In this document: one piece after another, positions 1 through 64,000 of the stretch | How the letters are laid out: every line of letters starts with the position of its first letter | Numbering within the stretch: position 1 is the stretch's first letter | Source: Polyangium sp. 15x6 | GTDB taxonomy: Bacteria; Myxococcota_A; Polyangia; Polyangiales; Polyangiaceae | Assembly (NCBI RefSeq): GCF_029960785.1 | Contig: NZ_JASBQE010000063.1 | Coordinates: forward strand, 1 to 64,000 | Direction of reading: 5' to 3' | Length of the DNA stretch: 64,000 nucleotides | Made by a program: the position numbers and the translations under genes | The notes under the pieces: generated by a model | Told to the model about the DNA's origin: nothing | Seen by the model: only the letters and a program-made list of their open reading frames with translations | Database searches by the model: none

Positions 1-72
1 GGCGGCCCGCTCGTGCCCCGCTCGCGCGGCGGCCCGCTCGTGCCCCGCTCGCGCGGCGGCCCGCTCGTCCCA
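1..72. repeat. 27-bp tandem repeat in the rluB tail
   Basis: About 2.6 near-identical 27-bp units lie inside the coding frame of the pseudouridine synthase and encode repeats of ERGTSGPPR. The length is a multiple of three, so the frame is kept. The array may continue left of the window. Confidence 0.85.
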
Positions 73-977
73 CGTTCACGCCGATCCGTAGGCCGCGCGC
101 GTCGCTCCTCGTGCCCGCCTTCCCGCGACGTGTGCCCCGCCCGCGGCCGCTCGCCGCGCTCGCCTCGATCCCGCGGCGCCGCGCCGACGTGCGTCCGCGG
201 CCTTTGCTGCTTCGCGCGTTGCGCCGGCGTCTGATCCACGGCCGGGCGCACGCGCTTCGGCACGCCGAACTCTTTTCGGATGGCGAGCAGCTCGTCGACC
301 GTCAAGAGCCGCCACTTCCCCGGCAAGAGTCCCTCCGACGTCACGTCGGCAAAACTCAGCCGCGCCAGTCGCATCACGGGGAAGCCCGTCGCCTCGCCCA
401 TGCGGCGGATCTGCTGGTTTCGCCCCTCGCGCAGGGTGATCTCGAGCCAGGTCTTGTCGCCCTCGTGCCGCAGGATGCGCACGTCCGCGGGCAGCGTCTT
501 GCCGTCTTCGAGCTCGACGCCCGTGCGCCACACGTCGGCGTCGCCTTCATCCATCACGCCCCTCACTTTGAGGACGTACGTCTTGGGCACGCCGCCGCGC
601 GGATGAAGCAGGCCGTTCGAGAACTCGCCGTCGTTCGTCATCAAGAGGACGCCGCTCGTCGCGAAGTCGAGGCGACCGACGGGATACACACGCGCCCCAG
701 CGCCACGCACGAGATCCGCTACCGTGGGCCGACCTTCGGGATCGTGGAGCGTCGACACGACGTTCCGCGGCTTGTGCAGCACGAGGTAGACCGGCGACTC
801 GGCGGTGAGCCGCTTGCCATCGACCTCGATCTTGTCGCGGCGCGGGTCGGCCTTGGCCCCGAGCTCCGTCACGACGCGCCCGTTCACCCGGACCCGCCCT
901 GCCGTGACCAGCTCCTCCGCTGCGCGCCGGGAGCTCACCCCCGAACGGGCGATGATCTTCTGCAACCGCTCTTCCAT
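1..977 (-). CDS. rluB: 16S/23S rRNA pseudouridine synthase, RsuA/RluB family (3' end cut by window edge)
   Basis: Isomerises a specific uridine in rRNA to pseudouridine in the cytoplasm. The frame starts at ATG 977 with an S4 RNA-binding domain (about residues 1-60, beginning MEERLQKIIARSGVSSRRAA). The catalytic domain follows, with the family motif GRLD at about 101-104 (Asp104 is the expected catalytic residue), and later the motif RNQQIRRMGEA. The catalytic domain ends near residue 245 and is followed by a basic, Arg/Pro/Gly-rich tail that runs off the left edge, so the stop codon is not seen. The tail ends in copies of a 9-residue unit (GPPRERGTS) encoded by a 27-bp tandem repeat. RluB, RsuA, RluE and RluF are hard to tell apart by eye; the extended basic tail favours RluB. 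Confidence 0.9.
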   Translation of the reverse strand, partial: MEERLQKIIARSGVSSRRAAEELVTAGRVRVNGRVVTELGAKADPRRDKIEVDGKRLTAESPVYLVLHKPRNVVSTLHDPEGRPTVADLVRGAGARVYPVGRLDFATSGVLLMTNDGEFSNGLLHPRGGVPKTYVLKVRGVMDEGDADVWRTGVELEDGKTLPADVRILRHEGDKTWLEITLREGRNQQIRRMGEATGFPVMRLARLSFADVTSEGLLPGKWRLLTVDELLAIRKEFGVPKRVRPAVDQTPAQRAKQQRPRTHVGAAPRDRGERGERPRAGHTSREGGHEERRARPTDRRERGTSGPPRERGTSGPPRERGTSGP

Positions 978-1025
978 CCGCCGACACGCCTCCAGCCGCT
1001 GCTCGCCAGCTCTTCGCTCCAAACC

Positions 1026-1114
1026 CATTCGACGCTCGGGGCTTCGGGTCGCCTGACGGCGCCCTTCGCTCCCGAACTCATTCGACGCTCGAGGCTTCGG
1101 GTCGCCTGACGGCG
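1026..1114. repeat. Two direct copies of a 36-bp sequence
   Basis: Positions 1026-1061 and 1079-1114 match at 35 of 36 bases and start 53 bp apart. They lie in the gap between the divergent pseudouridine synthase and cupin genes. No obvious operator symmetry is seen. Confidence 0.8.
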
Positions 1115-1154
1115 GCCCTTCGCCCCGAACCCCAGCTCGTGATAAGCACGCTCC

Positions 1155-1508
1155 ATGCGCCGCGTCGACAAGCCGTGGGGACACGAGCTCATCTGGGCGG
1201 AGACCTCCCGCTACGTGGGCAAGTTGCTCCACATCCGGGCAGGCGAGCGTCTGTCCCGTCAATACCACCGGGTCAAGGAAGAGACACTCTTTCTCCAGTC
1301 GGGCGAGATGGACCTCGAAGTGGGTCCCAAGGAATCGCTCGAGCGTCGCCGCATGGTGAAGGGCGACGTCTTCCACGTCCTGCCCGGGACGATCCACCGC
1401 ATGATCGCCGTCACCGACGTGGACGTGATCGAAGTGTCCACGCCCGAGCTCGACGACGTCGTCCGCATCGAAGACGTCTACGGCCGCGAAGGTACGAACG
1501 CTCCCTGA
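1155..1508 (+). CDS. Cupin protein, mannose-6-phosphate isomerase-like
   Basis: A single small cupin barrel of 117 aa resembling the C-terminal domain of type II phosphomannose isomerase/mannose-1-phosphate guanylyltransferase. The N-terminus KPWGHELIWA matches that family's opening motif. Metal-ligand motifs are visible as QYHRVKEETLFLQSGEM (His and Glu) and LPGTIHRM (a second His). It probably acts on, or binds, a sugar phosphate; the substrate cannot be read from sequence. It is divergent from the pseudouridine synthase gene. No partner nucleotidyltransferase is adjacent. Confidence 0.85.
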   Translation: MRRVDKPWGHELIWAETSRYVGKLLHIRAGERLSRQYHRVKEETLFLQSGEMDLEVGPKESLERRRMVKGDVFHVLPGTIHRMIAVTDVDVIEVSTPELDDVVRIEDVYGREGTNAP

Positions 1509-1523
1509 CGTATCCCCGTCGCG

Positions 1524-2405
1524 CTAGGGCTTCGTCGCGCCCTTGTCGGCCTTCTTGTCGGCTTTGCCGTCGACCTTCTTGTCGGTCTTGCCGTCGGCCT
1601 TCTTGTCGGCCTTGTCGTCTTTTTTCTCGGCCGGCGCGGGTGAGCCCTTGGGTTCGCCTTCGCCTTCGTCGCCGTCCTTGTCGGCGTTGCGCTTCTCCGC
1701 CTCGCGCTTCTTCGCCGCCTCTTCTTCTTCCTTCTTTCGCTCGGCCTCCTCGGCACGGCGGCGCACCTCCGTGTCGTGGTCCCAGCGATCGACACGCTCG
1801 TCGGCATCGAGGTCCACGCCCATGCGTTCGAGCTTGCCCTCGCGGTAGACCTCCCAGACGTCGGGCTTGCCGTCGCGGTTCTGGTCGCGCTTGATGCGCG
1901 AAAGGCGCCCGTCCGAGTAGGACTTCCATTCGTCGGGCTTGCCGTCGCGATCGTTGTCGAGCGCGACCTCCGCGAGCTTGCCGCGCGAGAACGTGATCCA
2001 CGTGTCGATGCGGCCGTCGTAGTTGGTGTCGCTCTCCTCGTGCAGGCTCTCGCCCTTGTCGTTGTAGCGACGCACGACGTCCTTCACGCCGTCGAAGTTC
2101 GTGTCGATCTCGCGGCAGACGAGGATCTTCTTCTGCGACTCGCCCACGCCGACGAGCAGGAAGACGCGACGGACGTTCGGCTTGAGCGAGCCGGGCCCCG
2201 CGATCTCACTCGCTTCCCGATCCTTCCGGCCCTTCCAGTCGCACATCGAACGATCGTCGACCTTGTAGGCCGGACCTTTGAGCGGAGCGCGCTTCGGCGT
2301 GGTCTCGCCAGTGAACGCGTTCGTCGTGGTCGTGGGCGTGCTCGCGCACGCGGAGAGTGCGAGGAGAGAGCTGGCGAGTGTCCACACGATCACGCGGCTC
2401 GTCAT
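1524..2405 (-). CDS. Lipoprotein with calcium-binding-type DxDxDG repeats and a Lys/Asp-rich tail
   Basis: Predicted lipoprotein of 293 aa. The signal peptide starts MTSRVIVWTLASSLLALSAC, with the lipobox cysteine at about residue 20. The body holds at least five EF-hand-loop-like or thrombospondin-type-3-like motifs (DTNFDGVKD, DTNYDGRID, DNDRDGKPD, DQNRDGKPD, DLDADERVD), each followed by a short strand containing W or Y. The C-terminal third is a charged Glu/Lys helix, then repeats of KKADGK type. ATG 2405 was chosen because it gives the signal peptide and overlaps the upstream gene's stop by 4 bp, as in translational coupling. It probably binds Ca2+ at the cell surface; function unknown. 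Confidence 0.85.
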   Translation of the reverse strand: MTSRVIVWTLASSLLALSACASTPTTTTNAFTGETTPKRAPLKGPAYKVDDRSMCDWKGRKDREASEIAGPGSLKPNVRRVFLLVGVGESQKKILVCREIDTNFDGVKDVVRRYNDKGESLHEESDTNYDGRIDTWITFSRGKLAEVALDNDRDGKPDEWKSYSDGRLSRIKRDQNRDGKPDVWEVYREGKLERMGVDLDADERVDRWDHDTEVRRRAEEAERKKEEEEAAKKREAEKRNADKDGDEGEGEPKGSPAPAEKKDDKADKKADGKTDKKVDGKADKKADKGATKP

Positions 2406-3190
2406 CGAGGGCTCGTTCCGCCGGGCTGCGGTGCGGTGGGCGCGCCCGCCGGGAGCACCGGGGCGGGCATGGTCGGGAGCGGCGCCGGGCCCGAGGGACG
2501 GGGCGCAGGGGCCTGCGGCTTGGGCATCGTGGCCTGCTTCGCGCGGGCCTCGGCGCAGAGGTCGAGCACCGTCTCGGGATCGGGTTTGCCGTCGACGTTG
2601 CGATCGGTCGCGACGAGCGCGCATCGATCGTCGGTGGGATCGTTGAAGGCCCACCACTGATCGACGAGCCCGTCGCCGTCCGAGTCGCGCTCGCGCCGGA
2701 CGAGGCGGCCGCCTTCGTAGTAGTCCCAGGTGTCGAGCTTCTCGTCGAAGTTGGTCTCGCGTTCCTTCAGGAACACGGCGCCGTCGCGCGAGCTCACGAT
2801 CTCGTCGGCGCGGCCGTCCCTGTCGTAGTCCGACTCGCGGCGGCGCTCGCGGCCCGCGGGGTCGTAGTAGACGAAGACGTCGATCGCGCCGTCGAAGTTG
2901 AGGTCGAGGATGCGGCAGACCTCGCGTCCCGCGGCGTCGGGCACGCGCGTCATGTCGGGCTTGCCGTCGCCGTTCGCGTCGAAGCGCTGCGCGTTCGCCG
3001 CGGTCATGTCGCAGGCCTCGTGCTTCACCTCGGTGTCACGCTCGGCGCCCGTGGGAAGGGTGGGCGGCGGGCCGCCTGGATCGGCCGAGGTGCACGCGGT
3101 CGCGCCGATCGCGGGCAGCGACGTGAGGAGGGCCGCGACGCCGAGCGAGCGGGCCCAGCGGCAAGGGCATGGAAAGCGGCGGGATTCCAA
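2402..3190 (-). CDS. Lipoprotein with calcium-binding-type DxDxDG repeats (paralogue of the next gene)
   Basis: A 262-aa exported protein. It has an N-terminal signal sequence with a probable lipobox cysteine in IGATAC (about residue 33), followed by at least six Asp-rich loops (DANGDGKPD, DLNFDGAID, DYDRDGRAD, ETNFDEKLD, DSDGDGLVD, DRNVDGKPD). It ends in a Pro/Ala-rich tail. It shares architecture with the downstream gene and overlaps it by 4 bp, so the two are probably one transcript and arose by duplication. The ETNFDEKLD loop lacks the usual Gly and may be weak. The specific role is unknown; a Ca2+-dependent surface or stalk protein is an inference. Confidence 0.85.
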   Translation of the reverse strand: MESRRFPCPCRWARSLGVAALLTSLPAIGATACTSADPGGPPPTLPTGAERDTEVKHEACDMTAANAQRFDANGDGKPDMTRVPDAAGREVCRILDLNFDGAIDVFVYYDPAGRERRRESDYDRDGRADEIVSSRDGAVFLKERETNFDEKLDTWDYYEGGRLVRRERDSDGDGLVDQWWAFNDPTDDRCALVATDRNVDGKPDPETVLDLCAEARAKQATMPKPQAPAPRPSGPAPLPTMPAPVLPAGAPTAPQPGGTSPR

Positions 3191-3308
3191 GCGTTCGAGG
3201 CGAGTCTAGACGCAGCGCGACGTCTTCCGCAAGGCGAGCGGCAGGCTGATGCCTTGCTCGTGCTCATGCTACTGACGCGCGTTTCCGGAGACTCCCGAGT
3301 CTTCCTGA

Positions 3309-3337
3309 TTGACAACACACGTACCGGCATCTAGGGT
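3309..3337 (+). promoter_or_regulatory. Candidate housekeeping-sigma promoter for the ribbon-helix-helix gene
   Basis: TTGACA at 3309-3314, a 17-nt spacer, then TAGGGT at 3332-3337. The -35 is perfect and the -10 matches the consensus at 3 of 6 bases. It lies 86 bp upstream of the start codon at 3423 and points the right way. Confidence 0.45.
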
Positions 3338-3422
3338 AACGCCTTGTCAGTATCCCTCGGAGTGCTGGGGGCGCGCCGTCCGCATGCGGTGGGCGACGCG
3401 AAGAGCGCAGGGCCGGCGTGAC

Positions 3423-3614
3423 ATGTCGCGAAAGAAAGTCTCGACGACCATCTACATCACGCCCGAGCAGGCCGAGCGCCTGAAGCTCCTGCACGACCGG
3501 ACGAAGGTGCCGATCGCGGTCTACATCCGCGAGGGGATCGACATGGTCCTCAAGCACTACGAGCACGTGCTTCCGGGACAGATGAGCCTGGAGACGACGG
3601 TCCAAAAGAAGTAA
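3423..3614 (+). CDS. Ribbon-helix-helix (CopG/Arc-type) DNA-binding protein
   Basis: A 63-aa protein that opens MSRKKVSTTIYITPEQAERL, the beta-strand of an RHH fold, followed by two helices (LKLLHDRTKVPIAVYIREGI). Such proteins bind DNA as dimers through the strand. ATG 3423 is used because the frame upstream of it has no family resemblance. No toxin gene is adjacent, so a toxin-antitoxin role is not supported; it may be a free-standing regulator. The next gene, lepA, starts 75 bp downstream and may be co-transcribed. Confidence 0.85.
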   Translation: MSRKKVSTTIYITPEQAERLKLLHDRTKVPIAVYIREGIDMVLKHYEHVLPGQMSLETTVQKK

Positions 3615-3689
3615 CCCCCTAGGCCGTGGCTTTCGCCCGCGCGACGCGCTAGGAGCACGCGGCCGTCGTCTTGCCGGCCTCACGGAAGT

Positions 3690-5492
<1,803 letters not shown>

Positions 5493-5541
5493 AGCGCGCG
5501 CCCTCTACCGTTCGCGGTCGAGCCTTCGTATAACGCGCGAC

Positions 5542-6153
5542 ATGTCGGTCGCTCGACGCGTTCTCCCGCTCTGCCTCCCGCTCCTCCTCGCGCTCGCTGC
5601 CTGCGACGAACCGGTCTCGACGAAGGGCGCGGCGCCCTCGGCCGCGCCGCCGCCCACCGCGGCCGAGCCGCAGCCCTCCGCGACGACCCCGCCTCCACCG
5701 GCGAAGGCGAAGATCGAGATGCCGCCGCGGCCGGTGCCCCTCGGCTCGGCGGGCCCGATCCAGCCGAGCGCGCCGCCGGACCAACAGATGATGGCGATCC
5801 AGTACACGATCGCGATGGTCACGCCACGCGGCACCGATCCGATCGTCGACAAGGACTACGTCGAGCGCATCGTGAAGAAGCTCGAAGGCGCGGTGCGCAC
5901 GGCCGACAAGGGCAAGACGCCGCCGAACCCGGTGAAGCCGAACAAGGGCAACCGCAAGCTCGAAGTCGACATGGGCAAGGGGTGCAACGAGCGCGTGCCG
6001 GAGAACCTGCTCCACCAGCGGGCTGGCTCGTCGTTGAAGGAGGCCTACGAGGCTGGCGTGCTCGTCATCTCTTGCCACGACGACAAGTGGGAGTGTCATC
6101 AGTCGACGCGCATCCCCGAGGACGTGTTGTGCCACGCCGCGCCGCGCCGCTGA
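5542..6153 (+). CDS. Hypothetical lipoprotein with Pro/Ala-rich linker
   Basis: A 203-aa protein. A signal peptide (MSVARRVLPLCLPLLLALAAC) ends in a lipobox cysteine, followed by a Pro/Ala/Thr-rich linker to about residue 80. A small C-terminal domain contains three cysteines (GKGCNERVPE, SCHDDKWECH), possibly a disulfide-stabilised fold. It begins 49 bp after lepA on the same strand and may share its transcript. I do not recognise the family. Confidence 0.8.
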   Translation: MSVARRVLPLCLPLLLALAACDEPVSTKGAAPSAAPPPTAAEPQPSATTPPPPAKAKIEMPPRPVPLGSAGPIQPSAPPDQQMMAIQYTIAMVTPRGTDPIVDKDYVERIVKKLEGAVRTADKGKTPPNPVKPNKGNRKLEVDMGKGCNERVPENLLHQRAGSSLKEAYEAGVLVISCHDDKWECHQSTRIPEDVLCHAAPRR

Positions 6154-6246
6154 GCCACGTCCGCCCCTGACGAGCGAACCGCATCCTTCGCACCGCGTGG
6201 CGCCTGGCCGCGCTTCTATGCGCGATGTGGTAAGGGAGAGCGGCAA

Positions 6247-7692
6247 ATGCATACGGCCCTCCCGAATCTTCGCTCGCGCGTACGGAAAGGTCCCTACGCC
6301 GAGCTCCTCGCCGAGCTCAACCGCAACCGGACCCGGCTCGCAGAGGCCGAGCACGACGCGACCATCTCGTTCGGCCCGACGATGCGCGTCGAACGTTTCG
6401 TCCTGGGCAACGGCCTGCGGGTCCTGATCCTGCAGGACAACGCGGCGCCCGTCGTCTGCGTGCAGACGTGGTTCGGCGTCGGATCGCGGCACGAGCGCGT
6501 CGGCAAGACGGGCATCGCCCATCTCTTCGAGCACCTCATGTTCGGCGAGACCGAGACCTCGGCCCACGGCGCGTTCGATCGCACCCTCGAAGAGGCGGGG
6601 GCCGAGACGAACGCCGCGACGTTCCTGGACTGGACGTACTACCACACGAACCTGCCCGCCGAGGCGCTCGAGCTGACGTTGCGGCTCGAAGCGGATCGGA
6701 TGTCACGCCTCGTGCTGCGTGATCCGCAGGTGGCGAGCGAGAAGGAGGTCGTCGCGAACGAGCGGAGGCAACGCGTCGACGACGACGTGGACGGCGCGAT
6801 CAGCGAGATCCTCTACAAGGAGTCGTTCCGCGAGCACGGCTACGGGCACCCGACGATCGGGTGGATGGACGACATCCTCGGCTTCTCGACCGACGACTGC
6901 GTCTCGTTCTACCGGACGTATTACGCGCCGAACAACGCGGCGATGGCGATCGTCGGCGACGTCGACATCGGGCAGGTGCTGCGGCTCGTGCAGGACAACT
7001 ACGGCGGCTTGCCGCCCTCGGTCTTGCCGGTCGAGGACGTGCGCCCCGAGCCTCCGCAGACCGAGGAGCGCCGGATCCGCATCACGAAGCCGACGCCGAC
7101 GCACAAGGTGGCGATCGGGTACAAATCGCCGGCGCTCGGGGACTTCGATCATCCGGCGCTCACGCTCCTGAACGAAATCCTGTTCGGAGGGCGCTCTTCG
7201 CGGGTGCATCGCGCGCTCATCCAGGAGCAGGAGATCGCCACCGACGTGCGCGGGTGGGTGGGCGCGTTCCGGGATCCGTCGCTGTACGACGTCTTCTTGT
7301 CGGCCCGCGGCGAGCACACGGCGGAGGCGCTCTGCGCGGCGCTCGACGTGTTCCTCGATCGGGTCCGCACCGAGCCGGTGACCGAGGAGGAGCTCGAAAA
7401 GGCAAAGGCGCGCGTCGAACTCGCGGTGCTGCAGGGGCTCGAGACGGTGAGCGGCAAGGCCGAGCAGATCGGGTTCTACGAGATCGTGCTGGGCGATCCG
7501 GCGGCGCTCTTCGATCGGCTCGCGGCGTATCGCAGGGTCACCGCGGGGGATCTGCTCCGCGTGGCGCGCCGGTACCTCGTGCGCTCGTCGAGGACGGTCA
7601 TCGAGGTCGCGCCCGACGGATCGATGGAGAGCGACGAAATGGATGACGAAGAGACGGACGGCGAGGAGAGCGAAGAGGAGGTGGCGTCGTGA
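6247..7692 (+). CDS. M16-family zinc peptidase (catalytic subunit)
   Basis: Insulinase/processing-peptidase-like metalloprotease of 481 aa. The inverted zinc motif HLFEH sits at about residues 92-96 and the third ligand Glu at about 172 in VVANERRQ. A second half-domain with the R/Y substrate-binding region follows. No signal peptide is visible. A conspicuously acidic tail (Asp/Glu/Ser-rich, about residues 455-478) precedes the stop. The downstream M16 gene overlaps by 4 bp and lacks zinc ligands, so the pair probably forms an alpha/beta-type heterodimer, as known for bacterial M16B pairs. ATG 6247 has a GGGAGA ribosome site just upstream. Confidence 0.93.
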   Translation: MHTALPNLRSRVRKGPYAELLAELNRNRTRLAEAEHDATISFGPTMRVERFVLGNGLRVLILQDNAAPVVCVQTWFGVGSRHERVGKTGIAHLFEHLMFGETETSAHGAFDRTLEEAGAETNAATFLDWTYYHTNLPAEALELTLRLEADRMSRLVLRDPQVASEKEVVANERRQRVDDDVDGAISEILYKESFREHGYGHPTIGWMDDILGFSTDDCVSFYRTYYAPNNAAMAIVGDVDIGQVLRLVQDNYGGLPPSVLPVEDVRPEPPQTEERRIRITKPTPTHKVAIGYKSPALGDFDHPALTLLNEILFGGRSSRVHRALIQEQEIATDVRGWVGAFRDPSLYDVFLSARGEHTAEALCAALDVFLDRVRTEPVTEEELEKAKARVELAVLQGLETVSGKAEQIGFYEIVLGDPAALFDRLAAYRRVTAGDLLRVARRYLVRSSRTVIEVAPDGSMESDEMDDEETDGEESEEEVAS

Positions 7693-8969
7693 CGCACGTC
7701 ATCGTCGAGCCGAGCCCCGCGTTGCCTCTCATCAGCGTCGTCGTCGCGTTCCGGTCGGGCTCTGCGCACGACCCCGTGGGACGCGAAGGACTCGGGCGCG
7801 TCACGGCGCGCATGCTCCGTCGCGGCGCCGAAGGTTGGAGCTCGGAGAAGATCGAGCAGACGATCGACCTCCTCGGCGGTGAGCTCGGCGTGGACGTCTC
7901 GCCGAGCGCGAGCACGGTTCACTTCGAGGTGATCCGGCGTTCGCTCGATCCGTTCGTGGACCTCGCATCGACGCTGCTCGCGCGGCCCTCGTTCAACGAG
8001 GCCGAGCTCGCTCGGCTGAAGCGGGAAGCCGAGGCCGAGCTCATCGAGTCGCGCGACAGCGACGGCACCTTGTGCGCGCGCGCCTTCCGCCGGACGCTCT
8101 TCGCCGGTCATCCGTACGGGCGCCGCGTCGCGGGTTGCATCCCCGCATTGCGTGCGATCGAGCGCGCCGACGTCGTGTCGTTCTACGGAGCGCACTACGC
8201 GCGGGAGAACGCGATCGTCACGATCTCGGGGGACGTCGACGTCGAGGAGGGACACGCGATCGCGGAGCGCCTGCTCTCCGGACTTCCGGTCGGCGCGAGT
8301 GTGCCGGATCCCGTGCCGCCGCCGCCGTGCAGGACCGGCCGTCGGCTCGTCTTCGTCGACAAGCCCGAGCGAACCCAGACGCAGATGATCGTCGGAGGGC
8401 TCGGGACGCACCCGAACGATCCCGATCACGTGGCGCTCCTCGTGGCGAACACCGCGTTCGGCGGGACGTTCACCTCGCGGCTCATGCAGGAGGTGCGGGC
8501 GAAGCGTGGCTGGTCGTACGGCGCGTCTTCGCGCGTCGGCTTCGATCGGCAGAGGGACGCGTTCACGATGTGGACGGCGCCCAAGGCTTCGGATGCATCG
8601 GCCTGCCTCGCGTTGAAGCTCGAGCTTTTGCACGCGCTTCGCAAGGACGGGATCACGAAGGACGAACTTTCGTTCGTGAAAAAATACCTCGTCCGTTCAC
8701 ACGCCTTCGAGGTCGATACGGCGAGGAAACGGGCCTACCAGAAGCTCGAAGCCGCGCTCTACGACTTGCCCGAGGGCTACCACGACAAGCAGCTCGAGCA
8801 GATCGAGGCCGTCACGCTGGACGAGGCGAACGCCGCGATCCGCGAGCGTCTGTCGGAAGACGATCTCGTGGTCTCGGTCGTGGGGACCTTCTCGCAGATC
8901 GGCGATGCCGTCGCGAAGTCCGTCCCGCGGCTGCTGGAGACCCAGGTCGATCCGTTTGACCTCGAATGA
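7689..8969 (+). CDS. M16-family peptidase-like protein, zinc site absent (partner subunit)
   Basis: A 426-aa M16 protein starting with GTG that overlaps the stop of the catalytic gene (GTGA). At the position of HxxEH the sequence reads VTARMLRRG, with no metal ligands. The fold is clear from GGTFTSRLMQEVRAKRGWSY, the conserved C-terminal region that includes the Arg/Tyr substrate-binding pair. It should be the non-catalytic, substrate-handling half of a heterodimer with the preceding gene. The 3' end overlaps the convergent sigma-factor frame by 193 bp. Confidence 0.93.
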   Translation: MTHVIVEPSPALPLISVVVAFRSGSAHDPVGREGLGRVTARMLRRGAEGWSSEKIEQTIDLLGGELGVDVSPSASTVHFEVIRRSLDPFVDLASTLLARPSFNEAELARLKREAEAELIESRDSDGTLCARAFRRTLFAGHPYGRRVAGCIPALRAIERADVVSFYGAHYARENAIVTISGDVDVEEGHAIAERLLSGLPVGASVPDPVPPPPCRTGRRLVFVDKPERTQTQMIVGGLGTHPNDPDHVALLVANTAFGGTFTSRLMQEVRAKRGWSYGASSRVGFDRQRDAFTMWTAPKASDASACLALKLELLHALRKDGITKDELSFVKKYLVRSHAFEVDTARKRAYQKLEAALYDLPEGYHDKQLEQIEAVTLDEANAAIRERLSEDDLVVSVVGTFSQIGDAVAKSVPRLLETQVDPFDLE

Positions 8970-9961
8970 CCTGCCGCGCGCGGATAGGGATGGGGGGACG
9001 CGCGCCTCTCGCCTCCCGGCGGGAACGTGGCCATGGGGGACGACATTTCCCGCGGAGCGATGGCGCAGGGATACATGATCGGCCCCTTGCGCCGACGTGA
9101 AGCGCGTGCCGCGCTGGGCGGTTGATGCGCATACGCGAGGAGCACCTCGCGCACGCGGAGAAGATCCTTCGGCAGCAGAGGGCGCGGCGTCGACACGGCG
9201 AGGCTCGACGCGGCGAGCGCTCGACCTCGCCGGAGCGCCTCTGCGCGCGCGAGCTTCAACCGAGCGTAAGCAGTCTTGAGCGGGATCCCGAGCTTCTCGG
9301 CGATCTCCGGCATCGGCTGCTCCTCGAGGTCGTGCAGGACGAGGATCTCGCGGAGCTTCGGGCGCATTCGGCCGATGAGCTCGCGCGCGAGCGCCTGCTC
9401 CTCGCCCTCCAGGAGCGCGGCTTCGGCGGCGAGAGTGTCGCTCATCGGCTCCGGCGGCAGCTCGGCCACGAGCGGCTCCATGCGGTGCCTCGCGAGCTTC
9501 CGGTAGTTCGTCGCGAGCTGCATCGCGATGACGAACAGCCACGGGCGCGCCGAGCTTGCCGCGTCGTGATCCTCGATTCGCCGCAGGGCGACCGAGAAGA
9601 CCTCCTGCGCGATGTCGTCGGCGTCGCGCGCGGGCACTCCATACCGCTCGACGGTACGCAGGACGAACTGCCATTCGCGCGCATAGAGCTGCTGGAACAC
9701 CTCCTCCCGCGGAGGCAGGACCCCGGAGATGAGCTCCTCCGCGAACGGATAACGAACGGGGGGGTGCGATGGATCGTGAGGGACGACGTCGGGCGGCAGA
9801 GGAGGAATGACGTCGGGGTACAACGTGGAGGGGGACGGCGTCGGCGTCGACGGGAAGGGAGCGCCACGGCGCTTGCCGTCTGCAAAGGTTTCACCAGACG
9901 AACCTGCGCGTGAAGCTCGTTTCCCGCGGACGCTGCGGGGACGCTCGTCGGTCCTCTTCAT
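8777..9961 (-). CDS. ECF-type RNA polymerase sigma factor with long Pro-rich N-terminus and odd C-tail
   Basis: A sigma-70-family regulator that redirects RNA polymerase. Region 2 is at about residues 88-160 (LYAREWQFVLRTVERYG, then DADDIAQEVFSVALRRI). Region 4 is at about 190-245 (RPKLREILVLHDLEEQ, PMPEIAEKLGIPLKTAYARL). The first 85 residues are Pro/Ser-rich and not part of the family. After about residue 250 the frame is low-complexity, and its last 193 bp lie antisense to the M16 gene, which is unusual. Either the C-tail is genuinely read through, or the gene lost its stop by a frameshift. No anti-sigma gene is adjacent. Confidence 0.8.
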   Translation of the reverse strand: MKRTDERPRSVRGKRASRAGSSGETFADGKRRGAPFPSTPTPSPSTLYPDVIPPLPPDVVPHDPSHPPVRYPFAEELISGVLPPREEVFQQLYAREWQFVLRTVERYGVPARDADDIAQEVFSVALRRIEDHDAASSARPWLFVIAMQLATNYRKLARHRMEPLVAELPPEPMSDTLAAEAALLEGEEQALARELIGRMRPKLREILVLHDLEEQPMPEIAEKLGIPLKTAYARLKLARAEALRRGRALAASSLAVSTPRPLLPKDLLRVREVLLAYAHQPPSAARASRRRKGPIMYPCAIAPREMSSPMATFPPGGERRASPHPYPRAAGHSRSNGSTWVSSSRGTDFATASPICEKVPTTETTRSSSDRRSRIAAFASSSVTASICSSCLSW

Positions 9962-10061
9962 GGTTCACCACCCGGAGGCACGGCCTGCGCGCTCGACGTC
10001 GCCCGCGCCTCTCGAAGGGTTTGTCCTGCGGGTGGCAGGGAGCGTCAATGGTCATCCGCGC

Positions 10062-11024
10062 TCAAGCGCCCGCGATCGGCTCCCCCTCGGCCTCCGTCGC
10101 GAGCATCCACAGGACCGCCATTCGCACGGCGACGCCTGCTTCCACCTGATCGAGGATGACGCTGCGTGAGCCATCTGCCACGGCGGGGTCGATCTCCACA
10201 CCTCGGTTCATCGGGCCGGGGTGCATCACGATCGCGTCGGGTGCTGCGAGCGCGAGTCGCGCCTCGTTGAGGCCGAACTTCCGGCTGTACTCGCGGGTGC
10301 TCGGCAAGAACGTGCCCGCGAGTCGCTCGCGCTGGACGCGGAGCATCATCACCACGTCGGCCCCTTCGAGCGCGGGTTCGAGCCGATCGTGCACCTCCGC
10401 GCCAAGCGTCTCGGCTGCAGGTGGCAAGAGTGTGCGAGGGCCCGCGAAGCGCACCGTGGCGCCCATCGTTCGCAGGAGAAGCGCGTTCGAGCGCGCGACA
10501 CGGCTGTGCAGGACGTCGCCGCAGATGGCCACGACGAGGCCTTCGAGCCGGCCCTTTCGTCGTCGGATCGTGAACGCATCGAGCAGCGCTTGCGTGGGGT
10601 GCTCATGCGTCCCGTCGCCCGCGTTGACCACGGCGGCCTTCGTGCGTGATGCGACGTAGTGCGGCGCGCCTGACGCTTGATGCCGGAGCACGAGGACGTC
10701 CGGGCACATTGCTTCGAGGTTCTTCACCGTGTCGAGGAGCGTCTCGCCCTTGACCGCGCTCGACGTCGACACGCTGATGTTGATGACGTCTGCCGAGAGC
10801 CTCTTGCCTGCGAGCTCGAACGAGGTCCGCGTGCGCGTCGAAGGCTCGTAGAAGAGGTTGATCACCGTCTTGCCGCGGAGCGTCGGCACCTTTCGGACGC
10901 TGCGCCGCGAGACGTCGAAAAAGCTCTCCGCGGCGTCCAGGATCGAGTGGATCTCGGTCTTCTCCAAGGCCTCGATCCCGAGCAGGTGGCGGTGCGGATA
11001 TCGCGCGCGTGGTGTCGTCGTCAC
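10062..11024 (-). CDS. pyrB: Aspartate carbamoyltransferase catalytic subunit
   Basis: Condenses carbamoyl phosphate and L-aspartate in the second step of pyrimidine synthesis. The carbamoyl-phosphate loop reads [12 protein letters not shown] (STRTR at about 62-66), followed by [10 protein letters not shown] and [12 protein letters not shown] place the start at GTG 11024: it overlaps the pyrR stop as GTGA and has a G-rich ribosome site. A start further upstream at 11063 would lie deep inside pyrR. The length of about 320 aa is normal. No pyrI or pyrC follows; the next gene is a sigma factor. Confidence 0.95.
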
Positions 11025-11560
11025 GTTCCCCCCAGGGTGGATGCGTCCTCGATGGTGGCCCACGCGCCGTCGTCCTTCTGCGTGACCTCGATCCGCTGTC
11101 CGGGGCCGAGCTCCACGCGACGCACGGTGTAGTCCGGGTGGATGGGCAACTCGCGGCCGCCGCGATCGACGAGCACGCAGAGCTCGATGCGACGCGGGCG
11201 GCCGTAGTCGAGCACGGCGTCGAGCGCCGCGCGGATGGTGCGGCCCGTGTAGATGACGTCGTCGACGAGCACGACGCGCTTGCCGCGCACCTCGAAGGGG
11301 ATGCGGCTCGGGCCGATCTTGGGGTTCGGCAGGGCCGTCGCGGCGTCGTCGCGGTAGAGGGTGATGTCGATGGAGCCCGTCGGCGGGGCTTCACCTTCGA
11401 GCTCGCGGAGCAGCGCGGCGAGCCTCTCCGCGAGGGGCTCGCCGCCGCGCCGAATGCCGACCAACGCGAGGTCACGGACGCCGCCGTGTTCGGCGATCTC
11501 GCCAGCGACGCGGCGGAGGCCTCGGGCCACCGCGACCGGATCGAGGAGGACTTCGGACAT
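11021..11560 (-). CDS. pyrR: PyrR bifunctional pyrimidine regulator / uracil phosphoribosyltransferase
   Basis: A 179-aa type I phosphoribosyltransferase with the PRPP-binding motif [13 protein letters not shown] at about 96-108. In Bacillus, PyrR binds pyr mRNA to control attenuation and also makes UMP from uracil. Its coupling to pyrB fits a pyrimidine regulator. The 61-bp gap before it shows no clear PyrR-binding stem-loop or attenuator, so the mode of control here is open. Confidence 0.93.
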
Positions 11561-11621
11561 GGCGGGGACGAGCTACCACAAGGCCGACGCGGTGTCCCCG
11601 GGCCGCGCGGGGTGCGTCACG

Positions 11622-12941
11622 TCAATCGGGCTGGTGGAGAATTTTCTGGGTCGGATCCACGAAGTAGAACCGACCGTAACCGTCGCGCTGGAAGGTGACC
11701 GCGCCGAACGCGTTGACGAGGACGGAGATCACGGCGAAGGCCCAGAAGAAGCCGCCGAGCCGCCTCCGGCCGAGCGCGAGCAGCGCGAATAGGAACACGG
11801 CGAAGTCGTTGGAGAAGCGGTAGCCGAACTGGATCCAGCCGCTGTTCTGGTAGAGCAAGCTCGGCAGCGCGACGCACGCGGCCGTGAGCGCGACGGCCCA
11901 GAACGATGGTGGCGTGCGCCGAGGCCAGAGGACCCAGGCGTAGAGGGGCGTCGTGATCCACAGCGCGAGGCCGTGCGCGTTGATCTGGAACGGAGCGCCG
12001 CTGACACCCGCGTAGGGCAGGGACGTCAGGATCACGCCGAGGTTCCGGCCGAGGTAGTGGTACGAGAAGAGCCCCCATCGCTCGATGCGGGCCCGCCACG
12101 TGATCGCCAAGAGCCGGTGGCCGAACTCGAAGGGGTCGCCGAACCGCGCTGCGTTGTACCAGAGCAGGACGCCGAGTACCGCGGCGGCAGGTGCAGCGAA
12201 GAGCGCGAGCTTTTTCGCGAGCGCTCGCGCGTCCACGTCCGCGAGGCGTACGCGACCGCTTGCTCCGGAGCGCGCGCTCGCCCTCACGGCCTCGTACATG
12301 AAGAGCGGGAACGCGAAGCCGAGCGGCGTGCGCGTGGCGAACCCGAGGCCGATGGCGAACCCCGCGAGGATCGGGTGCGCCGCGCCGACGGACGCGAAGA
12401 GGTAGAGCGCCGCGAGCGCCGCGCCGACGACGTGCGCGGCGAACCAGACCGTGCCTTGCACGGCGGAGAACCAGTACACGGTGCCGAATGCGAAGAGCAG
12501 CGAGAGGAGCACGTTCTCCCGCTCGGATCGGCCCGTCCTGCCCGCGCGCGCGAGCGCGTCGAGGCCGAGGTACAGGAGCGCCGGCGCGAGGCCCGTGAAG
12601 AGCGCGAAGATCTGACCGTCCCGGACGCGTTCGACGCTGCCCGCGAGCTTGACCGCAGGCAGCAAGAGGACCGCGGGGAACGGCGGAAAGCTCACGTAGT
12701 GCTTGCCTCCCCACATGACGAAATCGTTGTTCCCCGTGTACGCGGGGGGCGGGCCGCCGAGGTCCAGGCGACCGTGCAGCCACGCGTCGGCGAGCAAGGC
12801 GAAGTGGTTGAACGGCGTGTGCGTCGTGAGCCGCTCGCGCGCCGTCGTGGCGAGACACACGACCGTGACCAACGTGTAGATCGCCGCGGCAAAGAGCCAC
12901 CTTCGCGATCGATCGTCAGGCCGTTCGAGCGGGCGGTCCAT
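11622..12941 (-). CDS. Polytopic membrane protein, glycosyltransferase-39/DUF2029-like
   Basis: About 440 aa with roughly ten hydrophobic segments (for example LFAAAIYTLVTVVCLAT, ALAALYLFASVGAAHPILAG and AAPAAAVLGVLLWY). A long exported loop near the N-terminus reads HTPFNHFALLADAWLHGRLD. This layout resembles membrane glycosyltransferases that use polyprenyl-phosphate sugars. The usual DE or DD pair of GT-C enzymes is not obvious, so the enzyme call is tentative. ATG 12941 is preferred over an upstream GTG. pyrR starts 61 bp downstream on the same strand. Confidence 0.75.
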   Translation of the reverse strand: MDRPLERPDDRSRRWLFAAAIYTLVTVVCLATTARERLTTHTPFNHFALLADAWLHGRLDLGGPPPAYTGNNDFVMWGGKHYVSFPPFPAVLLLPAVKLAGSVERVRDGQIFALFTGLAPALLYLGLDALARAGRTGRSERENVLLSLLFAFGTVYWFSAVQGTVWFAAHVVGAALAALYLFASVGAAHPILAGFAIGLGFATRTPLGFAFPLFMYEAVRASARSGASGRVRLADVDARALAKKLALFAAPAAAVLGVLLWYNAARFGDPFEFGHRLLAITWRARIERWGLFSYHYLGRNLGVILTSLPYAGVSGAPFQINAHGLALWITTPLYAWVLWPRRTPPSFWAVALTAACVALPSLLYQNSGWIQFGYRFSNDFAVFLFALLALGRRRLGGFFWAFAVISVLVNAFGAVTFQRDGYGRFYFVDPTQKILHQPD

Positions 12942-13094
12942 GCGTGCTGGGCGCACCCTACCATGGCCTTCGTTGGTCGAAGCTGCGCCGGGCGGCTTGC
13001 GAGCACCCCGACCGTGCGCTAGTTGCTCCCGCCTCGCGAGGCCGCGCCGAACGCACGGCTACCGCGATCTCGCTTTTGCCCCCAGGAGTCGACC

Positions 13095-13811
13095 ATGCCG
13101 CTCTTCGCCATTCCTGCCGGAGACATCGACGCCGCTGGTCGCTCGATCGCGGCGGACCTGCCCGTCGCTTGGCTCGACGAGCAGCTCAGCGACTGCGACT
13201 TGCGTGGCGCCGAGTCGGGGCACGTCTCGGGGCGGATCTCCCGCTCGGGCGCCGAGATCGTCGTGCGCGGGCGCGTCCACGCCGTCTTGCAGGCGCCGTG
13301 CGCTCGTTGCCTCGAACCCACGAAGCTCGACGTCGACGCAGAGATGTCGCTCCTCCTCAAGCCCGCGGCGCCTGCCGTGCTCGCGCAGAAGGCGGACGAG
13401 AAGCGCGCGGCGGCGCAGGCGAAGAAGGCAGCGGGGGGAAGCACGAAAACCGAACCGGGCAAGAAGGCGCCGAAGGAAAAGGAGCCGCCGGAGTACGAGT
13501 TTTCCTCGGACGAGGCGGAGGTCGACGTCTACGACGGCGAGACGGTCGTGCTCGACGGGTTCATCCGCGAGGCGATTCTGCTCGAGATGCCCATCTTCCC
13601 CTTGTGCTCCGAGGCGTGTCCGGGTATCCGTCCCGCCTCCCCCGAGGCCGTCGAGGGTGGCGTCGAGCCGCCCATCGACCCGAGGCTCGCGCCCCTCGGC
13701 GCTTTGCGCGCCGCGCTCGCCAAGAGCGGCTCGCGCGAGCCGAACGATGATCAAGGGGCCGCGGCCGGCAGCGCCGACGCGTCCCAGCAGAAGAAGACGA
13801 AGAAGGAGTAG
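13095..13811 (+). CDS. YceD/DUF177 family protein (23S rRNA accumulation protein) with lineage insert
   Basis: A 238-aa protein of the family normally encoded just before rpmF. E. coli YceD is linked to 23S rRNA accumulation. The N-terminal half ends in APCARCLEP, the C-terminal half contains FPLCSEACPG; the four cysteines are typical of the family. Between them is a Lys/Ala-rich insert of about 40 residues, and the C-terminus ends in a Lys/Gln-rich tail; both look lineage-specific. ATG 13095 follows a GGAG ribosome site. rpmF starts 3 bp after the stop. Confidence 0.9.
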   Translation: MPLFAIPAGDIDAAGRSIAADLPVAWLDEQLSDCDLRGAESGHVSGRISRSGAEIVVRGRVHAVLQAPCARCLEPTKLDVDAEMSLLLKPAAPAVLAQKADEKRAAAQAKKAAGGSTKTEPGKKAPKEKEPPEYEFSSDEAEVDVYDGETVVLDGFIREAILLEMPIFPLCSEACPGIRPASPEAVEGGVEPPIDPRLAPLGALRAALAKSGSREPNDDQGAAAGSADASQQKKTKKE

Positions 13812-13814
13812 CCC

Positions 13815-14006
13815 GTGGCCGTCCCGAAGAGGAAAACCACCCCGAGCAAGCGCGACATGCGGCGCGCGAACCACGACAAGGTCACCCCGGTGCAGGTGGT
13901 TGCCTGCCCGAACTGCGGGGAGGCTGCGCTTCCTCACCGCGCCTGCGGCGCCTGTGGTTTTTACAAGGGTCGCAAGGCGAAGGCCGTCAAGGCCACGACC
14001 ACCTGA
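13815..14006 (+). CDS. rpmF: 50S ribosomal protein L32
   Basis: 63 aa, starting with GTG directly after the yceD-like gene. The N-terminus MAVPKRKTTPSKRDMRRAN is the L32 signature. Four cysteines in CPNCGE and CGACGFYKG make the zinc-binding (C+) form. It probably shares a transcript with the upstream gene. The gene that usually follows, plsX, is absent here. Confidence 0.97.
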   Translation: MAVPKRKTTPSKRDMRRANHDKVTPVQVVACPNCGEAALPHRACGACGFYKGRKAKAVKATTT

Positions 14007-14027
14007 ATCCACTGCAATCCCCGGCTT

Positions 14028-14156
14028 GCCCGTCTCGAAGGGCCTCCCGCTCGACGAAGGGCGAGGCTTCGAGATGGGCTCGCGCCGGGCAACACGTGCG
14101 TGCATGGATCTCGGCGCTCCGCGATGAATCACGCGGAGGCACGGGCCGAGGTCCAT
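14028..14156 (+). terminator. Two consecutive long hairpins between rpmF and fabH
   Basis: Hairpin 1 pairs 14028-14040 with 14067-14079 (13 bp, one G-U pair). Hairpin 2 pairs 14104-14115 with 14145-14156 (one mismatch), with an inner stem 14117-14123/14132-14138. No strong U-tract follows either, so they could be terminators, processing sites or attenuators separating the ribosomal-protein genes from fabH. Confidence 0.55.
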
Positions 14157-14199
14157 CGCTCGATCACGCGCCGCCCTGGCGCCCTGCTACCTTGTCACC

Positions 14200-15198
14200 A
14201 TGAGCGCGCTCCCTACACCGAAGAGTCGCATCCTCGGGACTGGCCACTACGTCCCTGAGAAGGTCCTCGCCAATGTCGACCTCGAGAAGATGGTCGATAC
14301 GTCCGACGCTTGGATCGCAGAGCGCACCGGCATCCGGCGCCGGCACATCGCGGCCGAGAACGAGAACACGAGCGACATGGCGGCGGCCGCCGCGCGTCGC
14401 GCCCTCGAGTCGGCGGGCCTCAACGCCGCCGACATCGACATGATCATCGTCGGGACGATCAGCGGCGACAGCCCCATGCCCGCGTGCGCCGTGCACGTGC
14501 AGCAGAAGCTCGGCGCCGACAACATCCCGGCCTTCGACCTGTCGGCCGCGTGCGCCGGGTTCATCTACGGCATGACCATCGCCGATCAGTTCATCGCCAC
14601 CGGCGCGGCGCGCTGCGTCCTCGTGATCGGCGTGGAGCTGCTGTCGAGGCTGCTCGACTGGCAGGATCGGACCACGTGCGTGCTCTTCGGAGACGGCGCG
14701 GGCGCGGTGGTGCTCGGGCCCTCGGAGGGAGACGGCCGGGGCCTGCTCGCCACGCGCATCTTCACCGACGGTTCGCTCGCGCATGCGCTCACGATCCCGG
14801 GCGGCGGCACGGCCGAACCGCTCACGGACGAGGGCCTCGCGAAGAAGCGCAACAAGGTCCACATGATGGGGCAGGAGATCTTCCGGACCGCCATCAAGAA
14901 CCTGACGAGCGCGTCCACCGCGGTCCTCAAGGCCTCGGGGCTCACGAGCGCCGATCTCGACTGGGTCGTCGCCCATCAGGCGAACCTGCGCATCATCACG
15001 CAGGTCGCCGATCGGCTGAACTTCCCGATGGAGAAGTTCGTCATCAACATCCAGGAGTACGGCAACACGTCGAGCGCCTCGATCCCCATCGCGCTCGACG
15101 AGGCCGTGCGCGACGGGCGCATCAAGCCCGGGCAAAACGTCCTCATGTGCGCCCTCGGCGCCGGGATCTCCTGGGGCGCCGCGCTCGTCCGGATGTGA
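14200..15198 (+). CDS. fabH: Beta-ketoacyl-ACP synthase III
   Basis: Starts fatty-acid synthesis by condensing an acyl-CoA primer with malonyl-ACP. The thiolase-fold triad is complete: Cys118 in DLSAACAG, His260 in AHQANLRI and Asn290 in EYGNTSS. The length of 332 aa is normal. It leads a tight run fabH-fabD-fabG-acpP-fabF on the plus strand. Primer preference (straight or branched) cannot be read by eye. Confidence 0.97.
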   Translation: MSALPTPKSRILGTGHYVPEKVLANVDLEKMVDTSDAWIAERTGIRRRHIAAENENTSDMAAAAARRALESAGLNAADIDMIIVGTISGDSPMPACAVHVQQKLGADNIPAFDLSAACAGFIYGMTIADQFIATGAARCVLVIGVELLSRLLDWQDRTTCVLFGDGAGAVVLGPSEGDGRGLLATRIFTDGSLAHALTIPGGGTAEPLTDEGLAKKRNKVHMMGQEIFRTAIKNLTSASTAVLKASGLTSADLDWVVAHQANLRIITQVADRLNFPMEKFVINIQEYGNTSSASIPIALDEAVRDGRIKPGQNVLMCALGAGISWGAALVRM

Positions 15199-15276
15199 CG
15201 CGCGCTCTGCGCGTCTCCCGCCGATCCTTTGACTGCAAAACGTTCTTTCGCGACGTCGCACGAGGAGTCCGCGTCG

Positions 15277-16227
15277 ATGCAACGAAGCACGAAGGTCGCC
15301 TGGTTGTTCCCTGGTCAAGGCTCGCAGCTCGTCGGCATGGGCAAGGAGCTCGCCGCGACGTCGGAGGCCGCGCGCCGCACGTTCGAGCGCGCGGACGCGG
15401 CGCTCGGCGAGCCACTCTCCCGGCTCTGCTTCGAAGGCCCGATGGAGGAGCTCACGCTCACCGCGAACACGCAGCCCGCGATGGTGGCGGCGAGCGCGGC
15501 CATCGTGGCGGCGCTGCGCGAGCGTCATCCGGATCTCGCGCCGCCCATGTTTGCCGCGGGGCACTCGCTCGGCGAGTACAGCGCCCTCTGCGCGGCGGGC
15601 GCGATCGAGCTCGAAGACGCCGTGCGCCTCTGCAGGCTGCGCGGCTCCGCGATGCAGGCCGCCGTGCCTCCGGGCGAGGGCGCGATGGCGGCGATCATGG
15701 GGCTCGACGCCCAGGCGATCGCGGCGCTCTGCGAGGAGGCGGCCGCGGGAGAAATCGTTTCGCCGGCGAACTACAACGCGCCCGGGCAGGTGGTGATTGC
15801 AGGGCAAAAGGACGCGGTGACGCGCGCGAGCGAGCTCGTGGTGGCGCGCGGCGGCAAGGCCGTGCCGCTCAAGGTCAGCGCGCCCTTCCACTGCGCGCTC
15901 ATGCGGAGCGCGCGCGACGCGCTCGCGCCCGAGCTCGGGCGTGTCGTGATCCATCCGCTCGCCTTCCCGGTGATCGCCAACGTCGACGGATCGCCGAACG
16001 CAGAACCGGGCCGCGTCGCCGACCTCTTGCTTCGGCAGATCGACGGCGCGGTCCTCTGGTCCGCTTCGGTCGAGCGCATGGCGGCCGAGGGCGTGACGCA
16101 CGCGCTCGAGCTCGGTCCTGGCAAGGTGCTCGCCGGGCTCGTGAAGCGAATCGCGAAATCCATCAAGGTGCTGAGCGTCTCGGATCCCGCGGGGATCGAC
16201 GCGGTGGCAGCGTTTCTGGAGGCATGA
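15277..16227 (+). CDS. fabD: Malonyl-CoA:ACP transacylase
   Basis: Loads malonyl groups from CoA onto ACP. The nucleophile Ser97 lies in AGHSLGEYSAL, the N-terminus has the typical FPGQGSQLVGMG motif, and the catalytic His is in APFHCALM. ATG 15277 is chosen because GGAG lies about 10 bp upstream and the protein begins in the usual way; a TTG at 15229 would add 16 atypical residues. The stop is 3 bp from the fabG start. Confidence 0.96.
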   Translation: MQRSTKVAWLFPGQGSQLVGMGKELAATSEAARRTFERADAALGEPLSRLCFEGPMEELTLTANTQPAMVAASAAIVAALRERHPDLAPPMFAAGHSLGEYSALCAAGAIELEDAVRLCRLRGSAMQAAVPPGEGAMAAIMGLDAQAIAALCEEAAAGEIVSPANYNAPGQVVIAGQKDAVTRASELVVARGGKAVPLKVSAPFHCALMRSARDALAPELGRVVIHPLAFPVIANVDGSPNAEPGRVADLLLRQIDGAVLWSASVERMAAEGVTHALELGPGKVLAGLVKRIAKSIKVLSVSDPAGIDAVAAFLEA

Positions 16228-16230
16228 GAG

Positions 16231-16977
16231 ATGTTCGGTCTGAGCGGCAAGGTCGCGCTCGTGACGGGCGCTTCACGTGGGATCGGTCGGGCGACGGCGG
16301 AGGCGCTCGCGGCGCAAGGCGCGCACGTCGTCGTGAACTACGTGCGCGGCGAGGACGAAGCGCGGCGCGTCGTGCAAGCGATCGAGGAGCGCGGCGGCAA
16401 GGCCGAGGCGCTCGGCTTCGACGTGGCGGACATGCAGGCCACCGACGAGGCGATCGCGGCCCTGGCGAAGCGGCTCGGCCGCCTCGACATCCTCGTGGCG
16501 AACGCCGGCATCGCCATCGACAACCTCGTCCTGCGCGTGAAGGAAGAGGAGATCGATCGCGTCTTCGCGGTGAACGTGAAGGGCGCGATCGGCTGCGCGC
16601 GCGCGGCGATCAAACCCATGATGCGCGCCCGCGCTGGGCGCATCGTGCTCTTGTCGAGCATCGTCGGAGAGATGGGCAATGCCGGGCAGGCGGTCTACGC
16701 CGCGTCGAAGGCAGCGCTGCTCGGCCTCTCGAAGACGCTCGCGCGCGAGTACGCTTCGCGGAACATCACGGTGAACGTGGTCGCGCCCGGCTTCATCGAC
16801 ACCGACATGACCTCGTCGCTCGGGACCGAGGTGAAGGAAGGCATGCTGAAGGCCATTCCCCTCGGTCGCACCGGAAAGCCTGAAGAGGTCGCTGCGGCGG
16901 TGATCTTCCTCTGCTCGGATGCTGCGTCTTACATCACGGGCGAGACCATCCGCGTAAACGGCGGCATGTACATGTAA
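16231..16977 (+). CDS. fabG: 3-oxoacyl-ACP reductase
   Basis: NADPH-dependent reduction of beta-ketoacyl-ACP. Short-chain dehydrogenase of 248 aa with cofactor motif TGASRGIGR (about 12-20), NAG at 91-93, and the catalytic Ser (142/143), Tyr156 and Lys160 in YAASK. Genomic position between fabD and acpP supports the FabG call over other SDRs. A second SDR lies in an unrelated context at 50 kb. Confidence 0.96.
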
Positions 16978-17058
16978 AAAGCGTTTCGCACGCCACGAAG
17001 GTGGTGCAAAAGCTCGAACGATGGGTTAGGAGGGGACCGCTTTTTCCCGGAGGACGCC

Positions 17059-17307
17059 ATGGCGGAAGGTCGCGACATCTCGGCCGAGGTCAAACGGATC
17101 ATCAAGGAACAGCTCGACGTCGAAGAGAAGGACATCAAGCCCGAATCGACGTTCATCGACGACCTGGGCGCAGATTCGCTCGGCCTCGTGGAGCTCGTGC
17201 TCGCCTTCGAGGAGGCGTTCGAGATCGACATCCCGGACGAGGACACGGAGAAGATCCGGTCCGTGCAGGATGCGATCGACTACATCAATTCGCACACCAA
17301 GAAGTAG
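17059..17307 (+). CDS. acpP: Acyl carrier protein
   Basis: 82-aa acidic four-helix protein. The phosphopantetheine site is Ser40 in [11 protein letters not shown]; the more usual next residues are DTVEL. It carries growing acyl chains for the surrounding FAS II enzymes. A strong GGAGG ribosome site lies upstream at about 17047-17051. It starts 81 bp after fabG and 55 bp before fabF. Confidence 0.97.
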
Positions 17308-17362
17308 CCCCCGAGAGCCCTAGCGAGGGCACGGTCCCCGGTCCATCCTGGGCGAAGCGAGT

Positions 17363-18607
17363 ATGGAACGCGTCGTCATCACCGGCATCGGTCTCGTCAC
17401 CCCGAACGGCATCGGCACCGCGGAGACGTGGCGCTCCGTGCTCGCGGCCGAGTCCGGGATCGGACCCATCACCCTCTTCGATGCATCGCAGTACTCGACG
17501 CGCATCGCAGGCGAGGTGAAGGGGTTCGTCGCGGAAAACTTCATTCCCAAGAAGAAGCTCCGCGAGATGGGCCGCTTCGCCCACCTCTCGGTCGCCGCGT
17601 CGCAGCTCTGCATGCAGGACGCGGGGATCGAGCTCACCGACGAGGACCGCGAGGCGTGCGGCACGTACATCGGCGTCGGCCTCGGCGGACTGGAGAACCT
17701 GTACCAGTACGCGCAGGTGCTCCTCGAAAAGGGGCCCTCGAAGGTCAGTCCGTACTTCATCCCGCAGGTCATCGCGAACCTCGCTGCCGGTCAGGTCGCG
17801 ATGGCCCTCGACCTCAAGGGGCCGAGCTACTGCAACACGAGCGCGTGCGCCTCGAGCGCCCACTCGATCGGCGAAGCCTTCGAGTGGATCCGCCGCGGTC
17901 GCACGCACCTCATGCTCGCGGGCGGCACGGAGGCGACGATCACGGGCCTCGCCGCCGCGGGCTTCGGGGCGATGTTCGCGCTCTCGCGGCGCAACGACGA
18001 GCCCGCGCGGGCGAGTCGGCCCTGGGACAAGGGCCGCGACGGCTTCATCATGGGCGAGGGCGCGGCGACGCTGCTGCTCGAGTCGCTCTCGCACGCGAAG
18101 CGCCGCGGCGCGAAGATCTACGGCGAGGTGACCGGCTACGGCGCCACGTGCGATGCGTACCACCTGACGAAGCCCGCGCCGGAAGGCGAGGGCGCGCAGC
18201 GCGCGATGAAGCAAGCGCTCGTGGACGCGAAGCTCGCGCCGACGGACATCGAGTACATCAACGCGCACGGCACCTCGACGCCGCACGGCGACATCGAGGA
18301 GGCCCGCGCGATCGTGAAAGTGTTCGGGGAGCACGCGACCGGACACAAGCTCTGGGTGAGCTCCACGAAGTCGGTGATGGGACACCTGCTCGGCGGCGCG
18401 GGCGCCGTCGAGGCGGCTCTCTCGGTGCTCGCGCTTCACGAGGGCAAGGTCCCTCCCACGGCGAACCTCGAGGAGCAGGATCCCGAGTGCGTGCTCGACT
18501 GCGTCCCGCTGGTTGCGCGGGAGCGTCGCCTTCGGAACGTCATTTCGAACTCGTTCGGGTTCGGGGGCACCAACGTTGCGCTCGTGTTCTCCCGCTTCGA
18601 GGGCTAG
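17363..18607 (+). CDS. fabF: Beta-ketoacyl-ACP synthase II
   Basis: Elongating condensing enzyme of type II fatty-acid synthesis, 414 aa. Cys162 in NTSACASSAHS is the nucleophile; the two histidines are in NAHGTSTPHGD and SVMGHLLGGAGA. The C-terminal motif NSFGFGGTNVALVF is intact. FabF rather than FabB is indicated by the gene's place after acpP and by the Cys-His-His context. nrdR starts 3 bp after its stop. Confidence 0.97.
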   Translation: MERVVITGIGLVTPNGIGTAETWRSVLAAESGIGPITLFDASQYSTRIAGEVKGFVAENFIPKKKLREMGRFAHLSVAASQLCMQDAGIELTDEDREACGTYIGVGLGGLENLYQYAQVLLEKGPSKVSPYFIPQVIANLAAGQVAMALDLKGPSYCNTSACASSAHSIGEAFEWIRRGRTHLMLAGGTEATITGLAAAGFGAMFALSRRNDEPARASRPWDKGRDGFIMGEGAATLLLESLSHAKRRGAKIYGEVTGYGATCDAYHLTKPAPEGEGAQRAMKQALVDAKLAPTDIEYINAHGTSTPHGDIEEARAIVKVFGEHATGHKLWVSSTKSVMGHLLGGAGAVEAALSVLALHEGKVPPTANLEEQDPECVLDCVPLVARERRLRNVISNSFGFGGTNVALVFSRFEG

Positions 18608-18610
18608 GCG

Positions 18611-19072
18611 ATGAGGTGCCCGTTCTGCGGGCACCTCGAGGACAAGGTCGTCGAGTCCCGCGCGCCCGGGTCGGGTGACGTCGTGCGCAGGCGCCGCGAG
18701 TGCGCCGCGTGCGGTCGTCGGTTCACGACGTACGAGCGCGTCGAGGACGTCCTGCCGACCGTCGTGAAAAAAGACGGCCGGCGCGAACCCTTCGATCGAG
18801 CCAAGCTGATGCGAGGTCTCCGGACCGCCTGCAACAAGCGGCCGGTCTCGGTGGATCGGCTGGAAGTCGTGGTGGACGCGATCGAGCGTGAGGTGCAGGA
18901 ATCCGAGCGGCGCGAGGTGACGAGCGCCGAACTCGGCGAGCGGGTGATGAACCACCTCCGCGACCTCGACGAGGTCGCCTACGTCCGGTTCGCCAGCGTC
19001 TATCGCTCCTTCCGGGACGTGGACGAGTTTCTCCGCGAGCTTGGTAAGCTTGTGAAGGCGAAGGGCCCCTAG
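18611..19072 (+). CDS. nrdR: Transcriptional repressor NrdR
   Basis: 153-aa regulator that senses ATP/dATP and represses ribonucleotide reductase genes by binding NrdR boxes. The zinc ribbon is complete (Cys3, Cys6, Cys31, Cys34), followed by an ATP-cone domain ([20 protein letters not shown]). It is packed between fabF and ribD, a common nrdR-ribD arrangement. No nrd gene or NrdR box was recognised in the window. Confidence 0.97.
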
Positions 19073-19089
19073 TAGATCCGGGCTGACCC

Positions 19090-20220
19090 ATGACGACTGC
19101 CCCCGAACCCGATTTCGATCTCGCCACGATGCGCCTCGCGCTCGAGGAGGCGAAGAAGTCCCAGCCATCGCCGAATCCGCCGGTCGGGGCCATCGTCGTC
19201 AGCGAAGCGGGCGAGGTCGTCGCGACGTCGTACCACGTTCGCGCCGGCGAGGAGCACGCCGAGACCGTCGCCCTGCGTCGCGCCGGTGAGGCCGCGCGCG
19301 GCGGCACGCTCTACGTCACGCTCGAGCCCTGCAACCACCACGGCCGCACGCCGCCCTGCGTCGACAACATCCTGCGGGCGGGCATTCGCCGCGTCGTCAT
19401 CGGTTGCCTCGATCCGAACCCGAACGTCGAGGGCGGGGGCGCGGCGCGGCTCACCGAGTCGGGCGTCACGGTCGACGTCGGCGTCGCGGGCGCCGAGGCG
19501 CGCGCGCTCATCGCGCCGTGGGCGAAGTTCATCACGACGGGCATGCCGTACGTGTCGCTGAAGCTCGCGCTCTCGCTCGACGGGCGCATCGCGACCCGCA
19601 GCGGCGCCTCCAAGTGGGTCACGGGCCCCGAGGCGCGGGCGAAGGTCCAGGAGCTGCGCGCGCAGCACGACGTCGTCGGCGTCGGCATCGGGACGGCGCT
19701 CGCGGACGATCCGCGCCTCACGGTGCGCACGCCCGGGCTCGCCGAGCAAGGGCGTTGCCCGACCCGCGCGGTCTTCGACACGCACCTGCGCTTGCCGCTG
19801 CACAGCCGGCTCGTGCAGACCGCGCGTGAGGTGCCGACGTGGGTGCTCACGGGCGAGGACGCGCCGGGGACAAACGAGCAGGCGCTCGCCGACGCGGGAT
19901 GCGTGGTGCTGCGTGTGCCGAACTCGGCGGAGGGCCGGGTGGAGGTGTCGGCAGCGCTGCGGATCCTCGCGGCGCAGGGCGTGGTGTCGATCCTCGTCGA
20001 GGGCGGCGCGGAGCTCGCGGGCAGCCTGCTCGCCGCGCGCCTCGCGGACGAGCTCCACGCGTTCATCGCGCCGATCCTGCTCGGGCCTCGTGGTCGTCCC
20101 GGCGCGGTCGACTGGGCAGGCCCGGATACGCCGAGCGAGGCGCCGCGGATCGTCGATCCTCGATGGGCGCTCTGCGGCCGCGACGCGTACGTCAGCGGGC
20201 CGCTGTCGTTCCCGCGTTGA
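19090..20220 (+). CDS. ribD: Bifunctional riboflavin biosynthesis protein RibD (deaminase/reductase)
   Basis: Carries out two steps of riboflavin synthesis: deamination then reduction of the pyrimidine intermediate. The N-terminal deaminase has its zinc site at His56-Ala-Glu58, Cys81 and Cys90 (EPCNHHGRTPPC). The C-terminal NADPH reductase begins near residue 155 (PYVSLKLALSLDGRIA). The length of 376 aa is normal. It lies 17 bp after nrdR. Other rib genes do not follow; the gene ends next to a palindromic repeat and converges on def. Confidence 0.96.
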   Translation: MTTAPEPDFDLATMRLALEEAKKSQPSPNPPVGAIVVSEAGEVVATSYHVRAGEEHAETVALRRAGEAARGGTLYVTLEPCNHHGRTPPCVDNILRAGIRRVVIGCLDPNPNVEGGGAARLTESGVTVDVGVAGAEARALIAPWAKFITTGMPYVSLKLALSLDGRIATRSGASKWVTGPEARAKVQELRAQHDVVGVGIGTALADDPRLTVRTPGLAEQGRCPTRAVFDTHLRLPLHSRLVQTAREVPTWVLTGEDAPGTNEQALADAGCVVLRVPNSAEGRVEVSAALRILAAQGVVSILVEGGAELAGSLLAARLADELHAFIAPILLGPRGRPGAVDWAGPDTPSEAPRIVDPRWALCGRDAYVSGPLSFPR

Positions 20221-20238
20221 AGGGAGCCGCCGCGCCGG

Positions 20239-20360
20239 GGCGCTGCCCCGGGCCCCGCGGGGGCTGTTCGCCCCTCGACCCGAACCAGGGCAAGCCCTGG
20301 ACCTCAGGGGAAGAACTGCGCGATGCGCAGTTCTTCCACGGGCCGGTCGCAAGACCAGGG
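20239..20360 (+). repeat. Dispersed palindromic repeat, copy A
   Basis: About 120 bp, closely matching 28142-28264 in the same orientation. Its heart is a perfect hairpin (AAGAACTGCGC, loop GAT, and its complement, 20311-20335). It starts 19 bp after the ribD stop. GC-rich inverted repeats (around CCCCGGGCC and CCAGGGCAAGCCCTGG) precede the core. Confidence 0.85.
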
Positions 20361-20403
20361 ACAGCGTTGCCCGTCACGGCGATTTTGGCTGGCAGGGACG
20401 TCG

Positions 20404-20530
20404 CCGGTCTTGACCCGGCTCGTTCGATGAACTGCGCATCGCGCAGTTCATCGACCCCGAGTCCAGCGCTTGCGCTGGTCCGGGTCCAGGGGCGGACAGC
20501 CCCGGTGGGGTCTGGGGCAAAGCCCCAGCG
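20404..20530 (-). repeat. Dispersed palindromic repeat, copy B (inverted)
   Basis: A diverged copy of the same element in reverse orientation, ending 12 bp from the def stop. The core hairpin is GAACTGCGC/GCGCAGTTC at about 20429-20450. Copies A and B together form a large inverted repeat between the convergent ribD and def genes, and may act as a two-way terminator. Confidence 0.75.
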
Positions 20531-20542
20531 CAAACGCGAGGG

Positions 20543-21052
20543 TCAACCCGTCGCGTCTGCGCGCTTCTGCATCTTGCGCTGGATGATGCGCTTCTTCAGC
20601 ATGCCCACGCGGTCGATCATCAGCACGCCGTCGAGGTGATCGTTCTCGTGCTGGATCGCCACTGCGAGCAGGCCGTCGGCCGTGAGCTCGAACGTCTTGC
20701 CGTCGCGGCCCTGGGCGCGCACGCGGACCTCGGTCGCGCGCTTGATGTCCTCGCTCACGCCGGGGAACGACAAACAGCCCTCGGCGCCTACCTCTTCACC
20801 GACCTTCGACAGGATCTCCGGGTTGACGAAGACCATGAGGTTGCTCGGTTCGTCCTCGGCGGCGATGTCGATGATGAAGATCCGGTGCGGCTCGCCGATC
20901 TGCGTGGCCGCGAGGCCCACGCCCGGCGCTGCGTACATGGTCTCGGCCATGTCGTCGATGAGCCGCTCGAGCTCGGGCGTGATGCGCTCGACCGGCTGGG
21001 CCTTCTGGCGAAGGCGAGGGTCGGGATAATGCAGGATGGTGCGGATGGCCAT
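20543..21052 (-). CDS. def: Peptide deformylase
   Basis: Removes the formyl group from nascent N-termini. All three motifs are intact: GVGLAATQIG (44-53), EGCLSFPG (metal ligand Cys93) and QHENDHLDG (His135, Glu136, His139). The 169-aa length is normal for type I enzymes. No fmt gene is adjacent. The gene converges on ribD across the inverted repeat pair. Confidence 0.97.
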   Translation of the reverse strand: MAIRTILHYPDPRLRQKAQPVERITPELERLIDDMAETMYAAPGVGLAATQIGEPHRIFIIDIAAEDEPSNLMVFVNPEILSKVGEEVGAEGCLSFPGVSEDIKRATEVRVRAQGRDGKTFELTADGLLAVAIQHENDHLDGVLMIDRVGMLKKRIIQRKMQKRADATG

Positions 21053-21185
21053 GTTCGCTTCTTGTTGCCCTTGGAACCGCCGCTGCCGCTACGTCACCAG
21101 CGGCAGGGCGTTTACAGGGTAGCCTAGTCGAACCTCGTCGTCCTGCCGAGACTCGTCAAGATGCGCTCGGCCCGCCGACGACGCT

Positions 21186-23243
21186 TTACTTCGTGCGTCG
21201 GAAGATCGCCGGATCGACCGGCGTGCCCCGCGCTGCCAGGTCCTCCGCGATGGCCGGGACCGCGCCCGTCGGGTGCAGGCTGCCCTCGATCGTCCCGCCC
21301 GCGGCAGTCCGTTCGATGAGGAACGTGAAGAGGTCCCGCGCCACGAGCGCGCCACCTTCCACCCGCAGATCCGCGACACGCATGAGCCGCGCGCGGCCGT
21401 CGCGGAGCCGGGCCACTTCGAGCACGAGGTCGAACGCACTCGAGAGCGCCTCCCGCGCCGCCTCCACGGTCGTGCCTGGGCGCGCCGTCACGAGGTCGGC
21501 CGTGAGCCGGGCGAGGGCATGGCGCAAGGTCGGCGCGCGCGTCGCCGCGAGCACGCTGCCCGCGCCTTCGCCGAGGGCTCCCACGAGCTCGGAGGCCGCG
21601 GGCCCTGCGAGCGCGCCGATCACGATTCGATCGGGGCGCATCCGCGCGGCGACACGTGTCGCGTTCGCCGCCGCGTCCGCGCTCGGGCCGAGCGGGATCG
21701 ACAACGTGTTCGTGTGGAGCACGGGGATCTCGTCGTCGTCTTGCAGCGACACGACGCGCTCCTCCGCGGCGAAGCCTTGCGCGAGCGCCGCGACGAGCGA
21801 TCCGTGCCCCGAGCCCATCGGCCCTGCGACGAGCACGTTTGCGCGACCGGCCATGCATTGCGAGAGCAGCGTTGCCACGGCCCGCGAGACGAGCCCCGCG
21901 CGCACGAGATCTTCCAGCGTGCTCGCCTCGATCCGCTGCGGCTTGCGCAGCACGACGAGCAGCCCCTTCGCGCCCGGCGCGGGCACGACACCGAGGATGC
22001 GAAATCCCTCTGGCGCGACGACGTCCACCGCGCCCGGCGCATCGAACGGCGCGCCTGCGTGAACGAGAAGCCGCCTGAGAGCACGCGCCGCGGCCTCCTC
22101 GCTCGTGAACGGCATCTCGCCCGTCGGCGTCTTGCGGCTCTTGCGGAATGCGACGAGCCGCGTGTTGCCTTGCACGTGGATCTCGAGCACGTCGTCGTCC
22201 GCGAGCAGCGGCCCGATCGCGCCGAGCTCCAGAAGCTCGCGCCGCGCTTCCACCGCGAGCTCTGCGATGCCCACGCCGTCCGGCACGAGCCCCGCGGACT
22301 TCATCACGACCGCGCGCTCTTCGATCGCCGTCGTGATCTTCGCGGCGAACGTCGACGAGATGGGCGCGCCTGCGGCGAGCGGGGCGAGGTCGACGCCTTC
22401 GGCCACGCGCTCCACGAGGGTCACGAGCGCGGCGCGGTGCGGGGCCGACGGGCCCGGCGTCGGTTCCGAGTTCGTGCGGTTCATCGGGGACGGAGGCACC
22501 GCCGTCGGGCCGGGCGGCATCGCGTGCCGCGTCGGGAACGTCTGCCCGAAGGCCGGCGGGAAGGGGCTTTGCGGCGGCGCGGGGATGCTCGACGCCGTGG
22601 GCCGCGGGCCTGCGCTCAGCGTCGGCGGGCCGGCTGCGGTGTGCGGCGACAGCGGCGAGAGCGCGGTCGGCGACAGCATCGAGCCGCTCGGCTTCGTGCT
22701 CGCGCTCGGTCGTGGCACGCGCGGCGGGGCGGGCACGGGGATCGGCGCCTCGTCGGGATCGTTTTCCAGCGGGAAGTGACTGACCACGTCCGCGGCTTGT
22801 TCGCCGGTGAGCACACCCGGGTCGCGGGGTTTGGCGGGGACGGCCGAGGGCGGGCCTCCGGGCGACGAGAGTGGGCCTTCGATCGAGCCCATGTCGGGCA
22901 TCGCGTTGAACTCGCCGCTCGGCATACGCCCGCCGGCGAGCGAAGCGCCGGGGCCGGCTTCGATGCGCAGGACGAAGTCGCCGATGTAGATCTTGTCGCC
23001 CTCGCGGACGAGCGTCGGCTGCCCGATCTTGCGGCCGTTGACGTACGTGCCGTTCGTGCTCTTCAGGTCGGTGACGATGAAGCGGCCGTCACGCAGGACC
23101 AGGCGCGCGTGCCGCTTCGACACGTTGCCTTTCGGCAGCATGAGGTCGTTGCCTTGCACGCGGCCGACGTTGATCTCCGCGCGATCGAAGGATTCGCGGC
23201 GCTCGGCGCCGCCCTTCTCGCTGATGATGACCGAGAAAATCAT
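21186..23243 (-). CDS. FHA-domain protein fused to a degenerate CpaF/TadA-type secretion ATPase
   Basis: 685 aa from ATG 23243. An N-terminal FHA domain (about 1-95) keeps the phosphothreonine-binding residues: Gly27-Arg28, Ser42/Arg44/His45, and Asn64-Gly-Thr. A Pro/Ala/Ser-rich linker runs to about 265. The C-terminal domain (about 270-640) aligns by eye with CpaF ATPases (ALRRLLVHAGAPFDAPGAVD, RMRPDRIVIG). The Walker A region reads GPMGSGHGS, with His480 where Lys is expected. The Walker B acidic residue after RPDRIVIG is Ala544, and the usual GHDGS and HAN motifs are altered. It therefore looks catalytically dead. No tad/flp pilus genes are nearby. A regulatory or scaffold role linked to Ser/Thr kinases is an inference. 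Confidence 0.85.
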   Translation of the reverse strand: MIFSVIISEKGGAERRESFDRAEINVGRVQGNDLMLPKGNVSKRHARLVLRDGRFIVTDLKSTNGTYVNGRKIGQPTLVREGDKIYIGDFVLRIEAGPGASLAGGRMPSGEFNAMPDMGSIEGPLSSPGGPPSAVPAKPRDPGVLTGEQAADVVSHFPLENDPDEAPIPVPAPPRVPRPSASTKPSGSMLSPTALSPLSPHTAAGPPTLSAGPRPTASSIPAPPQSPFPPAFGQTFPTRHAMPPGPTAVPPSPMNRTNSEPTPGPSAPHRAALVTLVERVAEGVDLAPLAAGAPISSTFAAKITTAIEERAVVMKSAGLVPDGVGIAELAVEARRELLELGAIGPLLADDDVLEIHVQGNTRLVAFRKSRKTPTGEMPFTSEEAAARALRRLLVHAGAPFDAPGAVDVVAPEGFRILGVVPAPGAKGLLVVLRKPQRIEASTLEDLVRAGLVSRAVATLLSQCMAGRANVLVAGPMGSGHGSLVAALAQGFAAEERVVSLQDDDEIPVLHTNTLSIPLGPSADAAANATRVAARMRPDRIVIGALAGPAASELVGALGEGAGSVLAATRAPTLRHALARLTADLVTARPGTTVEAAREALSSAFDLVLEVARLRDGRARLMRVADLRVEGGALVARDLFTFLIERTAAGGTIEGSLHPTGAVPAIAEDLAARGTPVDPAIFRRTK

Positions 23244-23360
23244 TCCGCTCGGGCGGCCTTGCGGGATCGGCCCCGGGCCACGCCCGGCAATACGAGCAAG
23301 CCCCGAGGAGCATGTCAACGAAGAGGGGACGATCGCGCGCGGGTGGGGACGGATGACGGA

Positions 23361-23654
23361 TCAGCGCGGCTTGCGGGCGGAGGCGGACGAAGGCGGGATC
23401 GAGGTGGGGTCGCCGTTTTCGCGGCGGTCCTTCATGTCACCGGCGACGAGGGAGAGCAGCTCGCCGGCGACCGACATCACGTCTTCTTCGGCGAGACCTC
23501 CCTGGCGCATTTCGCGGTAGATGGTCTTCGCGAGGATGCGGAGCGCCCGCGGATCGCGGGAGGCGTGTTCATAAGGGCGGGGCCGCTGCGTCGCGTCACC
23601 GCTCCCCTCGGAAGGGGCGCCCGTGATCTCGGCTTTGGGGGTGGGGAACTCCAT
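23361..23654 (-). CDS. Small conserved-looking protein of unknown function
   Basis: 97 aa with a predicted helical core (RALRILAKTIYREMRQGG, then EEDVMSVAGELLSLVAGDM) flanked by disordered Pro/Ser-rich ends. It lies 117 bp upstream of the FHA-ATPase gene on the same strand and may share its promoter. I do not recognise the family. Codon use is like that of neighbouring genes. Confidence 0.65.
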   Translation of the reverse strand: MEFPTPKAEITGAPSEGSGDATQRPRPYEHASRDPRALRILAKTIYREMRQGGLAEEDVMSVAGELLSLVAGDMKDRRENGDPTSIPPSSASARKPR

Positions 23655-23962
23655 GCCGGCCGCCCCTTGCGATGGTCGTGCCGAAGCCGGGCCGTCTGAA
23701 TTTCGGTCATTTCCCGGTCATATTTTCCCCTGGAAGCGAACGCCTTTACGCACGTGCGTCGCGCGCGGCGCGTTTTTGATTTCGCAGGGCGCGTCAACGG
23801 CGGGTGTGTGCTCGCGTGCCTTCCATGGGTGGCACTCCGCTTGACGGTCGGACGAGCGGACGTCTACCTTGGCGCCGCTCGACCGGGGGCGCGTGCGCTG
23901 GATACGCGCGGAATCGTGGGGATCGACAGCGATCGGCGAGCACCGTGTGAAGTGGAGGAGTT
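23655..23962 (+). other. Intergenic region holding the cold-shock gene leader
   Basis: About 308 bp between the divergent small gene and csp. It probably contains both promoters and a leader for csp mRNA. A strong ribosome site GGAGG lies just before the csp ATG. No open frame with protein-like features is seen. Confidence 0.5.
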
Positions 23963-24181
23963 ATGGCAGTAGGTAAAGTCAAGTGGTTCAATGACGAGAA
24001 GGGCTGGGGGTTCATCAAGCAGGACACGGGCCCCGACGTCTTCGTCCACTACTCGCAGATCCAGCAGCCGGACGCGGGTCGGAAGCGCCTCTTCGAGGAC
24101 GAGACCGTCGAGTTCGAGATCAAGGAGGGCCCCAAGGGCCTGCAGGCCATCAACGTGATGCGCCTCGCCGCCGCGAGCTGA
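23963..24181 (+). CDS. cspA: Cold-shock domain protein
   Basis: 72-aa single-stranded nucleic-acid-binding OB fold. RNP1 (KGWGFIKQ) and RNP2 (VFVHYS) motifs are intact. RNA chaperone function is expected. The stop codon lies inside a 5-bp tandem repeat and is followed by a strong terminator, so it is a single-gene transcript. CspA-type naming is by family, not by proven cold induction. Confidence 0.95.
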
Positions 24182-24200
24182 GCTGAGCTGAGCTGAGCTG
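24175..24200 (+). repeat. GAGCT pentanucleotide tandem repeat over the csp stop codon
   Basis: Five copies of GAGCT plus one base. Because the period is 5, TGA recurs at 24179, 24184, 24189, 24194 and 24199 and closes all three frames. Confidence 0.9.
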
Positions 24201-24206
24201 ATCGTC

Positions 24207-24253
24207 ACCCGGCGCCTCGGACCTCGCACCGTCCGACGGCGCCGGGTTCGTTT
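24207..24253 (+). terminator. Rho-independent terminator after the cold-shock gene
   Basis: A 15-bp stem with one bulge: 24207-24221 pairs with 24232-24247, followed by TCGTTT. Stem strength and the T-rich tail fit an intrinsic terminator. It may also serve the convergent metallophosphoesterase gene. Confidence 0.8.
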
Positions 24254-24257
24254 CCGG

Positions 24258-25160
24258 CTAGCCCTTCGGAATCGGCACTTCGGAAAACGTCTTCGTCGCG
24301 GGATCGAGCCTGCATGAGCGGATCGACCGGATCGCCCCCGAGGCGTCGTCGATCTCGTACAGGTTGAAGCCCGCCATGCGCTCGTCGCTGTCGTGCAGGA
24401 GCGACGCGCTCGTCGCGCCGACCGCGTCGATGTGGCCCCGCGCCGTCGGCAGCGTGCGGTGGATCCGCCGGTGCAGGTGGCCGTGCAGGAGCAGGCCTCG
24501 CTCGACCCCGCGCAGAAGCTCGCCCTGCTCCCGGGCGTCGTAGAGCCCTTCGAACAGCGTCTTCGCGAGCCGCGGCGGGTTGTGCCACGGGTGGTGCTGG
24601 AGCAGGATCGGCGTGCGCGAGCGCACCTCGGGGTGGGAGAGAACCCGCGAGAGCGCATCGAGCTGCTTCGGGCGGAGGGCGCCGGCGGCGACGAGCGGCG
24701 GCCTCGGCACGGCCGTCGACAGGCCGATGAGCGCGACCGGGCCGCGCAGGCGCACGAAGGGGAAGGGGCCCGGGATCTCGGGGAGATCGGTCTTCAGGTA
24801 GGGCTCGAAGTAGCGGAAGAAGCGTTTCGAATGGAAGGCGCCGCGGGTGTAGGTGTCGTGGTTGCCCGGGACCATGCTGATCTGGTCGGGCGAGAGGCCG
24901 AGATCCTGTTCGACGAGCTTCTTCACGAGCTCGAACTCGACCTCGAGGGCGAGGTTCGTGACGTCGCCCGTGATGACCACGTGATCGACGCCGAGCTTTC
25001 GGATCTCCGCGGCCGCCGCCTCGACGGCGAAGGGCTTGTGGACCGATTTGCGGTGGAAGCGCAGGTTCACGTAGCCCGTGAGGCGCTTGTTGAAGAGGCG
25101 CATCGGCACCGCGCCTTCGAGCGAGAGCAGGTGCAGATCCGAGAGGTGGGCGATCTTCAC
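24258..25160 (-). CDS. Metallophosphoesterase (calcineurin-like)
   Basis: 300-aa binuclear-metal phosphoesterase. The ligand motifs appear in order: SDLHLL (Asp8, His10), ITGDVTN, PGNHDTY, QHHPWH and HGHLHR. A GTG start at 25160 is used because KIAHLSDLH is the usual first strand; longer readings extend into the upstream gene. The substrate is unknown; class III cAMP phosphodiesterase-like or UDP-sugar hydrolase-like activities are possible. It lies 32 bp after the SUMF1 gene. Confidence 0.9.
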   Translation of the reverse strand: MKIAHLSDLHLLSLEGAVPMRLFNKRLTGYVNLRFHRKSVHKPFAVEAAAAEIRKLGVDHVVITGDVTNLALEVEFELVKKLVEQDLGLSPDQISMVPGNHDTYTRGAFHSKRFFRYFEPYLKTDLPEIPGPFPFVRLRGPVALIGLSTAVPRPPLVAAGALRPKQLDALSRVLSHPEVRSRTPILLQHHPWHNPPRLAKTLFEGLYDAREQGELLRGVERGLLLHGHLHRRIHRTLPTARGHIDAVGATSASLLHDSDERMAGFNLYEIDDASGAIRSIRSCRLDPATKTFSEVPIPKG

Positions 25161-25192
25161 GCGCCCACTATGATCCCGCCGGGCGCGCTTCG

Positions 25193-26101
25193 CTACGGAT
25201 CCCGGGCGCACCGGAACCCGCGCCAGGGCCTGCGCATGGAAGGAAGATCGTGCTGGCGCGACGCCGCGCGCAAAAATGGCCGGCCGTGCACGTATCCGCC
25301 GCCCCGCAGGACCCGCTCCTCCCCCGAGGACGGGCCGCGCGGATTCATCACGCTGCCCTCCTGGTAGCGAGGTGCGTAGTAGTCTGCCACCCACTCTTCC
25401 ACGTTTCCGGCCATGTCGGCGAACCCGTCGGGGGTCCGGCCGTCCGGGAACGAGCCTGCGGGGGCGAGCTCGAGGAAGCCGTCGGTGGGGTCGAGCTCGT
25501 CCCAGGAGAGCTTGCCGTGGTTCACGATCGAGCCGTTCCAAAGGTTGCCCCAGGGGTAGCGCCGCCCCCGCGTGCCCCGCGCCGCGCGCTCCCACTCGGC
25601 CTCGGTCGGCAGCCGCCCGCCCGCCCAGGTGCAGAAGGCCACGGCGTCGCCATAGCTCACCATCACGACGGGCAGCTCCGGCCGATCGAAGCGCGCGGCC
25701 CCCGAGGCATACGGCGGCTCCAGGCAATGCCCCGCGGCCACGCAGCGGCGGTAACGCGCGACCGTGACCTCGGTGCGATCGATCCAGACGTCCGAGAGGT
25801 AGACCTCGTGGGGCGGGTACTCGTCGCCGAAGATCTGCTCGGGGCACTCGCGGCCCATGGGCTCGAGGGCGCAGAGCGTCTGCGCGTGGGCGACCTCGGC
25901 GGGCGTCGAGCCCATCGTGAACGTGCTTTCGCGGAGGAGGATCGCCTCGGGCGCGGGGCTCTGCAGGGTGACGATGCCGGTCTTCGTGCTCGCTTGCGGC
26001 GCGGGGGCCGAGGGCGCCTCGGGGGGAGGCGGAGGACGGGCGGCCCCGCCGGAAGGGGCGAGCACGAGGAGCGCGAGGGTGGCGACCGTCGCGGGGCGCA
26101 T
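25193..26101 (-). CDS. Exported formylglycine-generating-enzyme-like (SUMF1) protein
   Basis: About 302 aa with a signal peptide (MRPATVATLALLVLAPSGGA) and Pro-rich linker. The SUMF1/C-type-lectin-like fold shows typical motifs: IDRTEVTVARYRRC, FCTWAGGRLPTEAEWERAAR, DMAGNVEEWVADYY and RGGGYVHGRPFLRAASR. The copper-binding cysteine pair of true formylglycine-generating enzymes near the C-terminus is missing, so sulfatase activation is unlikely. Many such myxobacterial proteins are of unknown role. ATG 26101 gives the signal peptide. Confidence 0.88.
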   Translation of the reverse strand: MRPATVATLALLVLAPSGGAARPPPPPEAPSAPAPQASTKTGIVTLQSPAPEAILLRESTFTMGSTPAEVAHAQTLCALEPMGRECPEQIFGDEYPPHEVYLSDVWIDRTEVTVARYRRCVAAGHCLEPPYASGAARFDRPELPVVMVSYGDAVAFCTWAGGRLPTEAEWERAARGTRGRRYPWGNLWNGSIVNHGKLSWDELDPTDGFLELAPAGSFPDGRTPDGFADMAGNVEEWVADYYAPRYQEGSVMNPRGPSSGEERVLRGGGYVHGRPFLRAASRQHDLPSMRRPWRGFRCARDP

Positions 26102-26148
26102 CGAGGAGAGGCGTAGCACCGGAACGGCCGTTCGTCGTCGCAGGGCTG

Positions 26149-26306
26149 CTAGAACATCGAGCGGTTTGCAACCGCTCGATGTTCTAGCTCTTTTGTCCCG
26201 AGGGGGACGCCTCGCGTCCCCCTCTCGTCCGGGCAAAGCCCGGCCGATTCACCCCCCGAGGGAAGATCGCTTCGCGATCTTCCGAGCATCGAACCGGTCG
26301 ATGCTC
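26149..26306. repeat. Five consecutive perfect or near-perfect hairpins
   Basis: Stems are 26149-26166/26170-26187 (18 bp, loop TGC), 26200-26210/26214-26224 (11 bp), 26229-26234/26238-26243 (6 bp), 26261-26270/26274-26283 (10 bp) and 26284-26292/26298-26306 (9 bp). All five lie between the beta-propeller gene's stop and the SUMF1 gene. The first is followed by CTCTTTT on the plus strand. Each stem has a different sequence. Confidence 0.9.
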
Positions 26307-27979
26307 TACGGCGCGAGCTTCGCCAGGACGAGCTCCGACGCGCCGCCCGCGAGCGGGCCCTGGCCGAAATCGACCGTGCCGGAGACGAGGGCGCCGAGGA
26401 AGATGCGGCCCGCGGCGTCGGTCGCGACCGCCGTGATGGCCTGATCGTCCTTGTCGCCGTAGGCCGTGGCCGAGAGGACGTTGCCCGACGTGTCGTACCG
26501 CGCGAGGAATGCCTCGGACGCGGAAGCGCCTCCCTGCGCGTTCAGCGTGATCCCGCCGAATTTCGCGTCTTTCAAGAATCCGCCGCCGACGACGAAGCGG
26601 CCCCCCGCGCCGATGGCCACGCCGCCGGCGGTGTCGGCCTTCGAGCCGCCCATGATCACGCTTTTCACGTGGTTGCCGCTCGGAGAGAGCTCGAGCAGGA
26701 AGACGTCGAGGTTCTGCGCGGTGAGCGCGCCGCCGCCGAAATCCACGGTGCCCCGAACGATGCCGTTCACGACCGCGTTGCCCGCGGCGTTCACGCGCAC
26801 CGCATAACCGCGCTGCGGATCCATGTCGCCGTACCGCTTCGCGTAGGTGACGGCGCCGCTCGGATCGAGGCGCGCGACGAACAGGTCGAAGCCGCCCGCG
26901 CTCGTGAGCGTGGTGCCGCCGAAGTCCACCTCGCCGCGGAAGTCGCCGGTGAACACGGCATTGCCGCCCGCGTCGACCGCGATCGCGCGGCCGTTTTGCT
27001 CCTCGCCGTCGCCGTAGCGCTGGGCGCGCACGGTGTTGCCGTCGCTGTCGAGCGTGAGCACGAAAGCATCGAAGCTCCCGGCGCTTTCGAGCAAACCCGT
27101 GCCGAAATCGACGCCGCCGGAGAAGCTGCCGGTCACGAGGATCTCGCCCGTCTTCGTGACGGCGACGCCGCGCGCGATCTGGTCCTCGCTGTTGCCGAAG
27201 CGCCGGCTCCACATGTGATCGCCGTCTTCGCCGTCGTACTTGGCGACGAAGACGTCGTAGCCGCCCGCGCTCTGGAGCGAGTTGCCGCCGCCGACGCTCA
27301 TCTGCCCGAGGAATTCGCCGATGACGATGACGTTGCCTTGCGCGTCCTCGGCCACGCTCCACGCGGCCTGATCCTCGGCGCCGCCGAGCCTGCGGCTCCA
27401 GAGGTGCTCGCCCGAGGCGCCGTCGAGCTTGGCGACGAACGCGTCGTAGCCGCCCGAGCTCGTGAACGTGTTCCCGCCGAAGCTCAGGCTGCCGGGAAAA
27501 CGACCCACGAGGATCGGGTGGCCGCCGGCGCCGGCGATGAGGCCGAGAGACTCGCCCGCGCCGAAGCGCCGGCTCCAGAGGTTGTCACTCCCGCACGTTG
27601 GCGTGGAGCCATCGCAGTCCTCGTCTTCCGTGGTGGCGCAGTCCTCCTGCGAGGGGAGGACCTCGCCGTCGCAGGGTCCGAAGCCCGTGCCCTCGGCGTT
27701 GCACGTGCGGGTGCCGCCCTGGCAAACCCCGATGCCCTCCGTGCCCGAGGGGCCGCCATAACAAGGCTCGGTCGCGCCCGGAACGCACGACGTCGCGCCG
27801 CCGCTGCCGTCGCTGCTCCCGCTCCCGCCTTCGCCGCCGCCCGCGGTCGCGCCCCCGACGCCGCCGCCAGTGCCGCCAGCGCCCTTCGTGGTCTCGGTCG
27901 TCGATTCTTCCTCCCCGCAGCCATACGCCGCGAACACGCCGATGAGGAGCGAGATGGCTGCAAGACGAGACGGTTTCAT
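26306..27979 (-). CDS. Lipoprotein with SBBP-like beta-propeller repeats
   Basis: 557 aa. The signal peptide has its lipobox cysteine in AAYGC (about residue 21), then a Gly/Ser-rich linker and a Cys-rich segment (CVPGATEPCYGGPSG, CQGGTRTCNAEG). From about residue 130, some seven or eight repeats of about 50 aa follow, of the form SAGGYDVFVAKYD...WSRRFGNSEDQ, alternating with VDFGG strands. This resembles SBBP beta-propeller repeats of myxobacterial surface proteins. It should be outer-membrane anchored; ligand unknown. It is divergent from the next region, and its stop touches the fifth hairpin downstream. Confidence 0.88.
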   Translation of the reverse strand: MKPSRLAAISLLIGVFAAYGCGEEESTTETTKGAGGTGGGVGGATAGGGEGGSGSSDGSGGATSCVPGATEPCYGGPSGTEGIGVCQGGTRTCNAEGTGFGPCDGEVLPSQEDCATTEDEDCDGSTPTCGSDNLWSRRFGAGESLGLIAGAGGHPILVGRFPGSLSFGGNTFTSSGGYDAFVAKLDGASGEHLWSRRLGGAEDQAAWSVAEDAQGNVIVIGEFLGQMSVGGGNSLQSAGGYDVFVAKYDGEDGDHMWSRRFGNSEDQIARGVAVTKTGEILVTGSFSGGVDFGTGLLESAGSFDAFVLTLDSDGNTVRAQRYGDGEEQNGRAIAVDAGGNAVFTGDFRGEVDFGGTTLTSAGGFDLFVARLDPSGAVTYAKRYGDMDPQRGYAVRVNAAGNAVVNGIVRGTVDFGGGALTAQNLDVFLLELSPSGNHVKSVIMGGSKADTAGGVAIGAGGRFVVGGGFLKDAKFGGITLNAQGGASASEAFLARYDTSGNVLSATAYGDKDDQAITAVATDAAGRIFLGALVSGTVDFGQGPLAGGASELVLAKLAP

Positions 27980-28376
27980 AGTGGGTCAGAATAAGACGAA
28001 TGCGCCAGGTAGCGATATCGCAAACGATGAGGATCCGAAGGAGAGCAATAAACCGTCTTGCGCTGCCGTTGCGTGGTGTGCAGGCCGGTCAAAATGGTGA
28101 CGCGGGCCGCGCATTGGTCTCGTCGCGAGGCGTCGCGCCAGGGCGCTGCCCCGGGCCCCGCGGGGGCTGTCCGCCCCTCGACCCGGACCAGGGCAAGCCC
28201 TGGACCATTTGGGGAAGAACTGCGCGATGCGCAGTTCTTCCCACAGGCCGGTGGCAAGACCAGGAACGTGCGTTGCACGCTGGCGGATTCGAGCTCGTCC
28301 TACGTGTAAACATCAAAGCGCCATTCGTCCCACGGGACGCCCGTGAGCGGGCATGCGCTTCGCTCGAACCGAGCCC
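27980..28376. other. Non-coding stretch upstream of the 43-bp array
   Basis: About 400 bp between the divergent propeller lipoprotein and the minisatellite. It holds dispersed repeat copy C. Open frames that cross it are low-complexity and carry no family features. Confidence 0.6.
28142..28264 (+). repeat. Dispersed palindromic repeat, copy C
   Basis: About 123 bp closely matching 20239-20360 in the same orientation. The core hairpin here has a 14-bp perfect stem (28212-28225/28229-28242, loop GAT). Unlike copies A and B, it lies upstream of genes rather than between convergent ends. Confidence 0.85.
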
Positions 28377-28740
28377 GGAACGTTCCCCTCGACCTTCTCC
28401 CAGGAGGAGGAAGCTCCCCGGGGGGGTTTCCCTCAACCTTGGCCTCGAGGGAGGAAGCATCCAGGAACGTTCCCCCCGTTCTCCTCCCCAGGGGAGGAAG
28501 CAGCGGGGAACGTTTCCCCCGTTCTCCTCCCCGGGGGAGGAAGCAGCCCGGAACGTTCCCCCCGTTCTCCTCCCCAGGGGAGGAAGCAGCGGGGAACGTT
28601 TCCCCCGTTCTCCTCCCCAGGGGAGGAAGCAGCCAGGAACGTTCCCCTCGCTCTCCTCCCCAGGGGAGGAAGGAATTGGGAACGTTCCCCCCGCTCTCCT
28701 CCCGTGGAGAGGAAAGAATGAGGAACGGTCCGACCGTCCA
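28377..28740. repeat. 43-bp minisatellite, about eight units
   Basis: Unit starts at GGAACG are 28464, 28507, 28550, 28593, 28636, 28679 and 28722, exactly 43 bp apart. A degenerate stretch from 28377 holds about two further units. Each unit contains a GGAACGTTCC-like palindrome and a CCTCCCC-A-GGGGAGG hairpin. The period is not a multiple of three, so the array is not built for coding. There are no unique spacers. Confidence 0.95.
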
Positions 28741-28794
28741 CACCTCAAACGTTCGTGTTGTCTATCACGGAACACCCTGTTAGGTTGCCGACTC

Positions 28795-29577
28795 ATGGCC
28801 AAGCTCGACCAGATTCCGCGTGCCGAGAAGCGCGACATTGCCAAGAAGATCAAGGACAACCTGAGCGCGCGCGCCGCGAAAGGCCCCTCGGAGCCCGCGC
28901 TGGATGCGTATGTCGCCGAGTGCACGGACATCGTCGACGCGCTCGACGCGCACGTCACGGGGACCGTGCTCGCGCAGGCGGAGCGCACCGCACGGCTCGC
29001 GCAGCTCGCGGCCGCGGATGACGCGGTCGATACCTGGTATCGCCACCTGGAGAACTACATCGGGGTCGAATCGCGGCGCCGCGTGAGCCCGTACGCCCTC
29101 AATGCCGCCGCCGTGTACCAGGCCGCGTTCCCGGATGGCCTGGCGCACGTCGATGACCCCATCGCGGATGAAAACCGCATCTGTCGAGACGCGTTGCTCG
29201 CGATCCGCGCGCCCGAGCACGCCGCGACCCTGGCGGCCATCGAATTGCCAATGATATGGCTGGAGCGTTGGGAGACGGCCCTCGACAAGAGTGATGCCCT
29301 GCTGGCCGAGGTGGAGAAGGCTCGCACGGACAAGCGCGCACACGTCGGCGCGGGCCAAGACGCGGAGACGGAGTGGGTGGAGCTGATGGTGCGGCTCAGG
29401 CGGTACGTGTCGAGCCGGGCCAAGCGATCCGATACGGCGAGGATCCAGGAGGGCAAGGCGCTGCTCGCGCCGCTGCTCGATGCCATGGCGAGGCTGCGCG
29501 CCGAGGCCGCCGCGCGCGCGACGCGGAAAGAGAATGGGAAGCAGGAGACGCCCCCAGCGGAGGGAACGCAGGGCTGA
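28795..29577 (+). CDS. Helical protein of unknown function
   Basis: 260 aa, predicted almost all helical and charged, starting MAKLDQIPRAEKRDIAKKIKD. No signal peptide or membrane segment. The C-terminus is Lys/Glu-rich and disordered. ATG 28795 is chosen because the frame upstream crosses the 43-bp array. A 90-bp piece of this gene (about residues 23-52) recurs near 34.8 kb, showing past duplication or recombination. The family is not recognised; it could be a structural or DNA-associated protein. Confidence 0.8.
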   Translation: MAKLDQIPRAEKRDIAKKIKDNLSARAAKGPSEPALDAYVAECTDIVDALDAHVTGTVLAQAERTARLAQLAAADDAVDTWYRHLENYIGVESRRRVSPYALNAAAVYQAAFPDGLAHVDDPIADENRICRDALLAIRAPEHAATLAAIELPMIWLERWETALDKSDALLAEVEKARTDKRAHVGAGQDAETEWVELMVRLRRYVSSRAKRSDTARIQEGKALLAPLLDAMARLRAEAAARATRKENGKQETPPAEGTQG

Positions 29578-29623
29578 GAGCCGCTGCCGCTGCCGCTGCC
29601 GCTTTGCGTTTATCCGTGGGAGC

Positions 29624-30461
29624 TTACGCCTTCATTGGGTGAGACGAGTCCCCGCCAGAAAGGGGCGGCTTCTCGGGGATCTCGGGCGAGCCGGGCCAGG
29701 TGATGCCGACCTTCTGAAGCCTGCGCTGGGAGGCGAGCACGCGCTCCGGCTTGGGCGTGGGGAGAAGGAGCGTCTCGAGCTCGGCGGGCGTGAACTCCGT
29801 GGGGCCTTTCAGCCTCCGATCGACCACCGCGTCCATGAGCGTGGGCGGGGGCGTCTTGCGGGCGGTCGTGGTTCGTCACGATGCACCCGGGGCGTGGACG
29901 ATACGACTCACAAGATAGCGGGAGGAGCCGCCCGTTGTGGAGCAAGCCCCACGCGGCCAGCCGGCGGGCGCCCCCGGCCCGATAGGGATCGTGGACGGCG
30001 AGGAGCGTGCCTCCGACGCGATCGCCGTGAAGCCAGAAGCCCACGCCCGCCCGCCTCTCCCCATGCTCGTCCCCCACGTAGAGCCAACCGACGGCCATCA
30101 CGAACGCGGGCTCGAGCTCGGCGGGGAGCCCTGGCACGGCCCCGCGCACGTCATCCGGGCCGCCGGTTACTGCGTCGAGCGAGAGGCCGAGCTGCTCGAT
30201 CGAACCGCACCCGATCTCGCACGCGAGGCCGACGACGCCTGCCTCGGTCCACGCCACGACCTCGTAGTTTCCTTCGTCGTCGGCGTTGTAGATTGCGCCC
30301 CGCTTCAGGTCGCCCGTCCATTCCGCGCCGTCGGAGGCTGGATACCAAAAGCGGGCGATCTGCTCGACGTAGGTTTCGACGTACGCGCGCAGCGCGGCGC
30401 GGACGATGGCGTCTCGGTCGAAGACGAGGCGTCCGAAGTGGCGGGTAACCCGTTCGAGCAT
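29624..30461 (-). pseudogene. Unknown gene interrupted by a one-base frameshift
   Basis: The frame from ATG 30461 looks protein-like to about residue 200 (for example WLYVGDEHGERRAGVGFWLH). It then turns into low-complexity Arg/His sequence. From 29836 downward another frame carries the natural-looking continuation (MDAVVDRRLKGPTEFTPAEL) to a stop at 29624. Removing one base in the G-run at 29847-29851 joins both into one 278-aa protein. The frameshift may be real or a homopolymer sequencing error. Unrepaired, the first frame runs to 29610. It follows the HNH lipoprotein gene by about 100 bp on the same strand, so it may encode a partner protein. Family not recognised. Confidence 0.7.
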
Positions 30462-30526
30462 CGGTTTCGCCTAGACCTCGTGGGTCGCGACGTCAACGTG
30501 CTCGCCGCCTGCGTCCGCCGGCCGCG

Positions 30527-31500
30527 TCACGGCGTGTACGGCGTAACCTTGTTGAGCTGCATCACCTCTTTTTCCGGCGGGACCTTGTTGAAGAGATTTG
30601 GTTGAGCCTCGCCGAGATGACGGCCGCGTTCTTGTACGCGTTCGTGCCCCACGGACAACCGCGCAGGTCCTTCCTGGGCACCACGTGGTGCACCTGCGCG
30701 CGATCTGGGTCGTTTTGGGGCGTCTCTTTATCAGCCGGATCTTGGAGGACGAGCTTCTCCGTGCACGTCGTCGGCTTGCAGTTCTCATCCTCGCAAGGCC
30801 ACGTGAAGTCCGCGAGATCGGAGTGAATCTCGCCCTTGTGCGCCTTGCGGTTGACCTGGAGGATCCACTCCCTCTGGTTGAGGGGCTCGCCCTTTTCGTT
30901 GACTTGGCCGCTGGAGCAGTAGAAATCTTTTTCTGGCTTGATGGTCGTGACCTCGACCAAGTTGCGATATGGACCGCTCACCTCCGTCGGGACGGTCTTG
31001 ATCTCGATGAGCGACGACTGGAGCGGCGCGGCCTGGTAGTTGATCAGGATCTTGTTCGCGACATCCGAGCCGACCTGCAGCGTGTAGTCACCGTTGCCGA
31101 CGGGCTGGCACTTGTAGTCCTCGGCGTACGGCGCATTTCCCGACACCTGGCCGATCTTCACGGCATCGGCACACGCGGCCTCCCACGTCTCGTAGAAGCA
31201 GTCGAACGTACTGGCCACGGACATGTAGCAAGCGGTGCCGAACGCGGCGATGTACTTGCTCCGCAGCGCGACATTCGTGCTCGGGTTTCCCACGAGCGGG
31301 ATGCGGTAAAGCATGCACGCATCCTCCATGGGCTCCGCACATTCGGTCGACGCGTCGGTCGGTGTGTCGGGTGGAGCAAGGCACGAATCGACAGGCCCCG
31401 GATCGAGAGGCGACCCGCACGCACCCGTCAGACCTGCCCCAGCAATGCCCAACACCAGCACGCCCAGCATTGCCCAGCGGCGCCTCCTCATTGCCTGCAT
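30527..31500 (-). CDS. Lipoprotein with HNH-nuclease-like C-terminal motif (C-terminus frameshifted)
   Basis: Signal peptide (RRRRWAMLGVLVLGIAGAG) with lipobox cysteine in LTGAC, then a Cys-containing body and a C-terminal segment VHHVVPRKDLRGCPWG followed by TNAYKNAAVISARLNQ. The His-His and Asn-rich pattern resembles the HNH/AHH nuclease superfamily. As sequenced, the frame stops at 30562 with a basic tail (STRSRRKKR). Adding one A to the AAA run next to LNQ restores a continuation ending NKVTPYTP and a stop at 30527. The coordinates give the repaired extent. ATG 31500 is preferred over a TTG at 31536. Exported nuclease or effector activity is an inference. Confidence 0.7.
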
Positions 31501-31986
31501 GGCGCACCGAATCGCACGTTGACCGGCTGGCGGCAAGGCAGCGAACCAGGGGGCTCACGATGCGCCCGGGAACCGAGCGTCCCATGACGGTGACCGGGGC
31601 GGCGGGATCCGGCGGGACCGCGGGAGCGGTACACAATCAGGCTTCACTTGCCGCCTCCGATTCCGCTTCCGCTTCCGAATTGCTGCGGCGGCTGCGGCCG
31701 GTCATCGAGAAAATCGGCGGGAAGGATGCCCGCTCACGCCCGCGGGGGCCGGGTGAATCACTTGCACCCGAGGTCGTCCAAGGGCGCAGGTTGCGTGCTT
31801 TTTCTCTTTCACACGGCGCTGTTGCGCTCTTGAAGCTCTTGCTGTCCGGTGTTCAAGCATGCAGTGACGCGCCCTTACCCCCGAGCCCCCTTCCTTCGCG
31901 CTGACCCTTCATCGTAAAAGCACGGCTCACGGAATGCCGCTCCGGCAACGACCTGCACGGCCCCCTTTCCTTTCCAGGAGTTTCAC
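31501..31986 (+). other. Intergenic region between divergent lipoprotein genes
   Basis: About 490 bp with no convincing gene. It must contain the promoters of the HNH lipoprotein (minus) and the FG-GAP lipoprotein (plus). A ribosome site CAGGAG lies about 8 bp before ATG 31987. No repeat shared with other parts of the window was noticed. Confidence 0.5.
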
Positions 31987-34602
31987 ATGCGTTCCCTCTT
32001 CATGCGCCGCACCACGTCGGGCTTCATGGTCACGGCACTTTTCCTCGGGCTCCTCGCGGGGCCCTTCGGCTGCGAGGCCGAAGAGCCCGGCGCGGCGAGC
32101 GGAGGCTCCACCGCAGACTCCTCCAGCTCGTCCACGAGCGGCAGTGGCGGCGCCGGCGGCCTGATGACGAGCTCGTCCTCGACGGGCGGAACCGGCGGCA
32201 GCGGCGGCATGGGCGGCAGCGGCGGCATGGGCGGCAGCGGCGGCATGGGCGGCAGCGGCGGCGAGGGCGGCAGCGGCGGCGCTGCCTGTGTCCCCGTCGA
32301 CGACAACGACCCCTGCACCGACGACGTCTGCGAAAACAACGAGCCTGTCCACCTCCCCGCTTCCGGCGCTGCCTGCAATGACGGGGACACGTGCACCCAA
32401 GCCGACACCTGCCAGGCCGGCGCGTGCATGGGCAAACCACTCTGCAATGGGGGCGCTACCTGCATGGCCGGCACCTGCGTCCCGGCCGCGTGCATGGGTT
32501 CGCTCGGGCTCCCTGGGCCTCCGCAGTCGCGGACGGTGAGCGATGCGACCTCCGTGGCCTCGGCGGACATCAACGGCGACGGCAAGCTCGATCTCGCGCT
32601 CACGGACGGCGTGGCCAGCCTCAAGCTCTACTTCAACCAAGGCAGCGGAACCTTCCCTTATCCGCTGTCGCTCACCGTTGGCTCGTTTCCCCACTCGGTC
32701 GCAATCGGTGACCTCACCGGCGACGGCAAACCCGACTTCGTCGTCGCGAGCTCCAACAGCCCCAACTTGGGCGTCATCGTGCAGGATGATGATTACTCGG
32801 GCGGCTACGCCCCCATGGTCAACGTCCCCGTGGGCACGGGCCCCCGGTCCGTGGCGCTTTCGGATCTGAACGGCGACGGGAAGCTCGACGCGGTCGTCGC
32901 GAACACCACCAGCAACAACATCAGCGTGCTGCTCGGCAAGGGCAATGGCTCTTTCGACCCCGCGGTCAATTACCCCGCCGGCACGGGCCCGCGAGCCGTC
33001 GTGGTCAAAGATTTGAACGACGATGGCGTGCTCGACCTGGCCGTCGCAAACTGGCTCGGCAACCAGGCGCACGTGCTCCTCGGCCAGGGAGGCGGCACCT
33101 TCGCCGCGCCGGTCCCGTACACGGTGGGCACGGATCCCCGCTCGATCGCCGCGGCGGACATCAACAACGACGGCAAACCCGACCTCGCCGTCGTCAACAA
33201 CGGCAGCGACAACGTGAGCGTGCTCTTGAACCAGGGCAATGGCACGTTCGCCGCCGCCGTCCACCAGCCCGTGGGCAACGAACCCACGGGGATCCAGGCG
33301 ACGGACCTCGACGGCGACGGCCTCATCGACCTCGCGGTCACCAATAACATCGGGTACAGCGGCGCCGCCGACGTGACGCTGCTCTTCAACAAATACGATG
33401 GCAACCAGCTACTCTTCGCCACCAAACAACACCCGGCGAGCGAGGGCGCCCAGGCGCTCGTCTCGACGGACCTCAATGGCGACGGCAAGCCCGATCTGGC
33501 CATCGCGGGCTCAACGACCAACCCGAACAGCCCGGACGACCTGACCGTGCTGCTCAACCAGGGCCAGGGCGCCTTCGGCCCGGTGGTCTACCCGACGGAG
33601 TATCAGCCGCAGCCGCTCACGGCGGCGGACGTGGACAGCGACGGCAAGCTCGACCTCGCCATCGTGAACTTCGGCAAGCAGAACGTCAGCCCCGGGCAAT
33701 TGGCCGTATTCCGCAACCTGGGTGATGGCACCTTCGGAAGCCCGGATGTCTACAGCGCCTCTCTGGGCTCCACGGGGGTCACGGCGGGCGAGCTGAACGG
33801 CGACGGCAAACCCGATGTCGTGATCTCGAACATCGTCGGCAGCGTGAGCGTACGCCTCAACCAGGGCAATGGTACGTTCGGCCTCCCGGTCGAATACCCG
33901 GTGGGCGCCGACGCCTACGCGCCCGCGGTGGCGGACCTGAATGGGGACGGGAAAAACGACCTCGCCGTCGCCGATGCCGGTAGCGACAAGGTGGCCGTGC
34001 TGTTCAACCAGGGCAATGGCACCTTCGGTGCGGCGGTCCCGTATGCCACGGGCGGCTCGCCTCGGTGGGTGATCGCGGCGGACCTGAATGGTGACGGCAA
34101 ACCGGACCTCGCCACGGCGAATTGGGATGGCGACAGCGTGAGCGTGCTCTTCAACCAGGGCGACGGCACCTTCGCCGCCAAGGTCGATTATCCTGGCATC
34201 CCGGCCGCCGTGTCCGTCGAGGCGGCGGACTTCAACGGCGACGGCAAGCTGGACCTCGCGGCGACGGGGTTTTCCGCGATCCGCGTCTATGTCTTCCTGA
34301 ACCAGGGCGACGGCACCTTCGCCGCGCCGGTGGATTATCTCGTGGGCCCGAGCCCGTGGTCGATCGCGATCGCGGACCTGAACGTCGATGGCAAGCTCGA
34401 CCTCGCGGTGGCCAACAGCGACAACGCGACGGTCAGCGCGCTGCTCGGCAACGGCGACGGTACGTTCGGCGAGCAGGCGAGATACCCCGTGGGCCCGAAT
34501 CCGAGGGCGGTCATCGCGGCGGACTTCTCTGGCGACGGCCGGCCCGACCTCGCGTTCGAGGCCACGAACCTGGTGGTCCTCACGAACGTCTGCTTGCCCT
34601 GA
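31987..34602 (+). CDS. FG-GAP/VCBS-repeat beta-propeller lipoprotein
   Basis: 871 aa. The signal peptide ends in the lipobox GPFGC (about residue 20). A Ser/Gly linker follows with a perfect GGSGGM-type repeat (18-bp DNA units near 32205-32260), then a Cys-rich module with about 14 cysteines (residues 98-175). From about residue 190 there are roughly a dozen FG-GAP/VCBS repeats of the form ADLNGDGKPDLAVVN, each with an Asp-rich calcium loop, probably forming two seven-bladed propellers. Expected at the cell surface, possibly in adhesion or carbohydrate binding; ligand unknown. Confidence 0.92.
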   Translation: MRSLFMRRTTSGFMVTALFLGLLAGPFGCEAEEPGAASGGSTADSSSSSTSGSGGAGGLMTSSSSTGGTGGSGGMGGSGGMGGSGGMGGSGGEGGSGGAACVPVDDNDPCTDDVCENNEPVHLPASGAACNDGDTCTQADTCQAGACMGKPLCNGGATCMAGTCVPAACMGSLGLPGPPQSRTVSDATSVASADINGDGKLDLALTDGVASLKLYFNQGSGTFPYPLSLTVGSFPHSVAIGDLTGDGKPDFVVASSNSPNLGVIVQDDDYSGGYAPMVNVPVGTGPRSVALSDLNGDGKLDAVVANTTSNNISVLLGKGNGSFDPAVNYPAGTGPRAVVVKDLNDDGVLDLAVANWLGNQAHVLLGQGGGTFAAPVPYTVGTDPRSIAAADINNDGKPDLAVVNNGSDNVSVLLNQGNGTFAAAVHQPVGNEPTGIQATDLDGDGLIDLAVTNNIGYSGAADVTLLFNKYDGNQLLFATKQHPASEGAQALVSTDLNGDGKPDLAIAGSTTNPNSPDDLTVLLNQGQGAFGPVVYPTEYQPQPLTAADVDSDGKLDLAIVNFGKQNVSPGQLAVFRNLGDGTFGSPDVYSASLGSTGVTAGELNGDGKPDVVISNIVGSVSVRLNQGNGTFGLPVEYPVGADAYAPAVADLNGDGKNDLAVADAGSDKVAVLFNQGNGTFGAAVPYATGGSPRWVIAADLNGDGKPDLATANWDGDSVSVLFNQGDGTFAAKVDYPGIPAAVSVEAADFNGDGKLDLAATGFSAIRVYVFLNQGDGTFAAPVDYLVGPSPWSIAIADLNVDGKLDLAVANSDNATVSALLGNGDGTFGEQARYPVGPNPRAVIAADFSGDGRPDLAFEATNLVVLTNVCLP

Positions 34603-34942
34603 AACCGAGGTTTTTCTACCCCGAACCCGGGGTAACGCCGCCGGCCTGGACGTGAGCCGACGGCGGCGCCCCGCGTCGGTCCCTTCGCTTCAGGCCGCCT
34701 TCACGAACTTCTGCGGCCGCGATGTCCCGGCCAGCGTGCTCGAGGTGCGCCTTGGCGCGCTCGATCGAGCCGCTCTCGCTGAGCGCGCGCGCCGCGAAAG
34801 GCCCTCCGGAGCCCGCGCTGGATGCGTATGTCGCCGAGTGCACGGACATCGTCGACGACCTCGACGCGGCTCGCAGGCGTATCGCAGTCTGAGAGGCGTG
34901 GCGCTCGGCGAGCGAGCGTCAGCATCTCGGTCCACGCGACGA
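34603..34942. other. Gene-free stretch with a captured gene fragment
   Basis: About 340 bp between the FG-GAP gene and the convergent membrane protein gene. It contains the 90-bp duplicate of the 28.8-kb gene, listed separately. No other protein-like frame is seen. Confidence 0.6.
34779..34868 (+). pseudogene. 90-bp fragment duplicated from the helical-protein gene at 28.8 kb
   Basis: Matches 28861-28950 with only a few mismatches and reads LSARAAKGPPEPALDAYVAE then CTDIVDDLDA in frame. It has neither a start nor a stop of its own. The copy and the source are on the same strand, 5.9 kb apart. Confidence 0.85.
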
Positions 34943-35356
34943 CTATTCGACCTTCTCCACCACGAACCGCATTACGCCCGGCGCCCCGCGCTCCTGCACT
35001 TCCCGTCCGGTCACCTTCGCGGTCGTGCGGCCGCCCAGATCGAGCTTCCGGGGATCGAAATAGACCGCTCGCGAGCCCGAAGGGTCCGTCAGCTCCACTT
35101 CGTCGAGCTCGACGGAGCCGAGCTGCTTGGCGTTGAGGGCCTTGTTCACCTCGTCGATCGCCTTCACGCTTCCGGTCACGATGCAGATGTTGTCGTTGTG
35201 GAAGGTCTCCTTCACCGTGCACGGCTTCGTCGACGGGCGCATGAGCCATACCACGACCCCCGCGATGGCGAGCATCACCGCGAGGGTCGCGTACTGAACC
35301 GGCTTCGGGAGCGGCTTCACGGCGGGCGGCGTACCTTCGGGTGGGGGCGTCGGCAT
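34943..35356 (-). CDS. Single-pass membrane protein of unknown function
   Basis: 137 aa. A Pro-rich N-terminus, one membrane segment (YATLAVMLAIAGVVVWLM, about residues 22-39), then an exported domain of about 95 residues with two cysteines (TKPCTVKETF, DNICIVTG). The domain looks OB-fold-like in its strand pattern (GRTTAKVTGREVQERG), but this is weak. No co-directional neighbour is close. Confidence 0.8.
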   Translation of the reverse strand: MPTPPPEGTPPAVKPLPKPVQYATLAVMLAIAGVVVWLMRPSTKPCTVKETFHNDNICIVTGSVKAIDEVNKALNAKQLGSVELDEVELTDPSGSRAVYFDPRKLDLGGRTTAKVTGREVQERGAPGVMRFVVEKVE

Positions 35357-35433
35357 CGGTCAGGTCTAGATCCGAATATCCTGAAGTACCAGCTCGATGC
35401 AGATCCCGCGGGTTACGCCGGGTCAGGGGTGAC

Positions 35434-35513
35434 GGAGGCGGAGGCGGAGGCGGAGGCGGAGGCGGAGGCGGAGGCGCGTGCGCGTGCGCGTGTGCTTGCG
35501 CGTGCGCTTGCGC
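35434..35513 (+). repeat. Composite simple repeat: seven GGAGGC units plus a GCGTGC-rich tract
   Basis: GGAGGC repeats at 35434-35475 run directly into an alternating GCGTGC/GTGTGC tract to 35513. The same composite occurs in reverse orientation at 36642-36753. The alternating purine-pyrimidine tract could adopt Z-DNA. Confidence 0.9.
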
Positions 35514-35522
35514 AAACGGAAG

Positions 35523-35874
35523 TCACGCGTGCGCGAGCATTTCCAAACGCTTTCGCGCGAGACGCAGGCGACCATCGACGGCCTTCGTTTTGATGCCGAG
35601 CGACGCTGCAATCTCCGTGATCGATTGCCCCTCCAGGAACGGTATCACCGCGGCCCGGAAGCGCGGGCCGATCTTCTCCAGGAATCGCTTGAGCCGAAAC
35701 ATGCCGTACATCGCGTGCAGCAGCGTCTCCGGCGTGGTCCACGTCGCTGAGAGGGATGGCCTGGCCGAGAAGAAGGCGGCGCAGGAAAGCGCGGTGTTCC
35801 AGGTAGAGGCGGCCGAGCAAGGCGTGCGACGCCGAAAAGTTTGCCGGCGGCGGATGGACGACTATCGTGACCAT
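35523..35874 (-). pseudogene. Remnant of a sigma-70-family factor
   Basis: The 3' part is a clear sigma region 4 (FRLKRFLEKIGPRFRAAVIP, then EGQSITEIAASLGIKTKAVD). The 5' part, in another frame from ATG 35874, reads LLGRLYLEHRAFLRRLLLG, reminiscent of the start of region 2. Dropping one base near the sequence for PLSDV joins them, but most of region 2 is still missing. A short reading from ATG 35711 gives a 62-aa HTH-only protein, which could still bind DNA. Confidence 0.65.
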
Positions 35875-36109
35875 TAACTCATGGCTCCGGTTCTGCGGGG
35901 TCGTGGGTGAGACGCCGGTCGGTGTGATAGCGCCGGCTGGCGTCGCTTGCTTTGTCTCATGATTTGCGGTTGAAGGCAATTGCAAACGATGGGATTGGTT
36001 CGTCGGCGGAACGCCCACGATCCACGGCGAATGGTGCGACGGGCGCTGGAATGGGAGCCGTGATCCTGCCTCACCCCCCGTTTCGGGAGAGGGGCGAGGG
36101 AGGCTTCTC

Positions 36110-36439
36110 CTACGAAGCGCGGCGGTAGACGAGGCGGGTGAGGGTGGCGATGACGTGGTCCATTCGGTCGAGGACCTTTGCGTCGACGTTGCCGATATAG
36201 CGCATGGCCTGGGCGACCTGGACGCAGGCCAGCACCTCCCTGGCCGACCCGAGGGCGGAGGAATAGCGCTGTCGCTTGTTTCCGGCGTGGTTGCCCATGC
36301 CTTCTGCCGTGTTCAACGCGACGCTGTGCATGGCCCTGCGCATCTGCCGCGCCAGATCCGAATCCTTTCGCTCAATCTGCTCTGCAATGCTTGCCGCGTC
36401 TCCCGCCATGGCCAAAACGACTTCGTAGATCTTCAGCAT
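36110..36439 (-). CDS. Four-helix-bundle protein (23S rRNA intervening-sequence/Avd-like family)
   Basis: 109 aa starting MLKIYEVVLAMAGDAASIAE, with the family-typical segments DLARQMRRAMHSVALNTAEG and RQRYSSALGSAREVLACVQV. Members occur in 23S rRNA intervening sequences, as accessory proteins of diversity-generating retroelements, and as free-standing genes of unknown role. ATG 36439 has GGAGG at the right distance. No reverse transcriptase or rRNA is seen here. It lies between two mirror-image simple-repeat arrays together with the sigma remnant. Confidence 0.85.
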   Translation of the reverse strand: MLKIYEVVLAMAGDAASIAEQIERKDSDLARQMRRAMHSVALNTAEGMGNHAGNKRQRYSSALGSAREVLACVQVAQAMRYIGNVDAKVLDRMDHVIATLTRLVYRRAS

Positions 36440-36948
36440 GATGATTCCTCCGCCCGACGACCCAATCGCCGGGACCCCCGTCCCGCACCGTCGCGCGGAG
36501 GCCTCTTCAAGGCTGCGCAGCACCGCGCGGAGCCGCCCGGAGCGCGAAGCGCGAGGACGGCGAGCACGGCTTGGCCTTGAAGAGGCCGAGCACGACGGTA
36601 CGCTCGCCGTCCCCGAGCGGAGCCCCTGCATACTGTTCCCCAAGCGCACGCACACGCACACGCGCACGCGCACGCGCCTCCGCCTCCGCCTCCGCCTCCG
36701 CCTCCGCCTCCGCCTCCGCCTCCGCCTCCGCTTCCGCCTCCGCCTCCGCCTCCCATTCCTTCACCAGCGCTCCTCGGCCGCACGCGCCGACGCTGCGGGG
36801 CACGTAGCCCAGCATACGCCTTGAATGGCGCAACTACTTCAATGCCCCATCCCGCAAAGTTTGGTAGGCTCGTTGTTTGGCTCGAGCGGAGGGCATCGCC
36901 CCGCCCTGCCCGAGACGTTTCCTCGGTCACTCTTCGGTGGTCTTCTTG
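36440..36948. other. Gene-free region holding the second simple-repeat array
   Basis: About 510 bp between the divergent four-helix-bundle gene and the large kinase-like gene. It must contain the kinase-like gene's promoter. Apart from the repeat array at 36642-36753, nothing gene-like is seen. Confidence 0.55.
36642..36753 (-). repeat. Composite simple repeat, inverted copy: 13 GCCTCC units plus GCACGC-rich tract
   Basis: Reverse complement of the array at 35434-35513. It has 13 hexamers (one variant GCTTCC at 36730-36735) preceded by an alternating GCGCAC/ACACGC tract from 36642. The hexamer number differs between copies (7 versus 13), as expected from slippage. Confidence 0.9.
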
Positions 36949-39900
36949 ATGCTCGACATTGCAGGGTATACAGCCTTCGAACGCGTCGAAATAACGCCGT
37001 TCGCGAAGACGTTTCGCGCGCGGCGGGTGCATGACGGCCTGCCCGTCGTGCTCCAAAGCCTGTCCATCGGACGCGCCCGGAGCGCCGAGATCGCGCGATT
37101 CAAACACGAGTACGCGCAACTCGCGCAGCTCAGCTTGCAAAGCCTCGTTTCCGTCCTCGGCGTAGAGGCGCGTGAAGACAGCCTCATCGTCATACGCGAA
37201 CACTTCCCAGGCCGAACCCTCGCCCACACCCTCGCCGCGCGCCCAGGCAACAAGCTCCCCGTCTCCGAGGCCCTCGCCATCGCCACCGCGATCGCCGAAG
37301 CCCTCGCCGCCCTGCACGGACGCGGCATCACCCACCGCGATGTCCGCCCCCAGAACATCCTCGTCGGCGATGCAGGCGCGCTCAAGCTCACCGGCTCCGG
37401 CGTCGACGCCGAGGTCACGCGCGCACACGAGCGACTCTACGCGTACGAGGTCCTCCACGACGTCCTGCCCTACACCGCGCCCGAGCAAACCGGCCGCATG
37501 AACCGCAGCGTCGACCACCGCGCGGATCTCTACGCCCTCGGCATCATCCTCTACGAAGCCCTCACGGGTCGTCGCCCCTTCGAGGCCCGCGAGCCCATGG
37601 AGCTCATCCACGCGCACCTCGCCCTTCAGGCCAAACCCCCCGCGCACATCGACAGCTCGGTGCCCGAGACCCTCTCGCGTCTCATCCTCAAGCTGCTCGA
37701 GAAAAACGCCGAAGACCGCTACCAAAGCGCCGAAGGCCTGCTCGCCGACCTGCGCCGCTGCAGCCACGAACTCGAGACCCTCGGCACGATCTCCCTCTTC
37801 ACGCCCGCCGAGCACGACCACGAAGGCGGGCTGCGCATCCACCAGAAGCTCTACGGTCGCGAGCGCGACATCGACGCGCTCACCTCGACCTTCACACGCT
37901 CGCTCGGCGGCAACCGCTCCATCGTCCTCGTCTCCGGTTACTCGGGCATCGGCAAATCCGCGCTCGTGCACGAGATCCTCAAGCCACTCGCCCGCGCGAA
38001 GGGCTACTACACGAGCGGCAAATTCGATCAGTTCAACCGCGACACCCCCTACAGCGCCATCATCCAGGCCTTCGACGGCCTCGTGCGGCAGATCCTCACC
38101 GAGAGCACCGAGCGGATCCAAGCGTGGCAGCGCGCATGGCTCGAGGCGCTCGGACAAAACGGCCAGGTCATCTGCGACGTCCTGCCCTCGATGGCACACG
38201 TGCTCGGCCCGCAGCCAGTCGTGCCCGCGCTCGGACCCGTCGAGGCGCAAAACCGCCTGAGCCGATGCTTCGTGCAGTTCGTCTCGGTCGTCGCGCGCAG
38301 GGCCCACCCGCTCGTGTTTTTCCTCGACGACTTGCAGTGGATCGACCTCGCGAGCCTCGACCTCCTGCGCGCCCTGCTCGCCGACGACTCCCTCGAGTCG
38401 TTCTTCTTCTGCGGCGCCTACCGCGACAACGAAGTCTCCCCCGCCCACCCGTTCATCGCGGCGCTCGAAGAGCACAAACGCGCAGGCCTCTCCGTCTGCG
38501 ACATCGTCCTCGGCCCGCTCGAGCGTCGTCACATCGTCGACTTGCTCAGCGACAGCCTGCGGCGCTCGGACACCGGCCCGCTCGCCGACGCCATCCTCAA
38601 AAAAACCGCCGGCAACCCCTTCTTCGTCCGCCGCTTCTTGCACTCGCTCGGCGACCACGGCGTGCTCACCTTCAAGCCCGGGACGGGTTTTTACTGGGAC
38701 CTCAAACGACTCGACGAGCTCGCCTACAGCGAAAACGTCGTCGATCTGATGGTGCGCACCATCGCCCGCCTGCCGAAAACCACGCAGGAAGCCCTCCGCC
38801 TCGCCGCCGCCATCGGGAGCGAGTTCGACCTCGGCGTGCTCGCCACCGTGCTCGAATGTACGCCCGAACAGGCCTACGGCCGCCTCGAGCCCGCCGCCGC
38901 TGAAGGGCTCATCATCCCGGGCAGGAGCGGCTACCGCTTCGCTCACGACAAGGTCCAGGAAGGCGCGTACGCGATGATCCCGGTCGCAGGCCGGCCCGCG
39001 TTTCACCTGCGCATCGGCAGGCTGCTCGCCGAGAGCACGCCCTTGTCCGAGAGCCGCAACCTCTTCGACGTGGTCGGCCACCTGAACAGCGCGCTCGAGC
39101 TCATTGACGATCCACACGAACGCGAGTCGCTCGCCCGAATGAACCTCGTCGCCGCCACGCGAGCCGAAGAATCCGCCGCGTTTGGCGCCGCGCGCAGCTT
39201 CCTCGAACTCGGCCTGCAATGCCTCCCCGAAGATGCCTGGACGTCGAAGCATCAACTCCGCCTCGCCTACGCGAGGAAGCTCGGCGTCACGCTGTCCTTG
39301 CTCGGCCATCACGATGACGCGCTAGCCGCGCTCGGAGAGGCCCTCGAGCGCGCCACGACGAGGCTCGCTCGAACCGAGATCCTGCGGCTCAAGATGAAAG
39401 CGCAGGTGCTCAAGAACGACCTGCCCGCGGCGCTCGCCGAGGGGCTCGAGGTGATGCACTCCTTCGGCCTCGACCTGCCCGCGTTCCCGGACGAAGCGAC
39501 GCTCGAGGAGCAGATGCGCGTGACACTCGACCTCGTCGTCGAGCGCTCGCCCGAAGCGCTCCTCGACCTGCCGCCGCTCGAGGACCCCGAGATCGCCGCG
39601 CTGCTCGAGGTCCTGGAGGAGCTGTTCGCGCCGACGTACTTCCTCGCGACGAACAACTTCAGCATCAGCATCGCCAAGATCCTCGAGCTGTCCTACCGCC
39701 ATGGTTTGTCGCGAAGCACGACCTACGGCTGTATCAATTTCGGCATGCTCTTGTGCGTCCGCGGACATATCAAGCTTGGCTACGAGCTTGGCCGCATCGC
39801 TGTCAGGCTCGGCGAGAAGCTCGGCGACAAGAAGAACGAAGCGATGATCCGCAACATGTGGGGTGGCTTCGTCCAGTACTGGGGAGACGGCTACAGCGCT

Positions 39901-41874
39901 TGCTGGGACACGTTGATCAGGGGCAAGGACGCGGGCCTGGAGACAGGCCAGTACATCTGGTCGTTCTACAACACGGTCAACGCCGTCACGAACAGCTTCA
40001 TGCGCGGTTTGCCCATCGAGGACATCATCGCCGAGGCGAAGAGCTACCAGCCGATCCGCAAGCTCGACCGCTTCGACGCGATCACCTGGATGGCCGGCGC
40101 GGCCGGACAGATCGCCTACAACCTCTCGGTCGAGACAGACGACCCCTGCCGCCTCGTCGGGCCCCTCGTGGACATCGAGGAGGTCATCGCCGCGTGTCGC
40201 CGGATCAAGAACGAAAGCGCGTTCTTCTTCGCGCAGCTCTACATCGTCTTTTTGCTCGTCTTCCAGGGCGCCTTCGAGGAGGCGGCGCGCGTCGTGCTCG
40301 AGTCGAACCCCGAGCTCGTCAGCATCGCGGTCTGGCACGGCACGCCTGTTTTCCGCGCCTACGCGGCCCTCGCGCTCACGCGCGCCTCGACGAGCGCCGC
40401 GCCTGAAGAGCGCGCGGTCATGCTCTCGCGCGCCGCGGCCTACGCGGAGAAGCTCGATGCTTGGGCGGAGATCTGTCCGGAAAACTTCGCCCCCCGCGCG
40501 GCCTTGGTTCGCGCCGAGCTCGCCCGCGCCCGCGGCGAAGACAGGTTCGTGACGGCGGAGCTCTACGACACTGCGATCTCGCTCGCGCATTCCGGCGGCT
40601 ACATCCATGACGAGGCGCTCGCGAACGAGCTGTGCGCGAGGCACTGGATGGACGCCGGGAAAACGACGCTCGCGCGCGCTCACCTCAGCGAGGCGCGCCG
40701 GCTCTATGCCCGCTGGGGCGCAACCGTTGCCTCGCGCCGCCTCGCCCGCGCCTATCCCGATCTTGTCGCGCGCGACGAGACGTTCGACGCGCCCTTGCCG
40801 AGCACGCCTGCGCCTTCGGCGGACGCCCTGGACATCGGGTCGGTACTCAAGGCGGCGCAAGCGATCTCGGGCGAGATCGTGCTGCCCCGACTGATCGACG
40901 CCCTCTTGCGCGTGGCGCTGGAGAACGCCGGCGCGCGGCGAGGGGTCTTGCTCCTTTTGCGGGATGGTAGCCTCGTCGTCGAAGCGGAGCAGCGCGCGTT
41001 TGGCGAGGAAGACGCGCCTGCATCGACGGCGATCGAGCGAGATCTCGGGCAACGCTCGGATCTGCCTGCGACCGTGCTCGCGTACGTGGCGCGCACGCGT
41101 GAGAGCGTGCTCCTGGAGGATCGCGCGCAGGATGGCCCCTTTGGGCTCGACCCTTACCTCGTGGACGCGCCTCCGCGCTCGGCGCTGGCTGCGCCCATCA
41201 TCGGCAAAGGTCGGCTTTCGGGCGTGATTTATCTGGAGAATGACCTCGCGCGGGGAGCATTCACGCCTGCGCGGGTCGAGGTGGTGGGGCTCATCTGCAC
41301 GCAGGCTGCGATCGCGATCGAGAATGCGCGGTTGTATGGGGAGCTGGAGCGGCAGGTGGAGGAGCGGACGGCGGAGCTACGGCACGCGAATGAGGCGCTC
41401 GTTCGTTTGAGTCGCGCCGAGCAGGAGCGCAGGGAGCAGGAGGCTCTCGACCAGCGCGCGGTCATCAGCCAGCAGGAGGAGGTGATCCATGCGCTGTCGG
41501 CGCCGATCATCGAGGTCTGGTACGGGGTTATCGCGGTCCCGCTGGTGGGGGTGCTCGACGCGCGGCGGGGCGAGGAGATCATGGAGCGGGTGCTGCATCG
41601 GATTGGCTCCGCTTCGTGTCGCCAGCTGATCCTTGATTTGACGGGTGTGGAGAGCGTCGATTCCGAGACGGGCGAGCGCATCATGCGGATTGTCGGCGCG
41701 ACGCGGCTGCTCGGGGCGAGCGTGGTGATCACGGGGATTCGCGCGGCCGTTGCGCAGACGATGGTGGCGTTCGACGCGGGCCTGAAGGAGCTGACGACGC
41801 GGGCGACGCTGCGGGACGCGCTGCGCGCGTATATGCGGTCGGAGGGTGCAGGGGGATTTTCGACGCGGAGGTGA
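36949..41874 (+). CDS. Giant signalling protein: pseudokinase - AAA/NACHT-like ATPase - helical repeats - GAF - STAS
   Basis: About 1641 aa. The N-terminal protein-kinase fold (1-275) keeps HRDVRPQN (129-136), but the usual ATP-binding Lys is Gln36 (LPVVLQSL) and the DFG position reads GSG (149-151). A large ATPase follows, with Walker A SGYSGIGKS (329-337) and Walker B-like VFFLDDLQWID. A long helical-repeat region comes next, then a GAF domain (about 1330-1480) and a short coiled coil. A C-terminal STAS domain (LILDLTGVESVDSETGERI, GIRAAVAQTMVAF) resembles RsbR stressosome proteins. Related proteins of this layout usually end in a histidine kinase; here STAS replaces it. ATG 36949 is chosen at the start of the kinase fold; a TTG at 36877 is possible. 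Confidence 0.9.
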   Translation: MLDIAGYTAFERVEITPFAKTFRARRVHDGLPVVLQSLSIGRARSAEIARFKHEYAQLAQLSLQSLVSVLGVEAREDSLIVIREHFPGRTLAHTLAARPGNKLPVSEALAIATAIAEALAALHGRGITHRDVRPQNILVGDAGALKLTGSGVDAEVTRAHERLYAYEVLHDVLPYTAPEQTGRMNRSVDHRADLYALGIILYEALTGRRPFEAREPMELIHAHLALQAKPPAHIDSSVPETLSRLILKLLEKNAEDRYQSAEGLLADLRRCSHELETLGTISLFTPAEHDHEGGLRIHQKLYGRERDIDALTSTFTRSLGGNRSIVLVSGYSGIGKSALVHEILKPLARAKGYYTSGKFDQFNRDTPYSAIIQAFDGLVRQILTESTERIQAWQRAWLEALGQNGQVICDVLPSMAHVLGPQPVVPALGPVEAQNRLSRCFVQFVSVVARRAHPLVFFLDDLQWIDLASLDLLRALLADDSLESFFFCGAYRDNEVSPAHPFIAALEEHKRAGLSVCDIVLGPLERRHIVDLLSDSLRRSDTGPLADAILKKTAGNPFFVRRFLHSLGDHGVLTFKPGTGFYWDLKRLDELAYSENVVDLMVRTIARLPKTTQEALRLAAAIGSEFDLGVLATVLECTPEQAYGRLEPAAAEGLIIPGRSGYRFAHDKVQEGAYAMIPVAGRPAFHLRIGRLLAESTPLSESRNLFDVVGHLNSALELIDDPHERESLARMNLVAATRAEESAAFGAARSFLELGLQCLPEDAWTSKHQLRLAYARKLGVTLSLLGHHDDALAALGEALERATTRLARTEILRLKMKAQVLKNDLPAALAEGLEVMHSFGLDLPAFPDEATLEEQMRVTLDLVVERSPEALLDLPPLEDPEIAALLEVLEELFAPTYFLATNNFSISIAKILELSYRHGLSRSTTYGCINFGMLLCVRGHIKLGYELGRIAVRLGEKLGDKKNEAMIRNMWGGFVQYWGDGYSACWDTLIRGKDAGLETGQYIWSFYNTVNAVTNSFMRGLPIEDIIAEAKSYQPIRKLDRFDAITWMAGAAGQIAYNLSVETDDPCRLVGPLVDIEEVIAACRRIKNESAFFFAQLYIVFLLVFQGAFEEAARVVLESNPELVSIAVWHGTPVFRAYAALALTRASTSAAPEERAVMLSRAAAYAEKLDAWAEICPENFAPRAALVRAELARARGEDRFVTAELYDTAISLAHSGGYIHDEALANELCARHWMDAGKTTLARAHLSEARRLYARWGATVASRRLARAYPDLVARDETFDAPLPSTPAPSADALDIGSVLKAAQAISGEIVLPRLIDALLRVALENAGARRGVLLLLRDGSLVVEAEQRAFGEEDAPASTAIERDLGQRSDLPATVLAYVARTRESVLLEDRAQDGPFGLDPYLVDAPPRSALAAPIIGKGRLSGVIYLENDLARGAFTPARVEVVGLICTQAAIAIENARLYGELERQVEERTAELRHANEALVRLSRAEQERREQEALDQRAVISQQEEVIHALSAPIIEVWYGVIAVPLVGVLDARRGEEIMERVLHRIGSASCRQLILDLTGVESVDSETGERIMRIVGATRLLGASVVITGIRAAVAQTMVAFDAGLKELTTRATLRDALRAYMRSEGAGGFSTRR

Positions 41875-41887
41875 AAACCCCTTTTCT

Positions 41888-41916
41888 CCGCATCGACCAC
41901 CTCGTGGCCGATGCGG
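41888..41916 (+). terminator. Hairpin after the giant signalling gene
   Basis: 41888-41900 pairs with 41904-41916 (one mismatch), 13 bp after the stop. No clear T-tract follows, and it overlaps the 3' end of the monooxygenase remnant, so the call is tentative. Confidence 0.4.
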
Positions 41917-43053
41917 GCTCGAGCCCCGTGGAGATGCTCGACGATCGACTCGATCAACCCCACCGATGAGACGACCCCACGGGCTTGCCGCCAGCCGACA
42001 TGCCCGTCAGGCCGGATCAAGAGCGCGCCGTCGCGCTCGATCTGGGACATCAACCGCCGCGCCGGCGAGCAGAATTGAAACGCGGTCATCGAGGATCGAG
42101 CGGCTGCTCTTCCGCTTCTTGTTGCCGTCGAGCCAGAAATGCGGAAATCGCGCGCCTGGCCGCGTCGAGGGGCGATAGGAGGAGACGTGATCGTCGCGCT
42201 CCTTTGCCTCGGCGCCGTCGCGCAGGCTCGCCCGTCTTCGTAGGTGTACCCGAGATCGAGGCCGATCCGATCGAAATGGCCCTCCTGTTGCGCGATGGCC
42301 GAAAGGACACGCTCGCGCACCGCGAGATCGCGGTGGTAGCGGCCGAGCACGCTCTCGCCATAACGCTGGGATTGTCGCTCGGTGAAGGCGCGGATCGCGC
42401 TCGGCAAGGCGCGCATCCCGGGGCTCGAGAGCTTTCCCATGGCCCAGAGCGCGTCCTCGGCCTTGATGCCGAAGGCCTCGGCGACCTCGTCCATTTTGTG
42501 GAAATTGTAGCGGCTCTCGTCGCAGTTTGTCTGGATGACCGGCCTGCGCTCGATTTCGTAGGTGTCGAGCAGGCTCTCTCCGGCGCGCCCCTCGATCACC
42601 AGGGCGAGCTTGAAGGCGAGGTTATGCGCGTCGCCGACACCTGAATTCATGCCGAAGCCGCCCGTCGGCGGGAATCGATGGGCCGCGTCGCCGACGAGGA
42701 AGACGCGCCCGTTCCGGAAGCGCGTGGCCACTTGCGCCGTCATGCGCCAGTGGCTCATCGACGTGATGCGAATGTCCACGTCCTCGCGCCCGAGCGCGGC
42801 TTTGATCTTCTAAGGAGGCATTGACGAAATCGCGCAGTTTTTCGGGGCCGATCACCTGGATGCCGAGGGCCTTGCGGCTCGGGCTGCCCGCTCCGTCCGA
42901 GCAAATGACGTACTGGCTGCGAATCGTGAACACTTCGCCGGTCTCGCGGCTTTGAATACGGCTCACCACGCCTTCGTCGTCCCGCTCGAAGGACGCCCAT
43001 TGATGAAACGATAACATGCGGATCTGCGGCGTGGACGCGACACGCTCGCTCCG
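41890..43053 (-). pseudogene. Broken FAD-dependent aromatic monooxygenase (PheA/TfdB type)
   Basis: Pieces in different frames still carry family motifs: VICSDGAGSPSRKALGIQVI near 42.9 kb, GRVFLVGDAAHRFPPTGGFG near 42.7 kb, a thioredoxin-like end (ARFPHFWLDGNKK near 42.1 kb) and ALLIRPDGHVGWR near 42.0 kb. The N-terminal FAD-binding part is missing, apparently lost at the junction with the amidohydrolase gene. Roughly 60 residues are deleted between DFVN and KIKAALG, and at least two frameshifts are present. No functional protein is expected. Confidence 0.85.
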
Positions 43054-43055
43054 CC

Positions 43056-44732
43056 TCAGCGTCGATTCGCCCCCGCAAACCGGAGCGCCCGCCCCCCGCG
43101 CCCCGCCGTCGCCTTCCCCCCCTCGCGCTCGACCACGCCCCCGACGACCACGAACCGCATCCCCTCGGCCAGCCGATGCGGCGCCGTGAACGTCGCGCGC
43201 TCGTGGATCTCCCCCGGCGAAAACACCAGCAAATCCGCCCCGCACCCCTCCCGCGCGCAGCCCCGCTCGCCTTCGAGCCCGAGCGTGCGGGCGGGCAAAT
43301 CACTCATCTTGCGCACGGCTTCCTCCAGGGAAACGAGCTGCTGCTTTTCGACGAGCTCCTCGATCACCCGCGCAAACGCGCCAAATCCGCGCGGATGCCG
43401 GCCGCCGCCTCCGCCGTCGGTGCCGACCATGACGAAAGGATCGACGAAGAGGCGCGCCACGACGGCCTCGTCCATCACGAAGTAAGCCGCCTCGGCGCCG
43501 TCCGGGCCGACGTCGATGAGGATGTCCTCGAACGGGACGCGCCGCGCCGCGGCGACCTCTTCGAGCGTCCTTCCGGCGAATGCGCCCGTCCCGAAGAGCA
43601 TCGCCTTCGGCCCGTTGCGCTTCTCCACGCGGGCGCGCAGAAACGCGGCGAGCTCGGGGCGGCGGCTGCGCACAGCGTCGGCATACGAGGACGGCGGGCG
43701 CGCGAAATCGGGGAAAAGGACGGCGGTGGAGGTGTAACTCGCGGTGTACGGATACAGGTCGGCCGTGACGGAGAGGCCCAGGGCGCGGGCTTTTTCGATG
43801 CGGGCGAGCAGGCGCTCGGCGCGCGCTTTGCCGTGGCCGAGGACGATCTTGAGGTGCGCGACGTGCGCGCGGGCCTTTGCCTTGCTGCACATCTCGAAGA
43901 GCTCGTCGAGCGAGGATTCGACGCGATCGTCGTCCTCGCTGCGGAGATGGCTCATCACGACGCCGCCGCGCGCGCCGACGGGCTCGGCGAGGGCGACGAG
44001 TTCATCCATCGAGGCGCCGCGCCCCGGATCGTACTCGAGGCCGGTGCTGAGGCCGAATGCGCCGTCGTGCAGGGCCTGCGAGACGAGATCACGCATTCGC
44101 TGGAGTTCGGCGGGCCTCGGCTTCGTATGGAGGGCGGCGCCGACGAGGCTGCGCACAGTGCCGTGTCCGACGAGGGCGGCGACGTGGACGCGGGGCCTTC
44201 CGGCGTCGATCTTCGCGAGCCACGGGCCGATGCGCGTGGCCGGGCTGCGACCGTCCTGGCCGACGACGAGCGTGGTGACGCCCATGGCGAGCGCGTACTC
44301 GACGTCGCCGAGCGCCGCGCCGTGGGAATGGGCGTCGATGAAGCCGGGCGTGACGACGGCGCCCGCAGCATCGAGGGTGCGCTCGGCGCGCACGGAAGGG
44401 TCGACGTCGCCGACGAACGCGATGCGATCCCCGCGGACGAGGACGTCTGCACGGCGACGCGCGCCGCCCGAGCCGTCGATCACGTGGCCTCCGCGGACGG
44501 CGAGGCGAAAGACCTCGTCGGATCGGAAGGGCGGAGGCGGAGGAGGAGGCGGCGGCGCAGGCGGGAGCGCTTGCGGCGGCGGCGACGCGAGCGGGAGCGT
44601 GTGCGGCGGCGGAGGCGCGGGCGGCGGCGCCTCGGGAGGCGGCGCCTCGGGAGGCGGCGGCGCGGGGCTACAGGCCGCGAGCAGCGCGAGCAGCGGGAGA
44701 GCGGGGAGGAGAGGCTTTCGCAGGCGCGGCAT
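43056..44732 (-). CDS. Lipoprotein amidohydrolase, N-acyl-D-amino-acid deacylase-like
   Basis: 558 aa. The signal peptide has its lipobox cysteine in LLAAC (about residue 21), then a Pro-rich linker to about residue 68. The amidohydrolase barrel shows the metal motif GFIDAHSHG and later VGTDGGGGGRHPRGFG. The layout follows D-aminoacylases (GGHVIDGSGGARRRADVLVR, STGLEYDPG, DLYPYTASYTST). It probably hydrolyses N-acyl-amino acids or related amides in the periplasm. A monooxygenase remnant directly abuts the 3' end. Confidence 0.88.
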   Translation of the reverse strand: MPRLRKPLLPALPLLALLAACSPAPPPPEAPPPEAPPPAPPPPHTLPLASPPPQALPPAPPPPPPPPPFRSDEVFRLAVRGGHVIDGSGGARRRADVLVRGDRIAFVGDVDPSVRAERTLDAAGAVVTPGFIDAHSHGAALGDVEYALAMGVTTLVVGQDGRSPATRIGPWLAKIDAGRPRVHVAALVGHGTVRSLVGAALHTKPRPAELQRMRDLVSQALHDGAFGLSTGLEYDPGRGASMDELVALAEPVGARGGVVMSHLRSEDDDRVESSLDELFEMCSKAKARAHVAHLKIVLGHGKARAERLLARIEKARALGLSVTADLYPYTASYTSTAVLFPDFARPPSSYADAVRSRRPELAAFLRARVEKRNGPKAMLFGTGAFAGRTLEEVAAARRVPFEDILIDVGPDGAEAAYFVMDEAVVARLFVDPFVMVGTDGGGGGRHPRGFGAFARVIEELVEKQQLVSLEEAVRKMSDLPARTLGLEGERGCAREGCGADLLVFSPGEIHERATFTAPHRLAEGMRFVVVGGVVEREGGKATAGRGGRALRFAGANRR

Positions 44733-44785
44733 CGCGGGGGCCGGGATGGTTTTTGGAAGGCCCCCGCGGGATTGTCAACACGCGC

Positions 44786-47602
44786 TCAAGGCGTGCTCGT
44801 GGGGTCGGCCGGATCGCTGCCTGCGACTTGCTCGTCGCCGTCGAGGAAGCCGTCGAGATCGCGGTCGATGCCCATGCGAACGCCCGAGCCCGGAGGCGCG
44901 CAGGTATACGTGAGCGCCTTGCCGTTCGCCGTCAGGACCGACTCCAGCTGGGCCCTCGTGACGGGCGCAACCGACGCGCGGTCGGCGAGGAATTGCCCGC
45001 TGCCGATGTAGACCAAGCCGATCTCGTTCACGAGCCGACCCTTGACGACGAGATCACACTCGCCGGCGTCGGTGCGCGCGACGAGCAGGTCGATTCGAGG
45101 CGACGTGACGGTCTGGTTGCTCTGGGTGAGCGTCACCTGTTGCCCCACGATCGGCGCCAGGTTCGATTCGAAGGCGAGCTGGTATTCGACCATGTCGAGC
45201 TTCGCCTGGTTGCCCGCCGGCGTGTTCGGGATGCCGGCCGGGTTTGCCGGGACCAGATCGAAGCCGCTGACGAACGTGAAGAGCTCGGGCACGGTCCCGT
45301 CGTGATTGAAGCCGAAGCCGCGGACCTGATCGCCGAGGAACGGATCCGGCACCCGATTGCCGCTCGTGAAACCGGCGCCGAACATGCCGACCTTCGAATA
45401 CGCGTTGCGCAGGTGCGGGACCTTGAGGATCTGGGTCGTCGCGTCGAACGAGCCGAAGCCGGCGGTCCCGAAGAACCCGGGGAACGCGTCGCTCGGGTTC
45501 GCCTCGGGATCGACGCGGTGGCACGCCTCGCAGGAGCCCTGGGACGCGACGTTCTGGGTGAAGAAGAAATCGCGGCCGGCTTGCTGCGTGGGCGTGAGCG
45601 AGTTGTCGAGGTTGCGGACCGGGTTCGGCGGATACATGACCTGCAGGACGAAGTCCGTGAACTTCTGCATCTGCTCGGTGGAGAGCGTCGCATCGCGGCC
45701 GAGCAGGTCCACGAAGGCCCCGTTGAACTTCTTGAAGGCCGCCTCCTCGTCGAAGCTCCCGTCGTCCGGCTGCGACGAGGCCTCGTCGTTGCCGCCCGTC
45801 CGGTCGCCGCGCCAGTGCATCGGCCCGTGGTTCGCCATGCCGCGCAGGCTCTGCGTCGTCATCGGCCCCTTCATCGGATGGAAGTCGGGATTCTGGCCGA
45901 AGGTCGGATCATCGGTGCCGAACACGGGGACGAGCTCGGGCTTGATCGGTACGAACGGGCCCGGGTTGTTCAAGACAACCCCGTCGGGATTGCCGAGATC
46001 CCAGGCGAGGCTGTCGAGATCGCCGAACACGTGGCAGCTCCCGCAGGCCGACTCGCCGTTGCTCGACGACAGGCGCGCGTCGTAGAGGAAGGCACGCCCC
46101 TCGATCACGCTCTCGGGCTCCGGGCTGTGCATCGAGACGTGCCCGATCTCCGTCTTCGTCGTGGTGTCCACGATCGCGATCGAATTGTCGAAGCGGGTGA
46201 GCACGTACATGCGTCCGCAGCTCTCGTCGAGCACCATGCCCGTGGGCCCGCCGCCGGAGAGCTCGATCTGGTTCGCGGTGCTCGGCACGAACGTGTCGTT
46301 CTCCAGCGCGGCCGTGTCGTAGACGCCGATCTTCGACGAGGCGAACGCCGCCACGTAGAGCTTCGTGCCGTCGCTCGACACGACCATCCCGAGCGGCTGC
46401 GAGAGGGTCTTCTGGTTCACCGCGGCGGGGGCCGGGTACACGTCGTAATCGATGTGCTTGTTGAGGTGCCGCGGCGCCGGGGCGCCCGTCCCGAGCACCG
46501 TGATGCGGCTCTCGTGCAGGTGGCCGCGGAGCGTCTCGCCCGCGTAAATGCCCGGGCCCTCGAAGCGCAGGTCGTTGCGGGCCTCGGTGTTGCTGACGTA
46601 GACCTTCCCGCTCACCGGGTTCACGGCCATGTTGTAGAGGATCGTGCCGACGCCGGTGTAATAGCCGGACGAACCGGAGAGCTGCGCCGGGGGATTCGCG
46701 TTCGCGTCGATCACGAACACGTCCTTGTCCGGCAGGGAGAAGCGCACGCCGCTGTCCCAGGAGCGGCCGATGACGTCCCTCCAGTGCTCGCCGTCGTGCT
46801 TGACGATGATCCCGACCTCGGGCGCGGGCACGCCGTCGGCATTCGTGTTCGGCCCCGGGACGCCGCCGGCCGCCTCGCCGCCGTCGGGGACTTGCAGCTC
46901 GCTCAGGGCCGCCGTGCGGTTGCCCGAGTGGAAGGCCGCGGCATACACGCGCGAGCCGTCGGGCGACACCGCGAGCGCGCGGGGGGAGTCGCTGAAGAGC
47001 GTGACGATCGTCTGGGGCGTGCCGCCGAGCGTCGTGCCGAGGTTTCCGGCGTCGAACACCCAAACATCGGCGCGGCCCACGCCGGGCGTGGTGAGCTGCG
47101 GGTCGTAGGGCACGTTCTGGCCGCGATGGGCCGTCGTGATGAATGCGCGGTTCTTGCCGGGACCGCCGAACACGATGTCGCGCGGCTCGTCGCCGACGAG
47201 CAGCGTGCGCACCACGTTGCCCTGGTAACCGAAGGGACCGATCTTCACGACGCTGACGCTGTCGGAAAGATGATTGACAACCCAGATCTCGTCGTTCGAG
47301 CGCGCGGCGACCGCGACCGGCTCGAGCCCCACCGGCACCGAGCCGCGGTGCGAGAGGCTGCCGTTCGGCTCCACGTGGAAGATTTCGAGCCGATTGTCGG
47401 GCGTATTGACGGCGAACAGGAATTGCTTGTTCGGCGAGAGCGCGACGGGCCGGACCTGACCGCTTTCGAAAAGGGCGTAGGAGCTATCGGCGGACGCCTC
47501 CGCGCTCACCGAGAGACCTGCGAGGAGCGGAGCGACGGCGAGAATGGAGAGGAGCGGACGGCGAAATAGGCGCTTCGCCGCGTGGGGGCGCGTGAACGTC
47601 AT
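44786..47602 (-). CDS. Exported di-haem protein: YncE-like propeller plus cytochrome-c-peroxidase/MauG-like domain
   Basis: 938 aa with a signal peptide (MTFTRPHAAKRLFRRPLL, then a hydrophobic stretch ending ASADS). The first half is a seven-bladed YncE/lactonase-like propeller (PNKQFLFAVNTPDNRLEIFH, SPDGSRVYAAAFHSGN). The second half contains two CxxCH haem-c sites, CGSCH near residue 519 and CEACH near residue 690, as in di-haem peroxidases and MauG. The C-terminus is a separate small domain. ATG 47602 follows GGAGG; an upstream GTG at 47617 is less likely. Periplasmic redox function is probable; substrate unknown. Confidence 0.88.
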   Translation of the reverse strand: MTFTRPHAAKRLFRRPLLSILAVAPLLAGLSVSAEASADSSYALFESGQVRPVALSPNKQFLFAVNTPDNRLEIFHVEPNGSLSHRGSVPVGLEPVAVAARSNDEIWVVNHLSDSVSVVKIGPFGYQGNVVRTLLVGDEPRDIVFGGPGKNRAFITTAHRGQNVPYDPQLTTPGVGRADVWVFDAGNLGTTLGGTPQTIVTLFSDSPRALAVSPDGSRVYAAAFHSGNRTAALSELQVPDGGEAAGGVPGPNTNADGVPAPEVGIIVKHDGEHWRDVIGRSWDSGVRFSLPDKDVFVIDANANPPAQLSGSSGYYTGVGTILYNMAVNPVSGKVYVSNTEARNDLRFEGPGIYAGETLRGHLHESRITVLGTGAPAPRHLNKHIDYDVYPAPAAVNQKTLSQPLGMVVSSDGTKLYVAAFASSKIGVYDTAALENDTFVPSTANQIELSGGGPTGMVLDESCGRMYVLTRFDNSIAIVDTTTKTEIGHVSMHSPEPESVIEGRAFLYDARLSSSNGESACGSCHVFGDLDSLAWDLGNPDGVVLNNPGPFVPIKPELVPVFGTDDPTFGQNPDFHPMKGPMTTQSLRGMANHGPMHWRGDRTGGNDEASSQPDDGSFDEEAAFKKFNGAFVDLLGRDATLSTEQMQKFTDFVLQVMYPPNPVRNLDNSLTPTQQAGRDFFFTQNVASQGSCEACHRVDPEANPSDAFPGFFGTAGFGSFDATTQILKVPHLRNAYSKVGMFGAGFTSGNRVPDPFLGDQVRGFGFNHDGTVPELFTFVSGFDLVPANPAGIPNTPAGNQAKLDMVEYQLAFESNLAPIVGQQVTLTQSNQTVTSPRIDLLVARTDAGECDLVVKGRLVNEIGLVYIGSGQFLADRASVAPVTRAQLESVLTANGKALTYTCAPPGSGVRMGIDRDLDGFLDGDEQVAGSDPADPTSTP

Positions 47603-47818
47603 GGGACCTCCGTGCACGAAAAGGAGCTGCTCATCGCCAGGGGGCGAGGAGCGCCAAAAAGGAAACTTTGCGAAGCTTATCCGGGCTTTCCAGATTTGTA
47701 AAGCTCCAGATGTGCCGGAACTCCGTTGTCATGCTTGCAGGCAAAATTCTGACGCGGGCCCGGGACGCGACCTACCCCGTGTCAGGAAATTCCTGATGGT
47801 AACGCGAATGCGCAGTTC

Positions 47819-48487
47819 TCAGCGTGCCAAGGAAGCGCGGACGCGTTCGAGGTACGCGACCAGCGGATCGCCCTCCATGAGCAGCGGCACCGTGCCGATC
47901 GTCTCGATCCACAGAAAGACGCCGGCGAGGATGCAATCGGCGTAACCCGGAGTTTGCCCCGAGAGGAAGGGCTGTCCCTGGTGGATGAGCGTGATCCGCG
48001 CCGGATCGAAGCTCGCGCGCATCGCGTCGAGCCGCGCCTCGCGGCCGGCCGCCGCCTCCTCCAGCGTGCACCCGAACCTCGACTCGCGGCTTTGGCGGAA
48101 ATAGGCCCGGTCCTTTTCGAGGAGGAGGTCGTGGATGTCCTTCAAGTAGAATCGCAAGACCTGCTGGAGCACGCCCGAGAACAACCAGGCCTCGAGGAAA
48201 CGGCAGAGGCCACGCTCCTCCGGCGAATGAAAGAGCCGCGGACGATCGGGGTAGGCCTCGTCGAGGTAATCGGCGATGGCCCAGGAATCTCCCACGACAC
48301 GCTCCCCGTCCTTCAGGATCGGCACCGTCTTGAAGGCGCCGCCTTCGAGGGCCTTGATGTCCGTCATCGCCACGGGCGTGGTCTCGAATGCGAGGCGCTT
48401 GTGCGCGAGGGCGAGCTTGGTCCGTGAGCAGAAGGGGCTCGGGCGTCGATCTCCCTCGGCGACGAGGTCGTACAGGAGAATGGTCAT
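47819..48487 (-). CDS. Glutathione S-transferase family protein
   Basis: 222 aa. The N-terminal thioredoxin-like domain contains SPFCSRTKLALAHKRL (Ser and Cys at the active-site position) and VPILKDGERVVGDSWAIADY. The helical C-terminal domain follows. It resembles beta-etherase/LigF-like or omega-type GSTs. Lies 12 bp after the small membrane protein gene on the same strand. Substrate unknown. Confidence 0.9.
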   Translation of the reverse strand: MTILLYDLVAEGDRRPSPFCSRTKLALAHKRLAFETTPVAMTDIKALEGGAFKTVPILKDGERVVGDSWAIADYLDEAYPDRPRLFHSPEERGLCRFLEAWLFSGVLQQVLRFYLKDIHDLLLEKDRAYFRQSRESRFGCTLEEAAAGREARLDAMRASFDPARITLIHQGQPFLSGQTPGYADCILAGVFLWIETIGTVPLLMEGDPLVAYLERVRASLAR

Positions 48488-48499
48488 GGGCTCTCCGTA

Positions 48500-48883
48500 T
48501 CACGCCTCCACCGTGGGGCGCTTATGCTTTTTCTTGCGGCGCTTGGGCCGGGGTTCGGAGCTCGAAACCAGCGCTACCGTCGGATCCCGATACGGGCCCA
48601 GATCGCCAGGTTCGACCGGGGGCTCGTTCGTCACGGGTCGCCCCGCGGCGTCGAGCACGAGCGTGTGGTCGTCGGGCGGCCCGATCGTCTCGCGCCAGGG
48701 CTCGACGGGCATGTAATCGGCGGGCGCCTGGCCCATGAATCCCGGCAGCGGAATCGCCCCGTGCGCCGTGCGCCCGAGCTTCGCGCCGAGCTGCCGCGTC
48801 TCCTCGGGGATCTCCTTGCGGCGCAGGCGCGCGACGAACGTGTACACGCCAAACACGAAGACCAGAAAGACGAGAATGCCCAT
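48500..48883 (-). CDS. Small membrane-anchored protein of unknown function
   Basis: 127 aa. One N-terminal membrane segment (MGILVFLVFVFGVYTFVARL), then a hydrophilic cytoplasmic part ending in a very basic Lys/Arg tail (PKRRKKKHKRP). It probably forms a two-gene unit with the GST gene. The family is not recognised. Confidence 0.75.
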   Translation of the reverse strand: MGILVFLVFVFGVYTFVARLRRKEIPEETRQLGAKLGRTAHGAIPLPGFMGQAPADYMPVEPWRETIGPPDDHTLVLDAAGRPVTNEPPVEPGDLGPYRDPTVALVSSSEPRPKRRKKKHKRPTVEA

Positions 48884-48984
48884 ATGTTCCCCCCAGGCCG
48901 GTCAGCTCGCTCCCGTGTGAGGGGACTCTACATGGATCTTCGTGGTTTGGATAGAGCGGTGAGGGGGGCAGGTCGACGCTCGGA

Positions 48985-49515
48985 TCAAGGGCCTTTCGTC
49001 GACGCGTCCGCGAGGGCGCGATCGAGGGCGACGGCGAGCGCACGTCGTCGCGCGGGGGCATACATGCTCCCGAGCTTCTCCGCCGAGCCGTGGCCCTTGA
49101 ACGTGCGCCCGTCGCGCTCGACCGTCACGTCGACGGAGAGTTTTTCGTTGTCGATGACCAGGCCGAAGAGCGCGCCGAGCATCCCCATGAACGCGATGCC
49201 ATCCTTTCGCATGGCATCGTAGATGGAGGATCTGCGCTCGAGATCGATACGCACGCGCACGCGCGCCCGGCCCGCGGTCGCAGGCCCCGATCGGGCGGCC
49301 TTGCCGAGGATTTGCACCGTGTCTTGCCAGGTATCGGCAGGCGATTGGGTCTCGCGCGTCGGGTCGTGGTCCACGATCACGATTTCGTCGACGTCGAGAT
49401 CGGCCGCCGAAAACGCGAGGGAAGGGGGGACGTGCGTGGGAGGGGCACGATAAGCGCAGCCGGCGGCGCCCAGGGCGACGGCGAGCAGGAGGAGGACCGG
49501 CGTCACGCGGGCCAT
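48985..49515 (-). CDS. Hypothetical lipoprotein
   Basis: 176 aa. Signal peptide MARVTPVLLLLAVALGAAGC with the lipobox cysteine at residue 20. The mature part has alternating strands (RARVRVRIDLERRSSIYDAM, KLSVDVTVERDGRTFKGHGS) and a C-terminal helix, like small periplasmic assembly lipoproteins. No specific family is recognised. It is 101 bp after the preceding co-directional gene. Confidence 0.8.
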   Translation of the reverse strand: MARVTPVLLLLAVALGAAGCAYRAPPTHVPPSLAFSAADLDVDEIVIVDHDPTRETQSPADTWQDTVQILGKAARSGPATAGRARVRVRIDLERRSSIYDAMRKDGIAFMGMLGALFGLVIDNEKLSVDVTVERDGRTFKGHGSAEKLGSMYAPARRRALAVALDRALADASTKGP

Positions 49516-49561
49516 GGGGATATCATGAAGCCGCGGAGCGGGGAGGGGAAGGGGCTTTTCG

Positions 49562-50161
49562 TCAATCGAACTTGACGAGGTTGTGGGCCGGCAGGGGCCC
49601 GCCGGGGAACTGGACCAGCCGGCCGCCGACCGCGAGCGTGCCGAGATCGAGGCCGAAGAAGCCGAGCCGCTCGATCAAGGCGGCGACCTCCGCCTTCGCG
49701 CGGGCCTCGTCGCCCGAATAAAACAGCACCCGCCGGCCTCCCTCGGCCCTCGGATCCCCCTCGACGAGGCGCGGCTTCAGGTGATTGAACGCCTTCACCA
49801 CGCGCGCCCCCGGGACGAGATCGGCGAACACCTCGCTCGAAGCGCGACCCTTCAGATCGACCGGCTCGAAGCGCGGCGCCTCGATCGGATTGTTCGCGTC
49901 GATCACGATACGCCCGTTCCAGGAGGGCAAGCCCGCGAGCGCCGCCGGCAATTTCGACCAGTTCACCGCGACGAGCACGATGTCCTGCGCCGCCGCTTCT
50001 TCCCGCGTGCCGGCCTTGATCGATGGGCCGAGCTCGCGGACGAGGCCCGTGAGCGAGGCGGGGCCGCGGCTATTGCTGAGGATGGCGGGGATGTCCGCGC
50101 GGGCGAGCGCACGCGCGAAGGCCGAACCGATGGCGCCCGAACCGATGATTCCGATGGTCAT
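49562..50161 (-). CDS. NADP/F420-type oxidoreductase (coenzyme-binding domain protein)
   Basis: 199 aa with an N-terminal Rossmann motif IGIIGSGAIGSAFARAL (GxGxxG). The family includes F420H2:NADP+ reductases and related NAD(P)-dependent reductases. The segment ARVVKAFNHLKPRLVEGDP is typical. ATG 50161 is used; an upstream ATG in the same frame (MHERSN) is possible. It follows the SDR gene by 43 bp, so the two are probably co-transcribed and controlled by the divergent LysR gene. F420 use is unproven. Confidence 0.87.
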   Translation of the reverse strand: MTIGIIGSGAIGSAFARALARADIPAILSNSRGPASLTGLVRELGPSIKAGTREEAAAQDIVLVAVNWSKLPAALAGLPSWNGRIVIDANNPIEAPRFEPVDLKGRASSEVFADLVPGARVVKAFNHLKPRLVEGDPRAEGGRRVLFYSGDEARAKAEVAALIERLGFFGLDLGTLAVGGRLVQFPGGPLPAHNLVKFD

Positions 50162-50204
50162 GATGTTGCTCCTCTCGTGCATTTGCCGTGGGTTTTCCAA
50201 TGAA

Positions 50205-50957
50205 TCAGGCCGTGAAACCGCCGTCGGCCATGAGCTCGGCGCCCGTGATGAAGGCCGCTTCGGGGCTCGCGAGATAAGCGACGGCGCTGGCGATCTCCTC
50301 GGGGCGACCATAACGACCGACGGCGAGGCCCGGGCCGACGATCTTGGAGACCGGGCCCGTGGCCGGGTTCATGTCGGTATCGGTCGGGCCGGGGTGAACC
50401 GTGTTCACCGTGATGCCCCGGGGCCCGAGATCCCGCACGAGGCTGCGATTGAAGCCGGCCACCGCGCCCTTCGTGAGCGTGTAGACCGAGGCGGACGGGA
50501 AGGCGGCATAACGCGTCATCGAGCTGCCGATGTGGATGATCCGGCCGCCGGCCTTCATGTGCCGCACTGCTTCCTGCGTCGCGACGAACACGCCGGTGAC
50601 GTTGACCGCGATCATCCGCTGGTAATCCTCGATCGTGATCTCGTCGACGGCGCCGAGGATGCTGATGCCGGCGTTGTTGACGAGGATGTCGATCCCGCCG
50701 AAGACCTCGACCGTCCTCCGCACGGCGGCGCGCACCGCTTCCGGATCGCCCGCGTCGGCGTGGATCGCGACAGCTCGCCTCCCATCGGCCTCGATCGATT
50801 GCACGACCTCTCTGGCCTTCTCGGGCGAAGCGCTGTAGGTGATTGCGACGGCCGCGCCTTCTCTGGCGAGGCGCCTGGCGACGGCCGCGCCGATCGAGCG
50901 CGAACCGCCGGTGACGAGGGCAACTTTGTTGGACAGGGAGAAGGTCGTGGTCGGCAT
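50205..50957 (-). CDS. Short-chain dehydrogenase/reductase
   Basis: 250 aa classical SDR. Cofactor motif TGGSRSIGAAVARRL, NNAG in ILVNNAGIS, catalytic Ser in GSSMTRYA and Tyr-Lys in YTLTKGAV. It resembles 3-oxoacyl-ACP reductase/glucose-dehydrogenase-like SDRs, but its setting beside an NADP oxidoreductase and a LysR regulator suggests redox stress or xenobiotic metabolism rather than fatty-acid synthesis. Confidence 0.92.
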   Translation of the reverse strand: MPTTTFSLSNKVALVTGGSRSIGAAVARRLAREGAAVAITYSASPEKAREVVQSIEADGRRAVAIHADAGDPEAVRAAVRRTVEVFGGIDILVNNAGISILGAVDEITIEDYQRMIAVNVTGVFVATQEAVRHMKAGGRIIHIGSSMTRYAAFPSASVYTLTKGAVAGFNRSLVRDLGPRGITVNTVHPGPTDTDMNPATGPVSKIVGPGLAVGRYGRPEEIASAVAYLASPEAAFITGAELMADGGFTA

Positions 50958-51040
50958 GTCGAATCACTCCGTGAAGCGTTGATGGGGTAGATATCGCACG
51001 CGGATTGATTCATGATTAGGCGGAAGTCGCTGGTTTCAGT

Positions 51041-51057
51041 TTCAATCGTTCGTTGAA
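51041..51057. promoter_or_regulatory. Possible LysR-type operator half-site pair
   Basis: TTCAA-N7-TTGAA dyad 10 bp before the lysR-type ATG, in the 109-bp gap between divergent genes. LysR regulators often bind such dyads and repress themselves. Spacing differs slightly from the standard T-N11-A, so confidence is low. Confidence 0.3.
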
Positions 51058-51066
51058 GGTCAGGAC

Positions 51067-51999
51067 ATGGAGACGCTCGCCAACCTCGAATCGTTCGTTC
51101 GCAGCGCGGAGGCCGGGAGCTTTTCGGCGGCGGCGCGCCGGCTCTCGCTGACGCCGGCGGCGGTCAGCCGCAACGTGGCCATGCTGGAGGGCCACCTCGG
51201 CGTGCGGCTGTTTCAGCGGAGCACACGAAAGCTGACGTTGACCGAGGCCGGCGAGCGATTCCTGCATGCAATCAAGGGCAACCTGGAGGGGCTCCAGGCC
51301 GCGATCGCCGACATCGCCGCGGGTGAAGGCGAGCCCGCGGGCGTCCTCAAGGTCAGCATGAGCCCGACTTTCGGGATCCAGTACATCCTGCCGCTGCTCC
51401 CGGCCTTCCTCGAACGATATCCGCGTATTCGCGCCGATTGGCATTTCGAGAACCGGCAGGTCGATCTCATCACGGAAGGCTACGACGCGGCGATCGGGGG
51501 TGGGATCGAGCTCTCGCCGGGCGTCGTCTCGCGCGTGCTCGCCCCCGCGCACATCATCGCGGTCGCGTCGCCCGCGTACATGAAAGGCCGCACGCGGCCC
51601 GCGGATCCGGAGGGGCTCGCGGATTTCGATGGAATCGTGATGCGCTCCGCGCGGACGGGTCGGGTACGGCAGTGGGTGATGCGGAACGCCGCCGGGGAGG
51701 AAATGCCGGCGCGGCCCGCGGAGACGATCGTGCTGAGCGACCCCGCGGCGATGTGCCGCGCAGCGGTGCTGGGGCTCGGCGTCACGCTGATCGCGGTCCC
51801 CGATGCGCTACCGTACCTGGAGAGCGGCGCGCTCGTGCGGCTCGTGCCGCGATGGTATGCCGACGCGGGGCCGATCTCGCTTTATTGCGCGAACCGGACG
51901 CTCATGCCCTCGAAAACGCGCGTGTTCATCGACCACGTCGTCGAGGCGTTCCGCCGGGATCGTCTGGCGGAGCGGTTCGCGGGGAGCCTGGGCACCTGA
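51067..51999 (+). CDS. LysR-family transcriptional regulator
   Basis: 310 aa. The N-terminal winged helix-turn-helix is typical (NLESFVRSAEAGSFSAAARR, TPAAVSRNVAMLEGHLGVRL), followed by a type 2 periplasmic-binding effector domain (VLKVSMSPTFGIQYILPLLP). It is divergent from the SDR-oxidoreductase pair, the classic layout for a LysR regulator and its target. The inducer is unknown. Confidence 0.95.
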   Translation: METLANLESFVRSAEAGSFSAAARRLSLTPAAVSRNVAMLEGHLGVRLFQRSTRKLTLTEAGERFLHAIKGNLEGLQAAIADIAAGEGEPAGVLKVSMSPTFGIQYILPLLPAFLERYPRIRADWHFENRQVDLITEGYDAAIGGGIELSPGVVSRVLAPAHIIAVASPAYMKGRTRPADPEGLADFDGIVMRSARTGRVRQWVMRNAAGEEMPARPAETIVLSDPAAMCRAAVLGLGVTLIAVPDALPYLESGALVRLVPRWYADAGPISLYCANRTLMPSKTRVFIDHVVEAFRRDRLAERFAGSLGT

Positions 52000-52068
52000 G
52001 CAAGATTCCGTCGCAACTCCCCCGCGCTTACGGTCGGCCTCTGTGTTCGCATCCTGAATGAAGGCATC

Positions 52069-52947
52069 ATGACAACGACGTTCCAACATTCTTCATTGCC
52101 TCATCTCTTCCTCGCGACGCTCCTCGCCGCATCTTCGGCGGCCTGCGGGTCGGGCACGCCGTCGGGCTCGGGATCCGGCGGGGGATCGGGCGGCGCGGGC
52201 GCAGGCGGCGCGGGCGGAATGGGCGGCAGTGTGAGCAGCAGCGGCCCGGGAACGGGCGGCGGAGGCAGCGGTCCAGGGACCGGCGGCAGCGGCGGCGAGG
52301 GGGGCGGTGGGATTGGCGGCAGCGGCGGTGGTGTCGGGGGCGGTGGAGGGGCCGGCGGCAGCGGCGGCAGCGGCGGCTGCGCGCAGCAGATGGCGACTTG
52401 CACCTACAAGACGGATACCGAGCTCGACAAGCAGTCGTTTCGCCAGATTGCCGGCTACAATTGCTTCAATCAAGGCACCGGGTGGGAGTTCGTCGCGACG
52501 CAGACGTGTGATTATTCCGAGGAATGCAAGGCGGACAGCGGGACCGAGGCCGTGTGCGTCTCCTGCGGCTCCGTGGGCCAACGGTTCGCGCACCGCGAGG
52601 TCGACGGCCAGGTCACCGAGGATTGCAAGGGCTGCAAATGCAGCGGCGGATGGACGGTGTACGGCTGTTATGCCGAGACCGCCACGTATGGCGCGCCGTG
52701 GGCGGACGTCGTCTGGCAGCAGGGGTTCGAAGTGATTCGTTTCGCCTTGCTCGGCAGCGGCGAGGTAAAATCGCTCGCCGGGGTCAACAAAGAGGTGTCG
52801 ATCCAGAACCTCCAGGTGAACACTTTCGAGATCCAGCCGAACGGCGTGGTCGATTTCGATATCGCCGCCCAGGTGATCCACACCGACAACTTCCAGCAGC
52901 AGCACACCTGGGACATGCAGGCCCGCGTGGTCCGGATCTGCAAGTGA
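52069..52947 (+). CDS. Cys-rich lipoprotein with a long Gly/Ser-rich linker
   Basis: 292 aa. The signal peptide ends in SSAAC (lipobox, about residue 26). A Gly-rich low-complexity linker of about 75 residues follows, then a domain with eleven cysteines up to the middle (CAQQMATCTYKTD, CNAEEC-type spacing in CDYSEECKAD, VCVSCGSVG, CKGCKCSGGW) and a beta-rich C-terminus. The family is not recognised. It stands alone between the LysR gene and the PHB depolymerase gene. Confidence 0.8.
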   Translation: MTTTFQHSSLPHLFLATLLAASSAACGSGTPSGSGSGGGSGGAGAGGAGGMGGSVSSSGPGTGGGGSGPGTGGSGGEGGGGIGGSGGGVGGGGGAGGSGGSGGCAQQMATCTYKTDTELDKQSFRQIAGYNCFNQGTGWEFVATQTCDYSEECKADSGTEAVCVSCGSVGQRFAHREVDGQVTEDCKGCKCSGGWTVYGCYAETATYGAPWADVVWQQGFEVIRFALLGSGEVKSLAGVNKEVSIQNLQVNTFEIQPNGVVDFDIAAQVIHTDNFQQQHTWDMQARVVRICK

Positions 52948-53125
52948 AGGCGCGGCGGCCGGGACGCGCCCTCCGTCGGCAGCATGTCCTGCTGCGCCGC
53001 GACACAACCGCCCCCGAACGCCAAAAAGTCCTTGATCTTCACGACGGTCGGGTTATGTTGCGGTGCAACAAATCGTGCGCCCTCCGTTCCTCTCCTCCGC
53101 CGCCCAGTACCTCAGGCCGCCGAAG

Positions 53126-54373
53126 ATGTACCATCTCTACGAGCTGCAGCGCGTGCTGCTCGAGCCGCTCGCGCACATGGCCGGCGCCTCGGCCGAGGTG
53201 CTCCGGCACCCGAGGAACCCGCTGTCGAAGTTGCCCCACGTACGCACGCTCAGCGCCAGCCAGGCCCTCTTCCACCGCCTCGGCAAGCGTTATCCCAAGC
53301 AACCGTGGGGGCTCGACGAGGTCGAGAGCCACGGCGCCGCCGTCTCCGTCGCCGAGGAGGTCGTCGTCGCCGAGCCTTTCTGCAACCTCCTTCATTTCGT
53401 GCGCCGCTCCGAGGAGCCCGAGGTCGCGCGCCGCCTCGCGGCCGACCCGAAGGTCTTCGTCTGTGCGCCGCTCTCCGGCCACCATTCGACGCTGCTCCGC
53501 GAGACGATCCGCGCGCTGCTCAAGGACCACGACGTGTACGTCACCGACTGGCTCGACGCGCGCGACGTGCCCCTCTCGAAGGGGATCTTTCACCTCGACG
53601 ATTACGTGCACACCGTCATGCGCTTTTTGCGTTTGCTCGGGGCCGGCTCCTTGCACGTCGTGTCCGTTTGTCAGCCGACGGTCCCCGTCCTCGGCGCGGT
53701 ATCGCTCCTCGCGCAGGCGGGCGAGGACACGCCGCGCTCGCTCACGCTCATGGGCGGCCCCATCGACGCGCGCAAGAGCCCGACCGAGGTGAACTTGCTG
53801 GCGACGCAGCACCCGTATTCGTGGTTCGAGAAGAACATGATTCACGAGGTCCCCGGCCCCTACGCGGGCAAGGGACGGCGGGTCTATCCCGGGTTCCTCC
53901 AGCTCACGGCCTTCGTGATGATGAACCCGAAGAACCACTGGAAGGCGAGCTTCCGCTACTGGATCGACTCGCACAAGGGCGAGTCGGGCGCCGCAGCGCG
54001 CGAGATGCACGAGAAGTTCTACGACGAGTACAACGCGGTCCTCGACATGGACGCCGCCTATTACCTCGAGACCGTGCGGACCGTGTTCCAGGAGTTCGCC
54101 CTCGCCCGGGGGACCTGGGACGTGCGCGGCGTGCGCGTGAATCCGGCGGCGATCGAGAAGACGGCGCTCTTCACGATCGAAGGCGAAAAAGACGACATCT
54201 CCGGCCTCGGACAGACGGAGGCGGCGCATGCGCTCTGCACGGGCGTCCCGGCCGAGAAGCACAAGCACTACGTGGCCGCGGGCGCTGGCCATTACGGCAT
54301 CTTTTCCGGCCGGAAATGGCGCGAGGACATCTATCCGAAGGTACGCGATTTCATCCGCGCCCACGGCGGTTGA
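53126..54373 (+). CDS. phaZ: Intracellular polyhydroxyalkanoate depolymerase
   Basis: Mobilises stored polyhydroxybutyrate. About 415 aa from ATG 53126; MYHLYELQRVLLEPL is the usual N-terminus. Instead of a Ser lipase box it has VSVCQPTVPV with Cys182 as the nucleophile, as in Cupriavidus PhaZa1. The catalytic His is in AGAGHYGIFSGRKWR. An upstream GTG at 53063 would add 21 residues. No phaC synthase is visible in the window. Confidence 0.93.
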   Translation: MYHLYELQRVLLEPLAHMAGASAEVLRHPRNPLSKLPHVRTLSASQALFHRLGKRYPKQPWGLDEVESHGAAVSVAEEVVVAEPFCNLLHFVRRSEEPEVARRLAADPKVFVCAPLSGHHSTLLRETIRALLKDHDVYVTDWLDARDVPLSKGIFHLDDYVHTVMRFLRLLGAGSLHVVSVCQPTVPVLGAVSLLAQAGEDTPRSLTLMGGPIDARKSPTEVNLLATQHPYSWFEKNMIHEVPGPYAGKGRRVYPGFLQLTAFVMMNPKNHWKASFRYWIDSHKGESGAAAREMHEKFYDEYNAVLDMDAAYYLETVRTVFQEFALARGTWDVRGVRVNPAAIEKTALFTIEGEKDDISGLGQTEAAHALCTGVPAEKHKHYVAAGAGHYGIFSGRKWREDIYPKVRDFIRAHGG

Positions 54374-54382
54374 GACGGTCGC

Positions 54383-55189
54383 CTACGTCCACACGCGGGA
54401 GATCGCTGCGCCGTGCACCATGCCGGTGCGCGCGTCGACGCCTGCCTGGATGAACAGACCGTCGACGCTGTCGATCCGGGGATACTCGTGGAAGTACAGC
54501 CCCGTGCTCTGCGTCCAGAGCAAGGGCTCGACGCGCAGGAGCTGGCTGCCCTTGATGTCGAGCGGGTAATCGCCCTCGCCGCGCTGGGCGTGGACACGGC
54601 CCCAGGCGTCGCTCTTCCAGGCGTAATACCAGGTGATCCCGCGGCTGTCCGGGAGGGGGAAATCGACGTATCCTTCCTCGCGCACGTCGATGGGGAAATG
54701 CTGCTTGTGCGTGAATTCGCGGATGAACTCCGAGCTCCCGAGCCAGTGCAAAAGGGTCGCATGCAGCGACCCGTCGACGAGCGGCACCTCGAAAAAGTCG
54801 AAGTTCGGATCCCCTTCGTCGCTCGGGTTGCGCACGGTGAACCCGTGGCGCTCCAGCGCCCGAACGAGCTCCGCGAAGGACCGGATCTCCTGGTGAAACA
54901 GGGGCAGGATCGTCTGCGCTCGGATGCGCTCTGCGGCGGGATACTTGGCGCGGGCCTTCTGTGGGGCCTCGGGCCCGCCATGGATGATGAGGTCCGCGGT
55001 CGCCATCATCTTGTTGGCGACGCTCTTGGCGCCCAGCGCATAAAGCATGGTGCGATGGAGCTCGTAGTCCTCGACATCGACGACATACGCGCTCTTGCCC
55101 GCGACGACATTGGGAGCCGTCGCGGAGGGCGTGCCGGGGCTCGCGTGAAAGTGGGTGGGATGTTGCTTGAGCGGAAGCATGGGCCTCAT
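54383..55189 (-). CDS. Hypothetical protein, translationally coupled to the lipoprotein gene upstream
   Basis: 268 aa with no signal peptide. Globular, rich in aromatic residues (LYFHEYPRIDSVDGLFIQAG, WYYAWKSDAWGRVHA). It overlaps the stop of the preceding gene by 4 bp (ATGA), so the two products probably work together. I do not recognise the family. Confidence 0.8.
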   Translation of the reverse strand: MRPMLPLKQHPTHFHASPGTPSATAPNVVAGKSAYVVDVEDYELHRTMLYALGAKSVANKMMATADLIIHGGPEAPQKARAKYPAAERIRAQTILPLFHQEIRSFAELVRALERHGFTVRNPSDEGDPNFDFFEVPLVDGSLHATLLHWLGSSEFIREFTHKQHFPIDVREEGYVDFPLPDSRGITWYYAWKSDAWGRVHAQRGEGDYPLDIKGSQLLRVEPLLWTQSTGLYFHEYPRIDSVDGLFIQAGVDARTGMVHGAAISRVWT

Positions 55190-56631
55190 TTTCCGTCGTT
55201 GATCTCGATCACGCGCGGCTCGTTCGGCGCGTGGCAGATCAGGATCGGATTCTCGTCCTTCATCGTGGCCCTCACGTGCGTGATGAGGGCCTCACCTTGC
55301 TCCTGGCTCTTTACCTCGACGCCGAGCCGCCGCCCGCCCTCGCGGATCTCCACCAATCGAATGTCGGCGACGCCGGGGAACGTGGCGAGGGCCTTGCGGG
55401 TGCCGGGAAACGTGAAGTTGTTCGCGTTCCCCGGGCTCACGTCGTAGAGGTACACGAACGGCGTCTTGCAATCTTGCCCGAACGACCAGCCTTTCCCCTC
55501 GCGGAGCTTGTACACCTTGCCCTCGGCGGACGCCCACATCGCGTCGCCGTCGACGACCATCGTGCGGAACAACGTGGGCCAGGAGAGTTTTCCGATCTCC
55601 ACCCATTTGCCGTCTTCCCATCGCTCGAGCGAGGGCCCCGCGACCACGTGCAAGACGCCGCTCGTCGAGACGAACGCGAGCGTCGGCGGCGCCTCGGTCC
55701 GGGGCAGCGCCGTGAGCTCGCCGCCCTCGAGCTGAAGGATCGGATTGGTTTTTCCCGAATAGAGCCAGACCTCGTCCTTGCCACCGAGGAGCTTCGGCCA
55801 GTAGCCGACATCCTTCACGAGGGGCGTCACGTCGATGAACCGCGATTTCGTCGCGTTCTCGTCCCAGACCTCGAGCGCCGGCCCTCGCTCGTGGCACATC
55901 TTGCCCACGGCGACGAGCACGCCCGATTTCGAGGCGGCAATCGTGTCCGCCCAGATCGCGGGCCTCACCGGCATGAATTCGTTCTGGACCTCCTCCGGCT
56001 TGCACCCCGCCTCCGCGGGCGTTTGTTGCTTTCGGTCGAGCTTGGGCCCGCGGACGGTCGAGAAGAAGATCCCCTCGTCGTACACGTACGACCATCCCAG
56101 GAGCAGGACCGATTCCCCGATTCGAGCGAGGCCATTGATCGCGGCGGGGCCACCACCCCAGGCGAAGGATTTGCTGGTGCCCTTTCCGGTCAGCGGCATG
56201 TACGAGGGCACCGGCGCACGCATGCTGTCGCTGCGGTAAAGCACGTCGATCGCGTCGGGAAAGCGGCCTTCCACGGAGTCGATGACGGTCGGGGATGCGG
56301 CGATCTCGGGCAGGATCGTCTCCTTCAGCCATTCGACGGAGTCGCCCACGATCCGGCCGACGCGCTGCTTGTGCGTCACGACGACGGCGCCCTCGACGCC
56401 GAACACGGCCTCGGGCTTGCTGCCCGCTGGCGCGAACTCCTCGAGGACGAGCGTGGGCACGGCCTTCGGCCCCGCGGGGGCCACGGAGGCCCCGCTCGGA
56501 GCCGCCGTTGGCGGGGCTTTCGAGGGCTCCTGCTGCGGCGGCGGGGGAGCGTCCTTCTTGCAGGACGCGACGCACGCGAGCATCACGAGCGGGAGCACGG
56601 CACGGAGGAGGGGAGTCCTGGGCATGGGCAT
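55186..56631 (-). CDS. Lipoprotein with propeller-like repeats, unknown function
   Basis: About 481 aa from ATG 56631. Signal peptide with lipobox cysteine in ACVASC (about residue 24), then a Pro/Ala-rich linker. The body has recurrent strands (VWLYSGKTNPILQLEGGELT, VLHVVAGPSLERWEDGKWVE) that suggest a beta-propeller. The start is ambiguous between two neighbouring ATGs. It is coupled to the hypothetical gene downstream. Confidence 0.8.
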   Translation of the reverse strand: MPMPRTPLLRAVLPLVMLACVASCKKDAPPPPQQEPSKAPPTAAPSGASVAPAGPKAVPTLVLEEFAPAGSKPEAVFGVEGAVVVTHKQRVGRIVGDSVEWLKETILPEIAASPTVIDSVEGRFPDAIDVLYRSDSMRAPVPSYMPLTGKGTSKSFAWGGGPAAINGLARIGESVLLLGWSYVYDEGIFFSTVRGPKLDRKQQTPAEAGCKPEEVQNEFMPVRPAIWADTIAASKSGVLVAVGKMCHERGPALEVWDENATKSRFIDVTPLVKDVGYWPKLLGGKDEVWLYSGKTNPILQLEGGELTALPRTEAPPTLAFVSTSGVLHVVAGPSLERWEDGKWVEIGKLSWPTLFRTMVVDGDAMWASAEGKVYKLREGKGWSFGQDCKTPFVYLYDVSPGNANNFTFPGTRKALATFPGVADIRLVEIREGGRRLGVEVKSQEQGEALITHVRATMKDENPILICHAPNEPRVIEINDGK

Positions 56632-56718
56632 GGCGCACCCGGAGGGCCGGCCTCGACTATCGGCCATCCACGCGGGCTTGTCCATACGCGGCTCCGCGCG
56701 CCCGGGAGGAGCGGTTCG

Positions 56719-57114
56719 TTACCGATGGAAGAACGACGTCTGCTGAAATCGTAGGCCGGAAAGGATCTGCTCCACCCGCTCGTCGGACAGCGCCCCGATG
56801 CGCTCCCCGAGCCGCGCCTTCTCGACCGAGGAGACCTGCGACACGACCACGACACTCTGCTTCGGCAGATTTCCTTCGCCCACGTCGAGCAGCACGTTTC
56901 CGGGCTCGTTTGCGCGGTGCAAGTTCGAGGTCAATGCGCACACGACCACGGTATGGATGCGCGAGTGGTTGAAGACATCGTCCTGAACCACCACATGCGG
57001 ATGCGCGTAGCCCGGGACGGACCCTCGCGATTCGTCCGGCTCGATCCAGAACAGATCCCCTCGGTTGATCGTCGCGGGGCCCGTGCCCATTCGTGTTCCT
57101 GTCGTCATGTTCAT
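56719..57114 (-). CDS. Type II toxin of the MazF/PemK family (lone)
   Basis: 131 aa. MazF-fold endoribonuclease signature: INRGDLFWIEPD, AHPHVVVQDDVFNHS, VVVCALTSN. MazF toxins cut mRNA at short motifs and are normally next to an antitoxin. Neither flank has room for an antitoxin gene: 84 bp upstream and 87 bp downstream. The start could be any of three in-frame Met codons in the first nine. Standing alone, it may rely on an antitoxin elsewhere or act as a regulator. Confidence 0.88.
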   Translation of the reverse strand: MNMTTGTRMGTGPATINRGDLFWIEPDESRGSVPGYAHPHVVVQDDVFNHSRIHTVVVCALTSNLHRANEPGNVLLDVGEGNLPKQSVVVVSQVSSVEKARLGERIGALSDERVEQILSGLRFQQTSFFHR

Positions 57115-57198
57115 GGAGCGCTCGCCGAACGTGAATTCGGGCAGAGGGAGCAGCGTACCCCCGCGAAGCGCCCGAGGCGAGCCCAGCCGGTGCCCTGC

Positions 57199-58089
57199 TC
57201 AGCCGATGACCTCGATGAACGCCACCGCTGCCCCGCCGTTCGCGAGGTTGAGGGCGTCCTCGCACGTGTATTGCCACTGGGGACTCGCCCAGACCTGGTA
57301 GATGCCGCGCTGCCTGGGCGCCTCGAGGGTGAAGGCGGCGCGCTGATTGACGACGCCCATGCCGCTATAAATGCACTGCTTCGCACCGCCCTCGATGCCG
57401 ACCACGATCTGGGAAATGCACCCCGGGCATCCACCGCGGCTGGCGTCGATGAAGTAGCTCGCGTCGAGCGATACACGCGCGCCGGGCGCCACGCGGACCC
57501 GCTTGCTCGCCTGTCCGTTGACCCTGACGCTGGACAGGGATCCCCACCCCCAATCGTGAGGATCTGCATAGACGGCGATGAGCCCTACGGCGCTGCCGTC
57601 GTTGGCGAGGCGGAGCGCGTCCGCGCAGGTGTACTGCCATTGGGGGCTCGCCCAGACCGGGTAAATGCCTGGATCACGTGGAGCAACCAGCGAGAACGAG
57701 GCGCTTCCGTCGCGGATCCCGACGCCGCTGTAAACGCATTCTTTGGACTCCGTGGTTACGCCCATGATGATCTGGGAGATGCAACCCGGGCAGCCGGCAA
57801 GTCCGGCATCGATGAAGTAGTGCGCGGTGCCTCTCACGGTGGTGCCGCCGGGGACGGTGGCGACATTGTCGACTTCGCTCAGCAGAACGCCATTCACGTT
57901 TCCCCAATCCCAGGCGAAGCCCTGGGGAATGGAGACGGCTTGCTCGGTGGTCCGGACCCCGCGTTCCCCGTTCATCTCCGCCGCGGTCTCTCCATCGCCC
58001 GCGTAGCCACAGCCGATCGCCTGCGCAGCGGTCAAAACCGCGAGGAGCATCCCGAGTTCGGTAGGCATCCTGAGTCCCATTCCGATCAT
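57199..58089 (-). CDS. Secreted protein with a duplicated CPGC domain
   Basis: About 296 aa from ATG 58089 (GGAGG upstream). Signal peptide with a possible lipobox cysteine in AIGC. Two tandem copies of a domain of about 110 residues follow. Each copy has the same core: YFIDA...GCPGCISQI, then a lone Cys (KECVYSG or KQCIYSG), then VWASPQWQYTC. Four cysteines per copy suggest conserved disulfides or a metal site. I do not recognise the domain. It lies upstream of the MazF-like gene. Confidence 0.8.
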   Translation of the reverse strand: MIGMGLRMPTELGMLLAVLTAAQAIGCGYAGDGETAAEMNGERGVRTTEQAVSIPQGFAWDWGNVNGVLLSEVDNVATVPGGTTVRGTAHYFIDAGLAGCPGCISQIIMGVTTESKECVYSGVGIRDGSASFSLVAPRDPGIYPVWASPQWQYTCADALRLANDGSAVGLIAVYADPHDWGWGSLSSVRVNGQASKRVRVAPGARVSLDASYFIDASRGGCPGCISQIVVGIEGGAKQCIYSGMGVVNQRAAFTLEAPRQRGIYQVWASPQWQYTCEDALNLANGGAAVAFIEVIG

Positions 58090-58362
58090 GACTCCCTCCA
58101 ATCTCGTGGAATCGAGTTTCTGGGTTTGCAGTCGCACGCTCAGAGCTCACGATGGAGCGCATCCGTGTAGCCGTGCGATTCGTACATGGTACGAGCCGAC
58201 GCGAACCGGTAGCGTTCGGCGCGGGCCTACGGATGCAAGACCCCGTAGAAATGTCGGTCAGGGGCTCCGGAACGGGAAGCGTGGCGGGTGCGACGTGGAC
58301 GATGCAGGAAATCGCGGCGTTCGAGGGAAAGACGGCCGAGGAGGGCGCGCGACGCCGATGGC

Positions 58363-59709
58363 TCAATGCCCCGCGGGAAGGGCAGCGTTCTTGTTATCGT
58401 CGGAGGTCACGCTGAAGGGCGCGAGGAACGCGAAGAGCACCGGCGGGATGGACGCGAAGAGCACGATCGTGAAGAAATGCGCGTGCCCCACGGCCTCCTG
58501 GATGGGCCCGCTGATCATCCCCGTGAACATCATGCTGAGGCCCATGATGCCGGTCGCGAACGCATAATGGGCGGTCTTGTACGGCCCGGGCGCGAGCTGC
58601 TGCATCATGTAGAGCATGTGGCCGACCGAGCCAAACCCATAGCCGAATTTTTCGATCGTCACGACGGCCGTGATGAGCCAGAGGCTCTCGGGGCGGGCGT
58701 GGCTCAGGTAGAAATAGGTCAGGTGCGGGACGTTGAGGGCGAGTGCGAGGAGCACGAACGAGCGCTTGAGCCCGAGCCGCCCGCAAAAGAGCCCGCCGAG
58801 CAGCGCGCCGACGATGAAGCCGACCGTGCCGAACGTGCCGTTGATGTTGCCGAGCGCCTCGTTGTCGAGCCCGAGGCCGCCCACCTCGCGTTTGTCGAGC
58901 ATGAACAGGGGCCCGATCTTCTCGATGAGCCCCTCGCCGAACCGATAAAAGAAGACGACGAGCAGCATCATCACGATGTGCTTCTTCTTGAAGAAGCTCG
59001 CGAATGCATCGCCGAACGTCTTCACCGCGTCCCCGATTCCGCTCGGCGCGTCCATCGCCTTGCCACCGGTGGGAAGGACGGAGATGTGCCAGACGCCGGA
59101 GATGCCCATGAGCGCGGCGAGCAGGCCCATCACCACCATCCACGATTTCGCCCAGTCGAGCCCGAGCCCGTTGTGCAGCCAGCCCGTGAACGTCACGAGC
59201 AGCCCCGAGGCGATGATGCGCCCGATGTTCCAGGCGATCCCCTGCACCCCGACGTATTGCGCCTGCTCGGTCTCCGACATCGAGCTGATGTAGACGCCGT
59301 CCGCGGCAATGTCCTGCGTCGCCGAGGCAAAACCCGTGATCCAGAAAAAGGCGAGCGTCGGGCCGAGATAACTCGGGAGCGAGAGCGAAAGCGCCACGCA
59401 GCCGAGCGTGACCATCATGATGAATTCCATACAGAGCACAAAAAAGCGCTTGGTCCTGAACATCTCCACCACGGGCGACCAGAGCGGCTTGATCACCCAC
59501 GGCAGGTACATCGAGCTCGTGTAGAGCGTGATGTCCGTATTCGAGAGGCCGAGGTTCTTGTACATGATGGCCGCGACCACGGAGACCGTGATCATCGGCG
59601 TGCCCATCGCGACGTAGAGCGAAGGCACCCACAACATCGGGTGCCGCCTCTTTGCATTCGAAGGCGCAGGCTCGGCGCTCGCCGGCGCCGCGGCGGGGAG
59701 GTCGGTCAT
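58363..59709 (-). CDS. Major facilitator transporter, AmpG/PAT-like
   Basis: 448 aa with about 12 membrane segments (for example SLYVAMGTPMITVSVVAAIM, and GTVGFIVGALLGGLFCGRLG). The motif PLWSPVVEMF after the second segment and FASATQDIAADGVYIS in the fifth are typical of the AmpG/acetyl-CoA PAT family, which imports muropeptides or other oligosaccharide-linked substrates. It starts 50 bp after the GH6 gene on the same strand, so uptake of cello-oligosaccharides or a cell-wall product is possible. Confidence 0.87.
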   Translation of the reverse strand: MTDLPAAAPASAEPAPSNAKRRHPMLWVPSLYVAMGTPMITVSVVAAIMYKNLGLSNTDITLYTSSMYLPWVIKPLWSPVVEMFRTKRFFVLCMEFIMMVTLGCVALSLSLPSYLGPTLAFFWITGFASATQDIAADGVYISSMSETEQAQYVGVQGIAWNIGRIIASGLLVTFTGWLHNGLGLDWAKSWMVVMGLLAALMGISGVWHISVLPTGGKAMDAPSGIGDAVKTFGDAFASFFKKKHIVMMLLVVFFYRFGEGLIEKIGPLFMLDKREVGGLGLDNEALGNINGTFGTVGFIVGALLGGLFCGRLGLKRSFVLLALALNVPHLTYFYLSHARPESLWLITAVVTIEKFGYGFGSVGHMLYMMQQLAPGPYKTAHYAFATGIMGLSMMFTGMISGPIQEAVGHAHFFTIVLFASIPPVLFAFLAPFSVTSDDNKNAALPAGH

Positions 59710-59759
59710 GCCGGGATGCTACGTGGAGGAACGGCCCCCTGTCTCGGAAAAACGACGCT

Positions 59760-60770
59760 TCAGGGTTTGGCGCGTTGCGCCAGCCCGAGCGCATACTCGG
59801 GCCACCACTCCCCTGCGCGCGGGCCGCCGTTGCAAGCCCCGTCCGATTCGCCGGGGAGCTTGATCCACAGATACGCATCCACGAGCGGATCCCCCGTCTC
59901 GGTCGTCGGCGGCTTGCCGAGCGCGCGTCCATCGGGATTGCACCATTGCAGCTCCTTCGTCGGCCCGCTCCCGTTCCGGCTCGTGTCGACGACGAACGGC
60001 TTGCCGGAGAGCAACGTTGAAATTTGCTTTCCGTACGCGACGCTCTCCTCCGTGGTCACGAAATTGGAGACGTTCAGCGCGAACCCGCGAGCCTTTTCGA
60101 TCCCCGCGGCGCGCAGGCGCTCGGCCATCACGGGCGGGGGTTGCCATTTCGCGTTGCCCGCGTCGATGTACACGGAGACCGCGCCGCTCTGCCCGAGGAC
60201 GGTCACCGCGTCGGCGAGGAGCCCGAGGCGCTCCTCTTGTTGTTCGGGCGTGAGACAGTCTTTGAGGAGCCCGAGCGCGTCCGGCTCCAGAATCACGACC
60301 GCGCGGCGTCCTCCGATCCCCCGGGCCAATGCCCGGATCCAGGCCTTGTATCCCTCCGCGGCCGACGCCCCGCCCGCCGAGTGATTGCCGCAGTCCCGGT
60401 GTGGGATGTCGTACGCGACGAGGAGCCCTACCGCGCCGGCCGCGGCGATCTCCGACATGCGCGCGTCCACGTCCGCGGTGACGTCGTGATTCCAGTCACC
60501 GAACCAAAAGGACTGCGGCTCGCGGGCGATTTTTTCGATCATGGCCGCGTCCTCTGGACGGGAGGGGCGCCACGCTTCGACTTGCCTTCGCGCCGAGGAT
60601 GCCGGATCGACGTAAAGGCGAACTCCGGTGAACGGGTTTTCCCCGGGCGCAGGCGACGTCGCGCCTCCTTGCGCTTGTATCTCCCCTGCGCCGCCCTGTG
60701 GCCTCGGGATACACGCGCAGAGGAGCGCCGCGGAGGCGGCCCAGGAGAGGACACACGGGCGCAGAGCCAT
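59760..60770 (-). CDS. Lipoprotein glycoside hydrolase family 6 (cellulase)
   Basis: About 336 aa from ATG 60770. Signal peptide with lipobox cysteine in LLCAC (about residue 20). The GH6 barrel shows QSFWFGDWNHDV, LLVAYDIPHRDCGNHSAGG (acid Asp region) and VVILEPDAL, then NVSNFVTTEE and VDTSRNGSGP near the end. GH6 enzymes invert beta-1,4-glucan bonds (endoglucanase or cellobiohydrolase). No carbohydrate-binding module is present. Paired with the MFS gene downstream. Confidence 0.93.
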   Translation of the reverse strand: MALRPCVLSWAASAALLCACIPRPQGGAGEIQAQGGATSPAPGENPFTGVRLYVDPASSARRQVEAWRPSRPEDAAMIEKIAREPQSFWFGDWNHDVTADVDARMSEIAAAGAVGLLVAYDIPHRDCGNHSAGGASAAEGYKAWIRALARGIGGRRAVVILEPDALGLLKDCLTPEQQEERLGLLADAVTVLGQSGAVSVYIDAGNAKWQPPPVMAERLRAAGIEKARGFALNVSNFVTTEESVAYGKQISTLLSGKPFVVDTSRNGSGPTKELQWCNPDGRALGKPPTTETGDPLVDAYLWIKLPGESDGACNGGPRAGEWWPEYALGLAQRAKP

Positions 60771-60999
60771 CCTTATTGTGTAGTGCCTGTCGAGCTTGGG
60801 GCGCAACGGGCGAGTCACACGTCAAGCACATTTCGGCTTTCCCTCGCGCTCGCGCCCTCATTGTCGCGCGGATGGATTTTTCTCCGCCCCTGGGAATGCG
60901 GCGCTCGGCGCCCGGGCCGGCGAAAAAACGCGTGCAGCCGACGGGCGCTCCGTGAGAATGTTGGTGCTGCTCTCGATCTTTTTAAACAGGAGGCGAGCG

Positions 61000-62937
61000 A
61001 TGCGATTCATCGGGGCATGCTTCATCTTGGGTATCGGCATGGCCGTCGGCTGTTCGGCGGGGGGCGGGGGCGACAAGACGCCCACGGGGTCTGGCGGCTC
61101 GGGCGCATCGGGAGGCCAGGGCGGAAGCGGCGGCGACATCTTCAATCCCACGGGCGGGATGGGCGCGGCGGGCGGCGGTCCGGTCGGCGGCGACGTGATC
61201 GTGAACGCGAACTGCCAGGCGAACTGCGATGATTTCCCTGCCGATCCGATCTTCGACGGGAATGCCCCCTCGAACGCGCCCGAGCTCTTCGGCGAGCCCG
61301 ACAATTACACGCCCGGGCTCTGCATCGTCGAGCCGCACCTCGGAGACGGGGGCAAACCCGGCGCGCTCTTCCCGGCAAACTGGCTGCGCGTCCGGTTCCG
61401 CGTCAAACCCGCGGGCAACGAGAACCTCTTCGAGATCCGCCTCAAGGCGCCGAACCAGAAGAACGCGCTCGTCGCCTACTCGGCGAGCCCGATCTGGGCC
61501 ATGCCGAAGGAGATCTGGGAAGCCATCGGTGTCAAGGGCGGCGCCATCGATCAAGAGATCCAGGTGACCATCCGCGGCGTGAACTCGCAGAACCCCGGCA
61601 CGCCCACGGGCGCCACGGGCACATTCACGATCGCGCCCGTCACGGCGGGTGGATCCATGGTGTACTGGGCATCGACCTCGTCCGACGTCACGCCGACGAC
61701 GAGCAAGCTCGTCGGCTTCTACGTCGGCGACGAGACCACGATCGACGCGCTGACGATCCCGCAGGTCCAGCAGGGCGGCATCCTCGCCGAGGGCGGGCGC
61801 GAGCTGCGTGGCAAGTACACCGACCCCAAGGGCGTCCCCCAGGGGCGCGTGCAGTGCATCGGCTGCCACATCTCGACGCCCGATGGCAAGGCCGTCGGAT
61901 ACACCGATCACTGGCCGTGGAACAATGTCGTCAGCGGCATCGAGGAGGACAAAGCGGGCGAGGTGCCGGCTTATTTCACCCCGGGTGCACAGCGGCTCTT
62001 GAGCCAGCCGTGGCTCGGCATGATGACGTTCTCCAAGGCGGTCTGGGGCGCCGGCAATCGTATCGCGATCACTCCGTACGCGAACCGGAACGTCGACATC
62101 GGCTTCACCGATAGCGCCGGCTACGGCTCGGACCGGCTCGCCTGGTTCGACCTCGAGACGAACGTGAACATTCCCTGGACCGAGGGGCAGAGCGGCCCGA
62201 CGAACGACGCGATCAAGAGCGCGCAGGGCACGGCATGGGGTTTCCTCCAGACGTCTGGCGAGTCGCAGGGCATCGTCGCCCCGAATTGGAGCCACGATGG
62301 TCAGACCATCGTGTACACGTCGGCAGGAAAATCCCAGGACGGCCGCATCGCCGACAATGTCGAGACCGACATCAAGACGGTCCCCTACAACAATCGCCAG
62401 GGCGGCACGGTCACACCGGTGCAAGGCGCGGCGACGCCGGGTGTGTCCGAGTATTACCCCTCGTTCTCGGCGGACGACAAGCTCATCGCGTACAACCGCG
62501 CGGGCAATACGAGTGGAAAGATCTACTATCGTCCCGACGGCGAGGTGTACGTCATCCCGGCGAGCGGCGGGACGGCCATCCGCCTCGCGGCGAACGACCC
62601 GCCGGCGTGCACGAACCAGACGAGCCCGGGCCTCATCAATAGCTGGGCCAAGTGGTCGCCCACGGTGCTCGGCGGCGTGCCGAACGGCAAGACCTACTAC
62701 TGGCTGATCTTCTCCTCGGCGCGGGATTATCCGGGTGCGTTCATCGTGCCCCCGAACCAGTACAGCCCGGCGGACACGCGCTCCTCGCAGCTCTACATGA
62801 CGGCCATCGTGCGCGACGCGCAGGGCAACTACGTGACCTACCCGGCGGTCTACATCTGGAACCAGGATCCGAAGACGAGCAACCTGACGCCGGCCTGGGA
62901 CATCTTCGACATCCCGCCCCCGCCCCCGCCCAAGTAA
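61000..62937 (+). CDS. Exported haem-binding lipoprotein with WD40-like (PD40) repeats
   Basis: About 645 aa from ATG 61000 (CAGGAGG upstream). Lipobox in AVGC (about residue 17), a Gly/Ser-rich linker, then an N-terminal beta domain and a CIGCH haem-c site near residue 286. PD40/TolB-like strands follow (NWSHDGQTIVYTSAGKSQDG, YPSFSADDKLIAYNRAG). It ends with a Pro-rich tail. A single haem on a propeller suggests a periplasmic or surface electron-transfer role; substrate unknown. Confidence 0.85.
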   Translation: MRFIGACFILGIGMAVGCSAGGGGDKTPTGSGGSGASGGQGGSGGDIFNPTGGMGAAGGGPVGGDVIVNANCQANCDDFPADPIFDGNAPSNAPELFGEPDNYTPGLCIVEPHLGDGGKPGALFPANWLRVRFRVKPAGNENLFEIRLKAPNQKNALVAYSASPIWAMPKEIWEAIGVKGGAIDQEIQVTIRGVNSQNPGTPTGATGTFTIAPVTAGGSMVYWASTSSDVTPTTSKLVGFYVGDETTIDALTIPQVQQGGILAEGGRELRGKYTDPKGVPQGRVQCIGCHISTPDGKAVGYTDHWPWNNVVSGIEEDKAGEVPAYFTPGAQRLLSQPWLGMMTFSKAVWGAGNRIAITPYANRNVDIGFTDSAGYGSDRLAWFDLETNVNIPWTEGQSGPTNDAIKSAQGTAWGFLQTSGESQGIVAPNWSHDGQTIVYTSAGKSQDGRIADNVETDIKTVPYNNRQGGTVTPVQGAATPGVSEYYPSFSADDKLIAYNRAGNTSGKIYYRPDGEVYVIPASGGTAIRLAANDPPACTNQTSPGLINSWAKWSPTVLGGVPNGKTYYWLIFSSARDYPGAFIVPPNQYSPADTRSSQLYMTAIVRDAQGNYVTYPAVYIWNQDPKTSNLTPAWDIFDIPPPPPPK

Positions 62938-62959
62938 TATAATGAGGAGGGGCCTCCCT

Positions 62960-63005
62960 GGTTTTACCCGCATCCGAGGTAAAACTTTCGGATACGGGTA
63001 AAACC
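62960..63005 (+). terminator. Palindromic terminator after the haem lipoprotein gene
   Basis: 62960-62977 pairs with 62988-63005 over 18 positions with one mismatch; the loop is about 10 nt. The stem contains TTTT/AAAA at its ends. It is the strongest hairpin in the 175-bp gap between the two plus-strand genes. Confidence 0.7.
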
Positions 63006-63111
63006 CTCCGCGCCACCTCGCTCCACCGCCCCCGGAGCGTCAATTTTTTTGCGCCCGACCCGCATGCGGTGGTTGTAAGAGTTACGGTAAATCGTGTAAA
63101 GTGCCCAATTC

Positions 63112-64000
63112 ATGGACCGCCGCTTCTCGGGGGCGCTGTCGCGCGCCGCGTCCGTCGCCTTGTTTCATTTCGTCATCGCCGCCGCACGGGTGGCGAGCGC
63201 GGAGCCGAACGACGCTGCTGCGCTCGATCTGGCGAAAAAAGCAATCGAGGCGGATTATCTCGGCACCAAGTTCGCGGAGGCAGAGAAAAAGCTCAAGCAA
63301 GCGCTCACGCTCTGCGGCCCGAAATCCTGTTCGAACAAGGTGGTGGCCCGGCTGCACCGGGACCTCGGCGTCGTTTATGCCGGCGGGATGAACAAGATCG
63401 AGGAGGGCAAGGCCGAGTTCGTCGCGGCGCTCAAGGCCGATCCCGACATCACGCTCGATCCGGATCTCACCTCCGAGGAGATCGAGAGCGTCTTCAAGGA
63501 CGCAAAGGTTGCGGCCGGCGTCGGCGGCGGGGGCAATCCCGAGTCTCCGCCCCCGAGCCCGACGCCGAACACCGGGCCCGTCGCGCCCGCACCGGCGCAA
63601 GGCGATCTCGTGCACACGCCCCCGCCCGAGCAGACGGTGATGACGCCGGTGCCGCTCTATACGGAGCTGCCAGAGGGCGTGGAGGCCACGAAGGTCGTGC
63701 TCCAGTATCGGCCTTTCGGCGCCTCGGCCTGGAAGACCCTGGAGATGCCGAAGGTGCAGCAGGGGTATGGAACCGAGGTCCCCTGCCTCGACGTCGGCAG
63801 CGTGACCGGGCAGTTGAAGTATTTCATTCAGGCTTTCGACAAGGACAACAACGTCGTCGCTTTCGCCGGCACCCGGAAAGATCCGCTGAGCGTGGAGATC
63901 AAGCTCCAGATTGAAGGCGCGTCGCCTTCTTTACCGGGACAAGCGTCGCCCGCGCGGTGTTCCGAGGCGGCGGATTGCCCGCCGGGGCTCCTCGGGTGTC
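63112..64000 (+). CDS. Exported protein with TPR-like N-terminus (3' end cut by window edge)
   Basis: The frame from ATG 63112 is open to the end of the window (296 codons seen). Signal peptide (LFHFVIAAARVASA), then a helical, TPR-like region of about 110 residues (FAEAEKKLKQALTLCG, KVVARLHRDLGVVYAGG, EEGKAEFVAALKADPDITLD). A Pro-rich linker precedes a beta-rich domain (LQYRPFGASAWKTLEM). It ends in a Cys-containing segment (CSEAADCPPGLLGC). Myxobacterial proteins of this type are periplasmic or outer-membrane; function unknown. Confidence 0.85.
   Translation, partial: MDRRFSGALSRAASVALFHFVIAAARVASAEPNDAAALDLAKKAIEADYLGTKFAEAEKKLKQALTLCGPKSCSNKVVARLHRDLGVVYAGGMNKIEEGKAEFVAALKADPDITLDPDLTSEEIESVFKDAKVAAGVGGGGNPESPPPSPTPNTGPVAPAPAQGDLVHTPPPEQTVMTPVPLYTELPEGVEATKVVLQYRPFGASAWKTLEMPKVQQGYGTEVPCLDVGSVTGQLKYFIQAFDKDNNVVAFAGTRKDPLSVEIKLQIEGASPSLPGQASPARCSEAADCPPGLLGC

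Follow-up and report, generated by a model that had tools for sequence, protein, structure and literature searches.

The window, a 64,000-nucleotide stretch of DNA from Polyangium sp. 15x6, carries on its forward strand an uninterrupted reading frame from an ATG at 36949 to a stop codon ending at 41874, which encodes a protein of 1641 amino acids. Pfam and NCBIfam place in it, from the N to the C terminus, a Pkinase domain (residues 18–261), an AAA_16 domain (300–482), TPR_CHK1-like helices, a GAF domain (GAF_2, 1314–1458) and a STAS domain (1521–1624). A histidine kinase (HK) segment was looked for in the 1641-residue protein and none was found, the C-terminal end being the STAS domain. The features, in window coordinates, are the following.

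36949..41874, + strand: coding sequence of the pseudokinase-STAND-TPR-GAF-STAS protein, 1641 aa, with orthologs in five congeners.
36949..37803, + strand: kinase-fold domain, residues 1–285 (pseudokinase); Pfam E 6.6e-31, AlphaFold2 (AF2) pLDDT 89.4, PknB/Stk1 fold.
37054..37056, + strand: Gln36 at the position of the ATP-binding beta-3 Lys; Lys in 48/49 relatives, Gln in 6/6 Polyangium orthologs.
37333..37341, + strand: HRD motif, residues 129–131, intact in the alignment, as is Asn136.
37393..37401, + strand: GSG, residues 149–151, replacing DFG; the Asp is absent from 35/35 readable rows of a 36-row pseudokinase clade.
37834..39048, + strand: STAND-type ATPase, residues about 296–700; AAA_16 E 2.5e-39, motifs intact, match to 6mfv at E 2.2e-12.
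37936..37959, + strand: P-loop motif GYSGIGKS, residues 330–337.
38317..38346, + strand: Walker B motif FFLDDLQWID, residues 457–466.
39049..40818, + strand: TPR-like all-helical region, residues 701–1290; helical repeats in the AF2 model (pLDDT about 90), Pfam TPR_CHK1 E 1.5e-9.
40888..41322, + strand: GAF domain, residues 1314–1458; Pfam E 1.8e-14.
41323..41460, + strand: signalling-helix linker, residues 1459–1504, of one type in the clade's STAS-ended members and another in HK-ended sisters.
41461..41838, + strand: RsbR-type STAS domain, residues 1505–1630 ('LSAPIIEVW' type); RsbR-type chain of 7o0i at E 1.3e-24, Pfam E 1.6e-9.
41560..41562, + strand: Ala1538 at the position of RsbRA T171 / Listeria RsbR T175 (PDB numbering), site lost.
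41662..41664, + strand: Ser1572 at the position of RsbRA T205 / Listeria RsbR T209 (PDB numbering), site kept as Ser.

Upstream of the gene lie an FG-GAP repeat protein with 13 repeats (window 31987–34599) and a strong terminator-like hairpin of 15 pairs (window 35911–35944). Orthologs were present in all five Polyangium congeners, four at 98% protein identity and one at 71%. The DNA of the gene was 94–98% identical to that of four congeners, with flanks that were mostly non-homologous or alike in short pieces (window 36700–41880) and with unrelated neighbouring genes that varied between congeners. Since other orthologs of the family showed 86–97% DNA identity, a recent exchange of this gene between species is possible. 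One ortholog (G005, L313 about 11130) was split into two frames by the loss of one base near codon 1367, either a genuine break or an error of sequencing.

The sequence-only reading had held that the kinase has lost both its ATP-binding lysine and the Asp of DFG, and both losses were confirmed in an alignment with 49 relatives drawn from the public genome collection: Gln36 occupies the beta-3 Lys column and Gly149 the DFG Asp column, where 42 of the 49 keep Asp. The DFG Asp was likewise absent from all six Polyangium sequences (window gene included), GSG being exact in five and GFG standing in G005. Other catalytic residues were retained (His129 and Asp131 of HRD, Asn136 and Glu54 of helix C). 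An intact lysine elsewhere in the fold did not emerge from the sequences: Lys20, the sole nearby N-lobe candidate, was rejected as a replacement, since the 71% ortholog (L057) has Ser there and most of the family a hydrophobic residue. In the AF2 model (pTM 0.88), residues 1–285 are nonetheless predicted to be a folded kinase-like domain, because the closest structures are PknB and Stk1, at Z about 31. The dN/dS of the kinase part, 0.16–0.60 in close congener pairs and 0.34 in the pair with the 71% ortholog, was similar to that of other domains and thus points to purifying selection rather than decay.

Downstream of the kinase fold, the STAND motifs were intact: besides the P-loop and a Walker B with its second acid, we found the downstream Arg (AYRDNE) and GNP (GNPFF) motifs, with helical repeats following the ATPase. 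AF2 modelled the STAND and TPR part at pLDDT 88, and its top PDB match was 6mfv, a TPR-bearing STAND ATPase which it resembles in ATPase motifs and fold but which differs in that the STAND module of the window protein lies between a pseudokinase and GAF-STAS. The domain order kinase, AAA/STAND, TPR-like helices and GAF is that of the cyanobacterial dual kinases HstK / cbSTKIII (PMC2176072, PMC1262709), and HstK-type relatives in cyanobacteria aligned over nearly their full length at 32–37% identity. In contrast to the window protein, HstK / cbSTKIII have a histidine kinase at the C terminus and a kinase domain of the KD type; loss of the Lys and the DFG Asp was seen in few of the 49 aligned relatives.

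The C-terminal domain is, as judged by homology, closest to RsbR/YtvA and was on that ground assigned an RsbR-type fold: it matched the RsbR-type chain of 7o0i at 35% identity, and the YtvA_fam model at E 8.2e-22, a match under that model's cut-off. The layout proposed from the sequence, a pseudokinase followed by STAND, GAF and an RsbR-type STAS, was thus borne out by the Pfam domains and the structural match. As in the RsbR / YtvA co-antagonists, a helix precedes the STAS domain; unlike them, the protein carries about 1500 amino acids of N-terminal sequence in place of a globin-like or LOV input, and Ala at the T171/T175 site. The two RsbT sites were placed on Ala1538 and Ser1572 by PDB alignment numbering, in which Listeria RsbR T175/T209 correspond to RsbRA T171/T205 (PMC6614362, PMC3944199). 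T1604, tried as a switch site, corresponds to Listeria T241 in that numbering and was rejected. The 71% ortholog has Asp at the Ala1538 position and Thr at the Ser1572 position, and the T209 position was Ser or Thr in all five ortholog sequences examined. Thus, of the conserved switch surface on which the sequence-only reading had made its case depend, the T205/T209 position stood and the T171/T175 position did not. Ser/Thr at both sites was found in none of 17 STAS domains of the pseudokinase clade, in 6/47 other fused STAS domains and in 15/30 stand-alone STAS proteins. The STAS part showed a dN/dS of 0.12–0.35.

The protein had been presented as a singular departure from a layout that usually ends in a histidine kinase; it proved to be one of 14 STAS-ended paralogs in its own genome, which also encodes, on the same body, 13 HisKA-ended members, one HWE-ended member and two cut by contig ends. 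The HK-ended sisters in this genome share 62–65% identity over residues 5–1513. Relatives elsewhere in the order bear still other endings on the kinase-STAND-GAF body, namely class III cyclase, SpoIIE-type PP2C and GGDEF, as judged by eye from the sequences (L077, L080–L084, L086, L089–L092, L171). Besides Polyangium, genus g82, G120 and two further families of the class have STAS-ended members, and no STAS ending was found among 80 loci of a named-genome scan (mostly cyanobacteria). Three further loci (L039, L048, L142) form a second STAS-ended lineage, with an EVW-type STAS and a kinase domain that is reduced or gone. Two HK-ended members stand in tandem at L029 2105–13836, and in Polyangium sp. 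6x1 a stand-alone STAS protein lies upstream of an HK-ended member (L231 5401–6466).

In a family tree of 121 proteins, built with kinase and output columns excluded, the distribution of STAS required nine changes, of which supported branches force eight. The window gene and its orthologs were sister to HisKA-ended proteins (100%) within a 36-row clade (100%), of which no member kept the DFG Asp, whatever its output (one kinase, L165, was unreadable, hence the 35 readable rows). The suggestion that loss of this Asp goes with a STAS output therefore failed, HK-ended sisters lacking it too. In a careful tree of 23 clade members, HisKA-ended and HWE-ended proteins each formed one clade and STAS occupied every other branch, the order of the deepest branches not being resolved by the tree. 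Since this is the pattern seen, STAS is most parsimoniously the ancestral ending of the pseudokinase clade, and HK and HWE would be later replacements, which reverses the expectation that STAS had here taken the place of a histidine kinase. A single origin of all fused STAS domains, a group defined by architecture and not by the tree, was rejected (p-AU 0.002), which indicates that fused STAS was acquired at least twice; a single origin of the pseudokinase-clade STAS was not rejected (p-AU 0.71). STAS-ended members of the clade share one linker type and an 'LSxPIIEVW'-like start, which most of the stand-alone RsbR-like proteins examined also have, and most other STAS fusions start with 'LSTPLIPIT'. 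A defective kinase was found under 16/16 'EVW'-type STAS fusions versus 10/44 of the other type, a comparison that rests on about two lineages and that we treat as a pattern only. The idea that a STAS output goes with a lost ATP Lys was also tested and rejected: the raw counts (17/60 STAS-ended versus 3/61 others) left, after correction for kinship, eight independent pairs with a median p of 0.5.

RsbS/RsbT partners, proposed as something to look for in the genome, were found there. The source genome holds 109 STAS domains and only three stand-alone RsbT-like kinases, numbers consistent with a single core shared by many sensors. One locus (C261) encodes, with names assigned by reading the translations, a PAS-RsbR, an RsbS (Ser at the S59 position), an RsbT-like kinase, an RsbX-like phosphatase and a second RsbT-like protein; its RsbS-RsbT core was found in all six Polyangium (RsbT 96–97% identical), and two genus g82 genomes and G120 have related loci. 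A second RsbR-RsbR-RsbS-RsbT-RsbX-like locus (C42, L210 2028–6427) has Ala at the RsbS S59 position; no close copy of it was found in congeners, and it may have been acquired, or the contig may be a contaminant. The window gene is near neither locus.

Taking these data together, we propose that the protein serves through its STAS domain as an accessory, YtvA-like input of a pseudokinase-STAND sensor to the stressosome, a reading to which we assign a probability of about 0.5. It would act as a cytoplasmic one-protein sensor, in which the STAND ATPase, the TPR-like helices and the GAF domain would sense a ligand or partner and change state with ATP, and in which the kinase-fold domain, no longer a normal kinase, may cover the STAND module as a lid with an allosteric or docking role. 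The change of state would pass via the GAF-STAS helix into the RsbR-type STAS, which would dock with RsbS in the stressosome built from the C261 core genes, and would alter the amount of RsbT held or released. With Ala1538 in place of the priming phosphosite, the protein would give its output by conformation or via Ser1572 and not by phosphorylation at T171, the usual route. In B. subtilis strains that have the full set of RsbR proteins, signalling is almost lost with T171A, but in a minimal stressosome some of it survives without T171 (PMC3944199), which makes an RsbR-type subunit without a T171-type site conceivable. YtvA, an RsbR-family member for which only a positive role is known (PMC3944199), would by analogy be the nearest functional model for this STAS domain. 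We infer a role like that of an accessory RsbR-family subunit and do not claim an RsbRA-type co-antagonist; moreover, an N-terminal part of about 1500 amino acids is unlikely to find room at every RsbR position in the shell of a stressosome. Against the stressosome-input reading stand the lack of genetic linkage to an RsbS/RsbT locus, the Ala at the T171-type site and the finding that no STAS domain of the clade has both sites.

Some of the same observations would suit a protein that acts as a decoy or hetero-oligomer partner of the HK-ended sisters, its STAS tail lowering or redirecting HK output with no stressosome role. STAND, TPR and GAF parts about 63% identical to those of sisters in the same genome would make co-assembly possible, the HK and HWE endings each arose once beside STAS relatives, and the RsbT sites are poorly conserved in the clade's STAS; however, the constraint on the STAS domain, the Ser/Thr kept at the T209 position in 5/5 orthologs examined and linker sequences that differ between HK- and STAS-ended proteins make this improbable. 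The absence of linkage to RsbST, together with the numerous HATPase_c_2 matches in this genome and the relatives in which this body carries a SpoIIE-type output, could instead point to a STAS domain that partners another anti-sigma-type kinase or phosphatase (HATPase_c_2, SpoIIE-type) or forms its own assembly, outside an RsbS/RsbT stressosome. We consider this unlikely, as the STAS is of the RsbR type, which forms stressosomes elsewhere, and most of the HATPase_c_2 matches fall within long frames, which is what histidine kinases would give. That the kinase domain is still active in an unconventional way, either independently of Mg or by means of another lysine, and phosphorylates the STAS of its own protein or of partners is very improbable, even with Asp131, Asn136 and Glu54 retained and with CASK as a precedent for an active kinase lacking the DFG Asp, because the ATP Lys is also missing, no conserved N-lobe lysine substitutes for it (Lys20 being Ser in L057) and the glycine-rich loop is poor in the family-wide consensus.

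Returning to the stressosome-input reading, a wider version of it is tentative and rather doubtful as a whole: a long-lived pseudokinase-STAND clade would have had an ancestral stressosome STAS without the priming phosphosite and gained HK outputs twice, so that STAND modules would be wired into stressosomes without sensor phosphorylation, at least a dozen giant inputs competing per RsbS/RsbT core. Domain shuffling among HK-ended cyanobacterial relatives had been noted earlier (PMC2176072), and kinase-COG1366 (STAS) fusions were stated in 2010 for Sorangium cellulosum, with 71 COG1366 proteins in its genome (PMC2887360). That paper gives the fusion one sentence, contains none of the words pseudokinase, inactive and AAA, and does not treat a dead kinase, a STAND part, the history of the clade or the loss of the site. 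In an incomplete literature search we found no description of the pseudokinase clade, the two STAS acquisitions, the reversed output order or the loss of the RsbT site, which we report here as new.

If docking holds, the protein would join STAND ATPase switches and the stressosome, two signalling worlds that are seldom linked. The family is moreover a natural experiment, in which one sensor body carries STAS, HisKA, HWE, PP2C, cyclase or GGDEF ends over a kinase that is intact or not, and comparing or swapping these ends can test what a bacterial pseudokinase and the RsbR phosphosite contribute.
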